The position numbers were made by a program, and so were the translations under genes. Positions 1 to 64,000 of a stretch of 64,000 nt of DNA are shown piece by piece. Each line of letters starts with the position of its first letter. The first letter of the stretch is position 1. The notes under the pieces were generated by a model. The model was not told where the DNA came from and did no database searches. It saw only the letters and a program-made list of their open reading frames with translations. This DNA comes from Gloeobacter violaceus PCC 7421. GTDB taxonomy: Bacteria; Cyanobacteriota; Cyanobacteriia; Gloeobacterales; Gloeobacteraceae. Location of the stretch: positions 558,001 to 622,000 of the forward strand of contig NC_005125.1 of assembly GCF_000011385.1 (NCBI RefSeq), written 5' to 3'.

Positions 1-145
1 GAGTTTCCATCTCGGCTTCGAGAGCGCGTTCAATGACGGCCTTGGTCAGTTGCTTGAGGAGGCCGCCCTCACCGAGGATAGTTTGCGGGTCGGTGCCGTC
101 GTAATCTTTGAGTAGTTCGTCAAGAATCTCTTTGCGGATGGTCAT
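1..145 (-). CDS. IS256-family (Mutator-like) transposase, N-terminal part
   Basis: The first 48 codons read MTIRKEILDELLKDYDG, then a segment ending LTKAVIERALEAEM. This matches the N-terminus of IS256-family DDE transposases, where the LTKA.ER.LEAEM stretch precedes the helical DNA-binding region. The start is the ATG at 145, with a strong AGGAGG ribosome site 5-6 bases upstream. The DDE catalytic core lies outside the window, so whether the gene is intact cannot be judged. It would cut and join the ends of its own element. Confidence 0.85.
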   Translation of the reverse strand, partial: MTIRKEILDELLKDYDGTDPQTILGEGGLLKQLTKAVIERALEAEMET

Positions 146-217
146 CAGCTCCTCCTGCCTGAGAGAGTATTGTACTTTCTTTGCTGCGACCACTTACACA
201 ATTTAGTTTACAGACCC
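1..217 (-). mobile_element. End of an IS256-family insertion sequence (partial)
   Basis: The left edge of the window cuts through an insertion sequence. Read on the minus strand, the outer end begins at about 217 with GGGTCTGTAAACTAAATTGTG, a form typical of IS256-family termini, followed by about 70 bases of leader and the transposase start at 145. Only this end is visible, so the other inverted repeat and the target duplication cannot be checked. The exact outer base is inferred from the resemblance to known IS256 ends. The next gene starts 30 bases outside the element. Confidence 0.75.
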
Positions 218-246
218 GGTAAATCCGTCGTTGCCTGTCTCACGAC

Positions 247-447
247 ATGCCCTTCTTGCTGCCGCTTTACCCATGGCCTACTCCTGAGCAGGCCATGGCC
301 TGCTTTGTCATTTGCTGTCGCTTGACGTTTCTGCTGCAGCCTGTACAACTGGTTCGACTCGATACGCGCTATAACGAGGTGTACATCCTGGCGGGTGAAA
401 GTTTCCAGGTTGTCATCAGCGCTACCGGTTACGTGAGGTACCTGTAA
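247..447 (+). CDS. DUF6888-type small protein, upstream partner of a pair
   Basis: A 66-residue protein. The PTPEQ motif near residue 11, a hydrophobic central helix, and a C-terminal half reading PVQLVRLD, then EVYILAGESFQVVI and YVRYL, fit the short cyanobacterial DUF6888 family as I recall it. Its stop codon shares one base with the ATG of the next gene, so the two are translationally coupled. I chose the start at 247 because it keeps the PTPEQ motif; an in-frame ATG at 295 would remove it. The function of the family is unknown. The paired, overlapping layout of two very small genes resembles toxin-antitoxin modules, but nothing in the sequence proves that. Confidence 0.65.
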   Translation: MPFLLPLYPWPTPEQAMACFVICCRLTFLLQPVQLVRLDTRYNEVYILAGESFQVVISATGYVRYL

Positions 448-644
448 TGCCATCCAAGTATTTTGAAATGCCCCTTGAGGATCTGCGCAGGACTGTCGTT
501 TCGCATCCAGAGAACCAGGAGGCGTTCGAAGCGTTCGCCGACAGGTTGCGTGCCCGTCAAGGTACTTCGCTCCCAAACCCCCTTGAGGATCCGGCCGGCT
601 TTGACCGTGCGCTGATTGAGTACATCAATTCGAGCCGTCCATAG
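447..644 (+). CDS. DUF6887-type small protein, downstream partner of a pair
   Basis: A 65-residue acidic protein whose ATG overlaps the stop of the preceding gene by one base. The N-terminus has the form F.MPLEDLRRTVVSHPENQEA followed by FEAFADRLRARQ, which fits the DUF6887 family: a short helical segment with an ELR..V..H..d.eAf..y.dr pattern. DUF6887 and DUF6888 genes commonly sit side by side in cyanobacteria. The 3' end overlaps the convergent lytic transglycosylase gene by 20 bases. The function is unknown. Chromosomal insertion next to an IS end may mean the pair is mobile. Confidence 0.65.
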   Translation: MPSKYFEMPLEDLRRTVVSHPENQEAFEAFADRLRARQGTSLPNPLEDPAGFDRALIEYINSSRP

Positions 645-2619
645 CCGTCCGGCCGTCGATTGCGGCTAGAGCTTTGCGGCCCTGGCTGGTATACAACCGC
701 AGATAGTTCCAGTAGTTCTCGTAGATGTTGACCACGTAGAAGCGCGTCTCCTTAAAAGGGATCTGCTCGATAAAATCTTCTTCGTCGGTGACGGGGTTGC
801 GCTTGAGCCACTTGGAGACGTTGCCGGGTCCGGCGTTGTAACTGGCGAGCGCCAGCATCGTGCTGCCGCCGAAGCGCTCGTGGGTATAGCGCAGATACCA
901 GGTGCCCAGGCGCAGATTGTCCACGGGGTTGGTCAGTTCGAATTGCCCCGGTTCGCGCTCGGCGATGAACCGGGCGGTGGCGGGCATAATCTGCATCAGA
1001 CCCATCGCCCCGGAGCGCGAACGAATGGCAGGCTCGAAGCGCGATTCCTGGCGAATCAGCGATGCGACCAACAGCGGATTGAGATTGCGCTCCTGGGACC
1101 ACTGCCGCAGCCCGGGGGCATAGAAGAGCGGATAGGCCTGCTCCCAGGCGCGCGGGTCGGCGGGCGGCTCGGCAAACAAAGTAAGGGTCGCCTGGTTGAT
1201 CGATCTGAGGTGCTGGCCGAGGCGGGCGCGCAGTTGCGATTCGGCGAGCTTTTGGGTGGGAGAGAGCTTGCAGCGGTAGGTCTCCGACTGCCACTGTTGC
1301 TCGGCCTCGGAGATTTCGCCCAGGGCCAGCAGTTCGCGCAGGGCGGCGGAGGTACCCGCCAGCGGCAGGGGAGGCTGCGACCAGCGCACCGAGACGACGG
1401 ATTGGTCGATGTTATAACTGCCGTCGGCCAGACCCAGCCGGGCGGCGGAGCGCCAGGCGTAGTAGCTGCGGGGATAGCGCTTGAGCACTTCGCGAAATTG
1501 GGAGCGGGCCTCGGCGGTGGCCCCGGCCTGCTCGGCCCACTTGCCGAGCCAAAAAGCCGCCTTGGGCGCAAACGGATCGGCCGGGTGGTTGCGCACCAAC
1601 CAGCGGGCATAGGAGCGGGCCGCTCCCGTATTGCCGCGCTCGGCGCTCTGGGCGGCCAGTTCCCAGGCGGCGTTGGGAGCTTTGGCGCTTTGGGGGTAGC
1701 GCTCCACCAACCGCCGGTATAAGGGAATGGCCATCTCGGGAGCGTCCAGGCGACGCGCGGCGATCTGGCTGCGCGCCCAGAGCACTTCGTCGCCGCGCTC
1801 GGCGGAGGCGCGCTCCCATGGTTCGAGCGCAGCAAAAGCCTCGCCCGCCCCCAGCAACTCGGCGCGCTCGAAGGCCGCATCGAGCACCAGAGGCGATTCG
1901 GGGAAGCGCCGCAACACCAGTTCGTAGAGTTCCCGGGCGGCCGGTTTGTCCCCCAACTTGCGCTGGAGACGGGCCCGCTCGAGCAGGTTTTCGGGGGTAG
2001 CGGGGGCGCGCTCGTAGGCGGCGAGGGCCTGTTTGGCGTTGACCCGCCGATAAATAGAAGCCACCAACTGCCATTCGGCCGGGGAGAGTTCGCCGATTTT
2101 TTCGCGCCGGGTCGCCATCGCGTAGGCGAGGGTGCTCTCGGGAAAACGGGCGAGCAGCGCTCCAGCCAGGGTGTGATCGTCGGGGTCGCGCACCAGCGCC
2201 CGCTCCAGCGCCTCGCGGGTGCGATAGTGATCCGGATAGCCGTTCAGCAGTGGGAGCAGAGCGGCACGATCCTGGCGGGCCAGCAAGGCCAGCGCGTCGG
2301 GAACCAGTGGGCTTTTGGGGTGGGCCTCCAGCCAGCGGCGGCCCTCGCCGCTGGCAACGGCAAGCTTCAACCCGATGCGTTCGGCCAGGGCCGGGTAGGA
2401 CGCGGCCAATCCTGCCAGTTGCCGGCGGGCCTCGGCGTAATCGCCCCGCACGAAAGCGGCGCTTCCCCGGCGGTAGCGCCCGGAGCGATCCTGACTGGAG
2501 AGGGCCACCAGGGGACTATCCTCCGTCGGCGGCTTTGGAAAGGCGACCCAGGCGAGACCCAGAGCCCCCGCCAGACTGGCGGCGATTAGCAGCGTCCTGG
2601 TCTTGAAGCGAAACGGCAT
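625..2619 (-). CDS. slt: Soluble lytic murein transglycosylase (Slt70-like)
   Basis: A 664-residue exported enzyme that cleaves the MurNAc-GlcNAc bond of peptidoglycan with formation of 1,6-anhydro-MurNAc. A membrane or signal segment lies at residues 8-28. A long alpha-superhelical region of TPR-like repeats (about 50-450) follows, then the SLT domain (about 490-640) with RQESRFEP carrying the catalytic Glu, GAMGLMQIMPATA and ALASYNAGPGNVSKW. Length and order match Slt70. I chose the ATG at 2619; a GTG at 2628 would overlap the upstream amidase stop. The gene lies 5 bases after the amidase gene, so the two peptidoglycan hydrolases are likely co-transcribed. Confidence 0.93.
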   Translation of the reverse strand: MPFRFKTRTLLIAASLAGALGLAWVAFPKPPTEDSPLVALSSQDRSGRYRRGSAAFVRGDYAEARRQLAGLAASYPALAERIGLKLAVASGEGRRWLEAHPKSPLVPDALALLARQDRAALLPLLNGYPDHYRTREALERALVRDPDDHTLAGALLARFPESTLAYAMATRREKIGELSPAEWQLVASIYRRVNAKQALAAYERAPATPENLLERARLQRKLGDKPAARELYELVLRRFPESPLVLDAAFERAELLGAGEAFAALEPWERASAERGDEVLWARSQIAARRLDAPEMAIPLYRRLVERYPQSAKAPNAAWELAAQSAERGNTGAARSYARWLVRNHPADPFAPKAAFWLGKWAEQAGATAEARSQFREVLKRYPRSYYAWRSAARLGLADGSYNIDQSVVSVRWSQPPLPLAGTSAALRELLALGEISEAEQQWQSETYRCKLSPTQKLAESQLRARLGQHLRSINQATLTLFAEPPADPRAWEQAYPLFYAPGLRQWSQERNLNPLLVASLIRQESRFEPAIRSRSGAMGLMQIMPATARFIAEREPGQFELTNPVDNLRLGTWYLRYTHERFGGSTMLALASYNAGPGNVSKWLKRNPVTDEEDFIEQIPFKETRFYVVNIYENYWNYLRLYTSQGRKALAAIDGRTAMDGSN

Positions 2620-2624
2620 CGGTG

Positions 2625-4385
2625 TCACTCCGGCCGCTCGGCGTGCAGCCAACGCTCCAGCCCGCGGGTCAGCGCGCGGGCGATGCGCTCCTGGTAAGCC
2701 GGTGCAGTGATGAGCGTGTATTCGTCGGGGTGGGTCATAAAACCGAGTTCGAGCAGTACTGCCGGGGCGGCTGTCGGGCGGATCACCGCCAGACTGTCCC
2801 AATAGAGACCGTAATCGGGACGCCCGAGGTCCCGGAGCAACTGACGGTGCAGCACCTCCGCCAGTTCACGGCTTTGCATGTGGTACCAGTACACCGAAGT
2901 GCCGTACTGGCGCAACGGGTCGCCCGCATCCGGCAGGGCGTTGTGGTGCAGGCTCAAAAACACCGTGGGTTGCTTCGCCTCCAGCATCCGGGAGCGCTCG
3001 GCCAGCGGCACGTCCACATCGGCGGTGCGGGTAAAAAGTACCTCTGCCCCGGCCCGGCGCAACTGTTCACCCAGGCGCAAAGCGATCGCAAGATTGACGG
3101 TTTTTTCGGGGATGCCCGAGGGACCGATCGAGCCCGTCTGGGCGCCGCCATGGCCAGGATCAATCATCACCCGCGCCCCGGCAAGCCCGCGGCCTACCCG
3201 CGGCCCCTTGCGCAGGGCCACCACCAGCGCATTGTCCTCGTAGCGCAACTGGTAGCCCCACTGCCGCCGCTCGCGCAGATCGATATAAAAGCGCACGCCC
3301 TCCGGGGAGACCGTCTCCCACTGCACCGAGCGGATGAGCGGGTCGGGCGCGTCGAAACGAATCAAATCCGTGCGCGCCTGTGCCCCCCAGAGGGTGACGA
3401 TGAGCCGGTGCTCCTCCTGGCGCACACTCGCCGGCAAACGCATCTCCAGCGGCACGATAAGTTCGCTGCCCGCCGTCGTCACCCGGGTGCGCAGCGCCCC
3501 CACCGCACTGGTCGGCAGCGCGGTGCCCACGGGCAATGCCATCCCATCCGCCCTGGCAATCCAACCTTCGCCCTGCAGGCGCAGCCAGTCGCCACTCACG
3601 GCGGTGACCCGCGAGCGCACCCCGCGCGTGAGGGGCGAAAGCCGCGCAAATTCGGCCCCCGGCCCGGCCCGGACGATCGCTTCGGCGGCGGTGACTTCGA
3701 TCACGGTCAGCTGGCGCGGATCGAGACTGGTAATCGTGGCGGGCACCGGGGAGCTGAGTACCTGGCCGCGCCGGCGAAAATCCAGGCGCGGCTCGACATC
3801 GCGCCACGATTCGGCCGCCGCCAGACAGCCGCGATAGAAGCCGACAAGGGAGCGGCCGGCCGCACCGCCACTCAGCACCGCCGCCGCGTCCCCCGGCTCC
3901 CGAAACGGGGCGGCCTCCGCAAGGGCAATCGACTGTTCCCCGACGCGCGCCTGCAATTGGCCGCCGGGAGTCGCCCGCGCCTCAAAGCAAACCGGCTCGA
4001 AAGGCAGCACCCGCTGCTCCCCGCGCGGCAGGCGCGCTTCTAGAAACAACCGATCCCCGGGTACCGGCGGATTCGGACTCTGGCGGATGACCTGCCGCTC
4101 GACGGTTTCGCTCGCCCCATGCGTCCCCCGGAAGGTCCAGCGAAAAGTGTTGATCCCCGACTGCAGCGGCACCGTCCAGGCAAAATGGCCCGCCGGGTGG
4201 CGCGCTACTTTTTGGCCGTTGACCTGCAGACTGCCCGCCCCGGGGGCCGTACCGATGAAATAAATGCTGGCACTTTCGGTGCGGTGCCCATCGGGAGGAT
4301 AGACCAGTCGCAGGGCAGCCGCGGCCTGGGGCACCCCCAGCCAGACCGATACGAAAAGTGCAGTGGCAAACCGCATGGCGCTCAT
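2625..4385 (-). CDS. N-acetylmuramoyl-L-alanine amidase (Amidase_3) with SH3-like domain
   Basis: A 586-residue exported zinc amidase that removes stem peptides from peptidoglycan. A signal peptide covers residues 1-24. An Ig-like domain follows (about 27-90), then a bacterial SH3-like segment near residues 225-290 (AIVRAGPGAEF, GEGWIARADG), probably for wall binding. The C-terminal Amidase_3 domain (about 395-580) has all expected zinc and catalytic elements: MIDPGHGG, PEKTVNLA, SLHHNA and LLELGFMTH. An ATG at 4376 is an alternative start. The gene is first in a two-gene unit with the lytic transglycosylase, and the pair would act together in wall turnover or cell separation. Confidence 0.93.
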   Translation of the reverse strand: MSAMRFATALFVSVWLGVPQAAAALRLVYPPDGHRTESASIYFIGTAPGAGSLQVNGQKVARHPAGHFAWTVPLQSGINTFRWTFRGTHGASETVERQVIRQSPNPPVPGDRLFLEARLPRGEQRVLPFEPVCFEARATPGGQLQARVGEQSIALAEAAPFREPGDAAAVLSGGAAGRSLVGFYRGCLAAAESWRDVEPRLDFRRRGQVLSSPVPATITSLDPRQLTVIEVTAAEAIVRAGPGAEFARLSPLTRGVRSRVTAVSGDWLRLQGEGWIARADGMALPVGTALPTSAVGALRTRVTTAGSELIVPLEMRLPASVRQEEHRLIVTLWGAQARTDLIRFDAPDPLIRSVQWETVSPEGVRFYIDLRERRQWGYQLRYEDNALVVALRKGPRVGRGLAGARVMIDPGHGGAQTGSIGPSGIPEKTVNLAIALRLGEQLRRAGAEVLFTRTADVDVPLAERSRMLEAKQPTVFLSLHHNALPDAGDPLRQYGTSVYWYHMQSRELAEVLHRQLLRDLGRPDYGLYWDSLAVIRPTAAPAVLLELGFMTHPDEYTLITAPAYQERIARALTRGLERWLHAERPE

Positions 4386-4491
4386 TTGCTTCTTACAAAT
4401 TATTGAGTTTGTTTACGTTACTTGGGGTAGCATGAACCTAAGGACGATGTGAGTCGTTTCATAGGGTTCCGACTCCTAGCTGGTCCATGCC

Positions 4492-4833
4492 ATGCTGACA
4501 TACGCGCGCGTGCTGAGTCTTTCGGAAGGTGGGCACTTTACCCCCTTTGCCCATCTCAACCACCGGATTATCCGCTTCCTCTGCCACTCCCTTGACGCGA
4601 GCGAAAACCGCGACGAGCTTCTGGGTGAGGCCATCGAGAATGCCAAGCTTCACTTTAGTCTGCGCAGCGCCCATCGGGCCTACGAGGTGTTCGGCAGCAG
4701 CTACACCCAGTTTGTCGAGCAGGGCGTCTGCGGCGAGCGCCTCGATGAGCGCCTGGTGTGTGATCTTTATGCGGTCTACCGCCGCCGCCTCGAGAGCGAT
4801 GTGGCCGAGTACCTGAAGATGCGTCTGGCCTGA
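4492..4833 (+). CDS. Conserved hypothetical protein, all-helical
   Basis: A 113-residue protein I do not recognise. It is rich in charged and aromatic residues, predicted mainly helical, with no signal peptide or membrane segment. Recognisable stretches are SEGGHFTPFAHLNHRIIRFL near the N-terminus and RLDERLVCDLYAVYRRRLES near the C-terminus. The ribosome site upstream of ATG 4492 is weak. It converges with pheA, the two ends being 6 bases apart. Its codon use resembles the neighbours, which argues for a real gene rather than a shadow of the minus strand. Confidence 0.7.
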   Translation: MLTYARVLSLSEGGHFTPFAHLNHRIIRFLCHSLDASENRDELLGEAIENAKLHFSLRSAHRAYEVFGSSYTQFVEQGVCGERLDERLVCDLYAVYRRRLESDVAEYLKMRLA

Positions 4834-4839
4834 GCCGAT

Positions 4840-5673
4840 TCAACCGCCGCTCTGCTCGACTGCGTAACTTCCTAAGATATTGAGTTCGGCCACCACTGCG
4901 GCCACCTGCCGAAGGGCTGTGTTCACCGGTTCAGCCTCGACTCCGCCTTCGAGATCTGCAAAGAACAAGTATTCGCCGATCACCTTCTTGGTCGGCCGCG
5001 ATTCGATTTTGGCCAGGTTGATGCGGTGGCGCGCGAAGATCGAGAGTACCTCGTGGAGCACCCCCGGCTGGTTGCGGCGCAGGGCAAAGGCGATCGAGGT
5101 GCAGCCGCCCGGCGGGGGGAGCGTTTCTGTCAGCGGCTTTTCGCTCACCAGCCAGAAGCGGGTGCAGTTGTCGGGGTGGTCGTTGATCGCCCGGAAGATG
5201 ACCCTGAGCCCGTGCAGCCGGGCGGCGCGCTCGGAGGCGATGGCGGCGGTGTGCGCTCCGATGTGGCGCAGCGCCTCGCTGGTCGAAGCGGTGGGGATGC
5301 GCTCAACCGCTCCGAGATGTTCTTCGAGCCATCCCTGGCACTGGGCAAGGGCCTGGGGGTGGGAGTAGACCGCCTGGATATCGGTGAGGTGTTGCACAGG
5401 GCCGATGAGGCAGTGGCGCACCGGCAGCACCAGCGCCCGGCGCACCCGCAGTTGCGGATAGAGCCAGAGGGTGTCGAGGGTGGCACTCACCGTGCCCTCG
5501 ACGGCGTTTTCCACCGGCACCACGGCACAGTCGACCTCACCCGCGGCGGCGGCGCGCAATGTGCCCTGGATGCTCGGGTGGGCAAGCCGCTCGCACTCGT
5601 TCCCCAACAGGGCCAGGGTGGCTTCCTCGGCGTAGGTGCCGCTCGGTCCCAAAAAGGCGACGCGCAAAATCAT
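4840..5673 (-). CDS. pheA: Prephenate dehydratase
   Basis: A 277-residue cytosolic enzyme that converts prephenate to phenylpyruvate, the committed step of phenylalanine synthesis. The catalytic PDT domain (about 3-185) starts VAFLGPSGTYAEEA and contains NCTRFWLV, with the TRF motif needed for catalysis. The C-terminal ACT domain (about 190-270) has QPGVLHEVLSIFARHRIN and KIESRP, the phenylalanine-binding region for feedback control. The length is that of a monofunctional dehydratase with no chorismate mutase domain. ATG at 5673. The upstream NADH dehydrogenase stops 10 bases before it, so they may share a transcript. Confidence 0.95.
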   Translation of the reverse strand: MILRVAFLGPSGTYAEEATLALLGNECERLAHPSIQGTLRAAAAGEVDCAVVPVENAVEGTVSATLDTLWLYPQLRVRRALVLPVRHCLIGPVQHLTDIQAVYSHPQALAQCQGWLEEHLGAVERIPTASTSEALRHIGAHTAAIASERAARLHGLRVIFRAINDHPDNCTRFWLVSEKPLTETLPPPGGCTSIAFALRRNQPGVLHEVLSIFARHRINLAKIESRPTKKVIGEYLFFADLEGGVEAEPVNTALRQVAAVVAELNILGSYAVEQSGG

Positions 5674-5682
5674 GAAGTCATC

Positions 5683-6891
5683 TTACTGCCGCTCGCTCGG
5701 TAACCCGGTGCCGCTGAACAGCTCCGGGGCCATGCGCGCGAGCAGCGGATTCTGGATGGCATTGAAGTAGAACAGGTCAGCCGCCTGGGCGACCGTCCAA
5801 CCGGCGGTGCCGGTAAGCACCTGGCCGTCGACCACGGCCAGGCCGTCGAAGGCCCCGAGCGACAGGGCGATGCGCTCGATGGTGGGCACAAAGGCGGTCA
5901 GTGCTTCCCCACGGCTCTCGGCGACGATGTTGGCGGCGGCCACCTCCGCCGAGCGCACCGCCAGTTGCCCGCAGGGGGGCAACGTCCGATTGAGTTGCGG
6001 ATTGAACGGTAGGACGCTGTCGCCAATCGCGTAGGTGCGCGGATAATCGACCAGCCGCAAATACGGATCCACCCGCAGAAACTGGCTTTTGTCGCGCAGA
6101 TCGGCGGGTTCTTCCTCCAGGCGCACCGGCCGGCTGCCGCCGGTCCAGAAGACTGTTTGGGTGGCCAGTTCCTCGGGTCCGGCGGGGCCTTCGAGCACAA
6201 CGCCGTCGGCGCGCACCCGCCGCACCGCGGTGGCAGTCTGCACGATCACCCGATGGCGCTTCAGCCAGCGGGTCACCCAGTCGGAGGCCTGAACGGGCCA
6301 ATCGGGCAACAACCGGGAGCCGCGCTGGATCAGGTGAATCTGGATCGCCTCGGCCAGACCGCCGTAGCGGTTGCGCCACCGCCTGGCCAGGTGCACCAGT
6401 TCCGCCGCCAGTTCGACGCCGGTGATGCCGCCGCCCACGATCACCCAGCGCAACAGGCTCAGATCGCAGCGCTCGCGCTGCAGGGCGTCCTCCAGCCGCG
6501 CCCAGTGGCTGAGCGCCTGCTGCAGATCTTCGAGACTATAGAGCGGCAGGGTGTAGCGCGGAGCGCCCGAGGCGCTCAGATTCGCCTCCGAACCGACGGC
6601 AATCACCAACCGGTCGCCCTGGAGCATTTCGTAGTCGGTCTCCACCGCCGCCGTCTCCGGGTCGAAACCCAGCGCCGTCGCCTGCAGGTGGCGCACCCCC
6701 GTGGGCAAAACCCGCGCCAGCGGCACACTCACTTCTTTTAGGGCGGTGCGCCCGGCGGCGGCGGCCACCAGCCGCGGACGCAAAATGTGTTCGCGGCGCG
6801 GTTCGACGAGGATGACCGGCAGATTCTGACCGGCCAGCAGCTGGACGGCCCGCAGACCCGCATACCCGCCACCGACCACGATTGTTTGCAT
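5683..6891 (-). CDS. ndh: Type II NADH dehydrogenase-like FAD oxidoreductase
   Basis: A 402-residue flavoprotein of the Pyr_redox_2 fold. The N-terminal FAD-binding motif is IVVGGGYAGLRAVQLL (residues 3-18) and the NAD(P)H-binding motif is IVGGGITGVELAAEL near residue 150. TYAIGDSVL near residue 285 is the second FAD contact. Single-subunit enzymes of this family oxidise NADH and reduce quinone at the membrane surface without pumping protons; in cyanobacteria several serve in redox sensing. The start at 6891 has an AGGA site and places the FAD motif directly at the N-terminus; the frame is open 18 codons further but without a conserved sequence. The exact substrate cannot be read from the sequence. 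Confidence 0.85.
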   Translation of the reverse strand: MQTIVVGGGYAGLRAVQLLAGQNLPVILVEPRREHILRPRLVAAAAGRTALKEVSVPLARVLPTGVRHLQATALGFDPETAAVETDYEMLQGDRLVIAVGSEANLSASGAPRYTLPLYSLEDLQQALSHWARLEDALQRERCDLSLLRWVIVGGGITGVELAAELVHLARRWRNRYGGLAEAIQIHLIQRGSRLLPDWPVQASDWVTRWLKRHRVIVQTATAVRRVRADGVVLEGPAGPEELATQTVFWTGGSRPVRLEEEPADLRDKSQFLRVDPYLRLVDYPRTYAIGDSVLPFNPQLNRTLPPCGQLAVRSAEVAAANIVAESRGEALTAFVPTIERIALSLGAFDGLAVVDGQVLTGTAGWTVAQAADLFYFNAIQNPLLARMAPELFSGTGLPSERQ

Positions 6892-6999
6892 GGGTTGTCC
6901 TGCAAGGGAATAAAAACGCTGCTTATCCAATTCTAGAAGCGGCAAAGAACCGACCTCGCCACAAATTCGGCACAGCTACTCTATTTCAATGAAAAATCC

Positions 7000-7061
7000 T
7001 TGAGGTTCTACATGTAGTGTTATAGAATCTGGGGCAGGGGTGTTAGACACTACACATAGTG
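7000..7061 (+). promoter_or_regulatory. Candidate promoter with two similar dyad operators
   Basis: TTGAGG (7000-7005) and TAGAAT (7023-7028) are separated by 17 bases and form a sigma70-type promoter facing the small gene at 7137. A perfect palindrome CTACATGTAG (7008-7017) fills the spacer. A second dyad CACTACACATAGTG (7048-7061) lies downstream of the expected start. The first site read in reverse is CACTACATGTAG, close to CACTACACATAG of the second, and their centres are 42 bp apart, about four helical turns. This suggests two sites for one repressor. Confidence 0.5.
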
Positions 7062-7136
7062 GCTCACGGACCCAGTTTTCCAAGGCGGCAGCTTCAAAAG
7101 TTGCGGGTCTTTGTTTTCAATTTTGGAGATAACTCT

Positions 7137-7391
7137 ATGAATCCGCAAGGTCCGGATCCGGAGATCGATCTGCGGGACGTTCTGCGCGAGCGCGAGCGCA
7201 CCATCAGGGCAATGGGAGCGAGGGCTTTCGACACCGCTGTGCTCGAAGCCATCGCCCATTTGGCCGTCAGCGACATTCTCTGGCCGGAAAAAGCGATCGA
7301 GCTGTTGAAGCCATACTTGCAGGGCCGCTTTGGCCCGCACGGTTCGAGCATAGGGATCGCCGCTTTGCAGCGGCTGGCGGACGACGCTTGA
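7137..7391 (+). CDS. Small hypothetical protein
   Basis: An 84-residue protein of unknown function, charged at the N-terminus (PEIDLRDVLRERERTIRAMG) and helical, ending in a glycine-rich tail. No signal peptide or membrane segment is visible. The start at 7137 is preceded by GGAG at a good distance; a longer frame from 7059 would run through the proposed operator and lacks a ribosome site. It stands alone downstream of a promoter with paired dyads, which implies specific regulation. It does not match a family I can name. Confidence 0.6.
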   Translation: MNPQGPDPEIDLRDVLRERERTIRAMGARAFDTAVLEAIAHLAVSDILWPEKAIELLKPYLQGRFGPHGSSIGIAALQRLADDA

Positions 7392-7548
7392 GAGCGGCTG
7401 AATCACAGGAGACGGCGTTAAGGAGCAAACACCAACGGGAGTATCCTGCGTTGCGAAATTGTTACAATGCAGCGAATAGCGAAGTAAGTGGTTACACCGT
7501 CCACGCCACTTATTGCCTCTGCTGTAGTTGTGAGTAAATTTTCAACAA

Positions 7549-7619
7549 GCGGGTGAAGAGATTCGAACTCTCGACATCTTCCTTGGCAAGGAAGCACTCT
7601 ACCACTGAGTTACACCCGC
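7549..7619 (-). tRNA. tRNA-Gly (anticodon GCC)
   Basis: Read on the minus strand, 71 bases fold into a full cloverleaf. The acceptor stem is GCGGGTG paired with CACCCGC, the D arm contains CTCAGTGGTAGAG, the anticodon loop is TTGCCAA (GCC, glycine), and the T arm contains GTTCGAATC. CCA is not encoded. The gene sits in an otherwise empty stretch between two small protein genes. Confidence 0.97.
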
Positions 7620-7662
7620 GTTACAGCGCGAACATCATTATGGCTACTGGTAGGCCGTGGTG

Positions 7663-7887
7663 TCAACCGGCGCTCAGGGCCGGGTCGCTTTCCCATTCCT
7701 GGGTCAACAGGTCGAGCAGGGCCTCGGCCTGCGGTTCGTCGAGCAGCAGCAAATCGGCGCTGTTGCGGTAGGTGCGCCCGAAGCTATCCCACCAGAAGCG
7801 GTTGACGACGACGCGGGCGCGCATGCGGTGGCTGCTGTTGGTGAAGTTGCTGATGCGGTTGAGCTGTTCTCGGGAGATGCGGGTCAT
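7663..7887 (-). CDS. Small hypothetical protein downstream of bioU
   Basis: A 74-residue protein (MTRISREQLNRISNFTNSSH at the start) with a basic N-terminal half and an acidic C-terminal half ending in a predicted helix LLLLDEPQAEALLDLLTQ. I do not recognise it. The ATG at 7887 follows the bioU stop by 7 bases; a TTG at 7902 would overlap bioU. Tight spacing suggests it is co-transcribed with bioU, but there is no evidence that it acts in biotin synthesis. Confidence 0.6.
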   Translation of the reverse strand: MTRISREQLNRISNFTNSSHRMRARVVVNRFWWDSFGRTYRNSADLLLLDEPQAEALLDLLTQEWESDPALSAG

Positions 7888-7894
7888 AGCGGTC

Positions 7895-8881
7895 TTAGCC
7901 AACGAAGCGGGGCATCAACTCGGCCGAACTCCAAATCCCATGATGCCCGCGCCTGTGCATTTCAATACCTGCTTTGAGATAGCCCAGAGCCGGGCCGCAG
8001 ACATTGGCAGCCATAGAAGTTTCGTCGCCGAGGGTGAACGTGTGGGTCGAGGTTTTGCCTTCGAAGGTGCGGCCGGTGACTCGAACGTTGGTGCTTAGCG
8101 GTTTTTGAGGGTTGCGCGTATCGACCACGCCGCCCACGCTCACCCGCTCGCGCCCGCAGATACCGGCCAACTCCAGCAGGATGTCGTCGGCATGTTCCAT
8201 CTTTTCGAGTGTGAGCAGGCCGCCGGTGCGATCGAGCAGTTCGCTGACCTGCGCGTCGCTCATCGCTCGGGCGCGCTCGACCGAGTAGCCTTCCAGGTGG
8301 GCGATGTCCTCGCGCACCGTCGAGCGGTAGGCTTCCCAGTTGGCGATGCCGACGCCGAAGGTGATCTGTACGCTCAGCACCTCGCTGAAGCTTTGGGCGG
8401 CCAGGGCGGCGGCGGCGGTGAGCAGGCCGGGGGTGGCTCCACAGCCGGTGACGTAGGTGATGCCGGCCCGTTGCAAGTCAGGAGCGAGGGTAAGCAGTTG
8501 TTCGACGGCGCTGGTGCGTTTGATGGCGTCCACGAGTACCCCTCGCCAGCCCGAGGTGATAAAGGTACGGGCCACCGAGGCCATAAACGTGTTGGGCAAA
8601 TTCGGAAGGGCAAGAAAATAGCCGTCCGCCGGCACTTGTTGTTCGAGCAACGCCTGGATCGGGGCGTCGGCCGGTACACCGACAGCCGGGTCATAACCTA
8701 CCGACCCGTGCCGGGAGACGGCGAGTGAAAGGCGTGCCGCATCGAGCCCCTCGGGGTGATAGGCGTACCCTTTACTGTCGGCGGCAGCAACCAGAATCAT
8801 CTGTTTTTTGACTGCGAGCATCCGGGCGGCAGCCTGGCCCAAACCGCCGTACCCAAGAAGCCCCACTCGAATCGTTGCCAT
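7895..8881 (-). CDS. bioU: (S)-8-amino-7-oxononanoate synthase BioU (suicide biotin-pathway enzyme)
   Basis: A 328-residue protein with an N-terminal Rossmann motif ([18 protein letters not shown], residues 5-22) resembling saccharopine dehydrogenases. In cyanobacteria this family is BioU, which replaces BioA. It uses the side-chain amino group of one of its own lysines as amino donor to 8-amino-7-oxononanoate and is spent after one turnover. The likely donor is Lys121 in [11 protein letters not shown], at nearly the position of Lys124 in the Synechocystis enzyme (from memory). GYGGLGQ binds NAD(P)H. The ATG at 8881 is preferred over in-frame TTG/GTG just upstream. No other bio gene is in the window. 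The remaining doubt is a paralogue of other function. Confidence 0.85.
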
Positions 8882-8968
8882 CACCAACCCGCTCCCATGG
8901 TGGACCTGCGCCCAAATTATAAACGCACCGAAGCATGAAACTGTGATGAATCGCTCAATCGGAGTGTT

Positions 8969-9595
8969 TCAAGTGTCTGGGTGCCAGCGCTCAAAAAGGC
9001 TGTGGTCGATATCGAGCTGATCGAGCGCCCGGCCAATCACAAAATCGACGAGATCTTCGATGGTTTTGGGCTGCTGATACCAGGCGGGAATGGCTGGCAC
9101 GATGCGCGCCCCCGCCTCTGCAAGCGCCGTCAGGTTGCGCAGGTGAATGAGGCTGAAGGGCGTTTCGCGCGGTACCAGCACCAGCGGCCGGCCTTCTTTC
9201 AGTTGCACATCGGCGGCCCGCTCCAGCAAGTCCGAGCTGAGACCCGCCGCCAGTTTGCCGACGGTGGACATGCTGCAGGGAATGACGAGCATGCCCCGGG
9301 TGCGGTAGGAGCCGCTGGCGATCGAAGCGGCGAGATTGGCAAAGGCGTGGCAGCGCAGTTTGCCGCCGCTCTCGCCGCTCTGTTCGCGCCAGAAGCGCTC
9401 CTGCTCGGCGGGTTCCACCGGCATCGCCGTACCCATTTCCTCGCGCCAGACCATGAAGCTCGCCCGCGAAGCGACCAGATCGACTGCGTGACCGGCCGCC
9501 AGCAAAAAGCGCACGGTGCGCACGGCATAGATCAAGCCGGAAGCGCCGGCCACGCCCAGCACGATCGGCCGGGAGGATGGAGCCTGGGTCTGCAA
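8969..9595 (-). CDS. ubiX: Flavin prenyltransferase UbiX
   Basis: A protein of about 208 residues of the UbiX/PAD1 flavoprotein family, which attaches a dimethylallyl group to FMN to make the prenyl-FMN cofactor of UbiD decarboxylases, used for quinone biosynthesis. The N-terminus carries VLGVAGASGLIYAVRTVRFL, the FMN-phosphate-binding region, and the centre has MLVIPCSMSTVGKLAAGLSS and LVPRETPFSLIHLRNL, all hallmark UbiX stretches. No ATG precedes the conserved start; the frame opens with TTG at 9595 and a GTG about 12 codons further in is another choice, so the exact start is uncertain. No ubiD gene is adjacent. Confidence 0.92.
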   Translation of the reverse strand: MQTQAPSSRPIVLGVAGASGLIYAVRTVRFLLAAGHAVDLVASRASFMVWREEMGTAMPVEPAEQERFWREQSGESGGKLRCHAFANLAASIASGSYRTRGMLVIPCSMSTVGKLAAGLSSDLLERAADVQLKEGRPLVLVPRETPFSLIHLRNLTALAEAGARIVPAIPAWYQQPKTIEDLVDFVIGRALDQLDIDHSLFERWHPDT

Positions 9596-9753
9596 GGTCG
9601 GGATCTTGACGAGCGACGCCTTCCAGCCTAGGCGATCCCCTATGTCGAATGCTTCAGAGAACCGGCAAGCCCCCTGGTAGAATTTTCAATGTAAACTTCA
9701 GATGGCTGGGGCTTACCCCACACCATGGGTGTTCATTCAGCAGGGACGCAATA

Positions 9754-10770
<1,017 letters not shown>

Positions 10771-10790
10771 GTAACGCCTCAGCCCACACA

Positions 10791-10821
10791 AAAAAAGCGG
10801 GTGCTCCAGCACCCGCTTTTT
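10791..10821 (+). terminator. Bidirectional intrinsic terminator
   Basis: A perfect stem GCGGGTGC/GCACCCGC with a 4-base loop is flanked by a run of A before and T after, so it can stop transcription from both sides. It lies between the gap2 stop and the convergent gene ending at 10825. Confidence 0.9.
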
Positions 10822-10824
10822 GCT

Positions 10825-11184
10825 TCAGGAGACTTGGGCTTCTTGTTGCGGCTCGAACTCCGGACACAGATAGCACGCCGGTGGACCGAGCGCACCGTTG
10901 GTGGGTACCGGGATCGGTTCACGGCAGCGCACGCAATATTCGAGATCGAAGCGCGAATGAATCAAGTCGGAGAAAGCATAGCCATCCCCTTCGACGTAGA
11001 GATGGAAAAATTCGCCGCTTTCGAGCAGACGGTCGATAAAGTGATTGAATTGCTCGGAATAATTGCCGCGGCGGTCGTAGACCCGCTCAGAGAAGGTCGT
11101 GATTTTTCCCTTCTCGCTGACCAGGCAACGCCCTTTATTGATGTAATGGGCGATGTAGTGTTTCAGGTCATAGAAATTTGCCAT
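10825..11184 (-). CDS. Conserved hypothetical protein with C-terminal CxxC pairs
   Basis: A 119-residue soluble protein I cannot assign. The N-terminal 85 residues are rich in aromatic and charged residues (FYDLKHYIAHYINKGRCLV). The C-terminal 35 contain two cysteine pairs, YCVRCREPIP and ACYLCPEF, spaced like a zinc ribbon. The ATG at 11184 is preferred over a GTG at 11193. The gene ends next to the bidirectional terminator shared with gap2. A zinc-binding role is inferred from the cysteines only. Confidence 0.7.
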   Translation of the reverse strand: MANFYDLKHYIAHYINKGRCLVSEKGKITTFSERVYDRRGNYSEQFNHFIDRLLESGEFFHLYVEGDGYAFSDLIHSRFDLEYCVRCREPIPVPTNGALGPPACYLCPEFEPQQEAQVS

Positions 11185-11383
11185 CGGACACACCCACTGC
11201 TATTGATCCACAGACGAAGGAGCGATAAATTCAGGTTAGGCCAAAAAGCTTTTAAATATCTGTTCCACAACAAATTTATTCCACATCTTGATATCGCTCA
11301 TTGTTTCATTGAGCTTCGTTGCAATCCCCTTGAGACAATAATACAAAGATGTCAGTGTTTACTTTTTGTTCGTTGAACTAATG

Positions 11384-11968
11384 ATGCGTTTCCTAATATT
11401 GGCAACAAACAATCAAGGAAAGCTACAGGAACTGCGCCGTTTACTCGCTGGCACGGGCTGGGTGGTGCAGGCGGCCCCGCCGGATTTTGCGGTGGAGGAA
11501 ACCGGGACGACCTTTGCTGAGAACGCTCGCCTCAAGGCCCTCGCGGCGGCGGAGCGCACGGGGGAGTGGAGTGTGGGGGACGATTCGGGTTTGGCGGTCG
11601 ACGCCCTCGGCGGAGCGCCGGGAGTGTATTCGGCGCGCTACGGCCGCAACGACGGTGAGCGCATCTCCCGCCTGCTCGCTGCGCTGGCGGGGCAAGCCGA
11701 CCGGGGTGCGCGCTTCATCTGCGCCATCGCCCTGGCCGAACCCGGCCGGGTACTGAAAGAGGTCGAAGCCGAATGCCGGGGCGTCATCCTGCACGCCCCG
11801 CGCGGCAACGGCGGCTTTGGCTACGACCCGATTTTTCTGGTGCCCGAACTGGACAAAACCTTTGCCGAACTCGACATCGTCGAGAAAGAGCGCCACAGCC
11901 ACCGGGGCCGGGCAGTGCGCAAGTTGCTCTCGGGGTGCAGCCGAGGTACGTTCATTGTTGACCATTAG
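11384..11968 (+). CDS. rdgB: dITP/XTP pyrophosphatase (RdgB/HAM1)
   Basis: A 194-residue house-cleaning enzyme that hydrolyses non-canonical purine NTPs (ITP, dITP, XTP) to monophosphates. Family motifs are LATNNQGKLQELRRLL at the N-terminus, GDDSGLAVDALGGAPGVYSA with the catalytic acidic residues, and GNGGFGYDPIFLVPE. HSHRGRAVRKL closes the domain. Two ATG codons stand in tandem (11381, 11384). The last residues run into a remnant of a P-type ATPase gene read in another frame, so the natural 3' end or downstream neighbour may have been changed by a deletion. Confidence 0.93.
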   Translation: MRFLILATNNQGKLQELRRLLAGTGWVVQAAPPDFAVEETGTTFAENARLKALAAAERTGEWSVGDDSGLAVDALGGAPGVYSARYGRNDGERISRLLAALAGQADRGARFICAIALAEPGRVLKEVEAECRGVILHAPRGNGGFGYDPIFLVPELDKTFAELDIVEKERHSHRGRAVRKLLSGCSRGTFIVDH

Positions 11969-12125
11969 CGGGCGGATCGTCGATGGGCACAGCGCCCTCG
12001 ACCAGGCCCCGATCACCGGTGAATCGATGCCGGTGGAAAAGGCGGTGGGGGAGGAAGTGTACGCCGGCAGCATCAACGGCAGCGGGGCTTTGCACATCAG
12101 AGTGGAGTGCGCGCCGGAAAGCAGC
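11958..12125 (+). pseudogene. Remnant of a metal-transporting P-type ATPase (actuator domain)
   Basis: In one frame the sequence reads a segment with RIVDGHSALDQ, APITGESMPVEKAVGEEVYA and GSINGSGALHIRV. This is the actuator domain of a P1B metal ATPase, including the invariant TGES loop. Neither the preceding metal-binding domain nor the phosphorylation (DKTGT) domain follows, so only about 55 codons survive. It overlaps the rdgB stop. The fragment lies directly upstream of a Zur/Fur-like promoter and a metal permease, so it may be what is left of an older metal-handling gene at this locus. Confidence 0.8.
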
Positions 12126-12180
12126 AAAGGCAGCCCCAAAAAGAGGCCTCCCGTCCTTCTCGCCGATCGCTGCCCTGGGG

Positions 12181-12237
12181 TTGGCAATCTGGACCGAGCG
12201 GACTTATGTTTGAGAACGACTATCATTGTTATTCTCA
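12181..12237 (+). promoter_or_regulatory. Promoter with overlapping Zur/Fur-like operator
   Basis: TTGGCA (12181-12186) and TATGTT (12205-12210) are separated by 18 bases. Immediately downstream, 12211-12237 carries a dyad with TGAGAA and TTCTCA at its ends and an AT-rich core that includes TATCATTGTTATT. The pattern resembles Fur-superfamily boxes (GATAATGAT-type half-sites), in a position that would block polymerase. Because the genes that follow are a metal permease and a COG0523 protein, zinc control by Zur is more likely than Fur. The regulator assignment is inference. Confidence 0.6.
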
Positions 12238-12249
12238 ACCAAACTCTCC

Positions 12250-12924
12250 ATGGAAGAGTCGTTCCTGTTTCTGGCGCTGGTGCTGGGGATGCGCCACGGG
12301 ATGGACGCCGATCATCTGGCGGCGATCGACGGTCTGGCGCGGGTGCACCCGGGTCCCTGGAACGGGTTGCTTTTCGCCCTCGGGCACGGGGCGGTCGTCA
12401 CGCTGCTGGCGGTGGGGGTGGGTGGGGCGGTCGCTGCTGTTGCGGGGGGGTGGTCGCCCTGGTTGCTCATCGCCCTGGGGGCGCTCAATCTCTGGCGGTT
12501 GGCCAACCCCCATCCGGTACGGGTTCCTCGCCTGGTCACCACCGGCCCGCTTTTGCTCGGTGTCCTGCTTGCCGCCGGATTCGAAACCGCAAGCCAGTTG
12601 TCCGCTCTGGCACTGAGTAACCGGGCTGATCCCTTGCTTCTGGGAACCGCTTTCAGCCTGGGGATGATCCTGGTGGACGGCACTGACGGTTACCTCGCTT
12701 CGCGGGTGCAGCGCGCCTCTGCATCGGGCGGACGACGCACCCGGATTGCCAGTCGCGCGCTCGGCGTTGCGGTGGTGGTGTTCTCCTTCGGACTGGGCGG
12801 TGCGCAATTGCTGGGTTTCGATTTCGAACCCTATTCCCTGGCCGCAGGGGGTGGGCTGTTTGCTTTGCTCGTGGCGCTCAGGCTCTGGAGTGTCGAAAAG
12901 CCCGCGCTCGATGAATCGAAATGA
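12250..12924 (+). CDS. NiCoT-like metal permease (nickel, cobalt or zinc)
   Basis: A 224-residue integral membrane protein with about six transmembrane segments. It carries the NiCoT signature as GMRHGMDADHLAAIDGL (residues 14-30), where the His and Asp residues bind metal, and a second motif SLGMILVDGTDGYL near residue 140. It is shorter than the typical 330-residue nickel/cobalt permeases and closer to the compact members. The ATG at 12250 starts 12 bases after the operator dyad and has no clear Shine-Dalgarno. The stop is 20 bases before the COG0523 gene. The genomic context suggests zinc, but the metal cannot be read from the sequence. Confidence 0.8.
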   Translation: MEESFLFLALVLGMRHGMDADHLAAIDGLARVHPGPWNGLLFALGHGAVVTLLAVGVGGAVAAVAGGWSPWLLIALGALNLWRLANPHPVRVPRLVTTGPLLLGVLLAAGFETASQLSALALSNRADPLLLGTAFSLGMILVDGTDGYLASRVQRASASGGRRTRIASRALGVAVVVFSFGLGGAQLLGFDFEPYSLAAGGGLFALLVALRLWSVEKPALDESK

Positions 12925-12944
12925 CTTCTAGGAGACAGTGACCA

Positions 12945-14294
12945 ATGGAAAGTAACCGTGTACCGGTGACAGTTCTGACCGGTTTTTTGGGTTCGGGGAA
13001 GACGACGCTCTTGAACCGCATCCTCACCGAGGAGCACGGCAAGCGCATCGCCGTCATCGAGAACGAGTTCGGCGAAATCGGCATCGACCAGGCCCTGGTC
13101 GTCAACGCCGAAGAAGAAATCTTCGAGATGAACAACGGTTGCATCTGCTGCACCGTCCGCGGCGACCTCATCCGGATCATCGGCAGCCTGATGCGCCGCA
13201 AGGACAAGTTCGACCACATCCTGGTCGAGACCACGGGGCTCGCGGACCCCTCGCCCGTGGCCCAAACGTTCTTCGTCGACGACGAGATGCGCAGTCAACT
13301 CAAGCTCGACGGCATCGTGACGGTGGTGGATGCCCGGCACATCTGGCAGCACATCGACCAGAGCGATCAGTGCAAGGAGCAGATTGCCTTCGCCGACGTC
13401 ATCCTGCTCAACAAAACCGACCTCGTCACCCCCGAAGAGCTGGACACCCTGGAGCAACGGGTACGCTCGATGAACGCCCTGGCGCGTGTCCATCGCACCC
13501 AAAATGCAGCGGTGGAGATGGACCGGGTGCTTGAGATCGGCGGATTTGATCTGGAGCGGGCGCTCGCGGTCAAGCCGACTTTTCTGGAACCGGAATACCC
13601 CTTCGAGTGGGGTGGGATCTACGAACTGGCGGCCGGAACCTACACGCTTGCCCTGCAGGATGGTCCTGATTCGAGCATGACGCTTGCCCTCTTCGCGGCC
13701 GAAGGTACCGACGAGGCCGCCCTGGAAGCTGCCCAGCAAGAGGCGGTGCCCCTCTTCTCGCAGCAGGCACCGCCGGTCCATCCCAAAGGCGCGCTGGTGC
13801 CCCAGGCAGCACCCGTCGCCCTCAACCTGGCGAAGGCGGGCGCGAAAGACTTTTTCCTTGAAATCCAGATGGCGGGGACCTACTCCCTTTTCACCCAGCA
13901 CCGCCCGGAAGAATTCGACCTGACGGTGCACGCCGCCGACGGTGCCACCCGTACACCCCGAATCGGACGGACTTTCGAGGCGGGGCACACCCACGACGAG
14001 GAGGTGACCTCGGTGGGTATCGAAGTGCAAGGGGCGGTCGACCCAAAGAAGTTGAGCGCCTGGCTGAGCGTTCTGTTGCGCGAACAGGGGGTCGATATCT
14101 TTCGGACAAAGGGCATTCTCCACCTGCAGGGCGACAACCGCCGCTATGTGTTTCAGGGCGTGCACATGCTCTTCGATAGCAGCGCCGATCGGCCCTGGGG
14201 CAGCGACGAACCCCGCACCAATCAACTGGTCTTCATCGGCCGCAACCTCGATCGCAACCGGCTGGTGCGGGAGTTCAAAGCGTGTCTGGTCTGA
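12945..14294 (+). CDS. COG0523 (CobW/ZNG1-like) metallochaperone GTPase with inserted domain
   Basis: A 449-residue G3E-family GTPase. Walker A is TGFLGSGKTTLLNRIL (about 12-27). The metal-binding GCICC motif (in NNGCICCTVRGDL) lies near residue 67, and the guanine-specificity motif LLNKTDL near residue 155. The CobW C-terminal domain (about 345-449) begins after HTHDEEV. Between the two, residues about 218-345 form an extra beta-rich segment (YPFEWGGIYELAAGTYTLAL onward) not present in classical CobW/YeiR. Family members deliver zinc or other metals to client enzymes under limitation. The gene overlaps the WD40 gene by 13 bases and follows the permease closely. Confidence 0.9.
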   Translation: MESNRVPVTVLTGFLGSGKTTLLNRILTEEHGKRIAVIENEFGEIGIDQALVVNAEEEIFEMNNGCICCTVRGDLIRIIGSLMRRKDKFDHILVETTGLADPSPVAQTFFVDDEMRSQLKLDGIVTVVDARHIWQHIDQSDQCKEQIAFADVILLNKTDLVTPEELDTLEQRVRSMNALARVHRTQNAAVEMDRVLEIGGFDLERALAVKPTFLEPEYPFEWGGIYELAAGTYTLALQDGPDSSMTLALFAAEGTDEAALEAAQQEAVPLFSQQAPPVHPKGALVPQAAPVALNLAKAGAKDFFLEIQMAGTYSLFTQHRPEEFDLTVHAADGATRTPRIGRTFEAGHTHDEEVTSVGIEVQGAVDPKKLSAWLSVLLREQGVDIFRTKGILHLQGDNRRYVFQGVHMLFDSSADRPWGSDEPRTNQLVFIGRNLDRNRLVREFKACLV

Positions 14295-15346
14295 AGCGCT
14301 CCAGAAACTCGCACACCCTGGCGGAGCGCTGGCGCACGGGTCTGGAAGACTACGTCACCGCCACGGCCTGGTCCGCGGATGGCACGTTGCTCGCGGCGGC
14401 AACCGCTTCGGGGCCCGTGGCCCTTCTGGCGGGCGACACCGGCGAGGTGGCGGCCACCCTGCCGGGCCATCCTTCCGGCACCCTCACCCTCGCCTGGTCG
14501 CCCCGGGACCGATACCTGGCCACGGGCGGTCAGGATGGCAGAGCCCGGCTCTGGGATCCGACCACCGGTCGCGAGATGGCAGCGCTCGAGGGTGGTGCCG
14601 CCTGGGTCGAGCACCTCGCCTGGTCCGACGCCCCCTACCTCCTCGCCACCGCCGCGGGCCGCCGCCTCAACCTCTGGAGCGCGGACGGTCAACTCATCCG
14701 CACCGCCGAGCCCCCGCACACAAGCACGATCTCCGGCCTGGTGTGGCATCCGGGGCAGAGGCGCTTCGCCACCAGTTGCTACGGGGCCGTCCGGCTCCAC
14801 CTGCCCCTGAAGCCCGAACCCGCCGACGTCTTCGAGTACCAGGGGTCGCTCATCGCTTTGAGCTGGAGCCCGGACGGGCGATGGATCGTCTGCGGCTGTC
14901 AGGACGCCACGGTGCACATCTGGGAGACAACGAGCGGCGAAGATCTCCAGATGCGCGGCTTCGAGACGAAAGTGCGCAATTTGTCCTGGGAGCCCGGCGG
15001 CCGCTACCTGGCCACGGCGAGCGGCATGATCATCACCGTCTGGGACTTCTCTGGCCGCGGTCCGGCCAACACCCGACCGCGGCTACTGTCTGCCCATCAA
15101 GGCAGTGTCACGGGTCTTGCCTACCAGCATCGAGGCGGCCTGCTTGCCTCCGGCAGCAGCGACGGAAGCGTCTGCCTCTGGAATCCCCTCAAGCAAACCA
15201 AACCGGTTGCTTTTGCCCAGGGGAACGCCCCGGTGGACAACCTCGCCTGGCGCCCGGATGATCAGAGCTTTGTCTGCGGCCTGGCCTCGGGCGAAGTGAG
15301 CGCCTGGGGAGTACCCACCGAGGGCCGGGGGTTCGGCAGGCATTGA
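14282..15346 (+). CDS. WD40-repeat protein, last gene of the metal operon
   Basis: A 354-residue protein made of about seven WD40 blades, for example LTLAWSPRDRYLATGGQDGR followed by ARLWD, then LSWSPDGRWIVCGCQDATVH and VCLWNPLKQ. No signal peptide is visible, so it is probably cytosolic. It starts with GTG 14282 inside the end of the COG0523 gene (13-base overlap), a sign of translational coupling. WD40 propellers are protein-binding platforms; here it may work with the GTPase, but that is inferred from position only. Confidence 0.88.
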   Translation: MSGLKRSRNSHTLAERWRTGLEDYVTATAWSADGTLLAAATASGPVALLAGDTGEVAATLPGHPSGTLTLAWSPRDRYLATGGQDGRARLWDPTTGREMAALEGGAAWVEHLAWSDAPYLLATAAGRRLNLWSADGQLIRTAEPPHTSTISGLVWHPGQRRFATSCYGAVRLHLPLKPEPADVFEYQGSLIALSWSPDGRWIVCGCQDATVHIWETTSGEDLQMRGFETKVRNLSWEPGGRYLATASGMIITVWDFSGRGPANTRPRLLSAHQGSVTGLAYQHRGGLLASGSSDGSVCLWNPLKQTKPVAFAQGNAPVDNLAWRPDDQSFVCGLASGEVSAWGVPTEGRGFGRH

Positions 15347-15395
15347 GTACAATGCGACTGGCCAAATACAGATTGCAACCTCATTCGCTTTCATC

Positions 15396-16103
15396 ATGCA
15401 AAATCAAGAGCCATCTATTGTTTTTGACCAGGAACGCGCTGCTTCCTACGACAAAAGGTTCGCTAAGTTGGCCCCGCTGCGCGACGCACTTCATTTGCTT
15501 ATCCGCCTGGTATTGTCCGAACTTCCTACCGATGCACGGATTCTCTGTGTCGGCGTGGGAACCGGCTTGGAATTGATTGACCTCGCCCAAACATTTCCAC
15601 GGTGGCAGTTTACTGCGGTAGAGCCCGCGGCACCGATGCTTGACATCTGTCGCCAGCGCGCCGAGGAAAGTGGCATCGCGCCACGTTGCACTTTTCACGA
15701 AGGTTATCTTGATTCACTGCCTGCATCGCCCTCTTTCGATGCGGCAACTTGCCTTCTAGTTTCTCACTTCTTTGCGCAGCAAGATGAGCGGCGCAACTTT
15801 TTTAGTCAAATTGCTTCACGACTTTCCCCTGATGGATATTTGGTCAGTTCTGATCTAGCTTCCGATATGTCCACTTCAGCCTACCAAAGCCTTCTTGAGG
15901 TTTGGATACGCATGCTGAGGTATTCCGAAGTACCTGCTGAGGAGGTTGAAAAATTTTGTGCTTCTTATGGTCGGGATGTTGCTGTACTACCGCCAATTGA
16001 AGTCGAATCAATCATTGAATCGAGTGGCTTTGATGCGCCTGTATTGTTCTTCCAGACCCTTCTCATTCACGCCTGGTATGCTAAGCGAACACCACTGAGC
16101 TAG
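15396..16103 (+). CDS. Class I SAM-dependent methyltransferase
   Basis: A 235-residue protein with the Rossmann methyltransferase fold. Motif I is ILCVGVGTGLELIDLA (near residue 49), motif II FTAVEPAAPMLDICRQRA, and a post-I acidic residue in FDAATCLLVSHFF. The substrate is unknown. Base composition is clearly lower in GC than the surrounding genes and codon use differs (many TTT, ATT, TCT), suggesting acquisition by transfer. It stands alone between the metal operon and two gene remnants. Confidence 0.85.
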   Translation: MQNQEPSIVFDQERAASYDKRFAKLAPLRDALHLLIRLVLSELPTDARILCVGVGTGLELIDLAQTFPRWQFTAVEPAAPMLDICRQRAEESGIAPRCTFHEGYLDSLPASPSFDAATCLLVSHFFAQQDERRNFFSQIASRLSPDGYLVSSDLASDMSTSAYQSLLEVWIRMLRYSEVPAEEVEKFCASYGRDVAVLPPIEVESIIESSGFDAPVLFFQTLLIHAWYAKRTPLS

Positions 16104-16154
16104 AAGTTATCTATCTATAGTTACCCTGGCCAGTCCCTGGCTCGCGTTGGCCCT

Positions 16155-16428
16155 TCAGGCTTCGCTCGTGGGCAGGAGCAGCACTTCGAGGTGATCGTCG
16201 AAGGGCAGCGGGCCTTTGCGGTCGAAGCGGATTTCGCCCCGGTAGCCGTACTGACCGGCCGCGCAGGCGACAGCCGACACCGCCAGGGGAATCAGCTTTG
16301 CCGCCGCCGAAAGCGCCGCGACGGCGTCGGTCCAAGCCCCTTGCCGCTCCGGTGCGGCATGGGACACCTGGAAACGGGGCAGGGGCGGCTCGCCCTGCTG
16401 TGGCTTCGTCTGGCACTCTGGATAACGC
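16155..16428 (-). pseudogene. 5'-truncated gene of unknown function
   Basis: A minus-strand frame reads like true protein for about 90 residues (QGAWTDAVAALSAAAKLIPL, then QYGYRGEIRFDRKGPLPF, ending LEVLLLPTSEA). It has no credible start: upstream it runs into sequence that on the other strand encodes an unrelated ABC-permease fragment. I read it as the C-terminal part of a gene that lost its 5' end at a recombination junction near 16428. A GTG at 16367 could allow a 70-residue product. The family is not recognised. Confidence 0.5.
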
Positions 16429-16695
16429 TCCTCTGTGGCCTACGGCGGCTTCTGGTTTGCCCTGGCTATCGCCGTCGGCGCACTGGGCAAAAGTTCCGCT
16501 ACCAACGCCCTTGCCCTCGTCGGACTGTGGTTGGTGATGGCCCTGGTCATTCCCGCCCTGGTCAACGTCGCCGTCACTGCCGCGGACCCGATGCCCTCGC
16601 GCCTCGAACTCATCGCCGCCGCGCGCCAGGCGACGCTCGAAGCCGACAAAGAGTCAAAAGCTCGCCTCGGGCAGTACCACAAAGATCACCTCCCC
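16426..16695 (+). pseudogene. Fragment of an ABC-2 type permease (DUF3526)
   Basis: The frame from about 16426 reads AYGGFWFALAIAVGALGKSS, a hydrophobic helix, then a segment with MPSRLELIAAARQATLEADK and YHKDHLP. In full-length DUF3526 ABC-2 permeases this is the membrane helix followed by the conserved P.PSR.E.I...R.A periplasmic segment. A stop codon at 16423 and the missing N-terminal half show it is a remnant; it ends by running into pth. The rest of the ABC transporter is absent. Confidence 0.65.
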
Positions 16696-16699
16696 CGCG

Positions 16700-17296
16700 C
16701 TAAGGGTCTGGGGGGGATCCAAAACTCCTCGCATTATAAATGCTCATCGCCTTTTCCAGCCCCTTGGCGAGCACCGCCTCCACTGCCTCCACGCAGCCGT
16801 CAAGGATGGCAGGCAACTGCTCCTGCTCCTCGGGAGCGAATTTGCCCAGCACGTAGTTGGTGAGCACCGGCGGAGGCGGCTCCCGGCCGATGCCGATGCG
16901 CAGCCGGGCAAACTGGTTGGTGCCCAGATGTTCGATAAGCGATTTGATGCCGTTGTGACCGGCGGCGGACCCTTCGGGGCGCAGGCGGATTTTGCCCAGG
17001 GGCAGGGCGACCTCGTCGTAGAGCACCAGCAGCTGTTGCGGCGGCAGCCGAAAGTAATCGGCCACCGCGCGCACCGATTGGCCGGAGTGGTTCATGTAGG
17101 TGGTCGGCTTGAGCAGAATGGCCCGGCCCCCAGGGCCGGCCCCCTCGGCCAGATAGCCTTTGAAGCGGCTCTTTTCGACCCAACTGCATTGCCAACGTTT
17201 CGCGAGGGCGTCCACAGCAAGAAACCCGGCGTTGTGGCGGGTCTGGGTGTACTGGAGGCCAGGATTGCCAAGCCCGACGAACAAGCGCAGTTCCAT
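16700..17296 (-). CDS. pth: Peptidyl-tRNA hydrolase
   Basis: A 198-residue enzyme that releases tRNA from prematurely dropped peptidyl-tRNA. The N-terminal LFVGLGNPGLQYTQTRHNAG contains the catalytic histidine. KPTTYMNHSGQSVRAVADYF and YDEVALPLGKIRLRPEGSAAG contain the catalytic Asp and substrate-binding residues. HNGIKSLIEHLGT and RLRIGIGRE complete the signature. The ATG at 17296 is placed by homology; the frame remains open upstream. The last codons overlap the edge of the ABC-permease remnant. Confidence 0.95.
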   Translation of the reverse strand: MELRLFVGLGNPGLQYTQTRHNAGFLAVDALAKRWQCSWVEKSRFKGYLAEGAGPGGRAILLKPTTYMNHSGQSVRAVADYFRLPPQQLLVLYDEVALPLGKIRLRPEGSAAGHNGIKSLIEHLGTNQFARLRIGIGREPPPPVLTNYVLGKFAPEEQEQLPAILDGCVEAVEAVLAKGLEKAMSIYNARSFGSPPDP

Positions 17297-17394
17297 GACT
17301 TTATTCAATCGCCCCACAGCGGCTCGCCGCAACGGCTGGGTGTGGGTGGCGGAGCAATCGGCCCATAATGGAGCAGTCACCCCGTGGCTAACGT

Positions 17395-17748
17395 ATGAGC
17401 AAAGGCTTCAGCGCCCCGCCCAACCCTGAAAAAGAGTTCAGTACCTGGTTTTTCCGCGAGTACCGGCGGTTGAGCCTTTCTACGTTGAATGACTCGCTTC
17501 TCGGTGAAGCGCCTTCGCCGGTGGAAGCCCGTATGAAGATCGCCCGGGAGTTGCCCGGTTGCTACTGGCTTGCCCAACAGTGGCCGCGGGTGCCCAACAA
17601 AAACACCATCCTCAAGCTGCACGCCCGGGGCAAGTTCGAAAGTTTAAGCGACATCAATGCTTTTGTGCTGCGCAGCCCTGAAGGCGACGAGATTCGGCGG
17701 TGGGCGCGCGATCATGCCGATCCGGCCTTTGCCTGCTCCTGCTGCTGA
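17395..17748 (+). CDS. Conserved hypothetical protein upstream of folP
   Basis: A 117-residue soluble protein that I do not recognise. It contains EKEFSTWFFREYRRLSLSTL and ARELPGCYWLAQQWPRVPNK, and ends in CSCC. The last stop codon overlaps the folP ATG (ATGA), so translation is coupled and the two are one operon. A role in folate synthesis cannot be inferred from the sequence itself. Confidence 0.75.
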   Translation: MSKGFSAPPNPEKEFSTWFFREYRRLSLSTLNDSLLGEAPSPVEARMKIARELPGCYWLAQQWPRVPNKNTILKLHARGKFESLSDINAFVLRSPEGDEIRRWARDHADPAFACSCC

Positions 17749-18554
17749 TGACCCAGATAGTCGGCATCGTCAACATTACTACCGATTCCTTTTCGGACGG
17801 AGGCCAGTTTCTCGATGCTGAGCGGGCCATCGGTCATGCACGGCGGCTGCGCGGTGAGGGCGCCCACTGGATCGACCTGGGTGCAGAATCGAGCAACCCT
17901 GACGGTGAACAGGTTACAGCAGAAATAGAAGCAGAGCGCCTCGCCCCGGTCGTTGCCGCACTGAGCGCGGACGGGGTCTCCGTGGCGGTCGACACTTGCA
18001 AAAGCTCGGTGATGGTTCGTTGTCTGGAACTGGGCGCTCGGATGATCAACGACATCACCGCCCTTGCAGATCCGCGCAGTGTCGAAGTGCTCAAAACTTT
18101 TCGGGTGCCGGTGGTGCTGATGTTTGCGCGCAACCGGCAGGCCCGCGCCGAGCAGCGGCCCGGGGATTGCGAAACGGTCTGGAATGAAATCGAAGCGTTT
18201 TTTTCGGGGCGGATCGACCGGTTGCTGGGTGCCGGTCTGCAGGAGCGACAGTTGATACTTGACCCCGGCATGGGTTTTTTTTTGGGCAGCAACCCCGAAC
18301 CGAGTCTGAGGGTGCTTGCCCACGTTGACCGACTGGGCCGCTTCGGCTTGCCGGTGTACTTGAGTGTTTCGCGCAAGTCGTTTATCGGCAGCGTACTGGG
18401 GGGGCGCCCTGCCGGGGGGCGAGACCACGGTACCCTGGCCGCCGAAATCTGGGCGTATCTGGCCGGTGTGGATTACCTGCGCACCCACGCAGTCGCTCCG
18501 CTCAGCGACGCTATCCGAGTGATTGCAGCAATTCGGGCGCAAGCGCTGGCCTGA
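17748..18554 (+). CDS. folP: Dihydropteroate synthase
   Basis: A 268-residue TIM-barrel enzyme that joins 6-hydroxymethyl-7,8-dihydropterin pyrophosphate with p-aminobenzoate in folate synthesis; it is the sulfonamide target. Signatures are GIVNITTDSFSDGGQFLD (residues 6-23), DLGAESSNPDGEQV, VDTCKSSVM, MINDITAL, LILDPGMGFF and VSRKSFIG. The pABA-loop residues usually written GAESTRPG appear as GAESSNPDG, a small divergence. The start is the ATG overlapping the previous stop. A strong terminator follows. Confidence 0.93.
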   Translation: MTQIVGIVNITTDSFSDGGQFLDAERAIGHARRLRGEGAHWIDLGAESSNPDGEQVTAEIEAERLAPVVAALSADGVSVAVDTCKSSVMVRCLELGARMINDITALADPRSVEVLKTFRVPVVLMFARNRQARAEQRPGDCETVWNEIEAFFSGRIDRLLGAGLQERQLILDPGMGFFLGSNPEPSLRVLAHVDRLGRFGLPVYLSVSRKSFIGSVLGGRPAGGRDHGTLAAEIWAYLAGVDYLRTHAVAPLSDAIRVIAAIRAQALA

Positions 18555-18557
18555 AAG

Positions 18558-18586
18558 GCCGGGAAGCAGGAAACTTCCCGGCTTTA
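18558..18586 (+). terminator. Intrinsic terminator after folP
   Basis: A perfect 9-bp stem GCCGGGAAG/CTTCCCGGC with a 7-base loop is followed by TTTAT, starting 4 bases after the folP stop codon. Confidence 0.85.
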
Positions 18587-18607
18587 TCCAGACCTACCTA
18601 TGCGAAC

Positions 18608-19501
18608 TTAATGCGGGGTGTGCGGATCTTTGGGCTGTGGTTCGAGTGGTTCGCTCGGGGTGACGCTGCTGTCGACCGGCTCCGCAGGCGGCAACGGCTG
18701 TGGTTCCTCGACGACGGTCGCCTCGACATCGGTAGTCGGCGGATGCAGACGCTCCTGGGTCGATTCGACCAGCGATTGACCACGCTCTATAGCTTGGTCC
18801 GCCAGTTCGCGGGCCTGCTCACCCAGGGCGGCGGCGCGCTCTTTGGCCTGTTCACCGAGAACCTGGCCGCGCTCTTTGGCCTGGTCAACCAATCCCTTGG
18901 CCTGCTCGCCCAGGGCGGCGGTGCGTTCTTTGAGCTGATCGGTGAGCGATTGGCTGCGCTCCTTGGCCTGCTCCAGGGCAGTACCGAGGCGTTGCTTGAG
19001 TCCCTCGGAATACAGCGTGCTCGATTTGGCCACCGCTTCGTTCACGATCACCCGCTTCTTGCCGGGGGTGGTAATGGCGGACGCTTCGAGCAGGTAGGTG
19101 CCGTCGGTGATGCCGCTCCAGCCGGAAGCCGCGAACAGATAATGGCTGATTACCCCGGTCTGGCCGTCGAACAGAAAATCGGTGATCTTGCCGATGCGGC
19201 TGCCGCCGTCGGTCCAGACTTCGTGACCGACCAGCGACTCACCGGATTTGATCTGTTCGTCGGTTTCGCCATCGGTGTTGACCATGAGGGCGTCAGGTCC
19301 AATGGCCCGGATCTGGCTGAGCAGCAAAGTCTTCTTCTGGCCCCCCAAAAAACCGGACTTATAAATAATGCCCGCCACGCGGTGGGCGTCCTCTACCGTC
19401 GAGAGGTTGTCGACACGGCCCAGTTCCTCGGTGGTACGCAAATCGAGGATGGGACGGTTGATGAGTTCGCTGTACTTGAGAACGCCTTCTTGAATACTCA
19501 T
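18608..19501 (-). CDS. PRC-barrel protein with amphipathic 11-residue repeat tail
   Basis: A 297-residue protein. Two PRC-barrel-like units occupy residues about 1-165 (PILDLRTTEELGRVDNLSTV; SLVGHEVWTDGGSRIGKITD). A tail of repeats follows, such as QAKERGQVLGEQAKERAAAL, spanning about 180-255 with 11-residue periodicity like LEA proteins or apolipoproteins, then a proline/glutamate-rich end. PRC barrels often bind RNA or photosynthetic reaction-centre subunits; in cyanobacteria many are of unknown function. The tail suggests a stress-protective or membrane-surface helix. The ATG at 19501 keeps the first PRC strand at the N-terminus. Confidence 0.8.
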   Translation of the reverse strand: MSIQEGVLKYSELINRPILDLRTTEELGRVDNLSTVEDAHRVAGIIYKSGFLGGQKKTLLLSQIRAIGPDALMVNTDGETDEQIKSGESLVGHEVWTDGGSRIGKITDFLFDGQTGVISHYLFAASGWSGITDGTYLLEASAITTPGKKRVIVNEAVAKSSTLYSEGLKQRLGTALEQAKERSQSLTDQLKERTAALGEQAKGLVDQAKERGQVLGEQAKERAAALGEQARELADQAIERGQSLVESTQERLHPPTTDVEATVVEEPQPLPPAEPVDSSVTPSEPLEPQPKDPHTPH

Positions 19502-19637
19502 GCGGTCCTCCCGGTGGTAGTGGATGCTGCTTCGATCCAGATGAACGGTTCGAGCATGGGCTGACATGGTGTTGGATTGACTTTCCACGTCTATCAGAAA
19601 TCAAGGACTGTTGGACTCCCCCTGCGGTAAGAAGTAT

Positions 19638-20903
19638 CTAGTTCTGTCTTTCACTTTGTGTAGGCCGCCGCTGGTGCCAGGTGGCCAGGGCGACCTGCTG
19701 CACCAGTTTGAGCGGTTGGCCGGTTTGTTCGGATAGCCGCCGACAGTCCTCGAATTCGGGCTGGGCGTTGAGCACCTGCTGATCGCGGCTACCCACCTTG
19801 ATGCGCACGGTTCCAAAGATGGTTTCGACCGGCTCGTGGTGGCGCTCAAGCACCGAGCGCACCTGAAAATGTCTGCGTACACCGAGGGTGGTCGTCTCGC
19901 GCAAGAGAATCTCTTCGCAGGTAGAAAGCAGATGGGGCGCACAGAGAACCGTCATCAGCGTTCCGGGGCGGGATTTTTTCATGCCCACCGGGACGGTGAA
20001 GACATCCGCCGCCCCGGCAGCGAGCAACCGCTCGAACAGGTAGCCGCTTATCTGGGGATTGAGATCGTCGGTCTGGGTCTCCAGGCAGGCCACCACCTCC
20101 TCGTGGGAGTGATCGTGGTGGGCATGGGCGTGAACGTCGGTGACCGTGCGCGCGCGCGCGGCAAGCAGGGGCTCGGTTGCTTCTCCAAGCCACAGCCGCA
20201 GGATGTTCGGGATGGGCAGGTCCATATCCCCGGCGCCCAATCCCACCCGCAAGACGGCCATCGAAGGCATTTCGCCGAAGCTTGCCGCCAGAGCACAGGC
20301 GATGGCCGCCCCGGTCGGGGTGACCAGTTCGCGGTGGATGCGGTTGCTGTAGACCGGTACCCGGCGCGACTCCCACAGCCGCACCACCGCCGGGGTGGGC
20401 ACAGGCATTACCCCGTGGGCGGCGTGCACCAGTCCGCCGCCTACCGGCAGCGCCGAGCAGTGCAGCGCTTCGATATTCAGGTAATCGAGACCCAGGCAGG
20501 TGCCTACGACATCGACCAGGGCGTCGGTGGCTCCGACTTCGTGAAAGTGCACCCGCTCCGGGGTGGTATTGTGCACGAGGGCCTCGGCGTGGGCAAGGGC
20601 GACAAAGACCCGCACGCTCCACTCGGCCGCCCGCGGCGGCAGACTGGCCGTCTCGAGCAGCGCGCGGATCTCGGGCAGGTGGCGATGGGTGTGACCGGCG
20701 CGCTCCCCCAGGGGTACGCGGGCCTTGGTGGCGGCGACGCCGTTTTTGACGACCCGTTCAAAGTGCAGCCGGTACTCGTCGTGCATGGGCAGTTTCGCCA
20801 GCTGCGCAATCAAGTAGTCGGCAGGCACACCGGCATCGACGAGCGCCCCCAGGCACATGTCTCCCGAAATACCCGCCGGGCAGTCGAAATAAGCCAGTTT
20901 CAT
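19638..20903 (-). CDS. larC: Nickel-pincer cofactor nickel insertase LarC-like
   Basis: A 421-residue protein of the LarC/DUF111 family, which inserts nickel into pyridinium-3,5-bisthiocarboxylate mononucleotide by a CTP-dependent reaction to make the nickel-pincer cofactor. The N-terminus reads YFDCPAGISGDMCLGALVDA. ERVHFHEVGATDALVDVVGT, VPTPAVVRLW, ELVTPTGAAI and the histidine-rich HAHAHHDHSHEE (a metal-binding linker near residue 280) are typical. Neither larA, larB nor larE is in the window. The start is ATG 20903; a longer open frame to 21041 is not conserved. Confidence 0.88.
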   Translation of the reverse strand: MKLAYFDCPAGISGDMCLGALVDAGVPADYLIAQLAKLPMHDEYRLHFERVVKNGVAATKARVPLGERAGHTHRHLPEIRALLETASLPPRAAEWSVRVFVALAHAEALVHNTTPERVHFHEVGATDALVDVVGTCLGLDYLNIEALHCSALPVGGGLVHAAHGVMPVPTPAVVRLWESRRVPVYSNRIHRELVTPTGAAIACALAASFGEMPSMAVLRVGLGAGDMDLPIPNILRLWLGEATEPLLAARARTVTDVHAHAHHDHSHEEVVACLETQTDDLNPQISGYLFERLLAAGAADVFTVPVGMKKSRPGTLMTVLCAPHLLSTCEEILLRETTTLGVRRHFQVRSVLERHHEPVETIFGTVRIKVGSRDQQVLNAQPEFEDCRRLSEQTGQPLKLVQQVALATWHQRRPTQSERQN

Positions 20904-21078
20904 CGCCAGAGCTCCAGAGCGTCCTAAAGCCAGTCTAAAGCGCTTGCTGTCGCAGTTTGCGCCCACTAAAATCAAGACGCGCGTTCCCGAGTCGTAGGCG
21001 GCATCGCCCGCTCGGGAAAGGGCCTCACCCCGCCGAGACACTTTTATGGTTGATGTCTAGTTTTTGAGGAGTACTGCC

Positions 21079-21474
21079 ATGACTAACGGCCCGGTCCGGC
21101 CCCGCCTCGAATTTCCGACTGCTCTACTCACACTCGCCACACCAATTCTGACTTTTGTACTGTTCTTTGCGCTGTCTTTTTCGGTCGCCAACGATCTGGG
21201 CCGGGCGTTTCTGGCTCTCCTGGTCGCGTTCATCATCATTTTGCTGGTGGGCTTTCTGGTGCCGGCCGTCTACCGCCGTATCAACCGCGGCAGCCTGCTG
21301 GTCCACACGAGCGCCTCGTTTTTCTTTGGCCTGGTCAGTGCCCTGTTTTTGACCCTGGGCAACTTGAGCCCCTGGATTATCTGCTGGATCGTGCTTTGTT
21401 TGTTTTGGGCTTATCTGCCCAACCCGAGCTTCCACCGCAGCCTGGAAGAAAATTTTGGCGATCTGTTCAACTAA
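21079..21474 (+). CDS. Hypothetical four-helix membrane protein
   Basis: A 131-residue protein with four predicted membrane helices: TALLTLATPILTFVLFFALS, LALLVAFIIILLVGFLV, ASFFFGLVSALFLTLG and WIICWIVLCLFWAYLP. The N-terminus is short and polar. A GAGGAG ribosome site precedes ATG 21079. No family is recognised. It converges with the TIGR04376 gene, ending 3 bases before that gene's stop. Inner-membrane location is inferred from the hydrophobic pattern. Confidence 0.75.
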   Translation: MTNGPVRPRLEFPTALLTLATPILTFVLFFALSFSVANDLGRAFLALLVAFIIILLVGFLVPAVYRRINRGSLLVHTSASFFFGLVSALFLTLGNLSPWIICWIVLCLFWAYLPNPSFHRSLEENFGDLFN

Positions 21475-21477
21475 GGC

Positions 21478-22011
21478 TCACTTGCGGCGCTTGAGCCGTT
21501 CGAGTTCCTGCTCCAGTTCCCAATCGCGAAAGCGCGCATCGAGGTCGTCGGAGCCTTCAAAGCCCATACTGCGGGCGGAGCGCGCGGCGGTCTCACCCTG
21601 CTGGGCAGCCATGTGCGCTTCGAGTTCCTGACGTTTTTGGGCAATGCGGCTCAGCATCGCCGCTGTCTGCTGCTGTTGCTCCTTGAGCACGCTCATCTGG
21701 CCCCACAGTTCGTTGCCGCGGCGCAGCAGGGCGTCGGAGCGCTCCTTGGCAGCCTGGGCCAGATCCTCGCGCCCGCCCGCCTTGGCCTGGGCGATGCGAT
21801 CCTGCCACTTTTGCACATCGCGGGCTACCGCGACGATCTCATCTTGAATGCGGCGCATGTCGGCCTGGCACTGGGTCAGTTGTTGCTCGGCTTCCGCCTC
21901 CTGCTGACGGACATTTTCGAGCAGCACCAGCAATTTGAGGCGCGGATTTTTTTCGAGGAATTCTTCCAGGCGACCTTCGAGGAACTGGCTGAAATCTTCC
22001 CAAACGCCCAT
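21478..22011 (-). CDS. TIGR04376 family coiled-coil protein
   Basis: A 177-residue protein, highly charged and almost entirely helical, starting MGVWEDFSQFLEGRLEEFLE. It matches the cyanobacterial TIGR04376 family, whose members are distantly PspA-like coiled coils of unknown function. Long heptad-like stretches run over residues 25-150 (QQEAEAEQQLTQCQADMRRI). No membrane segment is present. It starts 6 bases downstream of the gene at 22018-22650, so the two are probably one operon. Confidence 0.8.
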   Translation of the reverse strand: MGVWEDFSQFLEGRLEEFLEKNPRLKLLVLLENVRQQEAEAEQQLTQCQADMRRIQDEIVAVARDVQKWQDRIAQAKAGGREDLAQAAKERSDALLRRGNELWGQMSVLKEQQQQTAAMLSRIAQKRQELEAHMAAQQGETAARSARSMGFEGSDDLDARFRDWELEQELERLKRRK

Positions 22012-22017
22012 AGAAAT

Positions 22018-22650
22018 TCAGTCGCCTCCGATGGTCAAGGTGTGCGTGTGCCCCTTTCGCTTCAGAATAACGCGGTCGGCCTCGATCCGCTCCAATCGCC
22101 AGCCTTTGCCGACTTTCCCCCCGGGGAGATGTTCGCCGAACCGCTCTCCCAATTGCAGCAGCGCCGCCACCGGCTTACCCGCGGTTTCTATCACGCCCAC
22201 CAGCCTGGCGGGGGGGTGCAGCGTTTCGGAAGCTGCAGCAACCGCGGGAACCGGCGCGATGAGCATCCGTGGCGGCTCAAAAGGGTCTTTGGTGGCCGCA
22301 GGCAGTCTGGCCAACCGGTGGGCCAGCGCTTGGGTCTGGGTCAACGGGTCCGGCACCGGCTCGCGCGTTGCTGGAATAGGTGCGGGGATGGCCATCGGGA
22401 GGGAAGCGGCTGGTTTGGCAGCGCTCCATAGCGCCGTTCCTAAAGTAGCTACCAGGGCTGCGGCAAAGCCCGCCGTCGTCGCCAGGCTGATTCCAGCACC
22501 GGCGAGCGCAACCGACGGCAAGGGCGCCGGTTCGCAATCGCCCCTTTGCGCCTCAGCGAGCAACCCCTCTATCCGGTAGAAGAGATCTTCGATCATCGCC
22601 TGCGCCTCCGATTCAAGCGCCGCGCGGTGCGGTTGCAGTTGTGCGCCCAT
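22018..22650 (-). CDS. Hypothetical protein with membrane helix and GspC/PilP-like C-terminal fold
   Basis: A 210-residue protein. A cytoplasmic N-terminal helix (about 1-45) is followed by a membrane segment (SVALAGAGISLATTAGFAAA, about 47-70), a proline-rich linker, and a C-terminal beta domain with ARLVGVIETAGKPVAALLQL and RLERIEADRVILKRKG. The last pattern (VGV...G...A.L..G......G....GW.v..I..d.V.L...G) resembles the homology region of pilus or secretion clamp proteins such as PilP and GspC. That resemblance is inferred by eye. The frame opens further upstream without conserved sequence. Confidence 0.6.
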   Translation of the reverse strand: MGAQLQPHRAALESEAQAMIEDLFYRIEGLLAEAQRGDCEPAPLPSVALAGAGISLATTAGFAAALVATLGTALWSAAKPAASLPMAIPAPIPATREPVPDPLTQTQALAHRLARLPAATKDPFEPPRMLIAPVPAVAAASETLHPPARLVGVIETAGKPVAALLQLGERFGEHLPGGKVGKGWRLERIEADRVILKRKGHTHTLTIGGD

Positions 22651-22690
22651 GGCTGCCCTCGATAAATGGATTCGAGGGTAGGATACCCAC

Positions 22691-23695
22691 CTAGATGCGG
22701 ACCAAATCGGTGTACTGGGTGAGCAGTTCCTCGGCGGTGAGGGTGTCTTTTTCATCCGAAGGCGACCAGATGATCTCGAGTGCCACAATCTGCTCGCCCG
22801 AGAGGCTGCCGATCGTAGCGAGCGCCTGGCGCAACTGGTCGGAACTGCGGACTTCCTCGAGAGTCGGCACGCCCGACTCGCTGGCTACCAGGATCGTGAC
22901 CACGATGTACTCGGCCGTCTCGTCGGGGTTGTCGTTGACGAAGGTCTTTTTGACCAGGGCACTCTGCTCGCCGCTGCGGCTGACGGTCTCGTCGGTGTAC
23001 TTGGTGCGCTCGGTAAGCGCCAGGCGATTGAACTGCGATTCGGCCGTCAGACGCGGTAGGATCTGCTGGTCGCTCTTGGCATAGACCCAGAATTCGGGGT
23101 TGCGCAACAGCGCCAGGGAGACCTCCTGGTTGAGGCGGGCCAGTCCCTCCGGAGTAGTGGTGTCGGCTTCCTCGGCGATCCGGGTCAAATCGCGCTGCAG
23201 CTGCTTCGCCGAAGCGAGTAGCGCCACCTGCAGCCGGAAAATTTCGACTTTATCCGGGTCAAAGCCCGCGGCATAGGCACCGTCCTGGCCTCCCACCGCG
23301 CCGGAAGCTCCCCGGCGAATCACCCGCAGAACGTAAAAACCGGCCCCGACGACTACGACAATCAACAGAATTGAACTGAGGCCGATACCGGGGCCACCCA
23401 CGGCATAACCGCCGCCCACCGGCGGATAATAGCCCGGTCCCGGAATCGGCACCGGTACCGGCATAACCGGCGGCGGACTGTAGTAGCCGCCGGGGGCAGG
23501 TGAGTAGGTGCGCGGAGAAGGCGCCGGGGTGTAGCTGCGGCTTGGGGCGCGGAAGGAGCCGCCGCCGATGCGGCCTCCCGATGAGCGCCTGGCCCAGGCT
23601 TCGGCGCCGTCGAAAGCCACAGCGCCCAGGGCGAGGCCCAAAGCCAGACTGCAGGAGGCGGTGCGGCGCAACAGGGTCTTGGCGGGAGGAGCCAT
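22691..23695 (-). CDS. DUF1517 family membrane protein
   Basis: A 334-residue protein. An N-terminal signal or membrane helix (about 10-33) is followed by a Gly/Ser/Pro/Tyr-rich segment (RRSSGGRIGGGSFRAPSRSY, then PGPGYYPPVGGGYAVGGP), a second membrane helix (SSILLIVVVVGAGFYVLRVI, about 106-125) and a C-terminal domain with KVEIFRLQVALLASAKQLQ and YIVVTILVASESG. This layout is diagnostic of the DUF1517 family of cyanobacteria and chloroplasts, whose function is unknown. ATG at 23695. Confidence 0.88.
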   Translation of the reverse strand: MAPPAKTLLRRTASCSLALGLALGAVAFDGAEAWARRSSGGRIGGGSFRAPSRSYTPAPSPRTYSPAPGGYYSPPPVMPVPVPIPGPGYYPPVGGGYAVGGPGIGLSSILLIVVVVGAGFYVLRVIRRGASGAVGGQDGAYAAGFDPDKVEIFRLQVALLASAKQLQRDLTRIAEEADTTTPEGLARLNQEVSLALLRNPEFWVYAKSDQQILPRLTAESQFNRLALTERTKYTDETVSRSGEQSALVKKTFVNDNPDETAEYIVVTILVASESGVPTLEEVRSSDQLRQALATIGSLSGEQIVALEIIWSPSDEKDTLTAEELLTQYTDLVRI

Positions 23696-23862
23696 CTTAA
23701 ATCCTCAAAATAAACCGTATTTCCTTGCCTTCAGTATACGGACCGGCCCAGGGCTGCTGTATACCTCATCCGACAGGAACTGACGGCGAAGATGCCGTTC
23801 AGCAACGAGGCGCGTTCGGGAAGGATGGAGTAGAGTGGTTTTGGTTTGAAGTGGTAGCCGTG

Positions 23863-25065
23863 ATGACAGTCCAGCAAGCTTTTGAACAGCATGTGATGCA
23901 CACTTACGCGCGCTTCTCTGTGGTCTTCGAACGCGGCGAAGGGTGCTACCTCGAGGACAGCGAAGGCCGACGCTACCTGGATTTTGTAGCCGGCATCGCC
24001 ACCTGCGTCCTCGGACACGCCCATCCGGTCCTGAGCGCGGCCGTCGCCGAGCAGGCCCGCACGCTCATCCACGTCTCCAACCTGTATTACACGCCCCAGC
24101 AGGCCTGTCTGGCCGAATGGCTCACCGCCCATTCGGCAGCCGACCAAGTGTTCTTCTGCAACTCGGGGGCCGAAGCCAACGAGGGTGCCATCAAGCTTGC
24201 GCGCAAGTACGGCCGCACGGTGCTGGGCATCGCCGAGCCACAAATCATCTGCGCCCACCAGAGCTTCCACGGCCGCACGATGGCCACCGTCACCGCCACC
24301 GGTCAACCCAAATACCAAAAGCATTTCCATCCGCTGGTGCCGGGTTTCGTGCACGTCCCCTACAACGACTTTGAGGCGCTGCGCGCCCAGGTCACCGATG
24401 CGACGGCCGCTGTGCTCATCGAACCGATTCAGGGCGAGGGCGGCGTGGTGCCGGGGGATGTCGAATTTTTCCAGAAGCTGCGGCGCTTCTGCTCCGAGCG
24501 GCGCATTCTGTTGATGCTCGACGAAGTGCAGACCGGCATGGGCCGCACCGGTCGCCTGTTCGGCTACGAGCACCTGGGCATTGAACCCGACGTGTTTACC
24601 CTGGCCAAGGCCCTGGGCGGCGGCGTGCCCATCGGTGCGCTGTGCGCCAAAGAAGCCTTTGCGATTTTCGAGCCGGGGGATCACGCGAGCACTTTCGGGG
24701 GCAATCCCCTCGCCTGCGCCGCGGCCCTTGCCGTCTGCCAGACACTCGAAGCGGAGCAACTGGTGGACAACGCCCGCGAGCGCGGAGCCCAGCTTGCCGC
24801 CGGTCTTGGTCGGCTGGTAGAGCGCTTCAAGCCGCTGGTGCGCACGGCGCGCGGCCGTGGCCTGATGCAGGGGCTGGTGCTCTCTGAGCCGCGCGCCGCC
24901 GAAATCGTGCGTCTGGCCATGGAGCAAGGGCTGTTATTGGTCTCCGCCGGGCCTGAGGTGATCCGCTTCGTGCCGCCGCTGATCGTGAGCGCCATCGAAG
25001 TAGACGAAGCTCTCGCCATCTTGGAGGGCGTCTTTGCCCGCCTGCCGGTGACGGTCACCGCTTAG
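23863..25065 (+). CDS. argD: Acetylornithine aminotransferase
   Basis: A 400-residue class III PLP aminotransferase of arginine synthesis. It transfers an amino group from glutamate to N-acetylglutamate 5-semialdehyde. It shows VFCNSGAEANEGAIKLARKY style sequence near residue 100, EPIQGEGGVVPGD, LMLDEVQTGMGRTG and FTLAKALGGGVPIGA, the last carrying the PLP lysine. HASTFGGNPLACAAALA follows. The start at ATG 23863 fits the family N-terminus (EQHVMHTYARFSVVFERGEG). The same enzyme class may also accept succinyldiaminopimelate. Confidence 0.93.
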   Translation: MTVQQAFEQHVMHTYARFSVVFERGEGCYLEDSEGRRYLDFVAGIATCVLGHAHPVLSAAVAEQARTLIHVSNLYYTPQQACLAEWLTAHSAADQVFFCNSGAEANEGAIKLARKYGRTVLGIAEPQIICAHQSFHGRTMATVTATGQPKYQKHFHPLVPGFVHVPYNDFEALRAQVTDATAAVLIEPIQGEGGVVPGDVEFFQKLRRFCSERRILLMLDEVQTGMGRTGRLFGYEHLGIEPDVFTLAKALGGGVPIGALCAKEAFAIFEPGDHASTFGGNPLACAAALAVCQTLEAEQLVDNARERGAQLAAGLGRLVERFKPLVRTARGRGLMQGLVLSEPRAAEIVRLAMEQGLLLVSAGPEVIRFVPPLIVSAIEVDEALAILEGVFARLPVTVTA

Positions 25066-25104
25066 ACGCCGGGCTCCAAGTACACTATGCGCTGAGGTGC
25101 CGTC

Positions 25105-25929
25105 ATGCAATCTCTGGTGCTCTCTCCCCATCCGGCGCTTGCTCCCTTTGTGACCGGCTACTGGTTCGTAGAGGATCTCGCCGACGCAAACCAGGGACGA
25201 CCGATCCGCACGACACCCCACGCCAATGCCGTGTTGACCGTCCATTTCGGACGGCCCAATGCCGATGAGTCGGGGGTGGCAGTGCCCATGGTCTCGCTTT
25301 TGGGAGTGCAAAGTCGCGCTCGGACCTGGCACTCGGGGGAGGGCTGCTATTTCGTCATGGTCATGCTGAGCGTGCCAGGGCTCGCTCGCCTGTTCCCTCA
25401 GACCGGCACGGACAGTCGCAACAACTGGCTGGATGTCGGAGCGCTGCTGGGCGGGAGAGTGACGAACTACCTGAGCGACGATCTCATCGGCGCCTGGCAG
25501 CCGGATAGAGTCACCCGTCGCCTGGATGCCTGGCTTTTGGGCCGTCTCGCTTCGAGGGGGCCGGTGGCGGAGTTCGAGCGGTTCGAGGGGGCGTGGCGCA
25601 CACTCAGACGCACCGCGCGTATCGACGCAGCGTCGGCGGCAGTGGGGGTGTCGCCCCGCCAACTTGAACGGTGGTTTCAACTGCACATCGGCCAGTCCCC
25701 GAAGCAGCTCATCTGTCAGGAACGGGTGATTGCGAGCCTGCACGCCACCCAGACGGGCACAGGCGATCCGCTCGCAGGTTTTAGCGACCAGGCCCACCAG
25801 ATCCGCTCCTGGCGGCGCTACCTGGGGACGACGCCCGGCCACTACACCCAGACACCCACCTCAGAGATCGCCCAGCACTTTTCCGGAGATTCCCACTTCG
25901 CTTCTGTGGGTCTTGCCCACTATCTGTGA
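25105..25929 (+). CDS. AraC-family transcriptional regulator
   Basis: A 274-residue regulator. The N-terminal 165 residues form a ligand-sensing domain of the DUF6597 style (LVLSPHPALAPFVTGYWFVE). The C-terminal AraC HTH (about 170-260) contains IDAASAAVGVSPRQLERWF and GFSDQAHQIRSWRRYLGTTP with the two helix-turn-helix units. It lies 91 bases upstream of a dienelactone hydrolase gene on the same strand and may control it. The inducer is unknown. Confidence 0.85.
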   Translation: MQSLVLSPHPALAPFVTGYWFVEDLADANQGRPIRTTPHANAVLTVHFGRPNADESGVAVPMVSLLGVQSRARTWHSGEGCYFVMVMLSVPGLARLFPQTGTDSRNNWLDVGALLGGRVTNYLSDDLIGAWQPDRVTRRLDAWLLGRLASRGPVAEFERFEGAWRTLRRTARIDAASAAVGVSPRQLERWFQLHIGQSPKQLICQERVIASLHATQTGTGDPLAGFSDQAHQIRSWRRYLGTTPGHYTQTPTSEIAQHFSGDSHFASVGLAHYL

Positions 25930-26020
25930 TGTGGAGGCCGCAGGCGGGTCGCATTCGTTCAATACGTCCGGGCCAAGTACACATAGGCTGGTCGCATTGC
26001 ACAGTGAAAGGCAGGCCACC

Positions 26021-26773
26021 ATGGCAGTTCAGACATCTGCAGGCATTTACGCCGAATTTTTGGACTATGCAGCCGACGAGGTCCTGTGTGAGGCTTACGT
26101 AGCCCATGACGGCACGGACGGCTCAAAGCACCCTTGCGTCATCGTTGCCCACGATTGGAGTGGACAGAACGCATCGATACGCACAGCGACGGAACAATTT
26201 GTGTCCTATGGATACCTCGGCTTCGCCCTCGATGTGTACGGAAAGGGCGTGCGCGGCGGTGAAACCGACGACAACTCCGCACTGATGGCCCCATTGATGC
26301 AGGATCGAGCCCTGCTGCGCCGCCGCCTGCTCGCGGCGGTTGCGGCGGCGAAACGCCATCCCCTGGTGGACCCCGATCGCATCGCAGTGGTGGGTTACTG
26401 TTTCGGCGGGTTGTGCGCCCTCGATGTGGCGCGCAGTGCCACCCCGGACGTGCCGGGGGTCGTGAGCATCCACGGTGTGCTTCAACCGCCACGGATCGGC
26501 GTGCAGGCGTCGATCCGAGCCAAGGTGCTCATCTTGCACGGTTGGGAGGACCCGATGGCGCCACCCGCCGATGTCCTCGCAGTCGCGCAAGAGTTGACCG
26601 AAGCGGGTGCGGATTGGCAAATCCATGCTTACGGTCACGCCATGCACTCCTTCAGCTGGCCTCTGGCAAACAGGCCTGAGGTCGGAATCGCGTACAATTC
26701 CTCTGCCCATAAGCGATCCACGATCGCGTTGCAGAAATTCCTTGAAGAGATTTTCAAGGCGGTAGTATCGTAA
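26021..26773 (+). CDS. Dienelactone hydrolase family protein
   Basis: A 250-residue alpha/beta hydrolase. The nucleophile elbow VVGYCFGGLCALD holds a cysteine, as in dienelactone hydrolases; LILHGWEDPMAPP supplies the acid and HAMHSFSWP the histidine, so the triad is complete. No signal peptide is seen, indicating a cytosolic enzyme. The start is ATG 26021 by alignment; the frame is open through the preceding gene. It follows an AraC regulator. The natural substrate cannot be inferred. Confidence 0.88.
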   Translation: MAVQTSAGIYAEFLDYAADEVLCEAYVAHDGTDGSKHPCVIVAHDWSGQNASIRTATEQFVSYGYLGFALDVYGKGVRGGETDDNSALMAPLMQDRALLRRRLLAAVAAAKRHPLVDPDRIAVVGYCFGGLCALDVARSATPDVPGVVSIHGVLQPPRIGVQASIRAKVLILHGWEDPMAPPADVLAVAQELTEAGADWQIHAYGHAMHSFSWPLANRPEVGIAYNSSAHKRSTIALQKFLEEIFKAVVS

Positions 26774-26860
26774 GTTCTACTCAGGAGTTCAGCCACCGAA
26801 ACACAGCTTGCAGGAGAGCCCGAACACCCAGTTCTCCAGGCGACACTTTCGGAAATGGAC

Positions 26861-27289
26861 TCATGGCCACCAATCGCCGAGAATATCCGCCAGCGCATAG
26901 GGGCATTGTTCCGGGAAAGCGTCGTCCGGTAGCTTCGTCTCCCGATTGGCATCCCGGCAGGCGCGGCGATAAGCTTTGTCGATCCATTCGGGGGTAAGCA
27001 ACTGACGCAGACTCGGCATGTCGTCGAGGGCGTCCTCGACGTTGCCCCGCTCCCGGATGATCGTCTCCTCCCAGGAAGTGGAGCGCTTCTCGGGCTGATA
27101 CTGCCATTTGAGCAGATGATGCAATATCAGTTTGAGGGAACTGATCAGTGCGCGCCGCTCCCGAGCAGCCAATTCCTCAATCTCCTCGCTTAAATGGTCA
27201 AGATCGAGTTCCGCAAGCCGACGCTGCCGCAGCAGTTCGGCCTGCCGGGTCGCCCAGGCGGCAAAGTCCTTGTCGTACAAGAAAGCCAC
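26861..27289 (-). CDS. DUF29 family protein
   Basis: A 142-residue helical protein. It has the DUF29 family pattern: LYDKDFAAWATRQAELLRQR near the N-terminus, LDHLSEEIEELAARERRALI, LKLILHHLLKWQYQPEKRS and a C-terminal segment with DAFPEQCPYALADILGDWWP. DUF29 is common in cyanobacteria and its function is unknown. The start is GTG 27289, with GGAG upstream; there is no ATG. The frame is open far upstream, but that region belongs to mnmA on the same strand. Confidence 0.88.
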   Translation of the reverse strand: MAFLYDKDFAAWATRQAELLRQRRLAELDLDHLSEEIEELAARERRALISSLKLILHHLLKWQYQPEKRSTSWEETIIRERGNVEDALDDMPSLRQLLTPEWIDKAYRRACRDANRETKLPDDAFPEQCPYALADILGDWWP

Positions 27290-27336
27290 GGTTGCGCTCC
27301 ACGTCTGGGACCATTGTGACAGGGCGAAGCCACAAA

Positions 27337-28410
27337 TTAGCTCCTGCCGCTCGCCAGAATGATCCCGCCGCCCAGCACCCGTTCGCCTGCGTACCAGACG
27401 GCGGCCTGGCCGGGGGAGATGGCGAACTGGGGCGCGTCGTCGAATGCGATACGCGCTCCGCGAGCGGGCAGAGGAATAATTGTCGCTTGTACGGGCTGGG
27501 AGCGGTAGCGCACCTGGACTTCGGCCTGGATGGGCGCCTCGGGTTCGGCCATCGAGACCCAGTTGACCTGACCCACCGTGCACTCGCAGGCCGTCGCCTC
27601 CTCGCGCGCTCCGACTACGACGCGGTTGTTGGCGGCATCGACGGCGACCACGTAGAGCGGATAAGGAGCGGCGACGCCAAGACCCCGGCGCTGGCCGACG
27701 GTGTAGTGGTGGGCGCCGTCGTGCTCGCCCAGAATCTTGCCGCTGGTATCGACGATCTCGCCGCGGCGGGTATCGATGTGGGCATTCAGGAAGTTGCGCA
27801 TCGAACCGGCCGCCTCCACCAGGCACAGATCCATGCTCTCGGGCTTGTGGGCGACGCTGAGGCCCAATTCGGCAGCCAGCGTGCGGGTCTGGTCCTTGGT
27901 CATCTCGCCCAGAGGAAAGACGGCACTGGCCAGCTGCTCCTGGCTCAGGTCGTAGAGAAAGTAAGACTGATCTTTTGTGCGATCGACAGCGCGCGCCAGC
28001 CAATGGCGACCCGTCTGGCCATCGAAGCCCGTGCGGGCGTAGTGGCCGGTGGCCACGGTGCCGATCCCCAGTTTGCGGCGGGCATACTCGAGCAGCAGGC
28101 CGAATTTGAGTTCTTTGTTGCAGCGCGAACAGGGAAGCGGTGTGATGCCTTCCCGATAGCCTTCCACCAGAAAATCGACGATCGTCTCTTCGAACTGTTG
28201 GCGGATATCGACGATGTGGTGGGGAATATCCAACTGTTCGCACACGCGCGCGGCATCTTTCATGCCGTCCGAGCAGCACGAACCTTTGCCGCGCATCAAC
28301 CAGAGGGTGACGCCGCAGACGCGGTAACCCTGCTTGCGCACAAGGGCAGCGGCTACGGAGCTATCGACACCTCCCGACAGGGCAGCGACAATCTTGGGAC
28401 TGGAAGTCAT
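27337..28410 (-). CDS. mnmA: tRNA-specific 2-thiouridylase
   Basis: A 357-residue ATP-pyrophosphatase that thiolates U34 of tRNA for Lys, Glu and Gln. It starts with the PP-loop [20 protein letters not shown]. The two catalytic cysteines are present in [14 protein letters not shown] and [17 protein letters not shown] and [15 protein letters not shown] are further family marks. The C-terminal substrate-binding domain is complete. ATG at 28410 by alignment. The gene lies 47 bases before DUF29 on the same strand. Confidence 0.95.
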
Positions 28411-28505
28411 GGATTGGAGATCCGGGTATTAGCTTCCAGTATGTCATTGCACCGAGTGGCTCTTGAAGGCTGCGACGCCACACGTTGCAGGATCACCTGA
28501 CGACA

Positions 28506-29234
28506 TCAGGTGACGCTAATCATCACTTCGGCCTCGCCGGGTTTTTCTGCCGATCCAGCCATTTCGCGGGTGACCAGCAGCTGTGAAACGACAGAACTAT
28601 AAAGTCCCGGCGGCACCTCCAGGCGGGCGACGGCGGTGCCTTTGGCGTCGGTTTTGAACTCGCCGCAGGTGAGCGGTTCGCCGTCGACGATCGCCCAGAG
28701 ATGGTAGGTCTGGCCGGGTGCCGAGGCGGGCAGGTTCTGGATGGCGACCAGGGCGGTGCGCCGGTCGAGATCCATGACGATGCTGCCGGAGGCGGCGGTG
28801 GTGGCCCCGGTGCCCCGCAGCGCAAACAGACGGGTATTGGGCTGCTGCAGCAGCTGCACCAGATCGGCAGTGGTGGAAAGCTCCTGGCGCAATCGCAGGC
28901 TGTCGAGGCCCAGGGCCAGCACCAGCCCCGCCGCAGCGGCGGCGGCGATGGGACGCCAGGGCACGACGGTCAACCGTGGGCGGGGGCGAGCCGCCTGGGA
29001 CGGGGCGGCATCCATGGCGGCGAGGATGGCCGATTCGAGCCCGGCGGGGGGCTCGGCCGCGACACCGTAAGGGAGCAAATCGCGCACGCGGCGCAACCTT
29101 TCGACCTCGGCGGCGGCTTCGGGATCGCGAGCGATGAGCGACTGAACAGTGCTTGCCTGCTCGGGATTGAGCTGATCGAGGACGTAATCGACCAGCAAAG
29201 CCTGGTGTTCTTCGGGCGGTTGTGGACCACTCAT
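28506..29234 (-). CDS. Anti-sigma factor of the RskA type
   Basis: A 242-residue membrane protein. The N-terminal cytoplasmic domain (about 1-90) has LVDYVLDQLNPEQASTVQSL followed by a helical segment. One membrane helix lies near residues 94-110 (PIAAAAAAGLVLALGL). The C-terminal extracytoplasmic RskA domain has TALVAIQNLPASAPGQTYHL and KGTAVARLEVPPG. Such proteins hold an ECF sigma factor inactive until cleaved. There is no sigma-factor gene next to it, in contrast to the usual pairing. Confidence 0.8.
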   Translation of the reverse strand: MSGPQPPEEHQALLVDYVLDQLNPEQASTVQSLIARDPEAAAEVERLRRVRDLLPYGVAAEPPAGLESAILAAMDAAPSQAARPRPRLTVVPWRPIAAAAAAGLVLALGLDSLRLRQELSTTADLVQLLQQPNTRLFALRGTGATTAASGSIVMDLDRRTALVAIQNLPASAPGQTYHLWAIVDGEPLTCGEFKTDAKGTAVARLEVPPGLYSSVVSQLLVTREMAGSAEKPGEAEVMISVT

Positions 29235-29361
29235 GACAGGGGGCTACTCGCTAAGGGGATGCCCGTCGCCCGCCCGGTCCGCCACAGGGTGACGGCGGAA
29301 GCCGGGGCGTTTGCCGGAGTATCTGTGCCCGGCGCGGCGAGACGGTTCGAAGGACATGTAC

Positions 29362-29745
29362 TCATTCTGTACGCCCCGGCCCGGAGGTTGGATCGTCCGG
29401 CGGCGGGGCGCCGGGCATTTTGCCATTCCCTTTGCGGTAGATGGCGCACAGGCGGCTGGGATTGCTGATACGCGCTTTGAACATGAAGTTGGGCGGCACG
29501 TTGATGAGCACGTAGTCGCTGGAGTGAAAGTATGGCTCAAACGCGCGGGCCATGCCGTGGGGCGTCTCGAAGCTGTAGGGCACCGGCTGGAAGACCAGTT
29601 CGGTAAAGGCCACCGACGCACAGTCGGCCGCCCGGCGAATCTGCCCGCGAAAAGCTTCGCCGTGCAACAGGGTGAACAGGGTTTGCTTCGCTTCGGGATC
29701 CAGTTCGAAGGTTCCGTCGAAGCACATCGGACGGATAGCGGCCAT
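29362..29745 (-). CDS. Hypothetical protein
   Basis: A 127-residue soluble protein of unknown function. Notable stretches are FELDPEAKQTLFTLLHGEAF near the N-terminus and YVLINVPPNFMFKARISNPS in the C-terminal third, ending in a proline-rich tail. The ATG at 29745 has a weak ribosome site. About 130 bases separate it from the anti-sigma gene on the same strand. The codon use supports a real gene, but I cannot assign a family. Confidence 0.6.
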   Translation of the reverse strand: MAAIRPMCFDGTFELDPEAKQTLFTLLHGEAFRGQIRRAADCASVAFTELVFQPVPYSFETPHGMARAFEPYFHSSDYVLINVPPNFMFKARISNPSRLCAIYRKGNGKMPGAPPPDDPTSGPGRTE

Positions 29746-29810
29746 GAATGCTTGGGCACTGCTGGGCTGACGACACCGTTATCTTGCCATCGCCCCACAC
29801 CCCGGGCCAA

Positions 29811-30608
29811 TCAGTGCGAGGAGCCCCGGCGCTGACGGGCCGCTTCAAATAACAGCAATGCGCCGCTGACAGCCACATTGAGCGATTCGACTCCGGGGGC
29901 GAGGGGAATGCCGACGCGCTCGGGGAGGCACCGGCGCAACGGCTCGCTGAGGCCCTGCCCTTCGCTGCCCAACACAAAGGCTGTGGGCCGACGCAGGTCG
30001 CACTCCCAGAGCGAACGGCCGGCCCCCGCGTCGGCGGCGAGCACCTGTACGCCCCGGCGCACCAGATCCGCAACGCACGCGGTCAAATCCGGGACGCTCA
30101 GCGGCGGCGAGCGAAACCACAGCCCGGCGCTCGCGCGCAGCACCTTCGGATGATCCGGGTCGACGCTGTCGGCGCTTAGCACCAAACCGTCGGCACCCAC
30201 CGCCGCGCAACTGCGCACCAGCGTGCCGACGTTGCCGGGATCTTGCAGCCGCTCGCCCAGAACCAACAGTGAAACGTCACGCTCCAGCAGCGGGCGCCAG
30301 GCATCAGCGCGGCGGCGCACAGCGGCAACGACCCCGCTTGGATGGACGGTATCGGCAAGCGCTTCGATAACGGCGGGTGCGACCGTCTCGTAGCGGCCGG
30401 CCCGGCCGCTCAGGGCGGTGTGCATTGCGGGGTGCTCCCCGACCCAGGCTTCGGTAGCGCAGACAAACTCCAGCTCCCAGCCGCCCGCGAGTGCCGCGGC
30501 CACCGGGTGGGTGCCTTCGACCAGAAACAGCCCCTGCGCCTGACGCTCTTTGGCGGCATGCAACTTGCGCAGTTGTTTAATCACAGGATTTTGCAGGCTC
30601 GTGAGCAT
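29811..30608 (-). CDS. SpoU/TrmH-family RNA 2'-O-methyltransferase
   Basis: A 265-residue protein. The N-terminal substrate-binding domain (LTSLQNPVIKQLRKLHAAKE, then GLFLVEGTHPVAAAL) precedes the SPOUT catalytic domain, which has LQDPGNVGTLVRSCAAVGAD, FVLGSEGQGLSEPL and VESLNVAVSGALLLFEAARQ (motifs 1-3). Members methylate ribose 2'-OH in rRNA or tRNA; the target here is not clear from the sequence. The frame is open to 31358 but only the part from ATG 30608 is conserved. Confidence 0.88.
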   Translation of the reverse strand: MLTSLQNPVIKQLRKLHAAKERQAQGLFLVEGTHPVAAALAGGWELEFVCATEAWVGEHPAMHTALSGRAGRYETVAPAVIEALADTVHPSGVVAAVRRRADAWRPLLERDVSLLVLGERLQDPGNVGTLVRSCAAVGADGLVLSADSVDPDHPKVLRASAGLWFRSPPLSVPDLTACVADLVRRGVQVLAADAGAGRSLWECDLRRPTAFVLGSEGQGLSEPLRRCLPERVGIPLAPGVESLNVAVSGALLLFEAARQRRGSSH

Positions 30609-30704
30609 CGAAGCGGCGGGCAGGGCGCTTCCACTGTACCGGCGGTGTAGGCGCAACGGTGCGCGCACCGCCGAAGATGGAAGTGGGGAGCGCAAGGGGG
30701 ACGC

Positions 30705-31307
30705 ATGCTCGAAAGAGTGATCGAGGTCGTCGGGACGCTGGGCTATCTGGGCATCGCGGCGCTGATGTTTCTGGAGACCGTCGTACCGCCCATTCCATCC
30801 GAGGCGATCATGCCCCTGGCCGGGGTTGCCGCGGCGCAGGGCAAGTTGAACCTGCTCGGCGTGGTGGTTTCTGGGACGATTGGGGCGTTGTTGGGTAATT
30901 TGCTCTGGTACTACCTGGGCAGGCGGATTGGTCCCAAGCGGCTTGGCAGATGGGCGGATCGCTACGGCCGCTGGTTCGGCCTCTCGGCCCGGAGTGTGGA
31001 CACAGCCCAACTCTGGTTTGCCAGGTACGGAGCGGCAGCGGTGTTTTTGTGCCGTATGGTGCCGGGCATTCGTACCTGGATCTCGCTGCCGGCCGGGGCC
31101 GCCGGGATGTCCCTGGTGCCGTTCTTGCTCTGTTCGGCCCTTGGAACCCTGCTGTGGACGGCGCTTTTGGCCTGGACAGGGCTGCTGCTTGAAAATAACT
31201 ACCGGCTGGCGGAGCAGCAGTTGGGTCCCCTCTCCGCTGTGGCCTTTGGGGGCCTTCTCTTTTTGATCGTGCTCTGGAAGTTTCGCCGCAAAAACTCCGC
31301 CCCCTGA
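30705..31307 (+). CDS. DedA family membrane protein
   Basis: A 200-residue polytopic membrane protein. It has the DedA/VTT signatures: FLETVVPPIPSEAIMPLAGV near residue 23, GNLLWYYLGRRIG, and FLCRMVPGIRTWISLPAGAA with the conserved R..P..R......G pattern. DedA proteins are transporters or scramblases that keep undecaprenyl phosphate and other lipids balanced and support membrane potential. The ATG at 30705 sits in a short gap divergent from the methyltransferase. Confidence 0.9.
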   Translation: MLERVIEVVGTLGYLGIAALMFLETVVPPIPSEAIMPLAGVAAAQGKLNLLGVVVSGTIGALLGNLLWYYLGRRIGPKRLGRWADRYGRWFGLSARSVDTAQLWFARYGAAAVFLCRMVPGIRTWISLPAGAAGMSLVPFLLCSALGTLLWTALLAWTGLLLENNYRLAEQQLGPLSAVAFGGLLFLIVLWKFRRKNSAP

Positions 31308-31326
31308 AATCGGGCGAACCGTTCGC

Positions 31327-34300
31327 TCAAGGTCCGACTGCTGCGGATTGCAGAGCAAAACTCTCGAAGACGACGGTCACATCTGGGGCGTTGCTGGTCA
31401 GGGCAAGAATGCCGGCCCGGGCGGTGGCGGCGTCGGCGAAGAACACCCCGGGGTTAGTCGGCTGGAACACCTGGGCAAAGGGGATGGGTGCCGCCGTATC
31501 GGAGTTGATCCGGTAGCTGGCGGTGATCTTGCCGGTGGCCGGGTCGCCCTGCAGGAATAGATCCAACGTGCGGATACCTGCCCAGTCGAGACCCTTGATC
31601 TGGGAGGCCTGTCCCCCGCCGACGCTAGTACGGACGCCGTTTTGCTCCTGGTAGAACTGCAGTCCTAAACCGCCGGTGCCGGAGGCGGAGTTGACGACCA
31701 CCAGTTTGACGTAGTTGTCCTGGTCGCGACCTACGAAGATACCTCCCTGCTGGTAGGCGGTGGTCAGGTTCGTAGGCGGTCCCTGAAGCCGGGCACTGAC
31801 GGTGAAAGGCCGGGTGGCATCCAGGGCCGCCTGCAGGCCGTTTTTGAGGGTATTCGGGCCGGGGCCGCCCTGGGTGGCCGTCAGCACCAGTGTGCCCGCC
31901 GCCCTGTCGAGATTGATGCGGGCCGGGTCGTACTGGTTGGCGGCCGCGTTCGGCTGCACCGAGGTGAAGCCTGTGCCCTCGCCGTCTTTGTCCACCACCG
32001 TCCCCACCGCCGCCGAGGCAAAGTCCAGGTTCAGCTGACCAGGCAGCGGGTGCTCGATCGCAAAGCTCTCGAAGCGAAAGACAGTATCGGGCCCGCTGCC
32101 GGTGAAAGCGAGAATGCCGGCGCGGGCGGACGCGTCGTCGGCAAAAAACGGCGCGGGCGTGGTGGGCTGGAAGACCCCAGGCATCGCTGTCGGCGCGGTC
32201 GCATCGCTGTTGATTCGGTAGCTTGCGGCGATTTTGCCGCCGTCCGGGTCGCCCTGCAAAAATAGATCGAGCGTCTGGATGCCGGCCCAGTCGAGGTTTT
32301 TGACCTCGGCGACATTGAGGAGTTTGCCGTTTTGCTCCTGTTGCAACAGCAGGGAGAGACCGGCGGCACCGTTGTGAACGATGACCAATCGGACGTGGTT
32401 GTTCTGGTCGGGACCGAAGAACACGCCGCCCTGCTGGAATGCGGCGCTCAGCGACGTGAACGGACCGCGCAATCGGGCGCTGACGGTGAAAGGCCGGGTA
32501 GCGTCAAGAACCGCCTGCAGGCCGTTTTTTAGAGTGTTGGCGGCAAGCCCTCCCCGGGTGGCCGTCAGCGCCAGCGTGCCTGCCGCCCTGTCGAGATCGA
32601 TGCGGGCCGGGTCGTACTGGTTGGCGGCCGCGTTCGGCTGCACCGAGGTGAAGCCTGTGCCCTCGCCGTCTTTGTCCACCACCGTCCCCGCCGCCGAGGC
32701 AAAGTCCAGGCGCAAGCCGTCCACGGCGGCGGCAGGATACAAGTTGAGGCAATCGCTGTCTTGCAAGCCGGAAGCGTCGCCGGCTCTCAAGCAAAGCTCC
32801 AGATAGGCCGGATCCCCGTCCTCGCCATGCACAACCGGGGTAAAACTGCCGCTCGTGCCGCTGGTGGGCGGCAAGAGATCGAAGTGGACATGCTCGTTGT
32901 GGTGCTGGTAAAGCTCCCACTGGAGGCGATCACCTGTCAGGGTGCCCTCCTCCGGGTCGCTTGCTTCGCCTGTGAAGTACACAGTCTGCCCATCCGCGTA
33001 GGTCGAACCGTTCGCCGGGGTGGTGATTCGCGCGGCAGGAGGGCGGTTGCCGACACTGATGGCGATCGTGGCTGTCGCTGCGCTCCCCTGGGCATCGGTC
33101 ACCGTTAAGGTGGCGCTGTAGGTGCCGTCGGCGGTGTAGGTGTGCACCGGGTTGGGGTCGGTGGAGGAGGTGCCATCGGCAAATTGCCAGGAGTAGAGCA
33201 ACGGCCCGCCGTCGGCGTCGCTGCTGCCGCCGCTGCTGAAAGATACCGCAAGGGGAGCCAGGCCCGAGGTGGGGGTGGCGCCCACTCTGGCGAGAGGCGG
33301 GGTGTTGCCGCCGGCTACGTAGCGGATGCGGCGGATCTCGGAATTGTCGGAACCGTTGAAGATGACAAAGTACAGATTGGTATCCGGTCCCTGGACGATC
33401 TGAACGGGACCACCGGCGGGGGACAGGTCGCTTGCGAAGTCCTGTACGCTCGCGCTGCCGTCGGCAGCGAACGCCAGGTACTTGATCCAGTCGTTGTTGT
33501 AATCGCCAATGAACATCGCCCCCTGGTAGGAGGCTGGGTAGGCGATGCCCTGATAGAAAGGACCGGCGAGAACCGCCGCCCCCTTGCCGTTGTGGGGATA
33601 GGCGTAAAGCGGTGCCTGCACCGCCGAGGCTTCCTGGGCATAAAGGGCCGAGCAGGCATCTTTGGTGGCTGTGCTGTCACGGTATTTTGCCTGCGGCTCG
33701 CTCACCCCGCCGTCGCGCCCTTCGTAGCAAGGCCAACCAAAATTTTTGCCCCGGCCGCTGTTGATTTCCTCCCAGTTTGTCCAGCCCACATCGGCGATGA
33801 ACGGTTCGTTGGTCTGGGGGTGGATCGAGAAGCGAAAGGGATTGCGCAGCCCGTAGTTATAGACTTTCGAGCGATTGTGGGTCGGATCGCCGTCGAAAAA
33901 TGGATTGTCTGCGTAGCCGTCGCCGGTGAGCGGGTTGATGCGCAGGATTTTGCCCGCGAAACTGTCCAGGTTTAGTACGCGCAGCTTTTGGGTATCGACC
34001 GTCAGCGAGGAGCCGTCGCCGTTGCCGACGTACAGCGAGCCGTCGATGCCGAAGGTGACCGTGCCGATCGTGTGGAAGTAATGATCGGAAGGCAAACAGT
34101 CATCGACGAACAGACCGGCTTGCTCACACGACGAGGGCCCAAAGTTGCTCGCCGGATCGCCGATGTGCTCGAAGGTGCTGTTCTTGCCCAACAGCACCAC
34201 GGCAGAACCGGGCAAAGCGACGTTGAGATTGTTCGGATCGGCGCTGACGCGCAGCAGTCGGCTCACTCTGGCCCCGGTGCCATTGGATACCACACCGGGC

Positions 34301-34692
34301 GGATCGTAGGTGTAAAGCAAATAGACGTAAGGCTTGGCCGGAAACTCGGGGTGCACGGCAATGCCAAGCAGCCCCCGGTCGTAGTAATCGTTGACCTCGG
34401 CCGAAATGTCGATAAAGTCGGTGCCCAGCAGGACGCCCTTATCGACAACGCGGACGTGCCCATCCTTGATGGCGATGAACATCTTCGTGCCATCCGGTGT
34501 CCAGGCAATCGTCGTCGGCTTCGAAATGCCCGTCACCACCGTTTCGCTGACAAAACCCGCCGGCAGGGTGGGGTCCGCCCAGGCTGCGGTGCCGAACCAC
34601 AGGCACAATAGCCACACCAGGGTGGTGAGCGTTCCGATAAAGTGAATCGGGCGGATTTGAACCGATGGAAGGGAAAATACGTTCATATTCAT
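31327..34692 (-). CDS. Secreted PQQ-type sugar dehydrogenase with PKD domain and duplicated C-terminal module
   Basis: A 1121-residue exported protein. A signal peptide (about 15-38, ending AAWA) is followed by a GSDH/sorbosone-dehydrogenase beta-propeller (about 40-455) with PTTIAWTPDGTKMFIAIKDG, GRGLLGIAVHPEF-type sequence, GLRNPFRFSIHPQTNEPFIA and DVGWTNWEEINSGRGKNFGW. A PKD domain (about 465-550; YSWQFADGTSSTDPNPVHTY) follows, then a short Ig-like region, and two tandem copies of a module of about 220 residues (about 658-880 and 885-1121) with FASAAGTVVDKDGEGTGFTS. PQQ binding is not proven by motif. The ATG at 34692 has GAGAGAAG in front; a second ATG lies at 34686. Confidence 0.85.
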   Translation of the reverse strand: MNMNVFSLPSVQIRPIHFIGTLTTLVWLLCLWFGTAAWADPTLPAGFVSETVVTGISKPTTIAWTPDGTKMFIAIKDGHVRVVDKGVLLGTDFIDISAEVNDYYDRGLLGIAVHPEFPAKPYVYLLYTYDPPGVVSNGTGARVSRLLRVSADPNNLNVALPGSAVVLLGKNSTFEHIGDPASNFGPSSCEQAGLFVDDCLPSDHYFHTIGTVTFGIDGSLYVGNGDGSSLTVDTQKLRVLNLDSFAGKILRINPLTGDGYADNPFFDGDPTHNRSKVYNYGLRNPFRFSIHPQTNEPFIADVGWTNWEEINSGRGKNFGWPCYEGRDGGVSEPQAKYRDSTATKDACSALYAQEASAVQAPLYAYPHNGKGAAVLAGPFYQGIAYPASYQGAMFIGDYNNDWIKYLAFAADGSASVQDFASDLSPAGGPVQIVQGPDTNLYFVIFNGSDNSEIRRIRYVAGGNTPPLARVGATPTSGLAPLAVSFSSGGSSDADGGPLLYSWQFADGTSSTDPNPVHTYTADGTYSATLTVTDAQGSAATATIAISVGNRPPAARITTPANGSTYADGQTVYFTGEASDPEEGTLTGDRLQWELYQHHNEHVHFDLLPPTSGTSGSFTPVVHGEDGDPAYLELCLRAGDASGLQDSDCLNLYPAAAVDGLRLDFASAAGTVVDKDGEGTGFTSVQPNAAANQYDPARIDLDRAAGTLALTATRGGLAANTLKNGLQAVLDATRPFTVSARLRGPFTSLSAAFQQGGVFFGPDQNNHVRLVIVHNGAAGLSLLLQQEQNGKLLNVAEVKNLDWAGIQTLDLFLQGDPDGGKIAASYRINSDATAPTAMPGVFQPTTPAPFFADDASARAGILAFTGSGPDTVFRFESFAIEHPLPGQLNLDFASAAVGTVVDKDGEGTGFTSVQPNAAANQYDPARINLDRAAGTLVLTATQGGPGPNTLKNGLQAALDATRPFTVSARLQGPPTNLTTAYQQGGIFVGRDQDNYVKLVVVNSASGTGGLGLQFYQEQNGVRTSVGGGQASQIKGLDWAGIRTLDLFLQGDPATGKITASYRINSDTAAPIPFAQVFQPTNPGVFFADAATARAGILALTSNAPDVTVVFESFALQSAAVGP
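31892..32029 (-). repeat. Intragenic direct repeat, copy in the second C-terminal module
   Basis: About 138 bases nearly identical to 32576-32710, differing by a 3-base indel and a few substitutions. It encodes the start of the second module, with VVDKDGEGTGFTSVQPNAAA and NQYDPARINLDRAAG. Confidence 0.9.
32576..32710 (-). repeat. Intragenic direct repeat, copy in the first C-terminal module
   Basis: About 135 bases matching 31892-32029 almost exactly, encoding the start of the first module. The near identity at DNA level, while the rest of the two modules has diverged, points to a local gene conversion or strong constraint. Confidence 0.9.
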
Positions 34693-35185
34693 GGCTTCTC
34701 TCACCGAACAGGTCAGCACAGCATGGACCGTGGGAAAACCGATTGCGCACGGCCCAAAATTGGACAGCGGATATCGCCAAAATTCAGATGGCGCCACCGC
34801 ATCCAAACACACTCAAATTCGCGCAAAATGCCGGAGCGCTTTGCGCAGCTGTCGGGCAGGACGAACCTGTCCGACCCCAGACTTCAACCCACACTCAAAT
34901 TCGGTAACCCGAAACACTTCAGGCTACCCGTCTACTGGGCGATAGATGCCGTATCTAACTCGGCCTGGAATCTCGATGCAAAGGATGGAGTTCAAATCGT
35001 CCCGTCGTCCAAAAAGACGTTTTGCCGTCCGTTCTCCTTCGGTTGATATTTCGCCAGAAATCTAGCGAAGTAAACGATCGCGCTCCTCCATTCGCTAGCA
35101 AACCATGGTCAATACAAGCTGTCAACCTTGTCCATGGAATATGTCAACGATTCTCGATAAAACGCTCACTGCGGTATAGCAGTGG
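34693..35185. other. Intergenic region without recognised features
   Basis: About 490 bases, less GC-rich than the surroundings. Short frames exist on the plus strand but have no ribosome sites, conserved patterns or normal codon use. It must hold the promoter of the sugar-dehydrogenase gene. At its end an imperfect hairpin CGGTATA-8-TATACCG (35172-35193) overlaps the DUF3326 stop and lacks a clear U-run. Confidence 0.5.
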
Positions 35186-36214
35186 TTATACCGGAAGCTC
35201 GGGGGCCGTTCCCTCGGCGAAGGCCACCCCTTGTTTGAGGGCGACCAACCAGCCGCACGCCTCTAGATAGGAGCGCACCCGCCGCACTTTGAGGCCGAGG
35301 CGCTCGGGGGTGACGTTCAGGCGGGTGGTGTTCTCCTCGACGGCGAGCAGCACCGGCCGGTTCGTGCTGTCCATCAAGGCGAGCAGCCCCGCTCCACCGC
35401 AGCAGTCGACGGGGCTGACCACAACATCGACCGCCGCCGCTGCGAGATCCTGTGGCAGTACCCCGGGACCGCTGACAAAGCGCGGCGCGCGCGCAAGACC
35501 GGCCAGCACGCAGGGCAAAAAAGTCGGGCCCAGCACTTCGGCAGCCACGCGCGGGTGTACCGGACCGGGGAGCGGATCGTAGTCGAAGGCGGGGGCGTGG
35601 GCGGCGGGAAGCTGCAGGTGGCGGACCACCAGATGGCTGATCACCGCCTCCACCCCGCCCACCGGATCGACACCCCGCCCCGCGCGGTAGGCAGTATCGT
35701 CGCTTTCGGGGCAGCGCGAGACAACGGCAATCGCCTCTGCTCCGGCCGTCGCGAGCCGCTGGGCGGCTGCCAGCAGCCGCTGCGGGTGGCGCAGGGTACC
35801 CCAGGCGGTGCCGACGGCACCGCCGCAAATTTCAACTCCGAGCGGTCCCTCGGTGGTGCAGTGGCCCAGGATGTCGACTCCCAGGGTGTAACGGGCCGCC
35901 TCCAGGGCATGCAGGTGCTGCTGGTGTTGGGATGCGGATAGACCCGCATCCAGCACCACTCCCACCCGGTTGCGGTGCACGGGCCGCAGCCGCCACTCGC
36001 CTTTGCAGAAGCGGTCGAGACCGTAACCTTCGACGTAGAGGGCGTTGGTGAGCGGGTAGCTGAGCAGGGCCCCGTTGAGTACGTTCGGGTGCGTAATCAG
36101 ACAGTCGGCTACCCCTGCAAGCAAACGGGCCACCGGAATGGCGTCGCCGGCAAAACCGCCCACCGCGGCGCCGACACCGGTGGGCACGAGCAACAATACC
36201 ACCAGCGGCTTCAC
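35186..36214 (-). CDS. DUF3326 family protein
   Basis: A 342-residue protein starting KPLVVLLLVPTGVGAAVGGF, matching the DUF3326 family found mainly in cyanobacteria and plants. Conserved stretches include LITHPNVLNGALLSYP, GVVLDAGLS, EAIAVVSRCPESD and DVVVSPVDCCGGAGLLALM, the last suggesting a phosphate- or nucleotide-binding loop. The function is unknown. It starts with GTG 36214, overlapping the stop of a 56-residue gene by 4 bases, so the two are translationally coupled. Confidence 0.88.
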   Translation of the reverse strand: MKPLVVLLLVPTGVGAAVGGFAGDAIPVARLLAGVADCLITHPNVLNGALLSYPLTNALYVEGYGLDRFCKGEWRLRPVHRNRVGVVLDAGLSASQHQQHLHALEAARYTLGVDILGHCTTEGPLGVEICGGAVGTAWGTLRHPQRLLAAAQRLATAGAEAIAVVSRCPESDDTAYRAGRGVDPVGGVEAVISHLVVRHLQLPAAHAPAFDYDPLPGPVHPRVAAEVLGPTFLPCVLAGLARAPRFVSGPGVLPQDLAAAAVDVVVSPVDCCGGAGLLALMDSTNRPVLLAVEENTTRLNVTPERLGLKVRRVRSYLEACGWLVALKQGVAFAEGTAPELPV

Positions 36215-36381
36215 GCGCCGACGACGACCGCCTCGACGCGCACCGGCCCGCCCGCCTCATCGGCCTCGACGATCGCCCAGCGCAGGGGTTCGCCATGGGC
36301 TTGCAGGGCCTGCTCGATCTGGGGCGAAAGTGCCTTGCCGCGGTCGAGTTCGATTTCCGCTTCGATGTACTGGACGCACAT
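36211..36381 (-). CDS. Small conserved-looking protein overlapping DUF3326
   Basis: A 56-residue protein. It starts MCVQYIEAEIELDRGKALSP and ends with AVVVGA. The pattern is beta-alpha-beta, with an alpha helix over QIEQALQAHGEPLRWAIVEA. A GGGAG ribosome site lies about 7 bases before ATG 36381. Its TGA overlaps the GTG of the DUF3326 gene (GTGA). The good ribosome site, coupled overlap and amphipathic helix support a real gene. Function unknown; probably a partner of DUF3326. Confidence 0.7.
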   Translation of the reverse strand: MCVQYIEAEIELDRGKALSPQIEQALQAHGEPLRWAIVEADEAGGPVRVEAVVVGA

Positions 36382-36477
36382 AGACGCTCCCGGTCACTGG
36401 TGTTGCCATTATCGGCGAGGCGATCGGCCCCGGCAACGGCTGTGGCAGAATTGCGGGAGTCTTTAGATCCATCCGCG

Positions 36478-37977
36478 ATGCCCATCGCCCTGTTGAGCGT
36501 TTCCGACAAGACCGGTCTGGTCGACTTTGCCCGTGCCCTGGTGACGGAATTTGAGTATCAGCTCATCAGCTCCGGCGGCACCGCCCGGGCGCTCGCCGAG
36601 GCGGGTGTTCCGGTGCAGGAAGTGGGCGATTTTACCGGTGCCGCCGAGATGCTGGGCGGGCGGGTCAAGACACTGCATCCCAAGATCCACGGCGGCATCC
36701 TGGCGCGCCGCGACCAGGAATCGGACCGGCGCGACCTGGAGACCCACAGCATCGCACCCATCGATCTGGTGGTGGTCAATCTCTACCCGTTCGAGCAAGA
36801 TCCGCGCATCGAGCAAATCGACGTGGGCGGCCCGACGATGGTGCGTGCCGCCGCCAAAAACCACGCCTTTGTGACGGTGCTGGTCTCACCGGGTCAGTAC
36901 GAGGGGTGCCTGGCCGAGTTGCGCCGCAACCGCGGTGTGACGACGCTGCCCTTTCGCGCCGCTTGCGCAGCGGCGGCTTTTGCGCGCACCGCCGCCTACG
37001 ACCGGGCGATCGCCGCGTGGTTTGCCGGTTCTGAACCGGTCCTGGGCGAGCGGCTAGTCCTGGAACTGGAGCGGGTGCAGCCCTTGCGCTATGGCGAGAA
37101 TCCTCACCAGGCCGCCGCCTGGTACCGCCACGGCCCGGCGGCGGGTTGGAGTACGGGTCGCATCCTCCAGGGCAAGGCCCTCAGTTTCAACAACCTCATC
37201 GACCTGGAGGCAAGTCGCCGCCTGGTGGCCGAATTCGACGACACCCCGGCGGCAGTGATCATCAAGCACACCAATCCCTGCGGGGTGGCTGCAGACGCCA
37301 CGATTGCCGCAGCCTACCGCCGTGCCTTCGATGCCGACAGCGCCTCCGCCTTTGGTGGAATCGTTGCTCTCAACCGGCCCTGCGACGAACCGACAGCCGC
37401 CCTGCTGGGCCAGACTTTTCTAGAGTGCGTCGTCGCCCCCGCCTTCACCCTGGGGGCGTTGGCTTTGCTTGAACGCAAGAAAAACCTGCGCCTGCTGGAA
37501 CTGGCAGATCTGACCACCCCGCCGGTGTTTGACGTCAAGCCCATAAGCGGTGGCTTTTTGATCCAGCAGGTGGACGCGCCGGTGCGCGCTGAGGATTGGA
37601 AAGTGGTCACCGAGGCGGTGCCCGATGAAGACCAAAGAGCGGAGTTACTGTTCGCCTGGAAAGTCTGCCAGCACGTCAAATCGAACGCTATCGTCGTGAG
37701 CCATCTTCGCCAGACGCTGGGGGTCGGCGCCGGTCAGATGAACCGGGTAGGTTCAGCCCGACTGGCTCTCGCCCAAGCAGGCGAGAAAGCCCGGGGGGCA
37801 GTGCTTGCAAGCGACGGCTTTTTTCCGTTCGACGACACCGTGCGCGCCGCCGCCGAGCGCGGTATCCGGGCTATCGTTCAGCCCGGGGGCAGCCTGCGCG
37901 ACGAAGATTCGATCCGCGCCTGCAACGAACTTGGGGTGGCGATGGTTTTTACCGGTGTGCGCCACTTCTTGCACTGA
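36478..37977 (+). CDS. purH: Bifunctional AICAR formyltransferase / IMP cyclohydrolase
   Basis: A 499-residue enzyme for the last two steps of IMP synthesis. The N-terminal IMP cyclohydrolase domain (about 1-190) has LLSVSDKTGLVDFARAL, ISSGGTARALAEAG and GGRVKTLHPKIHGGILARRD. The C-terminal AICAR formyltransferase domain (about 200-499) has LRYGENPHQAAAWY, IIKHTNPCGVA, with the catalytic Lys-His, KSNAIVVS and GQMNRVGSARLAL. Length is close to the family's 510-530. ATG at 36478; the stop is 4 bases from the convergent gene. Confidence 0.95.
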   Translation: MPIALLSVSDKTGLVDFARALVTEFEYQLISSGGTARALAEAGVPVQEVGDFTGAAEMLGGRVKTLHPKIHGGILARRDQESDRRDLETHSIAPIDLVVVNLYPFEQDPRIEQIDVGGPTMVRAAAKNHAFVTVLVSPGQYEGCLAELRRNRGVTTLPFRAACAAAAFARTAAYDRAIAAWFAGSEPVLGERLVLELERVQPLRYGENPHQAAAWYRHGPAAGWSTGRILQGKALSFNNLIDLEASRRLVAEFDDTPAAVIIKHTNPCGVAADATIAAAYRRAFDADSASAFGGIVALNRPCDEPTAALLGQTFLECVVAPAFTLGALALLERKKNLRLLELADLTTPPVFDVKPISGGFLIQQVDAPVRAEDWKVVTEAVPDEDQRAELLFAWKVCQHVKSNAIVVSHLRQTLGVGAGQMNRVGSARLALAQAGEKARGAVLASDGFFPFDDTVRAAAERGIRAIVQPGGSLRDEDSIRACNELGVAMVFTGVRHFLH

Positions 37978-37980
37978 GCG

Positions 37981-38835
37981 CTACGGTTTGCAGGGATAGC
38001 GCATCAAAACGGGCTTCACTTCGCTGGTGGTGGAAAAATGGCCCTCGTTGCCGTCGATGCCGATCGCCTCGCCCTGGGGCTCTTTCTCGAGGGCAATGGC
38101 CTCCGGCGCCCGGGCCAACAGTTGCTCCCAGTTCTCAGCCGCACCGCGCTGCCAACGAAAGGCCGTCAAATAACTGCGCAGCATCAAGATCTTGCCATCC
38201 GGGCTCATCGCCGCACCGCTCAGCAAATTGTCGCCGATTTCGCGCTCGCTCAAATCAAGACGGGCAATGGGCTTCAGGGCCGTCTCCGCCGGATCGAGGC
38301 TGCGGGCGTAGACGCGGCTGAGGCCGGAAAATTCTTTGGTAAAGAGCACCAGTTGCCGATTCTGCTCATCGTAGACGAGTGCTTCGGCGTCGGCGGGCCG
38401 GTCGGGATAGCGCAACGGCAGAGCCAGCAGTACCTCAACTTTGCTGTTGGCGGGCTCCGGCTCGCGCACGACATAAATGGTCAGATCCTGGCGCTTGAGG
38501 GCGTTGTTGCCGATATCGCCAATAAATAGACAGCGGCCATTCCCGTCTGGACAGCGGCCCGCTGCCAGGTCTTCCCAGTCGACATTATTGGCCCCGGCGA
38601 CGCTCACTTTGCCTTTCAGCTTGCTTGAGTCATCCACGGCGTACAGATGCGCTCCGTCCCCCGAATCGTTGATGAACCACCAGAAATTGCCGGAACCACC
38701 GCGTACCATGCCGGAGACTTCTGCCAGGAGGGGCACGGGCAGTTGGGCCATCGCCTGCGGCTGGCAGGCGGAACGGGCAGGGGCGGCGATCAGTATCCAG
38801 ATCGCCGCGGCGATGAGCCAGCGCGGGGTGTGCAT
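37981..38835 (-). CDS. Secreted beta-propeller-like protein downstream of phoX
   Basis: A 284-residue exported protein. The signal peptide (PRWLIAAAIWILIAAPARSA) is cut near residue 24. The mature part is beta-rich, with FWWFINDSGDGAHLYAVDDS, NVDWEDLAAGRCPDGNGRCL, FIGDIGNNALKRQDLTIY and DAEALVYDEQNRQLVLFTKE. Such GDxGxN patterns occur in secreted six-bladed propellers and esterase-like proteins. It starts 31 bases after phoX on the same strand, so co-expression with the phosphatase is likely. Catalytic activity cannot be inferred. An in-frame start also lies at 38856. Confidence 0.7.
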   Translation of the reverse strand: MHTPRWLIAAAIWILIAAPARSACQPQAMAQLPVPLLAEVSGMVRGGSGNFWWFINDSGDGAHLYAVDDSSKLKGKVSVAGANNVDWEDLAAGRCPDGNGRCLFIGDIGNNALKRQDLTIYVVREPEPANSKVEVLLALPLRYPDRPADAEALVYDEQNRQLVLFTKEFSGLSRVYARSLDPAETALKPIARLDLSEREIGDNLLSGAAMSPDGKILMLRSYLTAFRWQRGAAENWEQLLARAPEAIALEKEPQGEAIGIDGNEGHFSTTSEVKPVLMRYPCKP

Positions 38836-38865
38836 GTTCCCACTGTAGACCCGCAAAGGCGCAGA

Positions 38866-40965
38866 CTAGCGCCGCCGGATAGCCACCACACAGGGTTTGG
38901 GCGGACCGCCGTCGGTACTCGGGAAATTGCTGCCGGCCGGAATCGAGCGCGTCTGCACGAAGGTGCGCTTGCCATCGGCGCTGAGCAGTTCGTACTCCGT
39001 CTCGGGCCGGGTAGCGCCGTTTTTGCGCCAGCCGCCCCCCTCGCCGGGGTGCTGCACCGCCAGAAAAAGCGTTCGGCCATCGTTAGTGAAAGTCGGACCG
39101 GTCAGTTCGCACTCCACCGGACCGGTGGCAAAAGGCAAGGCCGTGCCCGCCTTCGCCCCGTCGGTGGCCATAAACCACAGCGTGTTGCTGCCAAAGAGGC
39201 CACTAGTGGCACTGGCGCGGGCGTTGGTCCGGTTTGGGACCGGCTGGTTCTGATTGCCGATATCCGAGCAGATCCAGAGGTTTGCCTGACTGTCGAAGCA
39301 GAGGTTGTCGGGAAAGGCGAAGCCCGCCCCGCCCGCGGCAATCTCGCCGGAATTCGCAAATGTCTTCCAGCGAAAGCGCAACGCCGCCGGATCGTTCGCC
39401 TCCTCAAACAGACGGTAAATAGCGCCGTGGGGCGGTTTGTCGCGCTTGTCTTCACTTTTGAAGGCGGTCACAAAAATGCGATCGTCGGGGCCGCCCTCGG
39501 GGCTCGCGGCCCCGGAGGTGTAGGCGATAAAGACCGATCCGTCGGTGGGGTGAATTTCGAGATCCTCCGGGCGGGCGGTGGGGGTGCCGCCCACGGCGTT
39601 GGCCGCCAAAAAGGCGTCGATGAGCATGGCCCCTTCGCTCTCGTAGAGATCGGCAAGGGTTTTGTAGCGTTCTTTGAAAGCCGCCGCCTGCTCGGGAGTA
39701 TCCACCGCCACCGGTCCGCCCGCGGGCCGGTTGGGCAGGAGCACACGCCCCCCCGCGACGTGGGTGGGGTCGGCCGGATCGACGGGGGTGGCAAGCACCA
39801 GGGGCACCCACTCGCCGGTGCCGTCGGGCCGGTAGCGGGCGATGTAGAGCGTCCCCTCGGCCAGTAAGGCGCTGCCCGCCGCACCGGCGGCGGCGCGGTA
39901 AGGATTGCGGCTGACGAACTTCCAGGTATGACCGCCGGTGCGGTCGTCGCCCATATAGCAGGCAAGCGGCTTGCCCTCCACGGCGCGGACGGCGACGTTC
40001 TCGTGGCGGAAACGACCCAGGGCGGTGCGCTTGACAGGGACGGCTTCCGGGCGGCGCGGGTCGATTTCGACCACCCAGCCGTACTTGTTGGGCGCAAGCC
40101 CGAGGGCCGCCCCGGCAAAATCGCCGAAACTGGCCGGGTCGAAGCCGACTTTGGCGGGCACCGGTACGCCCCGGCTATCGACGGCGTCGGGCACCTGGGA
40201 TTGAAAATTTTCTTCGCAGCTGAGCACCGTTCCCCAGGGGGTGACCCCGCCGGAGCAGTTGGCGAAGGTGCCGACGATCCGCTTACCGAGGCCGTCTTTG
40301 CCCGCTGCAAGCACCGTGGCAGCAGGTCCATCCGCGTCGAGGAGCCGCTCGGGTTTGTCGAGTCCCTCGATGCCCGAGACGCGACGGTTGTACTTGCTGC
40401 CTTTGACGACCTGGTAACGGCCGGACGGGTCACGGCGCAGGTGAACGATGGAGCCCCCCTGCTCGTAGAGCACGGCTTTTGCCAGGGCGCGTTTTTGTTC
40501 GTCATCGAGGCTGCCGGCCTGGGTGCGCAGCACCGCCTCGCCCGGCAAGGGTTTGCCAATCACACTGTTGTAAGTATCAAGCCAGGGCTTCTCGCTCACG
40601 TATTCGTGGTTGACCCACAGCAAGCCCTCGCTATCGTCCGCACCCAGGGGTAAAAAGGCGGTGAAGTCGTTGTTGTAGCCGAAGTGGTCGGCCGGATCGG
40701 CGAACACCCGATCGCCCCAGGCGACCACGACCTCGTAGCGGTACTCGCGCGGCACCACCAGGGCATCTTTGACTTCGAAACGGGTCAATTCCCCAAAGGT
40801 GGGCGCCATCGGTGCCGGCACCGCCACGGGGGTGAATCCCGGCAGTTTGCCCGCGCCGGGCACGAACGCTTTGCGGGCGGCTTCGGCCGGAGCGGGCAGA
40901 AGGGTGGCAGCTCCGGCGGCGGCGAGAAACTCAAGAAAATCGCGGCGTTGCATCACACTGTCCAT
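38866..40965 (-). CDS. phoX: PhoX-family alkaline phosphatase / DUF839 protein, Tat-exported
   Basis: A 699-residue protein of the PhoX (DUF839) family, calcium- and iron-dependent phosphatases secreted by the Tat pathway. The N-terminus carries the twin-arginine motif MQRRDFLEFLAAAGAATLLP and a cleavage region ending PAEAA. Conserved stretches include YNNDFTAFLPLGADDSEGLL, WVNHEYVSEKPW, NCSGGVTPWGTVLSCEENFQ, ENVAVRAVEGK, DNLCFDSQANLWICSDIG and TGPVECELTGPTFTNDGRTL, with probable metal ligands in the propeller loops. ATG 40965 or 40953 are both possible. A single CTTAAC half-site lies about 45 bases upstream. Confidence 0.88.
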   Translation of the reverse strand: MDSVMQRRDFLEFLAAAGAATLLPAPAEAARKAFVPGAGKLPGFTPVAVPAPMAPTFGELTRFEVKDALVVPREYRYEVVVAWGDRVFADPADHFGYNNDFTAFLPLGADDSEGLLWVNHEYVSEKPWLDTYNSVIGKPLPGEAVLRTQAGSLDDEQKRALAKAVLYEQGGSIVHLRRDPSGRYQVVKGSKYNRRVSGIEGLDKPERLLDADGPAATVLAAGKDGLGKRIVGTFANCSGGVTPWGTVLSCEENFQSQVPDAVDSRGVPVPAKVGFDPASFGDFAGAALGLAPNKYGWVVEIDPRRPEAVPVKRTALGRFRHENVAVRAVEGKPLACYMGDDRTGGHTWKFVSRNPYRAAAGAAGSALLAEGTLYIARYRPDGTGEWVPLVLATPVDPADPTHVAGGRVLLPNRPAGGPVAVDTPEQAAAFKERYKTLADLYESEGAMLIDAFLAANAVGGTPTARPEDLEIHPTDGSVFIAYTSGAASPEGGPDDRIFVTAFKSEDKRDKPPHGAIYRLFEEANDPAALRFRWKTFANSGEIAAGGAGFAFPDNLCFDSQANLWICSDIGNQNQPVPNRTNARASATSGLFGSNTLWFMATDGAKAGTALPFATGPVECELTGPTFTNDGRTLFLAVQHPGEGGGWRKNGATRPETEYELLSADGKRTFVQTRSIPAGSNFPSTDGGPPKPCVVAIRRR

Positions 40966-41054
40966 CAAAGTCCTGACGCCTTCTCAGGATAGTCAACAAA
41001 GGCCGGTGCTGTTAAGTTTTCTAAAACACCTGCTGGGTAAAACCAGGATCAGCC

Positions 41055-41312
41055 TTGAACTTTGTACTGTCTAACCATGCCAAGGAAGAACTTGCACGGC
41101 GTGACATCCCTCTAGAAGTGCTTGAGGTGGTTCTTGCCGCTCCTGAGCAAATCCTCGAAGAGGATGACTTGAGTGTGTTTCAAGCAAGGTACGCAGCAAC
41201 CAACGGCAAAACTTACTTACTTCGGGCTTACGTCAACAGTAGTGTCGAGCCTGCCAGGGTGGTCACCGTCTACCGGACCAGTAAGATCGAGAAGTATTGG
41301 AGGCCGGGATGA
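41055..41312 (+). CDS. DUF4258 protein, possible toxin of a two-gene module
   Basis: An 85-residue protein with FVLSNHAKEELARRDIPLEV, VLAAPEQILEEDD, SVFQARYAATNGKTYLLRAY and VVTVYRTSKIEKYW. This is the DUF4258 pattern, a RelE/HigB-like fold often found as the first gene of a toxin-antitoxin-like pair. The start appears to be TTG 41055 with AGGA upstream. Its stop overlaps the ATG of the DUF2283 gene. No activity is shown by the sequence. Confidence 0.8.
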   Translation: MNFVLSNHAKEELARRDIPLEVLEVVLAAPEQILEEDDLSVFQARYAATNGKTYLLRAYVNSSVEPARVVTVYRTSKIEKYWRPG

Positions 41313-41521
41313 AAGCTCACTACAACCAGGACGTGGATATCCTCCGCATAGTTTGGTCCGAGTCGCCCATCGAGCAAAGCGACGAGTTACAACCAGGAGT
41401 CATCCTTGATTACGACGGTAGCGGCCGGGTGGTCGGCGTCGAGATCCTCAACGCCTCCAGGCAAGTCGAAAACCTGCGCAACCACGACTCCATACCCGTG
41501 CTCCAGCGCGAGGGGCGCTAA
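41309..41521 (+). CDS. DUF2283 protein, partner of DUF4258
   Basis: A 70-residue protein of the DUF2283 family: MKAHYNQDVDILRIVWSE, then ELQPGVILDYDGSGRVVGVE and EILNASRQVEN. It overlaps the DUF4258 gene by 4 bases (ATGA) and the convergent oxidoreductase stop by 4. DUF4258-DUF2283 pairs recur in many bacteria and are suspected toxin-antitoxin modules, with this protein as the likely antitoxin. It has no visible DNA-binding motif. Confidence 0.85.
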   Translation: MKAHYNQDVDILRIVWSESPIEQSDELQPGVILDYDGSGRVVGVEILNASRQVENLRNHDSIPVLQREGR

Positions 41522-43041
41522 CGCAACCAGGCGAGCCACTTCTCGGTAAAGGGTCTGAGCCGTTCAAGCGAGCGGGACTCATAAGCGTCGGCTACTTTGC
41601 GGATGATTTCCGCCTGGGTCGGGTAGGGATGAATGACTTGAGAAAGCGTGGCGAGGCCCTTGCCCGCTACCATCGCCAGGGTGATTTCGGAAATCATCTC
41701 CCCCGCGTGGCGGGCCACCAGCGTCGCCCCCAGGATCTTGTCGCTGCCCTGCTTGAGCAGCACCGCGATAAAGCCATCCTCTTCGCCGTCGGTCAGGGCA
41801 CGGTCCGACTCGGCAAGCGGCAGGCGGATAGTGTCGAAGGCGATGCCCCGCTTGCGCGCCTCGTCCTCGCCTAGACCGACATGGGCTATCTCGGGGTCGG
41901 TGTAGGTGCACCAGGGCATGGTGAGGGCACTCGTTTTTTTTTGACCCAGAACGAGGGTTCCCCCAAACAGGGCGTTTTCGAGGGCGATGCGGGCGGAAGC
42001 CTCGGCGGCGTGGGTGAATTTCCAGGGCAGGCAAATATCGCCGCAGGCGTAAATGCGGGGATTGCTGGTGCATAGCCGGTCGTCCACCTCGACGCCGCCT
42101 TTGCCATAGCGCACCCCGGCCGCTTCGAGGCCGAGGCCCTCGACGTTGGGAACGCGCCCGGCCGCGAGCAAAATCGCCTCGCAGGCGACCTGCTCGCCCC
42201 CCGCTAGATGTACGGTTTTGATGCTGCCCGCGCGGCTCACCTTCTCGATGCGGGCCTTGGTGAGCACCCGCACCCCGTCGCGCTCCAGGGCACAGCCTAC
42301 GATCCGAGAGGTCTCGGGGTCTTCGCGGTCGAGCACGCGCTCGTTTTTGTGCAGCAGCGTCACCTGCGACCCGAGACGGGCAAAGCTCTGGGCAAGTTCG
42401 CAGCCGATTGGACCGCCGCCGATCACCACCAGCCGTTCCGGCCGCTCGGTGAGGGAGAATACCGTCTCGTTGGTGAGGAAGCCCGCTTCCGCCAGGCCCG
42501 CAATCTCGGGTCTGGCCGCCCGGCCGCCGGTGGCGACGATGGCGCGCTTGAAACGCAACTCCACCTCGCCCACCCGGACCGTGTCCGGACCGGTGAAGCG
42601 CGCCGCCCCCAAAAACACGTCAACACCCCAATTTTTGAAGCGCTCCGCTGCGTCGTGGGGACTGATGTCGGCGCGCACCCGCCGGAGGCGCTCCATCACC
42701 GCGCCGAAGTCAGCTTCGACATTACCGTGCACCCGGATGCCGTAGCGGTGGGCGTCCTTGACATCGGCCATCGCCCGGGCGGAGCGGATAAGCGCCTTGG
42801 AGGGCACGCATCCGGCCACCAGACAATCACCCCCCAGCAGGTGACGCTCCACCAACGCGACTTTGCCTCCCAACAGCGCTGCACCCCCCGCGCTCACCAA
42901 CCCCGCCGTGCCGCCTCCGATCACCACCAGGTTGTAGCGCCCGGCGGGCTTCGGGTTGACCCAGTCCAGCGGATGGGTGTGGGCCACAAGCCGCGTGTTG
43001 TGGACATCCATGGGGGCGATGCCGATTGGCTGTTCGCTCAT
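41518..43041 (-). CDS. Mercuric-reductase-like FAD disulfide oxidoreductase
   Basis: A 507-residue protein of the class I pyridine nucleotide-disulfide oxidoreductases. FAD binding: NLVVIGGGTAGLVSAGGAAL (about 37-56). The redox cysteine pair lies in GGDCLVAGCVPSKALIRSA. NAD(P)H binding: LVVIGGGPIGCELAQSFARL. The C-terminal dimer interface ends in HPYPTQAEIIRKVADAYES, with the HPYPT pattern of mercuric-reductase-like members rather than HPHPT of lipoamide dehydrogenase. There is no N-terminal HMA domain and no C-terminal vicinal cysteine pair, so mercury reduction is doubtful. Confidence 0.85.
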   Translation of the reverse strand: MSEQPIGIAPMDVHNTRLVAHTHPLDWVNPKPAGRYNLVVIGGGTAGLVSAGGAALLGGKVALVERHLLGGDCLVAGCVPSKALIRSARAMADVKDAHRYGIRVHGNVEADFGAVMERLRRVRADISPHDAAERFKNWGVDVFLGAARFTGPDTVRVGEVELRFKRAIVATGGRAARPEIAGLAEAGFLTNETVFSLTERPERLVVIGGGPIGCELAQSFARLGSQVTLLHKNERVLDREDPETSRIVGCALERDGVRVLTKARIEKVSRAGSIKTVHLAGGEQVACEAILLAAGRVPNVEGLGLEAAGVRYGKGGVEVDDRLCTSNPRIYACGDICLPWKFTHAAEASARIALENALFGGTLVLGQKKTSALTMPWCTYTDPEIAHVGLGEDEARKRGIAFDTIRLPLAESDRALTDGEEDGFIAVLLKQGSDKILGATLVARHAGEMISEITLAMVAGKGLATLSQVIHPYPTQAEIIRKVADAYESRSLERLRPFTEKWLAWLR

Positions 43042-43085
43042 CGATTGACCCGAAAGATTGACTTCATTCTATGAAATAGGTTTGC

Positions 43086-44237
43086 TTACAAGCCCCGCAC
43101 GACCGTCGTCACCAGCCCCACCACCGCCCCGATGAGCACCAGCCACGCCGAGTTCCACCCCCAGCGCACCAACAACACGGCGCTGATGGCGGCGAGCACG
43201 ACGGTGGGGACATCGACGATCGCCGCCCCTGCAAGCTCGAAGGTGACCGCCGCCATCAGCGCCAATGAGGCGACGTTCAGGCCATCTAGGAAAGCCCGGG
43301 CTGCCGAGGAACGTCCGATGCGCGGCGCAAGCCAGCCGGCGAGGGCCACGAAGATAAACGCGGGCAGAAAGATCCCCAATGTGGCCACAGCCGCGCCGGG
43401 CACCCCACCCAGCAAGTAGCCCACGAAGGTGGCGGTGGTGAATACCGGCCCCGGGGTAAACTGGCCCACCGCCACCGCATCGAGCAGTTGCACCTCGCTC
43501 AGCCAGCCGGTCTTCTCCACCAGTTCGGTGCGCAAAAAAGCAAGCAGTACGTAGCCGCTGCCGAACAAGACGCTGCCAATTTTCAGAAAAATCAGAAAAA
43601 GCGGCCAAAGCCCGACGGCAACAGCCCCGGCGGCGGGGGCAGCGGCCAGGGGAACGAGCAGCGGCCAGGGGGTAAGCTGCAACAACCTTCCCGGTGCGCC
43701 CATCCTATGGGCTAGCGTCACCAGCGCACCCGCGAAAAACAGCAGCACCAGTTCGTCCGCCCCGGCGAGGCTCAGCGCCGTCGCCGCCACCGCCAGAACA
43801 ATCAGAAGCGGCGTTTTGAGCACTGTCCGCCCCAGCCGCCAGAGCGCCTGGCCGACCACGGCGATAATCACCGGTTTGATGCCGTAAAAGGCTGCGTCCA
43901 CCTGGGGCAGGCTGCCAAACTGAACGTATACCCAGGCGAGCACCCCGACCATCAAAGCCGCCGGCAGAATAAAGCAGACCCCCGCCACCACCAATCCCGC
44001 CCAACCGGCCTGTTTGAGGCCGATATGGATGGCCATCTCCGTCGAATTGGGACCGGGCAGCAGGTTTGTGATCCCCAGCAAGTCCACAAATGCTTCGCGC
44101 GAAAGCCAGCGCCGTCGCCGGACGACTTCGTCCTCCATCATGGCGATGTGGGCGGCGGGTCCTCCGAAGGCGGTCACCCCCAGCCGCAAAAACAGCAGGG
44201 CCAGTTCGCTCAGGGAGGTCTTCTGCACGTTGCTCAC
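43086..44237 (-). CDS. chrA: Chromate transporter ChrA
   Basis: A 383-residue membrane protein of the CHR family made of two homologous halves, about 10-12 membrane helices. The first half has FLRLGVTAFGGPAAHIAMME and LLGITNLLPGPNSTEMAIHI; the second has FLKIGSVLFGSGYVLLAFLR and VAVGQFTPGPVFTTATFVGY. These two G.G.....PGP loops are diagnostic. It exports chromate or takes up sulfate-like anions. GTG 44237 is the preferred start; the open frame extends to 44450 over a terminator. The first half may include a further GTG at 44228. Confidence 0.9.
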   Translation of the reverse strand: MSNVQKTSLSELALLFLRLGVTAFGGPAAHIAMMEDEVVRRRRWLSREAFVDLLGITNLLPGPNSTEMAIHIGLKQAGWAGLVVAGVCFILPAALMVGVLAWVYVQFGSLPQVDAAFYGIKPVIIAVVGQALWRLGRTVLKTPLLIVLAVAATALSLAGADELVLLFFAGALVTLAHRMGAPGRLLQLTPWPLLVPLAAAPAAGAVAVGLWPLFLIFLKIGSVLFGSGYVLLAFLRTELVEKTGWLSEVQLLDAVAVGQFTPGPVFTTATFVGYLLGGVPGAAVATLGIFLPAFIFVALAGWLAPRIGRSSAARAFLDGLNVASLALMAAVTFELAGAAIVDVPTVVLAAISAVLLVRWGWNSAWLVLIGAVVGLVTTVVRGL

Positions 44238-44304
44238 AGCAAGTTCGGAAGCGTACACCTGCCAGGTTGCCCGCTTACCCCGGTTTCCGACAAGCTCGTG
44301 CGAT

Positions 44305-44337
44305 ACAGAAAAGCGGCCCGACTGCCTCCGGGCCGCT
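44305..44337 (-). terminator. Intrinsic terminator before chrA
   Basis: Read on the minus strand: AGCGGCCCG, an 8-base loop, CGGGCCGCT, then TTTTCTG. It ends the phosphatase-operon transcript about 30 bases after the gene at 44368 and isolates chrA. Confidence 0.85.
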
Positions 44338-44367
44338 GGTCTTGGGATTGTCCGCATCCCGCAGAAC

Positions 44368-44706
44368 TCAGTACTCCTCGTCGTGATCCGGGTGGCCAAT
44401 CTTGCTGAGGTCGAGATTGGCGACGGTGGTGCCTTTGCCGACCACCACACGACCGGTGATTAGCGGCCGCCCCGGAATCTGCAGCCGGACCAAATAGGCG
44501 CCCGGTTTGACGTCGCGCAACCAGTACTGGCCGTACTGATCGGTGCTGGTCTGCTTGGGCGGATTGCTCAGGAGCGTCACCTTGGCGTCGGTAAAGACCG
44601 TGTTCTCCATCGTCTGGAATACCCGGCCGTAGACGACGCTCTCCGCCTGGGCCGGGGCTGCCAGGGCAAGCCCCAACCCGAGGACGACGAACCAGTGGCG
44701 TGGCAT
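44368..44706 (-). CDS. Secreted protein with carboxypeptidase-regulatory-like domain
   Basis: A 112-residue exported protein. The signal peptide (HWFVVLGLGLALAAPAQA) is cut near residue 21. The rest is one Ig-like or transthyretin-like fold (VVYGRVFQTMENTVFTDAKV, QYGQYWLRDVKPGAYLVRL), as in carboxypeptidase regulatory-like domains. It lies 5 bases after the alkaline phosphatase gene and is co-transcribed. It could bind the phosphatase or the envelope, but that is inferred from position alone. Confidence 0.8.
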   Translation of the reverse strand: MPRHWFVVLGLGLALAAPAQAESVVYGRVFQTMENTVFTDAKVTLLSNPPKQTSTDQYGQYWLRDVKPGAYLVRLQIPGRPLITGRVVVGKGTTVANLDLSKIGHPDHDEEY

Positions 44707-44711
44707 CGCTT

Positions 44712-47072
44712 CTACTCCTGTTTGCCGCGGAACAGTTGTTCCGCCGAGACGCTCGGGAACCCGGCGGGCAGCTTCAGCGCCGCCTGACGACTCGTAGCTC
44801 CTTCCAGAGAAAGGGCGCGGGCCAAACGCACGAACACGTCCGAGTTCTCGTAGGTGCCGCCGAACAAAAAGGCGTTCGGACCGCTGGCGCTCAGGGGCAC
44901 GTCCTCGCCGGAGTGCGGGGCGACTCCGATGTTGCCGGAGTCTTTGCTGATGGGCGAAACGTCGGCAGTGGACATGTTACCCGTCAGCAGGATGCCGTTC
45001 GGGTCGCGCGCCGGGTTCGGTACCGCGGCGGTAATTCCGCTCGGGTTGAGCGGAATGAAGTTGGTCAGATAGTCCTGGCTGTAGGTCGGTTTGCCGCCGT
45101 TGTCGAGCACCAGTTTGACCGTCGGATCCGGATCGTCCGGGAAGCCGTCTTTGTTGGCATCGACGTAAGTTGGGAAGGTGCCGTCGTTGAAGGTGCCGAT
45201 GGCATCCTGCAGCGCACAGGGTTTGGTTTCGGCCCCTGCCCCGTCGATCGTCAGCGAGAGCGAGCCGCTGGTGCCGTCGGAGCTGATCGAGTTGGTGAAG
45301 CAGCCGCCCGGGGTGATCGGGTCGGTGCCCGAGGGGTCGCCCAGGTAGCCTGGCAGGTTGTCGAGGGCGCTCGGCACGGTGATGCCGACGATCGTTTCAG
45401 GCTGGGCATGGTCAGCGGTGATGAGGGCAAGGGTTTTGCCGTCCGTGGCCTGGCCGTTGAGCACATAGCCCAGGGCGTTATCCAGCTCCAGCGCCTCGTA
45501 GATCACCCGCTCGTACTCCAGCGGGTGCGCCAGTTTGTCGGTCTGCGACTGCTCGACCATCAGCATCCAGCCGTTCGGGTTTTTGGCGTTGAGCACCTCG
45601 ATGGCCTTGGCCACCATCTCGGTCTTGGAAGGAACATTGGCAAAACACGCCTGGACCGTCCCGCCACAACCGGTGCCCACCGGCGGCGGCACGCTCTGCC
45701 CCAGTTCGGGGTCGCTCGCGGTCTTGCCGCCGATGGTCGCCTGGCCGCGGGCGACCAACCGGTCAAGGGTACCGGGGATGTTGTCGGCTCCCAGAGCGTT
45801 GCCCGGCCGGAAATCTCCTGCGAAGATGCCCAGGATTGGTTTGTTGTTAGGGGCGCTTGCCAATTCGGTCTTGTCCTTGACCACTGAGTAGCCCTGGCCG
45901 GCTGCAACGGTAAAGAGGTTGATCCCGTCGGGGCGGCCCTGGCCGGAACTGGCCTGATAGAAATTGAGCAGCGTCGGATCGTTGACTGGCAGCCAGTCGC
46001 GCGCTCCGCCGCCAATGATCACATCGAGCGGCTGGGTGAGGGCCTTGAGGGACGCGTAGCCGGTGACCGGTTGGGCAGCGGTGCCGGTAGGACCGTTGTC
46101 GATGTAGTAGTCGATAAACTGCTGGGCGATGGCGGTACGGGCCGAGCGCGCCCGGGAGTGGGCCACCTCAGAAGCCGGGGTGGCGTCGGTGACAAAGGCG
46201 TCGCTCACCACGCCGGTCGCCCAGCCGTACTTACGCTTCATGTACGCCCACAGCGGTTCGATGCGCGGATTGTCCAGGGCATTTTCCGGGGTGTTGTCCA
46301 CAGAAACGTTCAAGGCGTTATTGGGCTGCTTCATGCCGGTGATGTAGCTGGCCATGCCCGGCGCCGAGTCGGTGATGATGCTGTCGAAGGAAGCCGTGTA
46401 CACCAGGCCGTAGGTATCCATGGTGTCCATATTGAGCTGTCCTTTGGCGCGGCCTTCGAAGACGCCCTTGCCTGCAATCCGGGCGGCGGAGCGGATCGGT
46501 AGTCCCATCGCGTCACCCAAAAAGAAGACGACGTGGTTGATGTTTTGCTTGAGGGCGAAGGGGGCGACGGTATAAGTGTTCTGGATGGTGTAGTCGGCAC
46601 CGTCCACGCTCACGACGGCGCGCACCCGGTAGCGACCGGCCTGCGGGAAAGCAAAATTGCGCGCAGACGCGCCGTAAAGACCCGGCACCGTCGGCGAACC
46701 GCTCTCCAGGCCCAGACCCTGCTTTTTGATCGTGTCGTTGAACGGCTGAGCAATCTCGGTGCCGTTGACGGTCAGGCTCTTGAGCAAGGGCGCCCGGCCG
46801 CTGGTGCCCGGCACCTGGGTCTCGACGCGCAAGTCAAACAGCTGATCGGCAATCAGCGTTGTATTGGTGGGCGGCAGGATCCGCAGGCCCACGCCTGGGC
46901 TGGCGTTGGTCGGGTTGTCGGAAAAAGGCGGGTTGCCCAGCACCGGCGGCACGTTGCTCTGCTGGGTGTCGTCGTCGCCCCCGGCCCAGGCGGGACCGGC
47001 ACCCAAAGAAGATGCCAGACCGACTGTCGCAGACAGCGCACCGAGGACATGTATCCATTTCAAACGCTTCAT
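44712..47072 (-). CDS. phoA: PhoA-family alkaline phosphatase, secreted
   Basis: A 786-residue exported phosphomonoesterase, longer than E. coli PhoA because of an N-terminal beta domain (about 35-180) and a large loop. A signal peptide ends at GPAWA. Catalytic and metal elements are VVFFLGDAMGLPIRSAARIA, SIITDSAPGMASYITGMKQP with the nucleophilic serine, LITADHAQPETIVGIT and GVAPHSGEDVPL. These give the zinc and magnesium ligands, although the usual DGMG reads GDAMG here. It forms an operon with the small secreted protein. A candidate Pho box lies upstream. Confidence 0.88.
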   Translation of the reverse strand: MKRLKWIHVLGALSATVGLASSLGAGPAWAGGDDDTQQSNVPPVLGNPPFSDNPTNASPGVGLRILPPTNTTLIADQLFDLRVETQVPGTSGRAPLLKSLTVNGTEIAQPFNDTIKKQGLGLESGSPTVPGLYGASARNFAFPQAGRYRVRAVVSVDGADYTIQNTYTVAPFALKQNINHVVFFLGDAMGLPIRSAARIAGKGVFEGRAKGQLNMDTMDTYGLVYTASFDSIITDSAPGMASYITGMKQPNNALNVSVDNTPENALDNPRIEPLWAYMKRKYGWATGVVSDAFVTDATPASEVAHSRARSARTAIAQQFIDYYIDNGPTGTAAQPVTGYASLKALTQPLDVIIGGGARDWLPVNDPTLLNFYQASSGQGRPDGINLFTVAAGQGYSVVKDKTELASAPNNKPILGIFAGDFRPGNALGADNIPGTLDRLVARGQATIGGKTASDPELGQSVPPPVGTGCGGTVQACFANVPSKTEMVAKAIEVLNAKNPNGWMLMVEQSQTDKLAHPLEYERVIYEALELDNALGYVLNGQATDGKTLALITADHAQPETIVGITVPSALDNLPGYLGDPSGTDPITPGGCFTNSISSDGTSGSLSLTIDGAGAETKPCALQDAIGTFNDGTFPTYVDANKDGFPDDPDPTVKLVLDNGGKPTYSQDYLTNFIPLNPSGITAAVPNPARDPNGILLTGNMSTADVSPISKDSGNIGVAPHSGEDVPLSASGPNAFLFGGTYENSDVFVRLARALSLEGATSRQAALKLPAGFPSVSAEQLFRGKQE

Positions 47073-47254
47073 CGCGCAAAACTCCTAAGAAAAACAAAGC
47101 CAGATGCGCACAGTAATAGATTGCTGCTTCCGAAGATTGGAGCAAAAACTAACAGATACTAATCGCTTTCAGCCTTTAGAGAACGCAGAATCAAAACTAT
47201 GCAATTGGAGCCATATCGGAGTGACTCTCATCCGAACCTAATCGTAATTGCGGT

Positions 47255-47273
47255 AGATTAATGAATGATTAAG
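47255..47273 (-). promoter_or_regulatory. Candidate Pho box
   Basis: On the minus strand CTTAATCA and ATTAATCT are separated by 3 bases, giving the 11-base period of cyanobacterial Pho boxes, consensus PyTTAAPyPy(T/A). The first copy is a perfect match, the second differs at one base. Two more TTAA blocks lie to the right at 9-base spacing (47278, 47287). It is about 180 bases upstream of the alkaline phosphatase gene. The divergent hydrolase gene could also be affected. Confidence 0.5.
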
Positions 47274-47385
47274 ATTTTTAAACTTCTTAATTTGGCGCTC
47301 AACCTAGAATGAGAACCGGTCTCGATACTGCACTTTGAGCGGTCGGTCCGATAATAGAAGTGAGTTTGTGTGTGGGAGTTCGTGG

Positions 47386-48177
47386 GTGGCCAGGCTGGTA
47401 AAACGGCGGCGATTTATCGTGCAGGTGTTGACAGCAGGCAGCGCACTGGTGTGGGGGGGGGCTGCTCATCTGTCGTCGGCTTCAAGCCCCAGCACTATTC
47501 GCATTTCCGGCGAAGGGGTGATCATCGAAGCCTATCGGGCTTTACCGGTGGGGCGGCCCTGGGCCGCTGTGTTGCTGGTGCCCGAGGAGGCCGGATTGAA
47601 CGCCTTTATCGCCGGGGTGGCCGCGGAACTGGCCACCCTGGGTTTCGCGGTGCTCGTGCCGGATCTTTATTCGCGGCTGGGAGGCACGGCCGCCCTCGGT
47701 CCTAATCCGGCCGCAGCGCTCGAAAAACTCAACGACAGCCTGATTGCCCGCGACCTCGACTTGAGCTTTGCGTACCTAGAAAAGTTGCTCGGTCCGCAGG
47801 GCAAGATCGCCATTCTCGGTTTCGGCTGGGGGGGCAGCAAGGCCCTCACCTACGCCACCGAGAACCCCGACATCGCGGCGGTGGCGGTCTTCTATGCTCC
47901 CAACCCCGAACCGGTGGGCCGCGTGCTCAACCTGGAAATGCCGTTGCTGGGAAACTACGCAGCCCTCGACGAGGCGGTCACCCCCAAGTTGGCCGAGTTG
48001 GAGGCAGCCCTCACCAAAGCGGGCAAAACTTACGACTTCAAGATCTACCCGGGTGTGCGCGCCGGTTTTTTTGGCGCGGCGCTCGCCGGACCACCTGGAG
48101 CGGCGGCCTCCCGCGACGCCTGGGAGCGGACGGTGCAGTTTTTCAGGCGCACCCTCGCCGCCCAAGAACAACCATAA
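47386..48177 (+). CDS. Exported dienelactone-hydrolase-like protein lacking the catalytic triad
   Basis: A 263-residue alpha/beta-hydrolase-fold protein. The N-terminus has basic residues and a hydrophobic segment (VKRRRFIVQVLTAGSALVWG), like a Tat or Sec signal. The fold matches dienelactone hydrolase (PWAAVLLVPEEAGLN; DLSFAYLEKLLGPQGKIAIL), but the nucleophile elbow is GFGWGGSK, with Gly in place of the Cys of GYCFGG. The C-terminal histidine motif (YPG.GHGF) reads YPGVRAGFFG. So two of the three catalytic residues are gone. GTG 47386 has GGGAG 7-8 bases upstream. It may be a binding protein or pseudoenzyme. Confidence 0.75.
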   Translation: MARLVKRRRFIVQVLTAGSALVWGGAAHLSSASSPSTIRISGEGVIIEAYRALPVGRPWAAVLLVPEEAGLNAFIAGVAAELATLGFAVLVPDLYSRLGGTAALGPNPAAALEKLNDSLIARDLDLSFAYLEKLLGPQGKIAILGFGWGGSKALTYATENPDIAAVAVFYAPNPEPVGRVLNLEMPLLGNYAALDEAVTPKLAELEAALTKAGKTYDFKIYPGVRAGFFGAALAGPPGAAASRDAWERTVQFFRRTLAAQEQP

Positions 48178-48197
48178 AAAAGCCGGGGTGTCCCCGG
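48176..48197 (-). terminator. Intrinsic terminator after the DUF1232 gene
   Basis: On the minus strand a stem CCGGGG/CCCCGG with a 3-base loop is followed by C and a run of T. It overlaps the end of the convergent gene. Confidence 0.75.
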
Positions 48198-48224
48198 TGT
48201 GAAATCGGTGCTCCAATGCGGACG

Positions 48225-48509
48225 CTACCGGGCCGGAGTATCCAGCGTCTTCTCGGCGTCGATCCAGTACTTCTGGTGCGCCCAGCCCGCCACCAGCATG
48301 TGAATCAGAAACACCACCGACACGTCGTCGAGCTGTCCCACCAGCGGCACAAAGTCGGGAACGAAATCGACCGGCAGCAGAAAATAGACCGCGCTCAGGG
48401 CGAGGGGTGCGAACTTGAGCGGGGCCGGAATCTGGCTGCTGCGGTAAAACCGCCCGATGCGGCCAATCGTCTGCCACCAGTCGCGCGGGGTCGCCGGAAG
48501 GTATTTCAT
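48225..48509 (-). CDS. DUF1232 (YkvA-like) membrane protein
   Basis: A 94-residue protein. The DUF1232 core PLALSAVYFLLPVDFVPDFV followed by PLVGQLDDVSVV is exact for the family, with the YxxxPxDxxPD pattern. It has two hydrophobic segments and is probably membrane-bound. Function unknown. ATG 48509 is preferred to 48527. It stands alone between the hydrolase-like gene and the Kdp locus. Confidence 0.88.
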   Translation of the reverse strand: MKYLPATPRDWWQTIGRIGRFYRSSQIPAPLKFAPLALSAVYFLLPVDFVPDFVPLVGQLDDVSVVFLIHMLVAGWAHQKYWIDAEKTLDTPAR

Positions 48510-48610
48510 GGGGAGGTGCCCTCTCAAAAAAGACTAAATCCAATTTAGCAAAAATTGTTAATTCACTTGATGCGCAAGCTGGCAAGTCTATTGAGATTTG
48601 TGCGCGGCTG

Positions 48611-50875
48611 CTACTCGTGTTCAAGATCGCCCACGATCAGCACATCCAGGTTGCGCACCCGGCGTACCACCTGTTCAATGACGCAGCCGTGGAGCAGTTT
48701 TTCCCAGCGCGAGCGGCGCGATTCACCCATCACCAGCAGCGTCACCCCCTGCTCGTGAGCAAGCGCGTCGATTTGCTCGGGAACCTGATTGGCGGCGGCG
48801 GGACGCTCGATAAATTCACCGCCCAACTGGCGCGTCAGTTCGCCCAGGCGCTCGACGGCCCGGGCGGTCGGCCCGTCGTCGTGCGCGCCGATGTGGGCGA
48901 CCACCAGCGGTGCGCTCAACCGGCTGGCGATGCGCGCCCCCCGGCGGATGAGTTGCTCGGCATTCGGGCGCAGATTGATGCAGACAAGCACACGGCCGCC
49001 CGGTCCATGCGCGGCCTCTTCGAGTTTGCGCGTGGTGCAGTCGTCGGCCACTTCCCGCAAGGCCAGTTCGCGTAGAGCCGACAGATTTTCGGGGCGGAAG
49101 AAATTGGCCAGCGCCTGCTCGACTTTGGCCTGGGCGTAGATTTTGCCCTCGCGCAGCCGCTGGGTGAGTTCGCCCGTGGGCAGATCCACCAGCACGACTT
49201 CGTCGGCCGCCTCGACGACCAGATCCGGCAGGGTCTCGCGGACTTTGACGCCGGTGGTGCGCTCGACGAGGGTATTGAGGCTTTCGAGGTGCTGGATGTT
49301 GAGGGTGGAGACCACATCGATGCCCGCGCCAAGCAGTACCTCTACATCCTGGAAACGTTTGGTGTTGCCGGCACCCGCGATGTTGGTGTGGGCCAACTCG
49401 TCGACGAGCACGACGGCCGGACGCCGCCGCAGCACCGCCTCGACATCCAGCTCCAAAAATGTGCGCCCCTGGTAGCCAATCGCCCGCTTGGGCACCACCT
49501 CCAGGTTCTCGATGAGGGCCGCCGTCTCGGCACGGCCGTGGGTCTCGATCACCCCGCAGACGACGTCGATGCCGCTGGCGTGCAGGTGGTGGGCTTCTTG
49601 AAGCATTGCGAAGGTTTTGCCGACGCCGGGGGCGGCACCCAGGTAAATTTTGTGCCGTCCGCAACCGTGGGCACGGCGAGAGTCCGCGCCTACGAGCAAA
49701 CAGCCGACAGCGAAGGGCGGCTGGGCTGCGACCGGAGTCAGTGGGCCGACCATCGACGACTCGGCCTCTCCCACAATCAACACGTCGATGTTGCTGGTGG
49801 TGCGCAGCAGCGTGTTGATCACCGAACCGCGCACCAGTTCTTCAGCGGGGGAGCGCAACGACTCGCCGACGATCACCTGGGTGATATTTTTTTGCAGAGC
49901 AAAGTCGATGAGAGCCCCGGCCACATCGCGGTTTTGCAGCTGCACAAATTCGCCCGCCGCCGCCTCGGTGGCCGCGCGGTGCTCCTGCAAGGTCTGCGCT
50001 TCGGGGGGAGCGAGCGGCCTACCCGTCTCGACGTAGGCCACGAACAATTCGGCGTCGAGCCGCTCGGCAATGCGCGCCCCGCGGCGGATGAGCCGGGCGG
50101 AAGCCGGATTGGTGCTTACCGCCGCGAGTACCCGTTCGCGCACCCCCGCCGGACCTGCCACGCCGTTCTTGCCCGACAGGATGTCGGCATCGACCACCTC
50201 GGCAACTGCGCGCAGGGCCAGTTCACGCAGGTAGACCAGGGTACTGCGGCGCAAAAAAGGGCTGCCGGGAGGAATGTACCTGGCCGCATCGCCGCGCTGC
50301 AGCCGCTCCAGGACCGCCTCCGGGCTCGCATCGACCAGTTGCACCTCCTCGGCACTGCGCAACAGCCGGTCGGGCACCGTCTCGTGCACAACCGCCCCAA
50401 TCAGACGTCCGGCGGCCTCGGCGACGCTTTCGAGGTGCTGGATGTTCATGGCGCTCATCACGCTCACGCCGGCATCGAGCAGCACCTCCACATCTTCGTA
50501 GCGCTTGCGGTGGCGGCTGCCGGGGGCATTGGTGTGGGCCAGCTCATCGATGAGCACCGTGGCCGGCCGCCGCTGCAAAATCGCCTCCAAGTCGAGTTCC
50601 GGGATGATCACACCCTGGTAGGCGACCTGGCGCGGCGCCATCACTTCGAGATCCGCGAGCAACGCTTCGGTGTCGGGGCGGCCGTGGGTCTCCACCCAGC
50701 CGACCACCAGATCGACGCCGCGGCGGCGCAGTCGGCGGGCCTCCTGGAGCATGCGCACGGTTTTTCCGACCCCGGGCGTGTAGCCCAGGTAAAGCTTCAG
50801 GCGACCCCGCGACAGCTGCATCAGCTCGTGCAGCAACGACTGGGGATCAGGACAGTCTTCGTTCGGGCGGAACAT
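48611..50875 (-). CDS. kdpD: Double KdpD-type sensor (two KdpD-N/USP modules, no kinase)
   Basis: A 754-residue cytosolic protein. Module 1 (about 20-375) has KdpD Walker A LGYTPGVGKTVRML (30-43), ETHGRPDTEALLADLE, Walker B-like ATVLIDELAHTNAPGSRHRK and a universal-stress-protein domain with KNITQVIVGESLRS. Module 2 (about 400-754) repeats all of these: YLGAAPGVGKTFAMLQEAHH, ETHGRAETAALIENLE, VVLVDELAHTNIAGAGNTKR, VSTLNIQHLESLN, then a second USP domain ending VTLLVMGESRRSRWEKLL. No membrane helices and no histidine-kinase domain follow. Cyanobacterial KdpD proteins are usually a single such module. It follows the response regulator by 18 bases. Confidence 0.93.
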   Translation of the reverse strand: MFRPNEDCPDPQSLLHELMQLSRGRLKLYLGYTPGVGKTVRMLQEARRLRRRGVDLVVGWVETHGRPDTEALLADLEVMAPRQVAYQGVIIPELDLEAILQRRPATVLIDELAHTNAPGSRHRKRYEDVEVLLDAGVSVMSAMNIQHLESVAEAAGRLIGAVVHETVPDRLLRSAEEVQLVDASPEAVLERLQRGDAARYIPPGSPFLRRSTLVYLRELALRAVAEVVDADILSGKNGVAGPAGVRERVLAAVSTNPASARLIRRGARIAERLDAELFVAYVETGRPLAPPEAQTLQEHRAATEAAAGEFVQLQNRDVAGALIDFALQKNITQVIVGESLRSPAEELVRGSVINTLLRTTSNIDVLIVGEAESSMVGPLTPVAAQPPFAVGCLLVGADSRRAHGCGRHKIYLGAAPGVGKTFAMLQEAHHLHASGIDVVCGVIETHGRAETAALIENLEVVPKRAIGYQGRTFLELDVEAVLRRRPAVVLVDELAHTNIAGAGNTKRFQDVEVLLGAGIDVVSTLNIQHLESLNTLVERTTGVKVRETLPDLVVEAADEVVLVDLPTGELTQRLREGKIYAQAKVEQALANFFRPENLSALRELALREVADDCTTRKLEEAAHGPGGRVLVCINLRPNAEQLIRRGARIASRLSAPLVVAHIGAHDDGPTARAVERLGELTRQLGGEFIERPAAANQVPEQIDALAHEQGVTLLVMGESRRSRWEKLLHGCVIEQVVRRVRNLDVLIVGDLEHE

Positions 50876-50893
50876 GGCGACCCACAGTTACGG

Positions 50894-51547
50894 TTAAGGA
50901 GGAGCGATCAAACCCTTTTCGAGGGCAAGGACGGCAGCCTGGGTGCGATCGGTCGCCCCGAGCTTGCGCAGGATGGCGTGGACGTGCACCCGCACGGTGC
51001 CGCTGGAGATATGGAGCTGTCGGCCGATCTCGGGGTTGCTCGCCCCCCGGGCGATCCAGCCCAGTACCTCCCGCTCGCGCTCGGTGAGGGCGGCGGCGTT
51101 GGCGGGCGGCTCGGAGGGGGCGACGGCGAAGGCGCTGCGCACCTGGGCGAGCACCTTGGCGTCGAACCAGCCGTTGCCGGCGCTCACCTCGCGGATCACC
51201 GTGAGCAACCGATCCGGGCCGATCCCCTTCAGGCAGTAACCGTCCGCCCCCGCCTGCAGCATGGCCTGCACCAAACCGGCCTCCTCGCGCGAGGTGAGTA
51301 CCAGTACCCGGATTTCGGGGTGCTCCTGCTTGAGGCGAACGAGGGTCTGCCGGCCGTCCAGACCCGGCAGGCCGATGTCAAGCAGCACCAATTGCGGTCG
51401 GTGGCGATTCGCCAGCGCAAGGGCGGTCTCACCGTCCTCCGCCTCGGCCACCAGCTCGATCTGCGGCTGGTGGCGCAGGACCATGGCGAGGCCCATCCGA
51501 AAAAGCGGGTCATCCTCGACGAGTAGCACACGCACCCTCCCGCTCAT
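50894..51547 (-). CDS. NarL/FixJ-type response regulator of the Kdp locus
   Basis: A 217-residue regulator. The receiver domain (about 5-120) has VLLVEDDPLFRMGLAM, with the phosphoacceptor Asp57 in LVLLDIGLPGLDGRQ, the Thr/Ser in VLVLTSREE and Lys in YCLKG. The LuxR-type HTH (about 148-212) has LTEREREVLGWIARGASNPE and GTVRVHVHAILRKLGATDRT. Its ATG overlaps the stop of the histidine kinase (ATGA). A typical KdpE is an OmpR-type protein, so this is a different class of partner. It is likely to act on the divergent kdp promoter. Confidence 0.92.
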   Translation of the reverse strand: MSGRVRVLLVEDDPLFRMGLAMVLRHQPQIELVAEAEDGETALALANRHRPQLVLLDIGLPGLDGRQTLVRLKQEHPEIRVLVLTSREEAGLVQAMLQAGADGYCLKGIGPDRLLTVIREVSAGNGWFDAKVLAQVRSAFAVAPSEPPANAAALTEREREVLGWIARGASNPEIGRQLHISSGTVRVHVHAILRKLGATDRTQAAVLALEKGLIAPP

Positions 51548-52656
51548 CTTGCAGCGCTCCGGGCGAGGGCTGCGGCACCCGGCGGCACCGAGTCGGGCAG
51601 GCTCACCCCAAACAGACAACCGCCCCCCGGCCGGTTCGCCGCCCAGATCCGGCCGCCGTGGGCTTCGACGATTTGCCGGGACAGGTACAGCCCCAGGCCG
51701 GTCCCAGGGACGTGGCGGGTATTTTCGGCTTGGTAGAAGCGCTCGAAGACCCGCCGGATATCCGTGGGCGGAATGCCCGTGCCGGTGTCCTCGACCAAAA
51801 GCCGCCACTCGTCCGGCGCCCGCAACAATCGCACCGTCACCCGGCCGCCCCGGGGAGTGTGGTTGATGGCGTTACCCACCAGATTGGCCACCACCCGGCC
51901 CAGTTGCAGAGCGTCCACCGGCAGGTGTGCTCCTTCGGAGCCTTCGTACACCAGTTCGATCTGCCGGCTTACGGCCAGATCTTGCAGCACCACGATCTGC
52001 TCGGCGCACAACTCGTCGAGATCGCTCGGCTGCTTTGCGAGCGGCAGGCCCGACAGGCTGTTGCGATAGATAGCAAGCAGCGTGTCCACCAGGGCGAGCA
52101 GCTTGTGATTGCTTTTTTGCAGCATTTCGATCACCCCCAGCTGTTGGGGGCTGACCTCGCCGAACTGGCCGCGGCCAAAAAATTGCAGCGTCTGCTGGGC
52201 GCCCAACAGGGGGGTCTTCAAATCGTGGGTGAGGGTAGCCACAAAATCCGATTGTGCCCGGGAGAGTTCTTCTCTGGCCTGCAGGGCCGCCTTCTGGCGG
52301 GCGGACTCTTCCTGGATGCGCCGGTACTGAGTCCCCAGGTAGGCGACGGTGAGCAGGGCCGCCACCGTGATCGACCGATCGACCACCGCGACGCTGCTGG
52401 CCAGCGCGTCGCGGGGAAAAAGCAGGTTGGCCAGGGTCAGCACAACCCCCAGGCTGGTGACGAACACGGTGCTGCGCCGGTCGAGAAACCAGTTGGCCAG
52501 CAAAATCGGCCCGACGTAAAGATAGCCGAAGATGTACTCCGGCGGCGTCGAAAACTCCAGCACCAAGATGACGGCAAACATCAGGGCGATGTACGCGCCA
52601 ATCGGTCGAAAAGAAAAGCTGCGCCGGAGCATCTGGTACCTGTCGCGGGCTGGCAT
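51544..52656 (-). CDS. Membrane histidine kinase of the Kdp locus
   Basis: A 370-residue sensor kinase. Three to four short membrane helices occupy residues 18-105 (FRPIGAYIALMFAVILVLEF, YLYVGPILLANWF, VTSLGVVLTLANLLF). A linker helix (110-135) leads to the HisKA domain with SDFVATLTHDLKTPL, phosphoacceptor His144. The HATPase domain has VVANLVGNAINHTPRGGRV, VEDTGTGIPPTD and GTGLGLYLSRQIVEAHGG. It lacks the KdpD N-terminal and USP domains, which are on the separate downstream gene. ATG 52656 is placed before the first helix. Divergent from kdpFABC. Confidence 0.92.
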   Translation of the reverse strand: MPARDRYQMLRRSFSFRPIGAYIALMFAVILVLEFSTPPEYIFGYLYVGPILLANWFLDRRSTVFVTSLGVVLTLANLLFPRDALASSVAVVDRSITVAALLTVAYLGTQYRRIQEESARQKAALQAREELSRAQSDFVATLTHDLKTPLLGAQQTLQFFGRGQFGEVSPQQLGVIEMLQKSNHKLLALVDTLLAIYRNSLSGLPLAKQPSDLDELCAEQIVVLQDLAVSRQIELVYEGSEGAHLPVDALQLGRVVANLVGNAINHTPRGGRVTVRLLRAPDEWRLLVEDTGTGIPPTDIRRVFERFYQAENTRHVPGTGLGLYLSRQIVEAHGGRIWAANRPGGGCLFGVSLPDSVPPGAAALARSAAR

Positions 52657-52724
52657 CGCCGGTATTGCCTTCAGCTTAACAAATGCTCGGTTCGATGATT
52701 CAGTTGGATTCGCTCGCCGCGGCC

Positions 52725-52748
52725 GGTCTATATCAACCGTTATATACC
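52725..52748. promoter_or_regulatory. Imperfect dyad in the Kdp divergent region
   Basis: GGTCTATAT and TTATATACC face each other over a short centre in the 314-base gap between the kinase and kdpF. The site contains TATATA, which could serve as part of a -10 element. It is a candidate binding site for the NarL-type regulator; the dyad is imperfect and could be chance. Confidence 0.3.
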
Positions 52749-52852
52749 CATGGTTCAAGAAGCTATACCGACCATCCAGATTGTGCCCTATTCCCTTGAA
52801 AATCCGGGTTCCTGCGGCCTCAATAGAAACATCCGAAGCGTCAAAATCAGCC

Positions 52853-52951
52853 GTGGAAACATCGATCGCAGACCAAGCGTACTCAGTCTTTGGGGCCATC
52901 GCCTTGTGGATGACTTACTTGTACTGGGTAGTTCGCGAACCGGAAAACTGA
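52853..52951 (+). CDS. Possible 32-residue membrane peptide upstream of kdpF
   Basis: A frame from GTG 52853 reads VETSIADQAYSVFGAIALWM, then TYLYWVVREPEN, with one membrane-like helix and a charged end. It ends 19 bases before kdpF on the same strand. The composition is unlike random sequence in this region. No strong ribosome site precedes the GTG; the frame is open much further upstream, so the real start is uncertain. It may be an additional small Kdp-associated peptide, or the tail of a leader. Confidence 0.4.
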   Translation: METSIADQAYSVFGAIALWMTYLYWVVREPEN

Positions 52952-52970
52952 TCTTACTGGAGAACGCGTT

Positions 52971-53060
52971 ATGACCGGTCCGCTGGGCCTTTTGCTGTTG
53001 ATCACGATGGGGCTGGCAGTCTATTTGCTAGTGGTCATGATCAAGCCTGAGTGGTTCTAA
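52971..53060 (+). CDS. kdpF: Potassium-transporting ATPase small subunit KdpF
   Basis: A 29-residue peptide made of one membrane helix, [20 protein letters not shown], and the family C-terminus KPEWF. KdpF stabilises the KdpFABC complex. GGAG lies 8 bases before ATG 52971. kdpA starts 11 bases after the stop. Confidence 0.92.
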
Positions 53061-53071
53061 AGGATCAAACA

Positions 53072-54799
53072 ATGGCCTTCGAAGGTGTTTTGCAGATTGT
53101 CGCCACCCTCGTCCTGATGGTGGCGATTGTTCCGTTTTTTGGGACCTACATGGCCCGGGTCTTCCAGGGCGAATCCACCTGGCTCGACCGGGTGCTCGGT
53201 CCGATCGAGAACCTGGTGTACCGGCTGGGAGGAGTGCGGCCCGAGCTGACGATGGATTGGTGGAGCTACGCCCGAGCCGTGCTGGCGAGCAACGCCGCGA
53301 TGTTCGTGCCGGTGTTTGCCGTGCTGCTGTTGCAGGGCAGCCTACCATTGAATCCAAACGGCATCTCGGGCATGTCCTGGGATCTGGCCCTGCACACCGC
53401 CATTTCGTTTTTGACCAACACCAACCAGCAGCACTACTCCGGCGAAACCGGCGCCAGCCACCTGGCCCAGATGGTCTGCTTTCAGTTTCTCATGTTCACT
53501 TCGGCCGCCACCGGACTCGCGGTCGGGATTGCCTTTATCCGGGGCCTGCTCGGCAAACCCCTGGGCAATTTCTACGTCGATCTCACCCGCTCTGTCTCGC
53601 GCATCTTGATGCCCATCTCGATCGCCTTCGCGGTGGTGTTGCTGTCCCAGGGGGTGCCCCAGAGCCTGGGCGGCACCACAGAGGCGCAACTGGTCGATCC
53701 TTACCGGACCGAGCAGGACGGCAAGCGTGAGCAGGTGACGGCTCAGAAGCTCGTGAGCGGTCCGTTCGCCTCGATGGAGAGCATCAAAGAACTGGGCGAG
53801 AACGGCGGCGGCTCCTACGGCATCAACTCCGCCCATCCCTACGAAAACCCGAACCCCTTCACCAACCTGCTCGAAATTCTGCTGCTGCTCGCTGTGCCCA
53901 CTTCGCTGATTTACACCTTCGGAGTGCTGGCGAACAATAAAAAGCAGGGGTGGGTGTTGTTCGGGACGATCTTTGTACTTTTTGTCGGTCTGGTGGGTGT
54001 GGCTGCCCTGGGCGAGTACTGGGGCAACCCAACCGTCAATGCCCTCCTGGGAAGCGCCAATCCCAACTTCGAAGGTCAGGAAGTGCGCTTCGGCTGGGCG
54101 CAGTCGGCGCTGTTCGCCACCGCCACCACCGGGACGATGACCGGCGCGGTGAATGCCATGCACGATTCGCTCACACCGCTTGCGGGGCTGGTTACCCTTT
54201 TTAACCTGTGCCTGCAGGTGATCTGGGGTGGCCAGGGCACCGGGATCGCCTATATTCTCGTGTTTTTGATCATCGCGGTGTTTCTGACCGGTTTGATGGT
54301 GGGGCGCACGCCCGAAATTTTCGGCCGCAAGCTCGAAAAGCGGGAAGTGGCGCTGGCGAGCATCATCTTTCTGGTGCACCCCGTCATCATCCTGGTGCCC
54401 ACGGCCATTGCCCTGGCCATTCCAGGCCTCGCAGGCAATTCCAACCCCGGCTTTCACGGCTTGACCCAGGTGGTCTACGAGTACGCAAGCGCCGCAGCCA
54501 ACAACGGCTCCGGCTTCGAGGGCCTGGGGGACGCCACGCCCTGGTGGAACTTGAGCACCTCGGTGGTCCTGCTGTTGGGCCGCTACGCGCCCATCGTCGC
54601 CCTGTTGGCCCTGGCCGGGGGACTGCAGCGCAAGCAGCCGGTGCCGGAGACACCGGGCACTTTGCGCACCGACACGGTGCTCTTCGGCTCGGTCACCGCC
54701 GGAACGATCCTCATCCTGGGAGCGCTCACCTTCTTTCCGGTCTTTGCCCTGGGACCGATTGCCGAGTGGATTGCCAATCTGGCGGGCAAAACTCTGTAG
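53072..54799 (+). CDS. kdpA: Potassium-transporting ATPase channel-like subunit KdpA
   Basis: A 575-residue membrane protein with about ten helices that forms the K+ selectivity filter of the high-affinity KdpFABC pump. The four filter regions are visible around [34 protein letters not shown]-like sequence ([20 protein letters not shown]), [20 protein letters not shown] and [20 protein letters not shown]. Glycines essential for K+ coordination are present. ATG 53072 has AGGA upstream. Third gene of kdpFABC. Confidence 0.96.
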
Positions 54800-54811
54800 G
54801 GGAATGGCACG

Positions 54812-56896
54812 ATGCAACTCAAAAACAAACCTGTCCGCGATACCGCCGCCGCCTCGCCGGATCTGCGCCGCCGCAAAATCGACAATTCGGGCATCTTCCA
54901 GCGGGCCGTCGTCGAGTCGTTTGTCAAGCTCAACCCGCTCACCCTCTACAAGAACCCGGTGATGTTCGTGGTGCTGGTGGGCACGCTGGTCACCCTGGCC
55001 CTCACCTTCGAGCCAAGTCTGTTCGGCGAGCAGCCGGAGGGTACCCGCGTGCTCAACGGGCTGATCACCGCCATCTTGTTTGTGACGGTGCTCTTTGGGA
55101 ACTTTGCCGAGGCGGTCGCCGAGGGACGGGGCAGGGCGCAGGCCGCCGCCCTGCGCAGCACTAAGCAGGCCACCCGCGCCCGGCGCGTGCTGGCGGACGG
55201 CCGTACCGAGGAGGTGGACGCTGCGCAACTGCGCAAAGGCGACATCGTCCAGGTGGTGGCGGGCGACTTGATCCCCGCCGACGGCGAGGTGGTCGAAGGG
55301 GTGGCCTCGGTGGACGAATCGGCGATCACAGGCGAATCGGCCCCGGTGATCAAAGAACCCGGCTCGGATGTGGCGAGCACCGTCACCGGCGGCACCCGCA
55401 TCCTCTCGGATTCGCTGGTGCTGCGCATCGGCTCGAACCCCGGCGAGGGCTTCATCGACCGGATGATTGCCCTGATCGAAGGTGCAAAGCGGCAGAAAAC
55501 TCCCAACGAAATCGCCCTCACAGTATTGCTGGCCGTCCTCACCCTCATCTTTTTGATTGTCGTGGCCACACTGCCTCCGATTGCCGCCTTCGTCGGCGCG
55601 CCGGTGAGCATTGCACTTTTGGTCTCGCTCCTGGTCGCCTTGATCCCCACCACCATCGGCGGTCTGCTCTCGGCCATCGGCATCGCCGGGATGGACCGGG
55701 TGGCACAGTTCAACGTGATCGCCACCAGCGGCAAGGCCGTGGAGGCGGCCGGGGATGTCGGCACGCTTATTCTCGACAAGACCGGTACCATCACCCTGGG
55801 CAACCGCCTGGCCGACGAATTTATCCCGGTGGGCGGCTATAGCGTTCGGGAAGTGGCTACCGCCGCCTGGGCCGCCTCGGTATTCGACACCACCCCGGAG
55901 GGCAAGTCGGTGGTGAAGCTGGCCGCGAGCCAGGGAGCGGCGGCCGGTTACGATCCGGAGGGGGCGACGGGCATCGAATTTACGGCCCAGACGCGCATGA
56001 GCGGCACCGATTTTGCCGACGGCCGCGCCGTGCGCAAGGGGGCCGTCGATGCCATCAAGCGCTACGTACAGGCGGACGGCGGCCAGATTCCCGCAGATCT
56101 CGACGCGGCCACCGAGCGCATTTCCCGGCTGGGGGGCACGCCGCTCGCCGTCTGCGCGGGCAACATCGTCTACGGAGTCATCTACCTCAAGGACATCGTC
56201 AAGCCCGGCATGCGCGAGCGCTTCGAGCAACTGCGCCGCATGGGCATCAAGACCGTCATGCTCACCGGCGACAACCGGATCACCGCCTCGGTAATCGCCG
56301 CCGAGGCCGGGGTGGACGATTTTATCGCCGAGGCGACCCCCGAGGACAAAATCCGGGTGATCCGCGAGAATCAGGCGCAGGGCAAACTCGTCGCCATGAC
56401 CGGCGACGGCACCAACGACGCACCGGCCCTCGCCCAGGCGGACGTGGGCGTCGCCATGAACTCGGGCACCCAGGCCGCCAAGGAAGCGGCGAACATGGTG
56501 GACCTTGACTCGGACCCCACCAAGCTCATCGACGTGGTGACCATCGGCAAGCAGCTGTTGATTACCCGCGGGGCGCTCACGACCTTCAGCATCGCCAACG
56601 ACGTCGCCAAGTACTTCGCAATCATCCCGGCGATGTTCAGCGCGGCGGGCATCGGCGTTCTCAACGTCATGGCCCTCACCAGCCCGACCTCGGCCATCCT
56701 CTCGGCACTCGTCTTCAACGCTCTGATCATTCCGGCGCTCATTCCCCTGGCCCTTCGGGGCGTCCAGTTTCAACCGCTCAGCGCCGATCAGCTGCTCACC
56801 CGCAATATGCTCATCTACGGCCTGGGCGGGCTGGTGGTGCCCTTTATCGGCATCAAGCTCATCGACGTCGTCATCACCGCCGTCGGGCTCGCTTAA
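54812..56896 (+). CDS. kdpB: Potassium-transporting ATPase catalytic subunit KdpB
   Basis: A 694-residue P-type ATPase (type IA) that drives K+ uptake. The actuator loop has [15 protein letters not shown]; the phosphorylation site is [27 protein letters not shown] binds nucleotide; [20 protein letters not shown] is the hinge motif. [20 protein letters not shown] begins the first membrane pair. The gene lies 12 bases after kdpA and 14 bases before kdpC. Confidence 0.97.
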
Positions 56897-56910
56897 CAGG
56901 GAGTTCTCAC

Positions 56911-57477
56911 ATGTCCCCATTGCAAGAAATCGGCACCGCCGTGCGCATGACGGCGATTTTCTGGATCGGTTGCGGCCTGGCCTACCCGCTCATCTTCACG
57001 GGCTTCGCCCAGGTGGCCTTTCCCGATCAGGCCAACGGGTCGCTGGTGCGCAACGCCCAGAACCAGGTGATCGGCTCGTCGCTCATCGGCCAGAAGTTCA
57101 CCTCCGAGCGCTACTTCCACGGTCGGCCCAGCAGTATCGACTACAAAGCGGAGGCGAGCGGTGCGAGCCAACTCGCTCCCACCAACAAAGTCCTCATCGA
57201 GCGGGTCAAGGCCGATGCCGCAGCGTTTGAGGCCCAAAACGGCACCAAACCAACCATCGATCTGGTGACCACTCCCGGTTCCGGTCTCGATCCGCACATT
57301 ACCCCGGCCGGGGCGGCCGTGCAGACTGCACGGGTCTCCAGAGCCCGCAACCTTGCTCCCGAGCAGGTTCGAAAGCTCGTGTCGCAGTACACGGAGGGCC
57401 GCTTCCTCGGCATCTTCGGCGAGCCGCGCGTCAACGTGCTGGCCCTCAATCTCGCCCTCGACGGAATTCGGCGATGA
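56911..57477 (+). CDS. kdpC: Potassium-transporting ATPase subunit KdpC
   Basis: A 188-residue protein. One N-terminal membrane helix (about 10-32) is followed by a periplasmic-type domain with PDQANGSLV, GSSLIGQKFTSERYFHGRPS and SGLDPHITPAGAAVQTARVS, the family signature. It stabilises KdpAB and raises ATP affinity. The last 4 bases overlap the start of a small RCK_C-like gene. Confidence 0.95.
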   Translation: MSPLQEIGTAVRMTAIFWIGCGLAYPLIFTGFAQVAFPDQANGSLVRNAQNQVIGSSLIGQKFTSERYFHGRPSSIDYKAEASGASQLAPTNKVLIERVKADAAAFEAQNGTKPTIDLVTTPGSGLDPHITPAGAAVQTARVSRARNLAPEQVRKLVSQYTEGRFLGIFGEPRVNVLALNLALDGIRR

Positions 57478-57800
57478 AATCCCTTGAAATGCATGCCACC
57501 GCTGATTTTGACAGCCTGCGGCGAGAGCTGAACCTTCGGCAGCCGGCTCCGGCACTGGTGCGCGTCTCGGTTCTCCATCCTGTTTGCGCTGCAGATTGGC
57601 AGACTCTGCCTTTACCTCCCACCTGCCGGGTGTTATGTGTGTTGCGCCAACAGCAGGTGATCGAAGCGGAATCGTCGCTGCCGCTTGAACCGGGAGACTG
57701 GATAGTGGCTGTTGCTGCTTTGCCGGCCTACGGGCCGATGCTGGAGGCTGCGCTGGGCGATTGGTCGCGGCGGAAGCGCCGCAGATGCTCGTTAGAATAG
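57474..57800 (+). CDS. Small RCK_C-like (TrkA-C-like) protein, last gene of the kdp operon
   Basis: A 108-residue protein with ATG overlapping the kdpC stop (ATGA). The central part, RVLCVLRQQQVIEAESSLPL followed by EPGDWIVAVAALPAYG, has the beta-beta-turn pattern of RCK_C/TrkA-C domains, which bind ligands and regulate K+ channels. The first 25 residues (MKSLEMHATADFDSLRRELN) form a helix. No membrane segment is seen. Anabaena kdp operons carry an extra small gene, kdpG; I could not establish whether this is a counterpart. The family call is by eye. Confidence 0.6.
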   Translation: MKSLEMHATADFDSLRRELNLRQPAPALVRVSVLHPVCAADWQTLPLPPTCRVLCVLRQQQVIEAESSLPLEPGDWIVAVAALPAYGPMLEAALGDWSRRKRRRCSLE

Positions 57801-57838
57801 CGGCAAGTTCCTGGAACGTCTGTCCGGGAGGAGTTTCC

Positions 57839-58402
57839 ATGGTTCGCCTACCATCCCGCCCGTTGACATTGGAAGAGTTTCTGCAGTTGCCGGAAACCGA
57901 ACCTGCCAGTGAATTTATCGACGGGCATATCTTCCAAAAACCGATGCCTCAAGGCAAGCACAGCGCCATCCAGGGCGAACTGCCAGCCGCGGTGAACGCC
58001 GTCTTCAGGCATAGACGGATCGCGCGCGCTTTCCCGGAACTGCGGTGCACCTTCGGCGGCCGGTCCGTTGTACCGGATGTAGCGGTTTATGTCTGGGATC
58101 GCATTTCGCGCGACACCCAGGGTGCCGTTGCCAACCTGTTCCAGAGTGCTCCCGACTGGACTGTCGAGATCCTTTCTCCCGATCAAAGCCAGACCCGGGT
58201 GGTGAAAAATATACTGCATTGCCTGAAATACGGCACCCAGATGGGCTGGCTCATCGACCCCGACGAGCAAACGGTGTTTGTTTACAGGCCGGGTCAACTG
58301 CCGGAGGCGTTCGAGGAGCCCGAGGCGCGTCTGCCCATGCCCGATTTTGCCGAGCAACTTTCACTTACCGTGGGCGAGCTGTTCGCCTGGCTGCAAGACT
58401 GA
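57839..58402 (+). CDS. Uma2 family (DUF820) protein
   Basis: A 187-residue protein of the large cyanobacterial Uma2/DUF820 family, with a PD-(D/E)XK nuclease-like fold. Conserved features are PLTLEEFLQLPETEPASEFI, FIDGHIFQKPMPQGKHSAIQ, the core VVPDVAVYVWDRI with the putative catalytic Asp, and WTVEILSPDQSQTRVVKNIL. GWLIDPDEQTVFVYRPG follows. No nuclease activity is proven for most members. A strong GGGAGGAG site precedes ATG 57839. Confidence 0.88.
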   Translation: MVRLPSRPLTLEEFLQLPETEPASEFIDGHIFQKPMPQGKHSAIQGELPAAVNAVFRHRRIARAFPELRCTFGGRSVVPDVAVYVWDRISRDTQGAVANLFQSAPDWTVEILSPDQSQTRVVKNILHCLKYGTQMGWLIDPDEQTVFVYRPGQLPEAFEEPEARLPMPDFAEQLSLTVGELFAWLQD

Positions 58403-59188
58403 AGCGCTTCCAAGCGGTATCACCAGTGGGCAACCCAACCGGGGGTGGCGCATGACCAGCGTCTGCAAGCCGAAACCCGTCTCGATCCATTCTGGGGTGA
58501 GGACGATGTCGGGCACGCCGACTACGAGCAATTTTCCGTCTTTTAGAAGCGCAAGGCGATCCGCGTATTGGGCCGCCAGGTTGAGATCGTGGAGGACGGT
58601 CACGACGGCCGCTCCCCGGTGGGCAAAGTTGCGCGCCACGGCCAGAGTGCTGTGTTGGTGAGTGAGATCGAGGCTCGCGGTCGGTTCGTCGAGCAGCAGG
58701 TAGCGGGGCGAATCGGGGGGCGCTTCCCAGATCTGGGCCAGGACGCGGGCCAGTTGCACCCGTTGCTTTTCGCCGCCCGAGAGCGTCGGGTAAAGCCGTT
58801 CGGCCAGGTGAGCCACCCCGGCCGCCGCCATCGCCTCGCGGGCGATTTGACGGTCGCGCTCCCCTTCGAGGCCGCGGCTGTGGGGTGTGCGGCCCATCAG
58901 CACCACCTCGAACACCCGAAAGGCAAAAGCCAATGTGGAATTCTGGGGCAAAACGGCGCGCACGCAGGCCCGCTCGCGGGCGGGCCAATCCGCGAGAGCT
59001 TTGCCCGCCATGGAGACGCTGCCCCGGGTGGGCCGGATTTCGCCCGCGAGGGTCTTGAGCAACGTCGATTTGCCGGCGCCGTTGGGACCGACGACGGCGA
59101 GCACCTCGCCGGGGAGAGCTTCCAGGTTCACCTGCTCAAGAAGCCACCGCCCCGCGAGGCGCACACCGATTCCCGCGGCCTTGAGCAT
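58361..59188 (-). CDS. hmuV: Haem ABC importer ATPase HmuV
   Basis: A 275-residue ATPase. Walker A VVGPNGAGKSTLLKTLAGEI, signature LSGGEKQRVQLARVLAQ, Walker B YLLLDEPTASLDL and switch histidine TVLHDLN are intact. The sequence fits HmuV/FecE-type ATPases. Its ATG overlaps the stop of hmuU (ATGA). The 3' end overlaps the convergent Uma2 gene by 42 bases. Confidence 0.93.
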   Translation of the reverse strand: MLKAAGIGVRLAGRWLLEQVNLEALPGEVLAVVGPNGAGKSTLLKTLAGEIRPTRGSVSMAGKALADWPARERACVRAVLPQNSTLAFAFRVFEVVLMGRTPHSRGLEGERDRQIAREAMAAAGVAHLAERLYPTLSGGEKQRVQLARVLAQIWEAPPDSPRYLLLDEPTASLDLTHQHSTLAVARNFAHRGAAVVTVLHDLNLAAQYADRLALLKDGKLLVVGVPDIVLTPEWIETGFGLQTLVMRHPRLGCPLVIPLGSASVLQPGEQLAHGK

Positions 59189-60255
59189 CAGCCCCACCCC
59201 TGCGAGCGCTCCCGCAGCAGCAACCACAAAAAGAAGGGCGCTCCGAGAGCGGCAGTCAGAATGCCGATGGGCAACTCCGCCGGGGCGACGACGGTCCGGC
59301 ACAACCAGTCCGCGGCGATGAGCAGCGCCGCCCCCAGCAAGCTCGCATCGATCAGCAAATGGCGGTGGTCCGGTCCCGACCAGAATCTCAGCAGATGCGG
59401 CACGGCCAGACCGACAAAGCCGATGATCCCCGAGATAGAGACCGCCGCGCCGACCGCGAGGGCCGCAAGCACGATCGCCGCCGCCTTCACCCGCTCGATG
59501 TCAACTCCGAGGTGAACCGCTTCCGCTTCGCCGAGCAAAAAGGCGTTGAGCGGCCGGGCGAGGGTCGGCAGCAGCACGATGGCGGCAAGTAGCGGCGGGG
59601 CTACCCCAGCCAGTGCCTCCCAGGTGGCCCCCCCGAGGCTGCCCAGGCTCCAGAAAGTAATACTGCGCAATTGGGCGTCGGTGGCCGCGAAGGTCAACAG
59701 CCCCGTGCCCGCCCCCGCCAGTGCGTTGACGGCAATCCCGGCCAGCAGCATCGTGGCCACGCTGGTGCGCCCCTCTGCACTCGCGAGCCGGTAGACCAGC
59801 AGCGTCGTGACCAGTCCCCCCGCGAAGGCGGCGACCGGCAGGGTAAACGGCCCCGCAAGGCTTCCGGTTCCCAGGACAATCGCCCCCACCGCCGCGAGCG
59901 CCGCACCGCTCGAGACGCCAATGAGGCCCGGATCGGCGAGGGGGTTGCGAAACAAGCCCTGCATCGCCGCCCCGGCCGTGGCCAGTGCCGCCCCCACCAG
60001 TGCCCCGAGCAACACCCGCGGCAGCCGCACGGCGAGCAGCACCGCCTCCTGCTGCGGTTCGAACGCCCAGGGCAGTGCCACACCGATTTGCCCTGCCAGG
60101 ATCGCCGCCACCTGGGTGGGGGCGATGGCTACCGCCCCATTGCCGACGGCAAAGAGCACCAGAGCGACGAGCAGCCCCACCAGACCCAGGCGCGGCGCAG
60201 CGACGCGCAGTGCCCGGCCGGTGCCCTTGGCAGGCAAAAACCCGGCCTTGCTCAC
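59188..60255 (-). CDS. hmuU: Haem ABC importer permease HmuU (FecCD family)
   Basis: A 355-residue permease with nine to ten membrane helices. FecCD family marks are RLPRVLLGALVGAALATAGA, MQGLFRNPLADPGLIGVSSG, LLAGIAVNAL and SGIIGFVGLAVPHLLRFWSG, the last with the coupling region to the ATPase. It starts with GTG 60255, overlapping the hmuT stop by 4 bases, and ends overlapping hmuV. Confidence 0.93.
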   Translation of the reverse strand: MSKAGFLPAKGTGRALRVAAPRLGLVGLLVALVLFAVGNGAVAIAPTQVAAILAGQIGVALPWAFEPQQEAVLLAVRLPRVLLGALVGAALATAGAAMQGLFRNPLADPGLIGVSSGAALAAVGAIVLGTGSLAGPFTLPVAAFAGGLVTTLLVYRLASAEGRTSVATMLLAGIAVNALAGAGTGLLTFAATDAQLRSITFWSLGSLGGATWEALAGVAPPLLAAIVLLPTLARPLNAFLLGEAEAVHLGVDIERVKAAAIVLAALAVGAAVSISGIIGFVGLAVPHLLRFWSGPDHRHLLIDASLLGAALLIAADWLCRTVVAPAELPIGILTAALGAPFFLWLLLRERSQGWG

Positions 60256-61142
60256 ACCTTCGCCCCCGCCGGGGCCGGGGATCGCAGCTGTCGGCTCAGA
60301 TCGCGCACGGCCTGAGCGAGGCGCGGCCCGAAGCCCAATAGGTACAGATCGTCCATCGCTACCACCCGCTTGTTTTTGAGCGCAGGGGTGAGCGCCAGTC
60401 CCGGCAGTTGGGCAAGACCATCGATGCCCCCGACGCTCGCCAATCCCGCCGCAGGGACCAGCACGACATCGGGAGCCGCCGCCACCGCCGCCTCGGCGGT
60501 GAGGGGCTTGTAGCCTTCGTAGCCGTCCACAGCATTGGTGGCCCCCGCCAGGTTGAGCATCGCATCGGCAGCGTTATCCTGTCCGGCCACCATCAGCGTG
60601 TTCGCCCCTCGTGCGTACAAAAAGAGCACTCTGGGCCGGACGCGCTGCCGGGCGACCTCACCCCGGGCAGCAGCCAGGTCTTTGCGCAATCCGGCAACCA
60701 GCGCTTCGCCGCGCTCGGTGCGGCCCACCGCCTTTGCGACCGCCCGAATCTTTGCCTCTACACCCGCCGGGGTGTGCTCACTGCTGGGAACGACGGCAAG
60801 CTTGACCCCCGCCGCTTTGAGCTGGTCGAGGGCAGCGGGCGGGCCTGCTTCTTCAGTCGCTAAAATCAGCGTGGGTTTGAGCGAAAGCACCCCTTCGGCG
60901 GACACCTGGCGCTGATAGCCCACCTGGGGCAAACGGGCCGCCGCCGCAGGATAGGTGCTCGAAGCGTCCACGCCCACCAGCTGTGCACCGGCATCGAGCG
61001 CGTAGACGATCTCGGTGATCGATCCACCCAGGGCCACGATCCGGGATGCGGAAGGCTTCTCAGCCGCCCGACCAGCACAAACCACAGCCAGCAGGGCCAG
61101 CAACGCGAAGCTCAACCCCTTCCAGGCCGGCATTTTCCCCAT
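60252..61142 (-). CDS. hmuT: Haem-binding protein HmuT
   Basis: A 296-residue exported substrate-binding protein. A signal peptide ends at GRAA (about residue 27). The periplasmic-binding domain has RIVALGGSITEIVYALDAGA and QLVGVDASSTYP, matching HmuT; the Tyr in SSTYP may be the haem ligand. VMVAGQDNAADAMLNLAGAT-type sequence (LMVAGQDNAADAMLNLAGAT) is also characteristic. The ATG at 61142 or 61133 could be used. No Fur-type box was recognised upstream and no TonB-dependent receptor is in the window. Confidence 0.92.
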   Translation of the reverse strand: MGKMPAWKGLSFALLALLAVVCAGRAAEKPSASRIVALGGSITEIVYALDAGAQLVGVDASSTYPAAAARLPQVGYQRQVSAEGVLSLKPTLILATEEAGPPAALDQLKAAGVKLAVVPSSEHTPAGVEAKIRAVAKAVGRTERGEALVAGLRKDLAAARGEVARQRVRPRVLFLYARGANTLMVAGQDNAADAMLNLAGATNAVDGYEGYKPLTAEAAVAAAPDVVLVPAAGLASVGGIDGLAQLPGLALTPALKNKRVVAMDDLYLLGFGPRLAQAVRDLSRQLRSPAPAGAKV

Positions 61143-61405
61143 CGAGTAACCTCCACCCGCGCCGACCCGCTTCGAGGGGTCGCTATCGTGCAGCGTAACC
61201 TATCAGGAATCAATGTCAACTAGGGGGCGACCTTACCACCTTGCTTAGGCGCGGGCACTTCCAGGAAGAATCGGCACGATCCGCTGTACAGCTGAAAACC
61301 GTTGCAACCGTTCCGATTTGCTTGCCTTGCGCGGTCCTGGGAATCGCCCCTTGAATTTTGGTACCCTGGGGCAAAATTACTTTTGTCGTCGAGGTTCCAG
61401 GGGCC

Positions 61406-63412
<2,007 letters not shown>

Positions 63413-63508
63413 AGCGGACCGGACCAACAGTCCGGCACGCTTGCCTGTCTGCAGCAGGTCGCCTTACTCTCGATAAAATGGAGCCGTCACTCTGCGGAGG
63501 TACCCGCC

Positions 63509-64000
63509 GTGGCCGGTGTGTCTGTCGGTCCGAGGCCGTTTACAGTCGGCGAGTACCACCGCATGGCCGAAGCCGGTGTGTTCGCTCCGGAAGAAAACGT
63601 CGAATTGCTCGAAGGCCGGATCATTGCTATGCCTCCCCAAGGGCCACTGCACGCCTCCACAGTGCGCCGGTTGCTGAATGCCCTGCTCGCCCTGGGATTG
63701 CGCATGGATCGCCTGCTCATCGAGCAGCCGATTACCCTCGGCGAAAATGGCGAACCCGTCCCGGACATTACCGTCGTCGAGCCGGACCCCGAAAATCGGT
63801 TCTATGCCGGTGGCCATCCGGGCGCAAACCGCGTCCTGCTGGTGATTGAAGTTTCCGATTCGACCCTGGATTACGATCTGGGTGAAAAGCGTGGGGCTTA
63901 CGCCCGTGCCGGCATCGGCGAGTACTGGGTGGTGGATGTGCGCGGTCGCCGCGTTCACCGACACACAGAACCCATCGAAAGCAATTACGCCGACACCTCG
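63509..64000 (+). CDS. Uma2 family (DUF820) protein, cut by the window end
   Basis: The first 164 residues of a second Uma2-like protein. It has RPFTVGEYHRMAEAGVFAPE, NVELLEGRIIAMPPQGPLH, the putative catalytic PVPDITVVEPD and VLLVIEVSDSTLDYDLGEK, then GEYWVVDVRGRRV. The start is GTG 63509 with a strong CGGAGG site. It differs clearly from the copy at 57839. Members are usually near 190 residues, so about 25 are missing. Confidence 0.88.
   Translation, partial: MAGVSVGPRPFTVGEYHRMAEAGVFAPEENVELLEGRIIAMPPQGPLHASTVRRLLNALLALGLRMDRLLIEQPITLGENGEPVPDITVVEPDPENRFYAGGHPGANRVLLVIEVSDSTLDYDLGEKRGAYARAGIGEYWVVDVRGRRVHRHTEPIESNYADTS

What the first reader, a model, noticed from the sequence alone, without database searches (positions are those of the whole stretch)
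48611..50875. Fused double KdpD sensor module without a kinase
One 754-residue protein carries two full KdpD-N plus USP units, both with intact Walker A (GYTPGVGKT, GAAPGVGKT) and DELAHTN motifs. Cyanobacterial KdpD proteins are known as single truncated modules; a head-to-tail duplication would allow intramolecular dimerisation or two different ligands (ATP, cyclic di-AMP). It is paired with a separate membrane histidine kinase and a NarL regulator, so the canonical KdpD is split and its input half duplicated.
Basis: partly seen in the sequence, partly recalled or inferred. Interest (0 to 1): 0.75.

Follow-up and report, generated by a model that had tools for sequence, protein, structure and literature searches.

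The report
Tandem KdpD/Usp regulator of potassium pump
This cyanobacterial protein carries two copies of a potassium-pump regulator (an unusual protein kinase joined to a small-molecule-binding domain) in one chain, a layout kept throughout its order but not seen in the other cyanobacteria sampled, so it is a real, modest variation on a known switch.

Summary
It is not an assembly fusion. All eight sampled Gloeobacterales genomes that encode KdpD (five genera, two families) have it, and none of the roughly 160 other cyanobacterial genomes with KdpD does. A second set of tandems in Chloroflexota/Dormibacteria arose separately, and their C-terminal module has lost kinase residues. The interpretation needs changing. 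'Without a kinase' is misleading, because the KdpD domain is itself an atypical serine kinase that shuts the pump by phosphorylating KdpB (PMC11018627). The neighbouring histidine kinase and NarL regulator are the usual cyanobacterial kdp-linked pair, not the split-off half of canonical KdpD. Most likely the protein is a tandem, c-di-AMP-responsive KdpB kinase. Both modules keep Walker A, the Walker B Asp-Glu and the adenine-site Arg. The two halves look specialised: kinase domain 2 is the better conserved, while only Usp1 keeps the Ser and Tyr of the S. aureus c-di-AMP motif. So module 2 is probably the main kinase and module 1 the main receptor. That division of labour is inferred. New variant of a known kind.

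The parts
48611..50875 (-). Tandem KdpD/Usp protein, 754 aa
   Evidence: Open frame; PF02702 x2 and PF00582 x2; NF038185 786.7 bits; conserved in 7 further Gloeobacterales genomes
50180..50803 (-). KdpD domain 1 (residues 25-232): Walker A GYTPGVGKT, Walker B D110/E111, adenine-site Arg R191 kept; aromatic adenine residue replaced by V40
   Evidence: Alignment against an Enterobacteriaceae KdpD with E. coli numbering
49766..50140 (-). Usp domain 1 (residues 246-370): keeps the S244 and Y271 equivalents (S254, Y281) of the S. aureus c-di-AMP motif
   Evidence: Usp alignment; motif from PMC4686210; fold search includes 7ji4
49664..49765 (-). Linker between the modules (residues 371-404), poorly conserved and predicted disordered
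   Evidence: 30-47% identity to other genera; pLDDT under 50 at 370-390
49040..49663 (-). KdpD domain 2 (residues 405-612): full serine-kinase set, K420/T421, F422, D492/E493, R573; most conserved part
   Evidence: closest solved structure 2r8r
48626..48997 (-). Usp domain 2 (residues 627-750): S244 equivalent lost (N634), Y271 equivalent is H661
50894..51547 (-). Response regulator, receiver + LuxR/GerE, 217 aa; its ATG overlaps the histidine kinase stop (ATGA); 18 bp upstream of the tandem gene
   Evidence: Pfam/NCBIfam; junction sequences
51544..52632 (-). Membrane histidine kinase, 362 aa from the start supported by orthologues (longer ORF reaches 52899)
   Evidence: HisKA and HATPase_c; orthologues beside kdp in other cyanobacteria
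52971..53060 (+). kdpF, 29 aa ([29 protein letters not shown]), easily missed; conserved in four other Gloeobacterales
53072..54799 (+). kdpA (likely start ATG 53072; longer GTG frame from 53051)
   Evidence: PF03814, TIGR00680
54812..56896 (+). kdpB, with the target motif ...DESAITGES... (TGES at residue 173)
   Evidence: TIGR01497 1127 bits; only KdpB over the cut-off in the genome
56911..57477 (+). kdpC
   Evidence: PF02669, TIGR00681

Best explanation
A soluble regulator of the KdpFABC potassium pump made of two short-KdpD units in one chain. Each unit has an atypical serine kinase domain (KdpD) and a nucleotide-binding Usp domain. When potassium is plentiful, c-di-AMP binds (mainly Usp1), the kinase domains (mainly KdpD2) phosphorylate the TGES serine of KdpB, and the pump stops. 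The adjacent histidine kinase and NarL regulator separately control kdp transcription. Shown here: the architecture, its conservation, the retained kinase residues, the divergence of the two units, the neighbourhood, and a diadenylate cyclase in the genome. Known for relatives: KdpB-directed serine kinase activity (E. coli, Deinococcus geothermalis) and c-di-AMP binding (S. aureus, Synechococcus elongatus). Inferred: activity of this protein, c-di-AMP as its ligand, and the division of labour between units.
For: Two KdpD+Usp modules and no histidine kinase domain. Catalytic residues defined in PMC11018627 (Walker A GKT, Walker B Asp-Glu, adenine-site Arg) are present in both modules of all eight genomes; the aromatic adenine residue is F/Y in 7 of 8 module-2 copies and in 3 of 8 module-1 copies. 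Divergent kdpFABC next door; one KdpB over the cut-off, with TGES. Diadenylate cyclase in all 15 cyanobacterial genomes checked, with a second, weaker match in Gloeobacter. Cyanobacterial short KdpD binds c-di-AMP in S. elongatus (PMC5897029); short KdpD of D. geothermalis is stimulated by c-di-AMP (PMC11018627). Usp1 keeps S244 (8/8) and Y271 (7/8); Usp2 has lost S244 (8/8) and keeps Tyr in 3/8. KdpD2 is more conserved than KdpD1 in 15 of 15 genus pairs, Usp1 more than Usp2 in 13 of 15.
Against: No biochemistry on this protein. The c-di-AMP motif is an imperfect guide: D. radiodurans and D. ficus KdpD lack the Ser, yet their relative from D. geothermalis responds to c-di-AMP. Module 1 keeps nearly all catalytic residues, so it may be an active kinase too. 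The 15 genome pairs are not independent, and for Usp2 only residues 627-707 could be compared in all rows. TGES is shared by P-type ATPases (established knowledge), so its presence says little.
Confidence: 0.55

Rival explanations
1. Two equivalent serine kinase/receptor units, fused for dosage, avidity or a covalent pseudo-dimer, without division of labour.
For: All Walker A/B residues and the adenine-site Arg are kept in both units in 8/8 genomes.
Against: The units differ consistently: KdpD2 > KdpD1 in conservation in 15/15 genome pairs, Usp1 > Usp2 in 13/15, the Usp2 loop lost the Ser in 8/8, and module 1 lost the aromatic adenine residue in 5/8. No confident packing between units (pTM 0.37).
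Confidence: 0.2
2. One reading: the input half of a split KdpD, passing potassium or nucleotide signals to the neighbouring histidine kinase and through it to the NarL regulator.
For: Tight operon: histidine kinase and regulator overlap by ATGA, regulator and KdpD are 18 bp apart; the three genes stay together in most Gloeobacterales.
Against: The histidine kinase is not the C-terminal half of KdpD. In several other cyanobacteria, in Deinococcus and in one Gloeobacterales genome (G083) the kinase/regulator pair is on the opposite strand from kdpD. Short KdpD has an established direct target, KdpB (PMC11018627).
Confidence: 0.15
3. Module 1 is a decaying duplicate with no function of its own.
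For: Faster evolution of KdpD1; aromatic adenine residue lost in 5/8; the G083 copy also lost HT of DELAHTN. The second tandem lineage does have a degenerate module.
Against: GKT, Walker B Asp-Glu and Arg invariant in 8/8 module-1 copies across two families, and Usp1 STN invariant.
Confidence: 0.08
4. Assembly frameshift or chimera joined two genes.
For: None found.
Against: Same architecture in eight genomes of five genera, including single-contig assemblies.
Confidence: 0.01

Closest known systems
Short KdpD/Usp atypical serine kinase (e.g. D. geothermalis KdpD; NCBIfam NF038185)
   Same: KdpD_N + Usp, no histidine kinase, catalytic motifs, kdp neighbourhood
   Different: Two units in one chain, with diverged Usp ligand loops and a diverged module-1 adenine residue
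Cyanobacterial single-module KdpD (e.g. S. elongatus Synpcc7942_1729, which binds c-di-AMP)
   Same: Same well-supported clade on the module tree; Usp1 shares the STx loop
   Different: Single module of typically 360-490 aa open frame; which Gloeobacterales module is its direct orthologue is unresolved
Full-length KdpD (E. coli)
   Different: Has transmembrane, GAF and histidine kinase domains, all absent here
Chloroflexota/Dormibacteria tandem KdpD/Usp proteins found here (L076-L081, L123, L165-L167)
   Same: Two KdpD/Usp units in one chain, near kdpABC
   Different: Separate origin on the tree; C-terminal unit lost the Walker A Lys and/or Walker B Glu, so probably a pseudokinase

Membership tests
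Short KdpD/Usp serine kinase (NF038185, PMC11018627) | KdpD_N domain | tested here: met
   PF02702 twice
Short KdpD/Usp serine kinase (NF038185, PMC11018627) | Usp domain after KdpD_N | tested here: met
   PF00582 twice; fold search hits 7ji4
Short KdpD/Usp serine kinase (NF038185, PMC11018627) | No histidine kinase domain in the chain | tested here: met
Short KdpD/Usp serine kinase (NF038185, PMC11018627) | Walker A, Walker B Asp-Glu and adenine-site Arg | tested here: met
   Both modules, 8/8 genomes
Short KdpD/Usp serine kinase (NF038185, PMC11018627) | Aromatic adenine-site residue (W39 in E. coli, F/Y elsewhere) | tested here: inconclusive
   Met in module 2 (F422); not in module 1 (V40)
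Short KdpD/Usp serine kinase (NF038185, PMC11018627) | One KdpD/Usp unit per chain | tested here: not met
   Two units; a variant of the family rather than a typical member
Short KdpD/Usp serine kinase (NF038185, PMC11018627) | Phosphorylates KdpB, controlled by c-di-AMP | not testable with these tools
   Needs purified proteins
Canonical full-length KdpD | Transmembrane, GAF and histidine kinase domains in the same chain | tested here: not met
Canonical KdpDE split into two chains | Neighbouring histidine kinase is the KdpD C-terminal half | tested here: not met
   Only the kinase core is similar; transmembrane part matches other cyanobacterial kdp-linked kinases
Canonical KdpDE split into two chains | Regulator is KdpE (OmpR type) | tested here: not met
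   Receiver + GerE; best model NarL

The most novel reading that the evidence does not exclude
The tandem split the work of one short KdpD between two linked copies: a c-di-AMP receptor unit (module 1) that gates a KdpB serine kinase unit (module 2). A separate tandem in Chloroflexota went further, to a kinase plus a pseudokinase.
Probability: 0.3. Interest if true: 0.6.

Novelty: new variant of a known kind. Interest (0 to 1): 0.42.

Why it matters
The serine kinase activity of KdpD was described only in 2024, and how the Usp domain controls it is open. A natural tandem whose two copies have diverged in different domains lets the kinase and receptor functions be assigned by testing the units apart. 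It also shows that the duplication happened at least twice, with different outcomes. It does not change the known logic of Kdp regulation.

Tried and rejected
Frameshift or assembly fusion: rejected. Module 2 being another ATPase: rejected (PF02702 match at residues 406-612; 54% identity to 2r8r). A second module for a second pump: rejected, since no Gloeobacterales genome checked has more than one KdpB over the cut-off. One shared origin of all tandems: not supported; the Gloeobacterales and Chloroflexota modules fall in different well-supported clades. My early impression that the two lineages carry the same two unit types in opposite order came from Walker A wording alone and was not borne out by the trees. 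Whether module 1 and module 2 arose by duplication inside Gloeobacterales, or module 2 (or 1) is the direct orthologue of the single KdpD, is not resolved: none of three groupings is rejected (p-AU 0.36-0.45). A c-di-AMP riboswitch near kdp: none found by Rfam. Packing of the two units in the model: no confident answer.

Full report
What is there. Window 48611-50875, minus strand, is one intact frame of 754 codons. It has KdpD_N-Usp-KdpD_N-Usp architecture and belongs to NCBIfam NF038185, 'KdpD-like non-kinase potassium sensor' (786.7 bits, two stretches). The units are 44% identical in protein. An AlphaFold2 model gives four well-formed domains with disordered linkers and no confident relative placement (mean pLDDT 76.5, pTM 0.37). 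Closest solved structures are KdpD_N of Pseudomonas syringae (2r8r, 54% identity) and, more weakly, the c-di-AMP-bound Usp domain of a KdpD (7ji4). The genome is one contig of 4,659,019 bases, a size that from my own knowledge matches Gloeobacter violaceus PCC 7421; 'Gloeobacterales' below is my name for the order of this genome, whose members the tool shows only as same genus, family or order.

Neighbourhood. The gene is the third of a tight set on the minus strand: histidine kinase (51544-52632 or longer), NarL/LuxR-type regulator (50894-51547, overlapping the kinase stop by ATGA), then, after 18 bp, the tandem gene. On the plus strand lie kdpF (52971-53060, a 29-residue frame conserved in four other Gloeobacterales), kdpA, kdpB and kdpC. 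The same divergent kinase-regulator-KdpD set with kdpABC is seen in G013, G061 and G072; in G083 the kinase/regulator pair faces a kdpABC-KdpD(2x) operon. A homologous pair faces kdp in several other cyanobacteria and, more distantly, in Deinococcus (PMC5716572). In Synechocystis the pair Sll1590 (Hik20) and Sll1592 (Rre19, NarL subfamily) is described as corresponding to KdpD and KdpE (PMC7090099); I did not test that our pair is its orthologue. The kinase here resembles the C-terminal half of canonical KdpD only over the kinase core (62-95 bits), against 266-290 bits over the transmembrane and kinase parts for kinases beside kdp in other cyanobacteria. So it is not a split-off piece of KdpD.

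Distribution. In 390 cyanobacterial genomes, 171 have KdpD over the cut-off. The eight tandem genomes are all Gloeobacterales, in two families and five genera; the ninth genome of the order lacks both KdpD and a KdpB over the cut-off. The 14 other genomes with more than one match were re-scored and showed fragments, frames broken by stops, or weak matches to other proteins, and no tandem. In one search only the best candidates per genome were scored, so a very divergent extra module could have been missed. Outside cyanobacteria, a scan of named genomes and a phylum search turned up tandems in Dormibacteria-like and other Chloroflexota genomes, close to kdpABC. The phylum name Chloroflexota for these rests on one record title (Candidatus Dormiibacterota) and my knowledge of GTDB, which places that group there.

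Origin. On trees of the modules, Gloeobacterales module 1 and module 2 are each a clade (100/100 and 100/99), so the duplication predates the sampled Gloeobacterales. Both fall with the short KdpDs of other cyanobacteria, Deinococcus and Bacillota (100/98). Chloroflexota tandem units fall elsewhere, with full-length KdpD and Actinomycetota, so the two tandem lineages are separate. Which Gloeobacterales unit is closest to the single cyanobacterial KdpD is unresolved. In the Chloroflexota tandems the second unit has lost the Walker A Lys (GTT, GAT) and/or the Walker B Glu, which predicts a pseudokinase. In Gloeobacterales both units keep these residues.

Mechanism. PMC11018627 shows that the KdpD domain is an atypical serine kinase that phosphorylates KdpB Ser162 and stops the pump; that it needs Walker A, Walker B Asp109/Glu110 and the Trp39/Arg190 adenine pair; and that a short KdpD/Usp protein from Deinococcus geothermalis is stimulated by c-di-AMP. 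PMC5897029 reports c-di-AMP binding by the short KdpD of Synechococcus elongatus. Here, across eight genomes, GKT, the Walker B Asp-Glu and the Arg are invariant in both units. The aromatic adenine residue is F/Y in 7/8 of module 2 (Cys in one) and, in module 1, Val, Thr, Leu, Val, Tyr, Tyr, Gln, Tyr. In the Usp domains, the Ser equivalent to S. aureus S244, needed for c-di-AMP binding (PMC4686210), is invariant in Usp1 and lost in all Usp2; the Tyr271 equivalent is Tyr in 7/8 Usp1 and 3/8 Usp2. Conservation crosses over: KdpD2 exceeds KdpD1 in 15/15 genome pairs, Usp1 exceeds Usp2 in 13/15 (pairs not independent). The genome encodes one clear diadenylate cyclase and a second, weaker match, and PMC5986932 reports two DAC copies in G. 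violaceus. The simplest reading is a tandem c-di-AMP-responsive KdpB kinase with a receptor-biased first unit and a kinase-biased second unit. The first half follows from established family function; the second is inference, weakened by Deinococcus KdpD proteins that lack the Ser.

Verdict. Real, conserved, and not described in the papers I could search (the library lacks most subscription journals and supplements were not open to me). It is a variant of the known short KdpD, more interesting as an experimental handle than as a new principle.

Noticed in passing
window 52971-53060 (+): A 29-codon kdpF, conserved in four other Gloeobacterales (ending in KPEWF), lies between the histidine kinase and kdpA and is easily missed; kdpA probably starts at 53072.
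   Followed up: yes
L076-L081, L123, L165, L166, L167: Chloroflexota/Dormibacteria tandem KdpD/Usp proteins whose C-terminal unit has lost the Walker A Lys and/or Walker B Glu: predicted kinase plus pseudokinase.
   Followed up: partly
L172:1180-2343 and 2408-3622 (-): Two separate short KdpD genes in a row after kdpABC in one Chloroflexota genome, an unfused counterpart of the tandem.
   Followed up: partly
L169:7984-9114, L170:7890-8969, L171:7843-8922, L173:8622-9707: Stand-alone, very divergent KdpD/Usp proteins of about 360 aa with a broken Walker A (GxGA/CT), with no kdp genes found on the fetched stretch, in Chloroflexota that also have full-length KdpD; neighbours in L171 include a DUF2298 membrane protein and an NB-ARC/TPR protein.
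   Followed up: partly
L140:7234-9912 (-): One Gloeobacter-genus genome (G061) also carries a full-length 893-residue KdpD with a regulator, besides the tandem.
   Followed up: no
window 57474-57800 (+): A 108-codon frame overlapping the kdpC stop, conserved in close relatives, without a Pfam or NCBIfam match.
   Followed up: partly
L080 (genome G394): A Dormibacteria-like genome with two loci that each hold a KdpD of 864-911 codons and a tandem KdpD/Usp protein.
   Followed up: no
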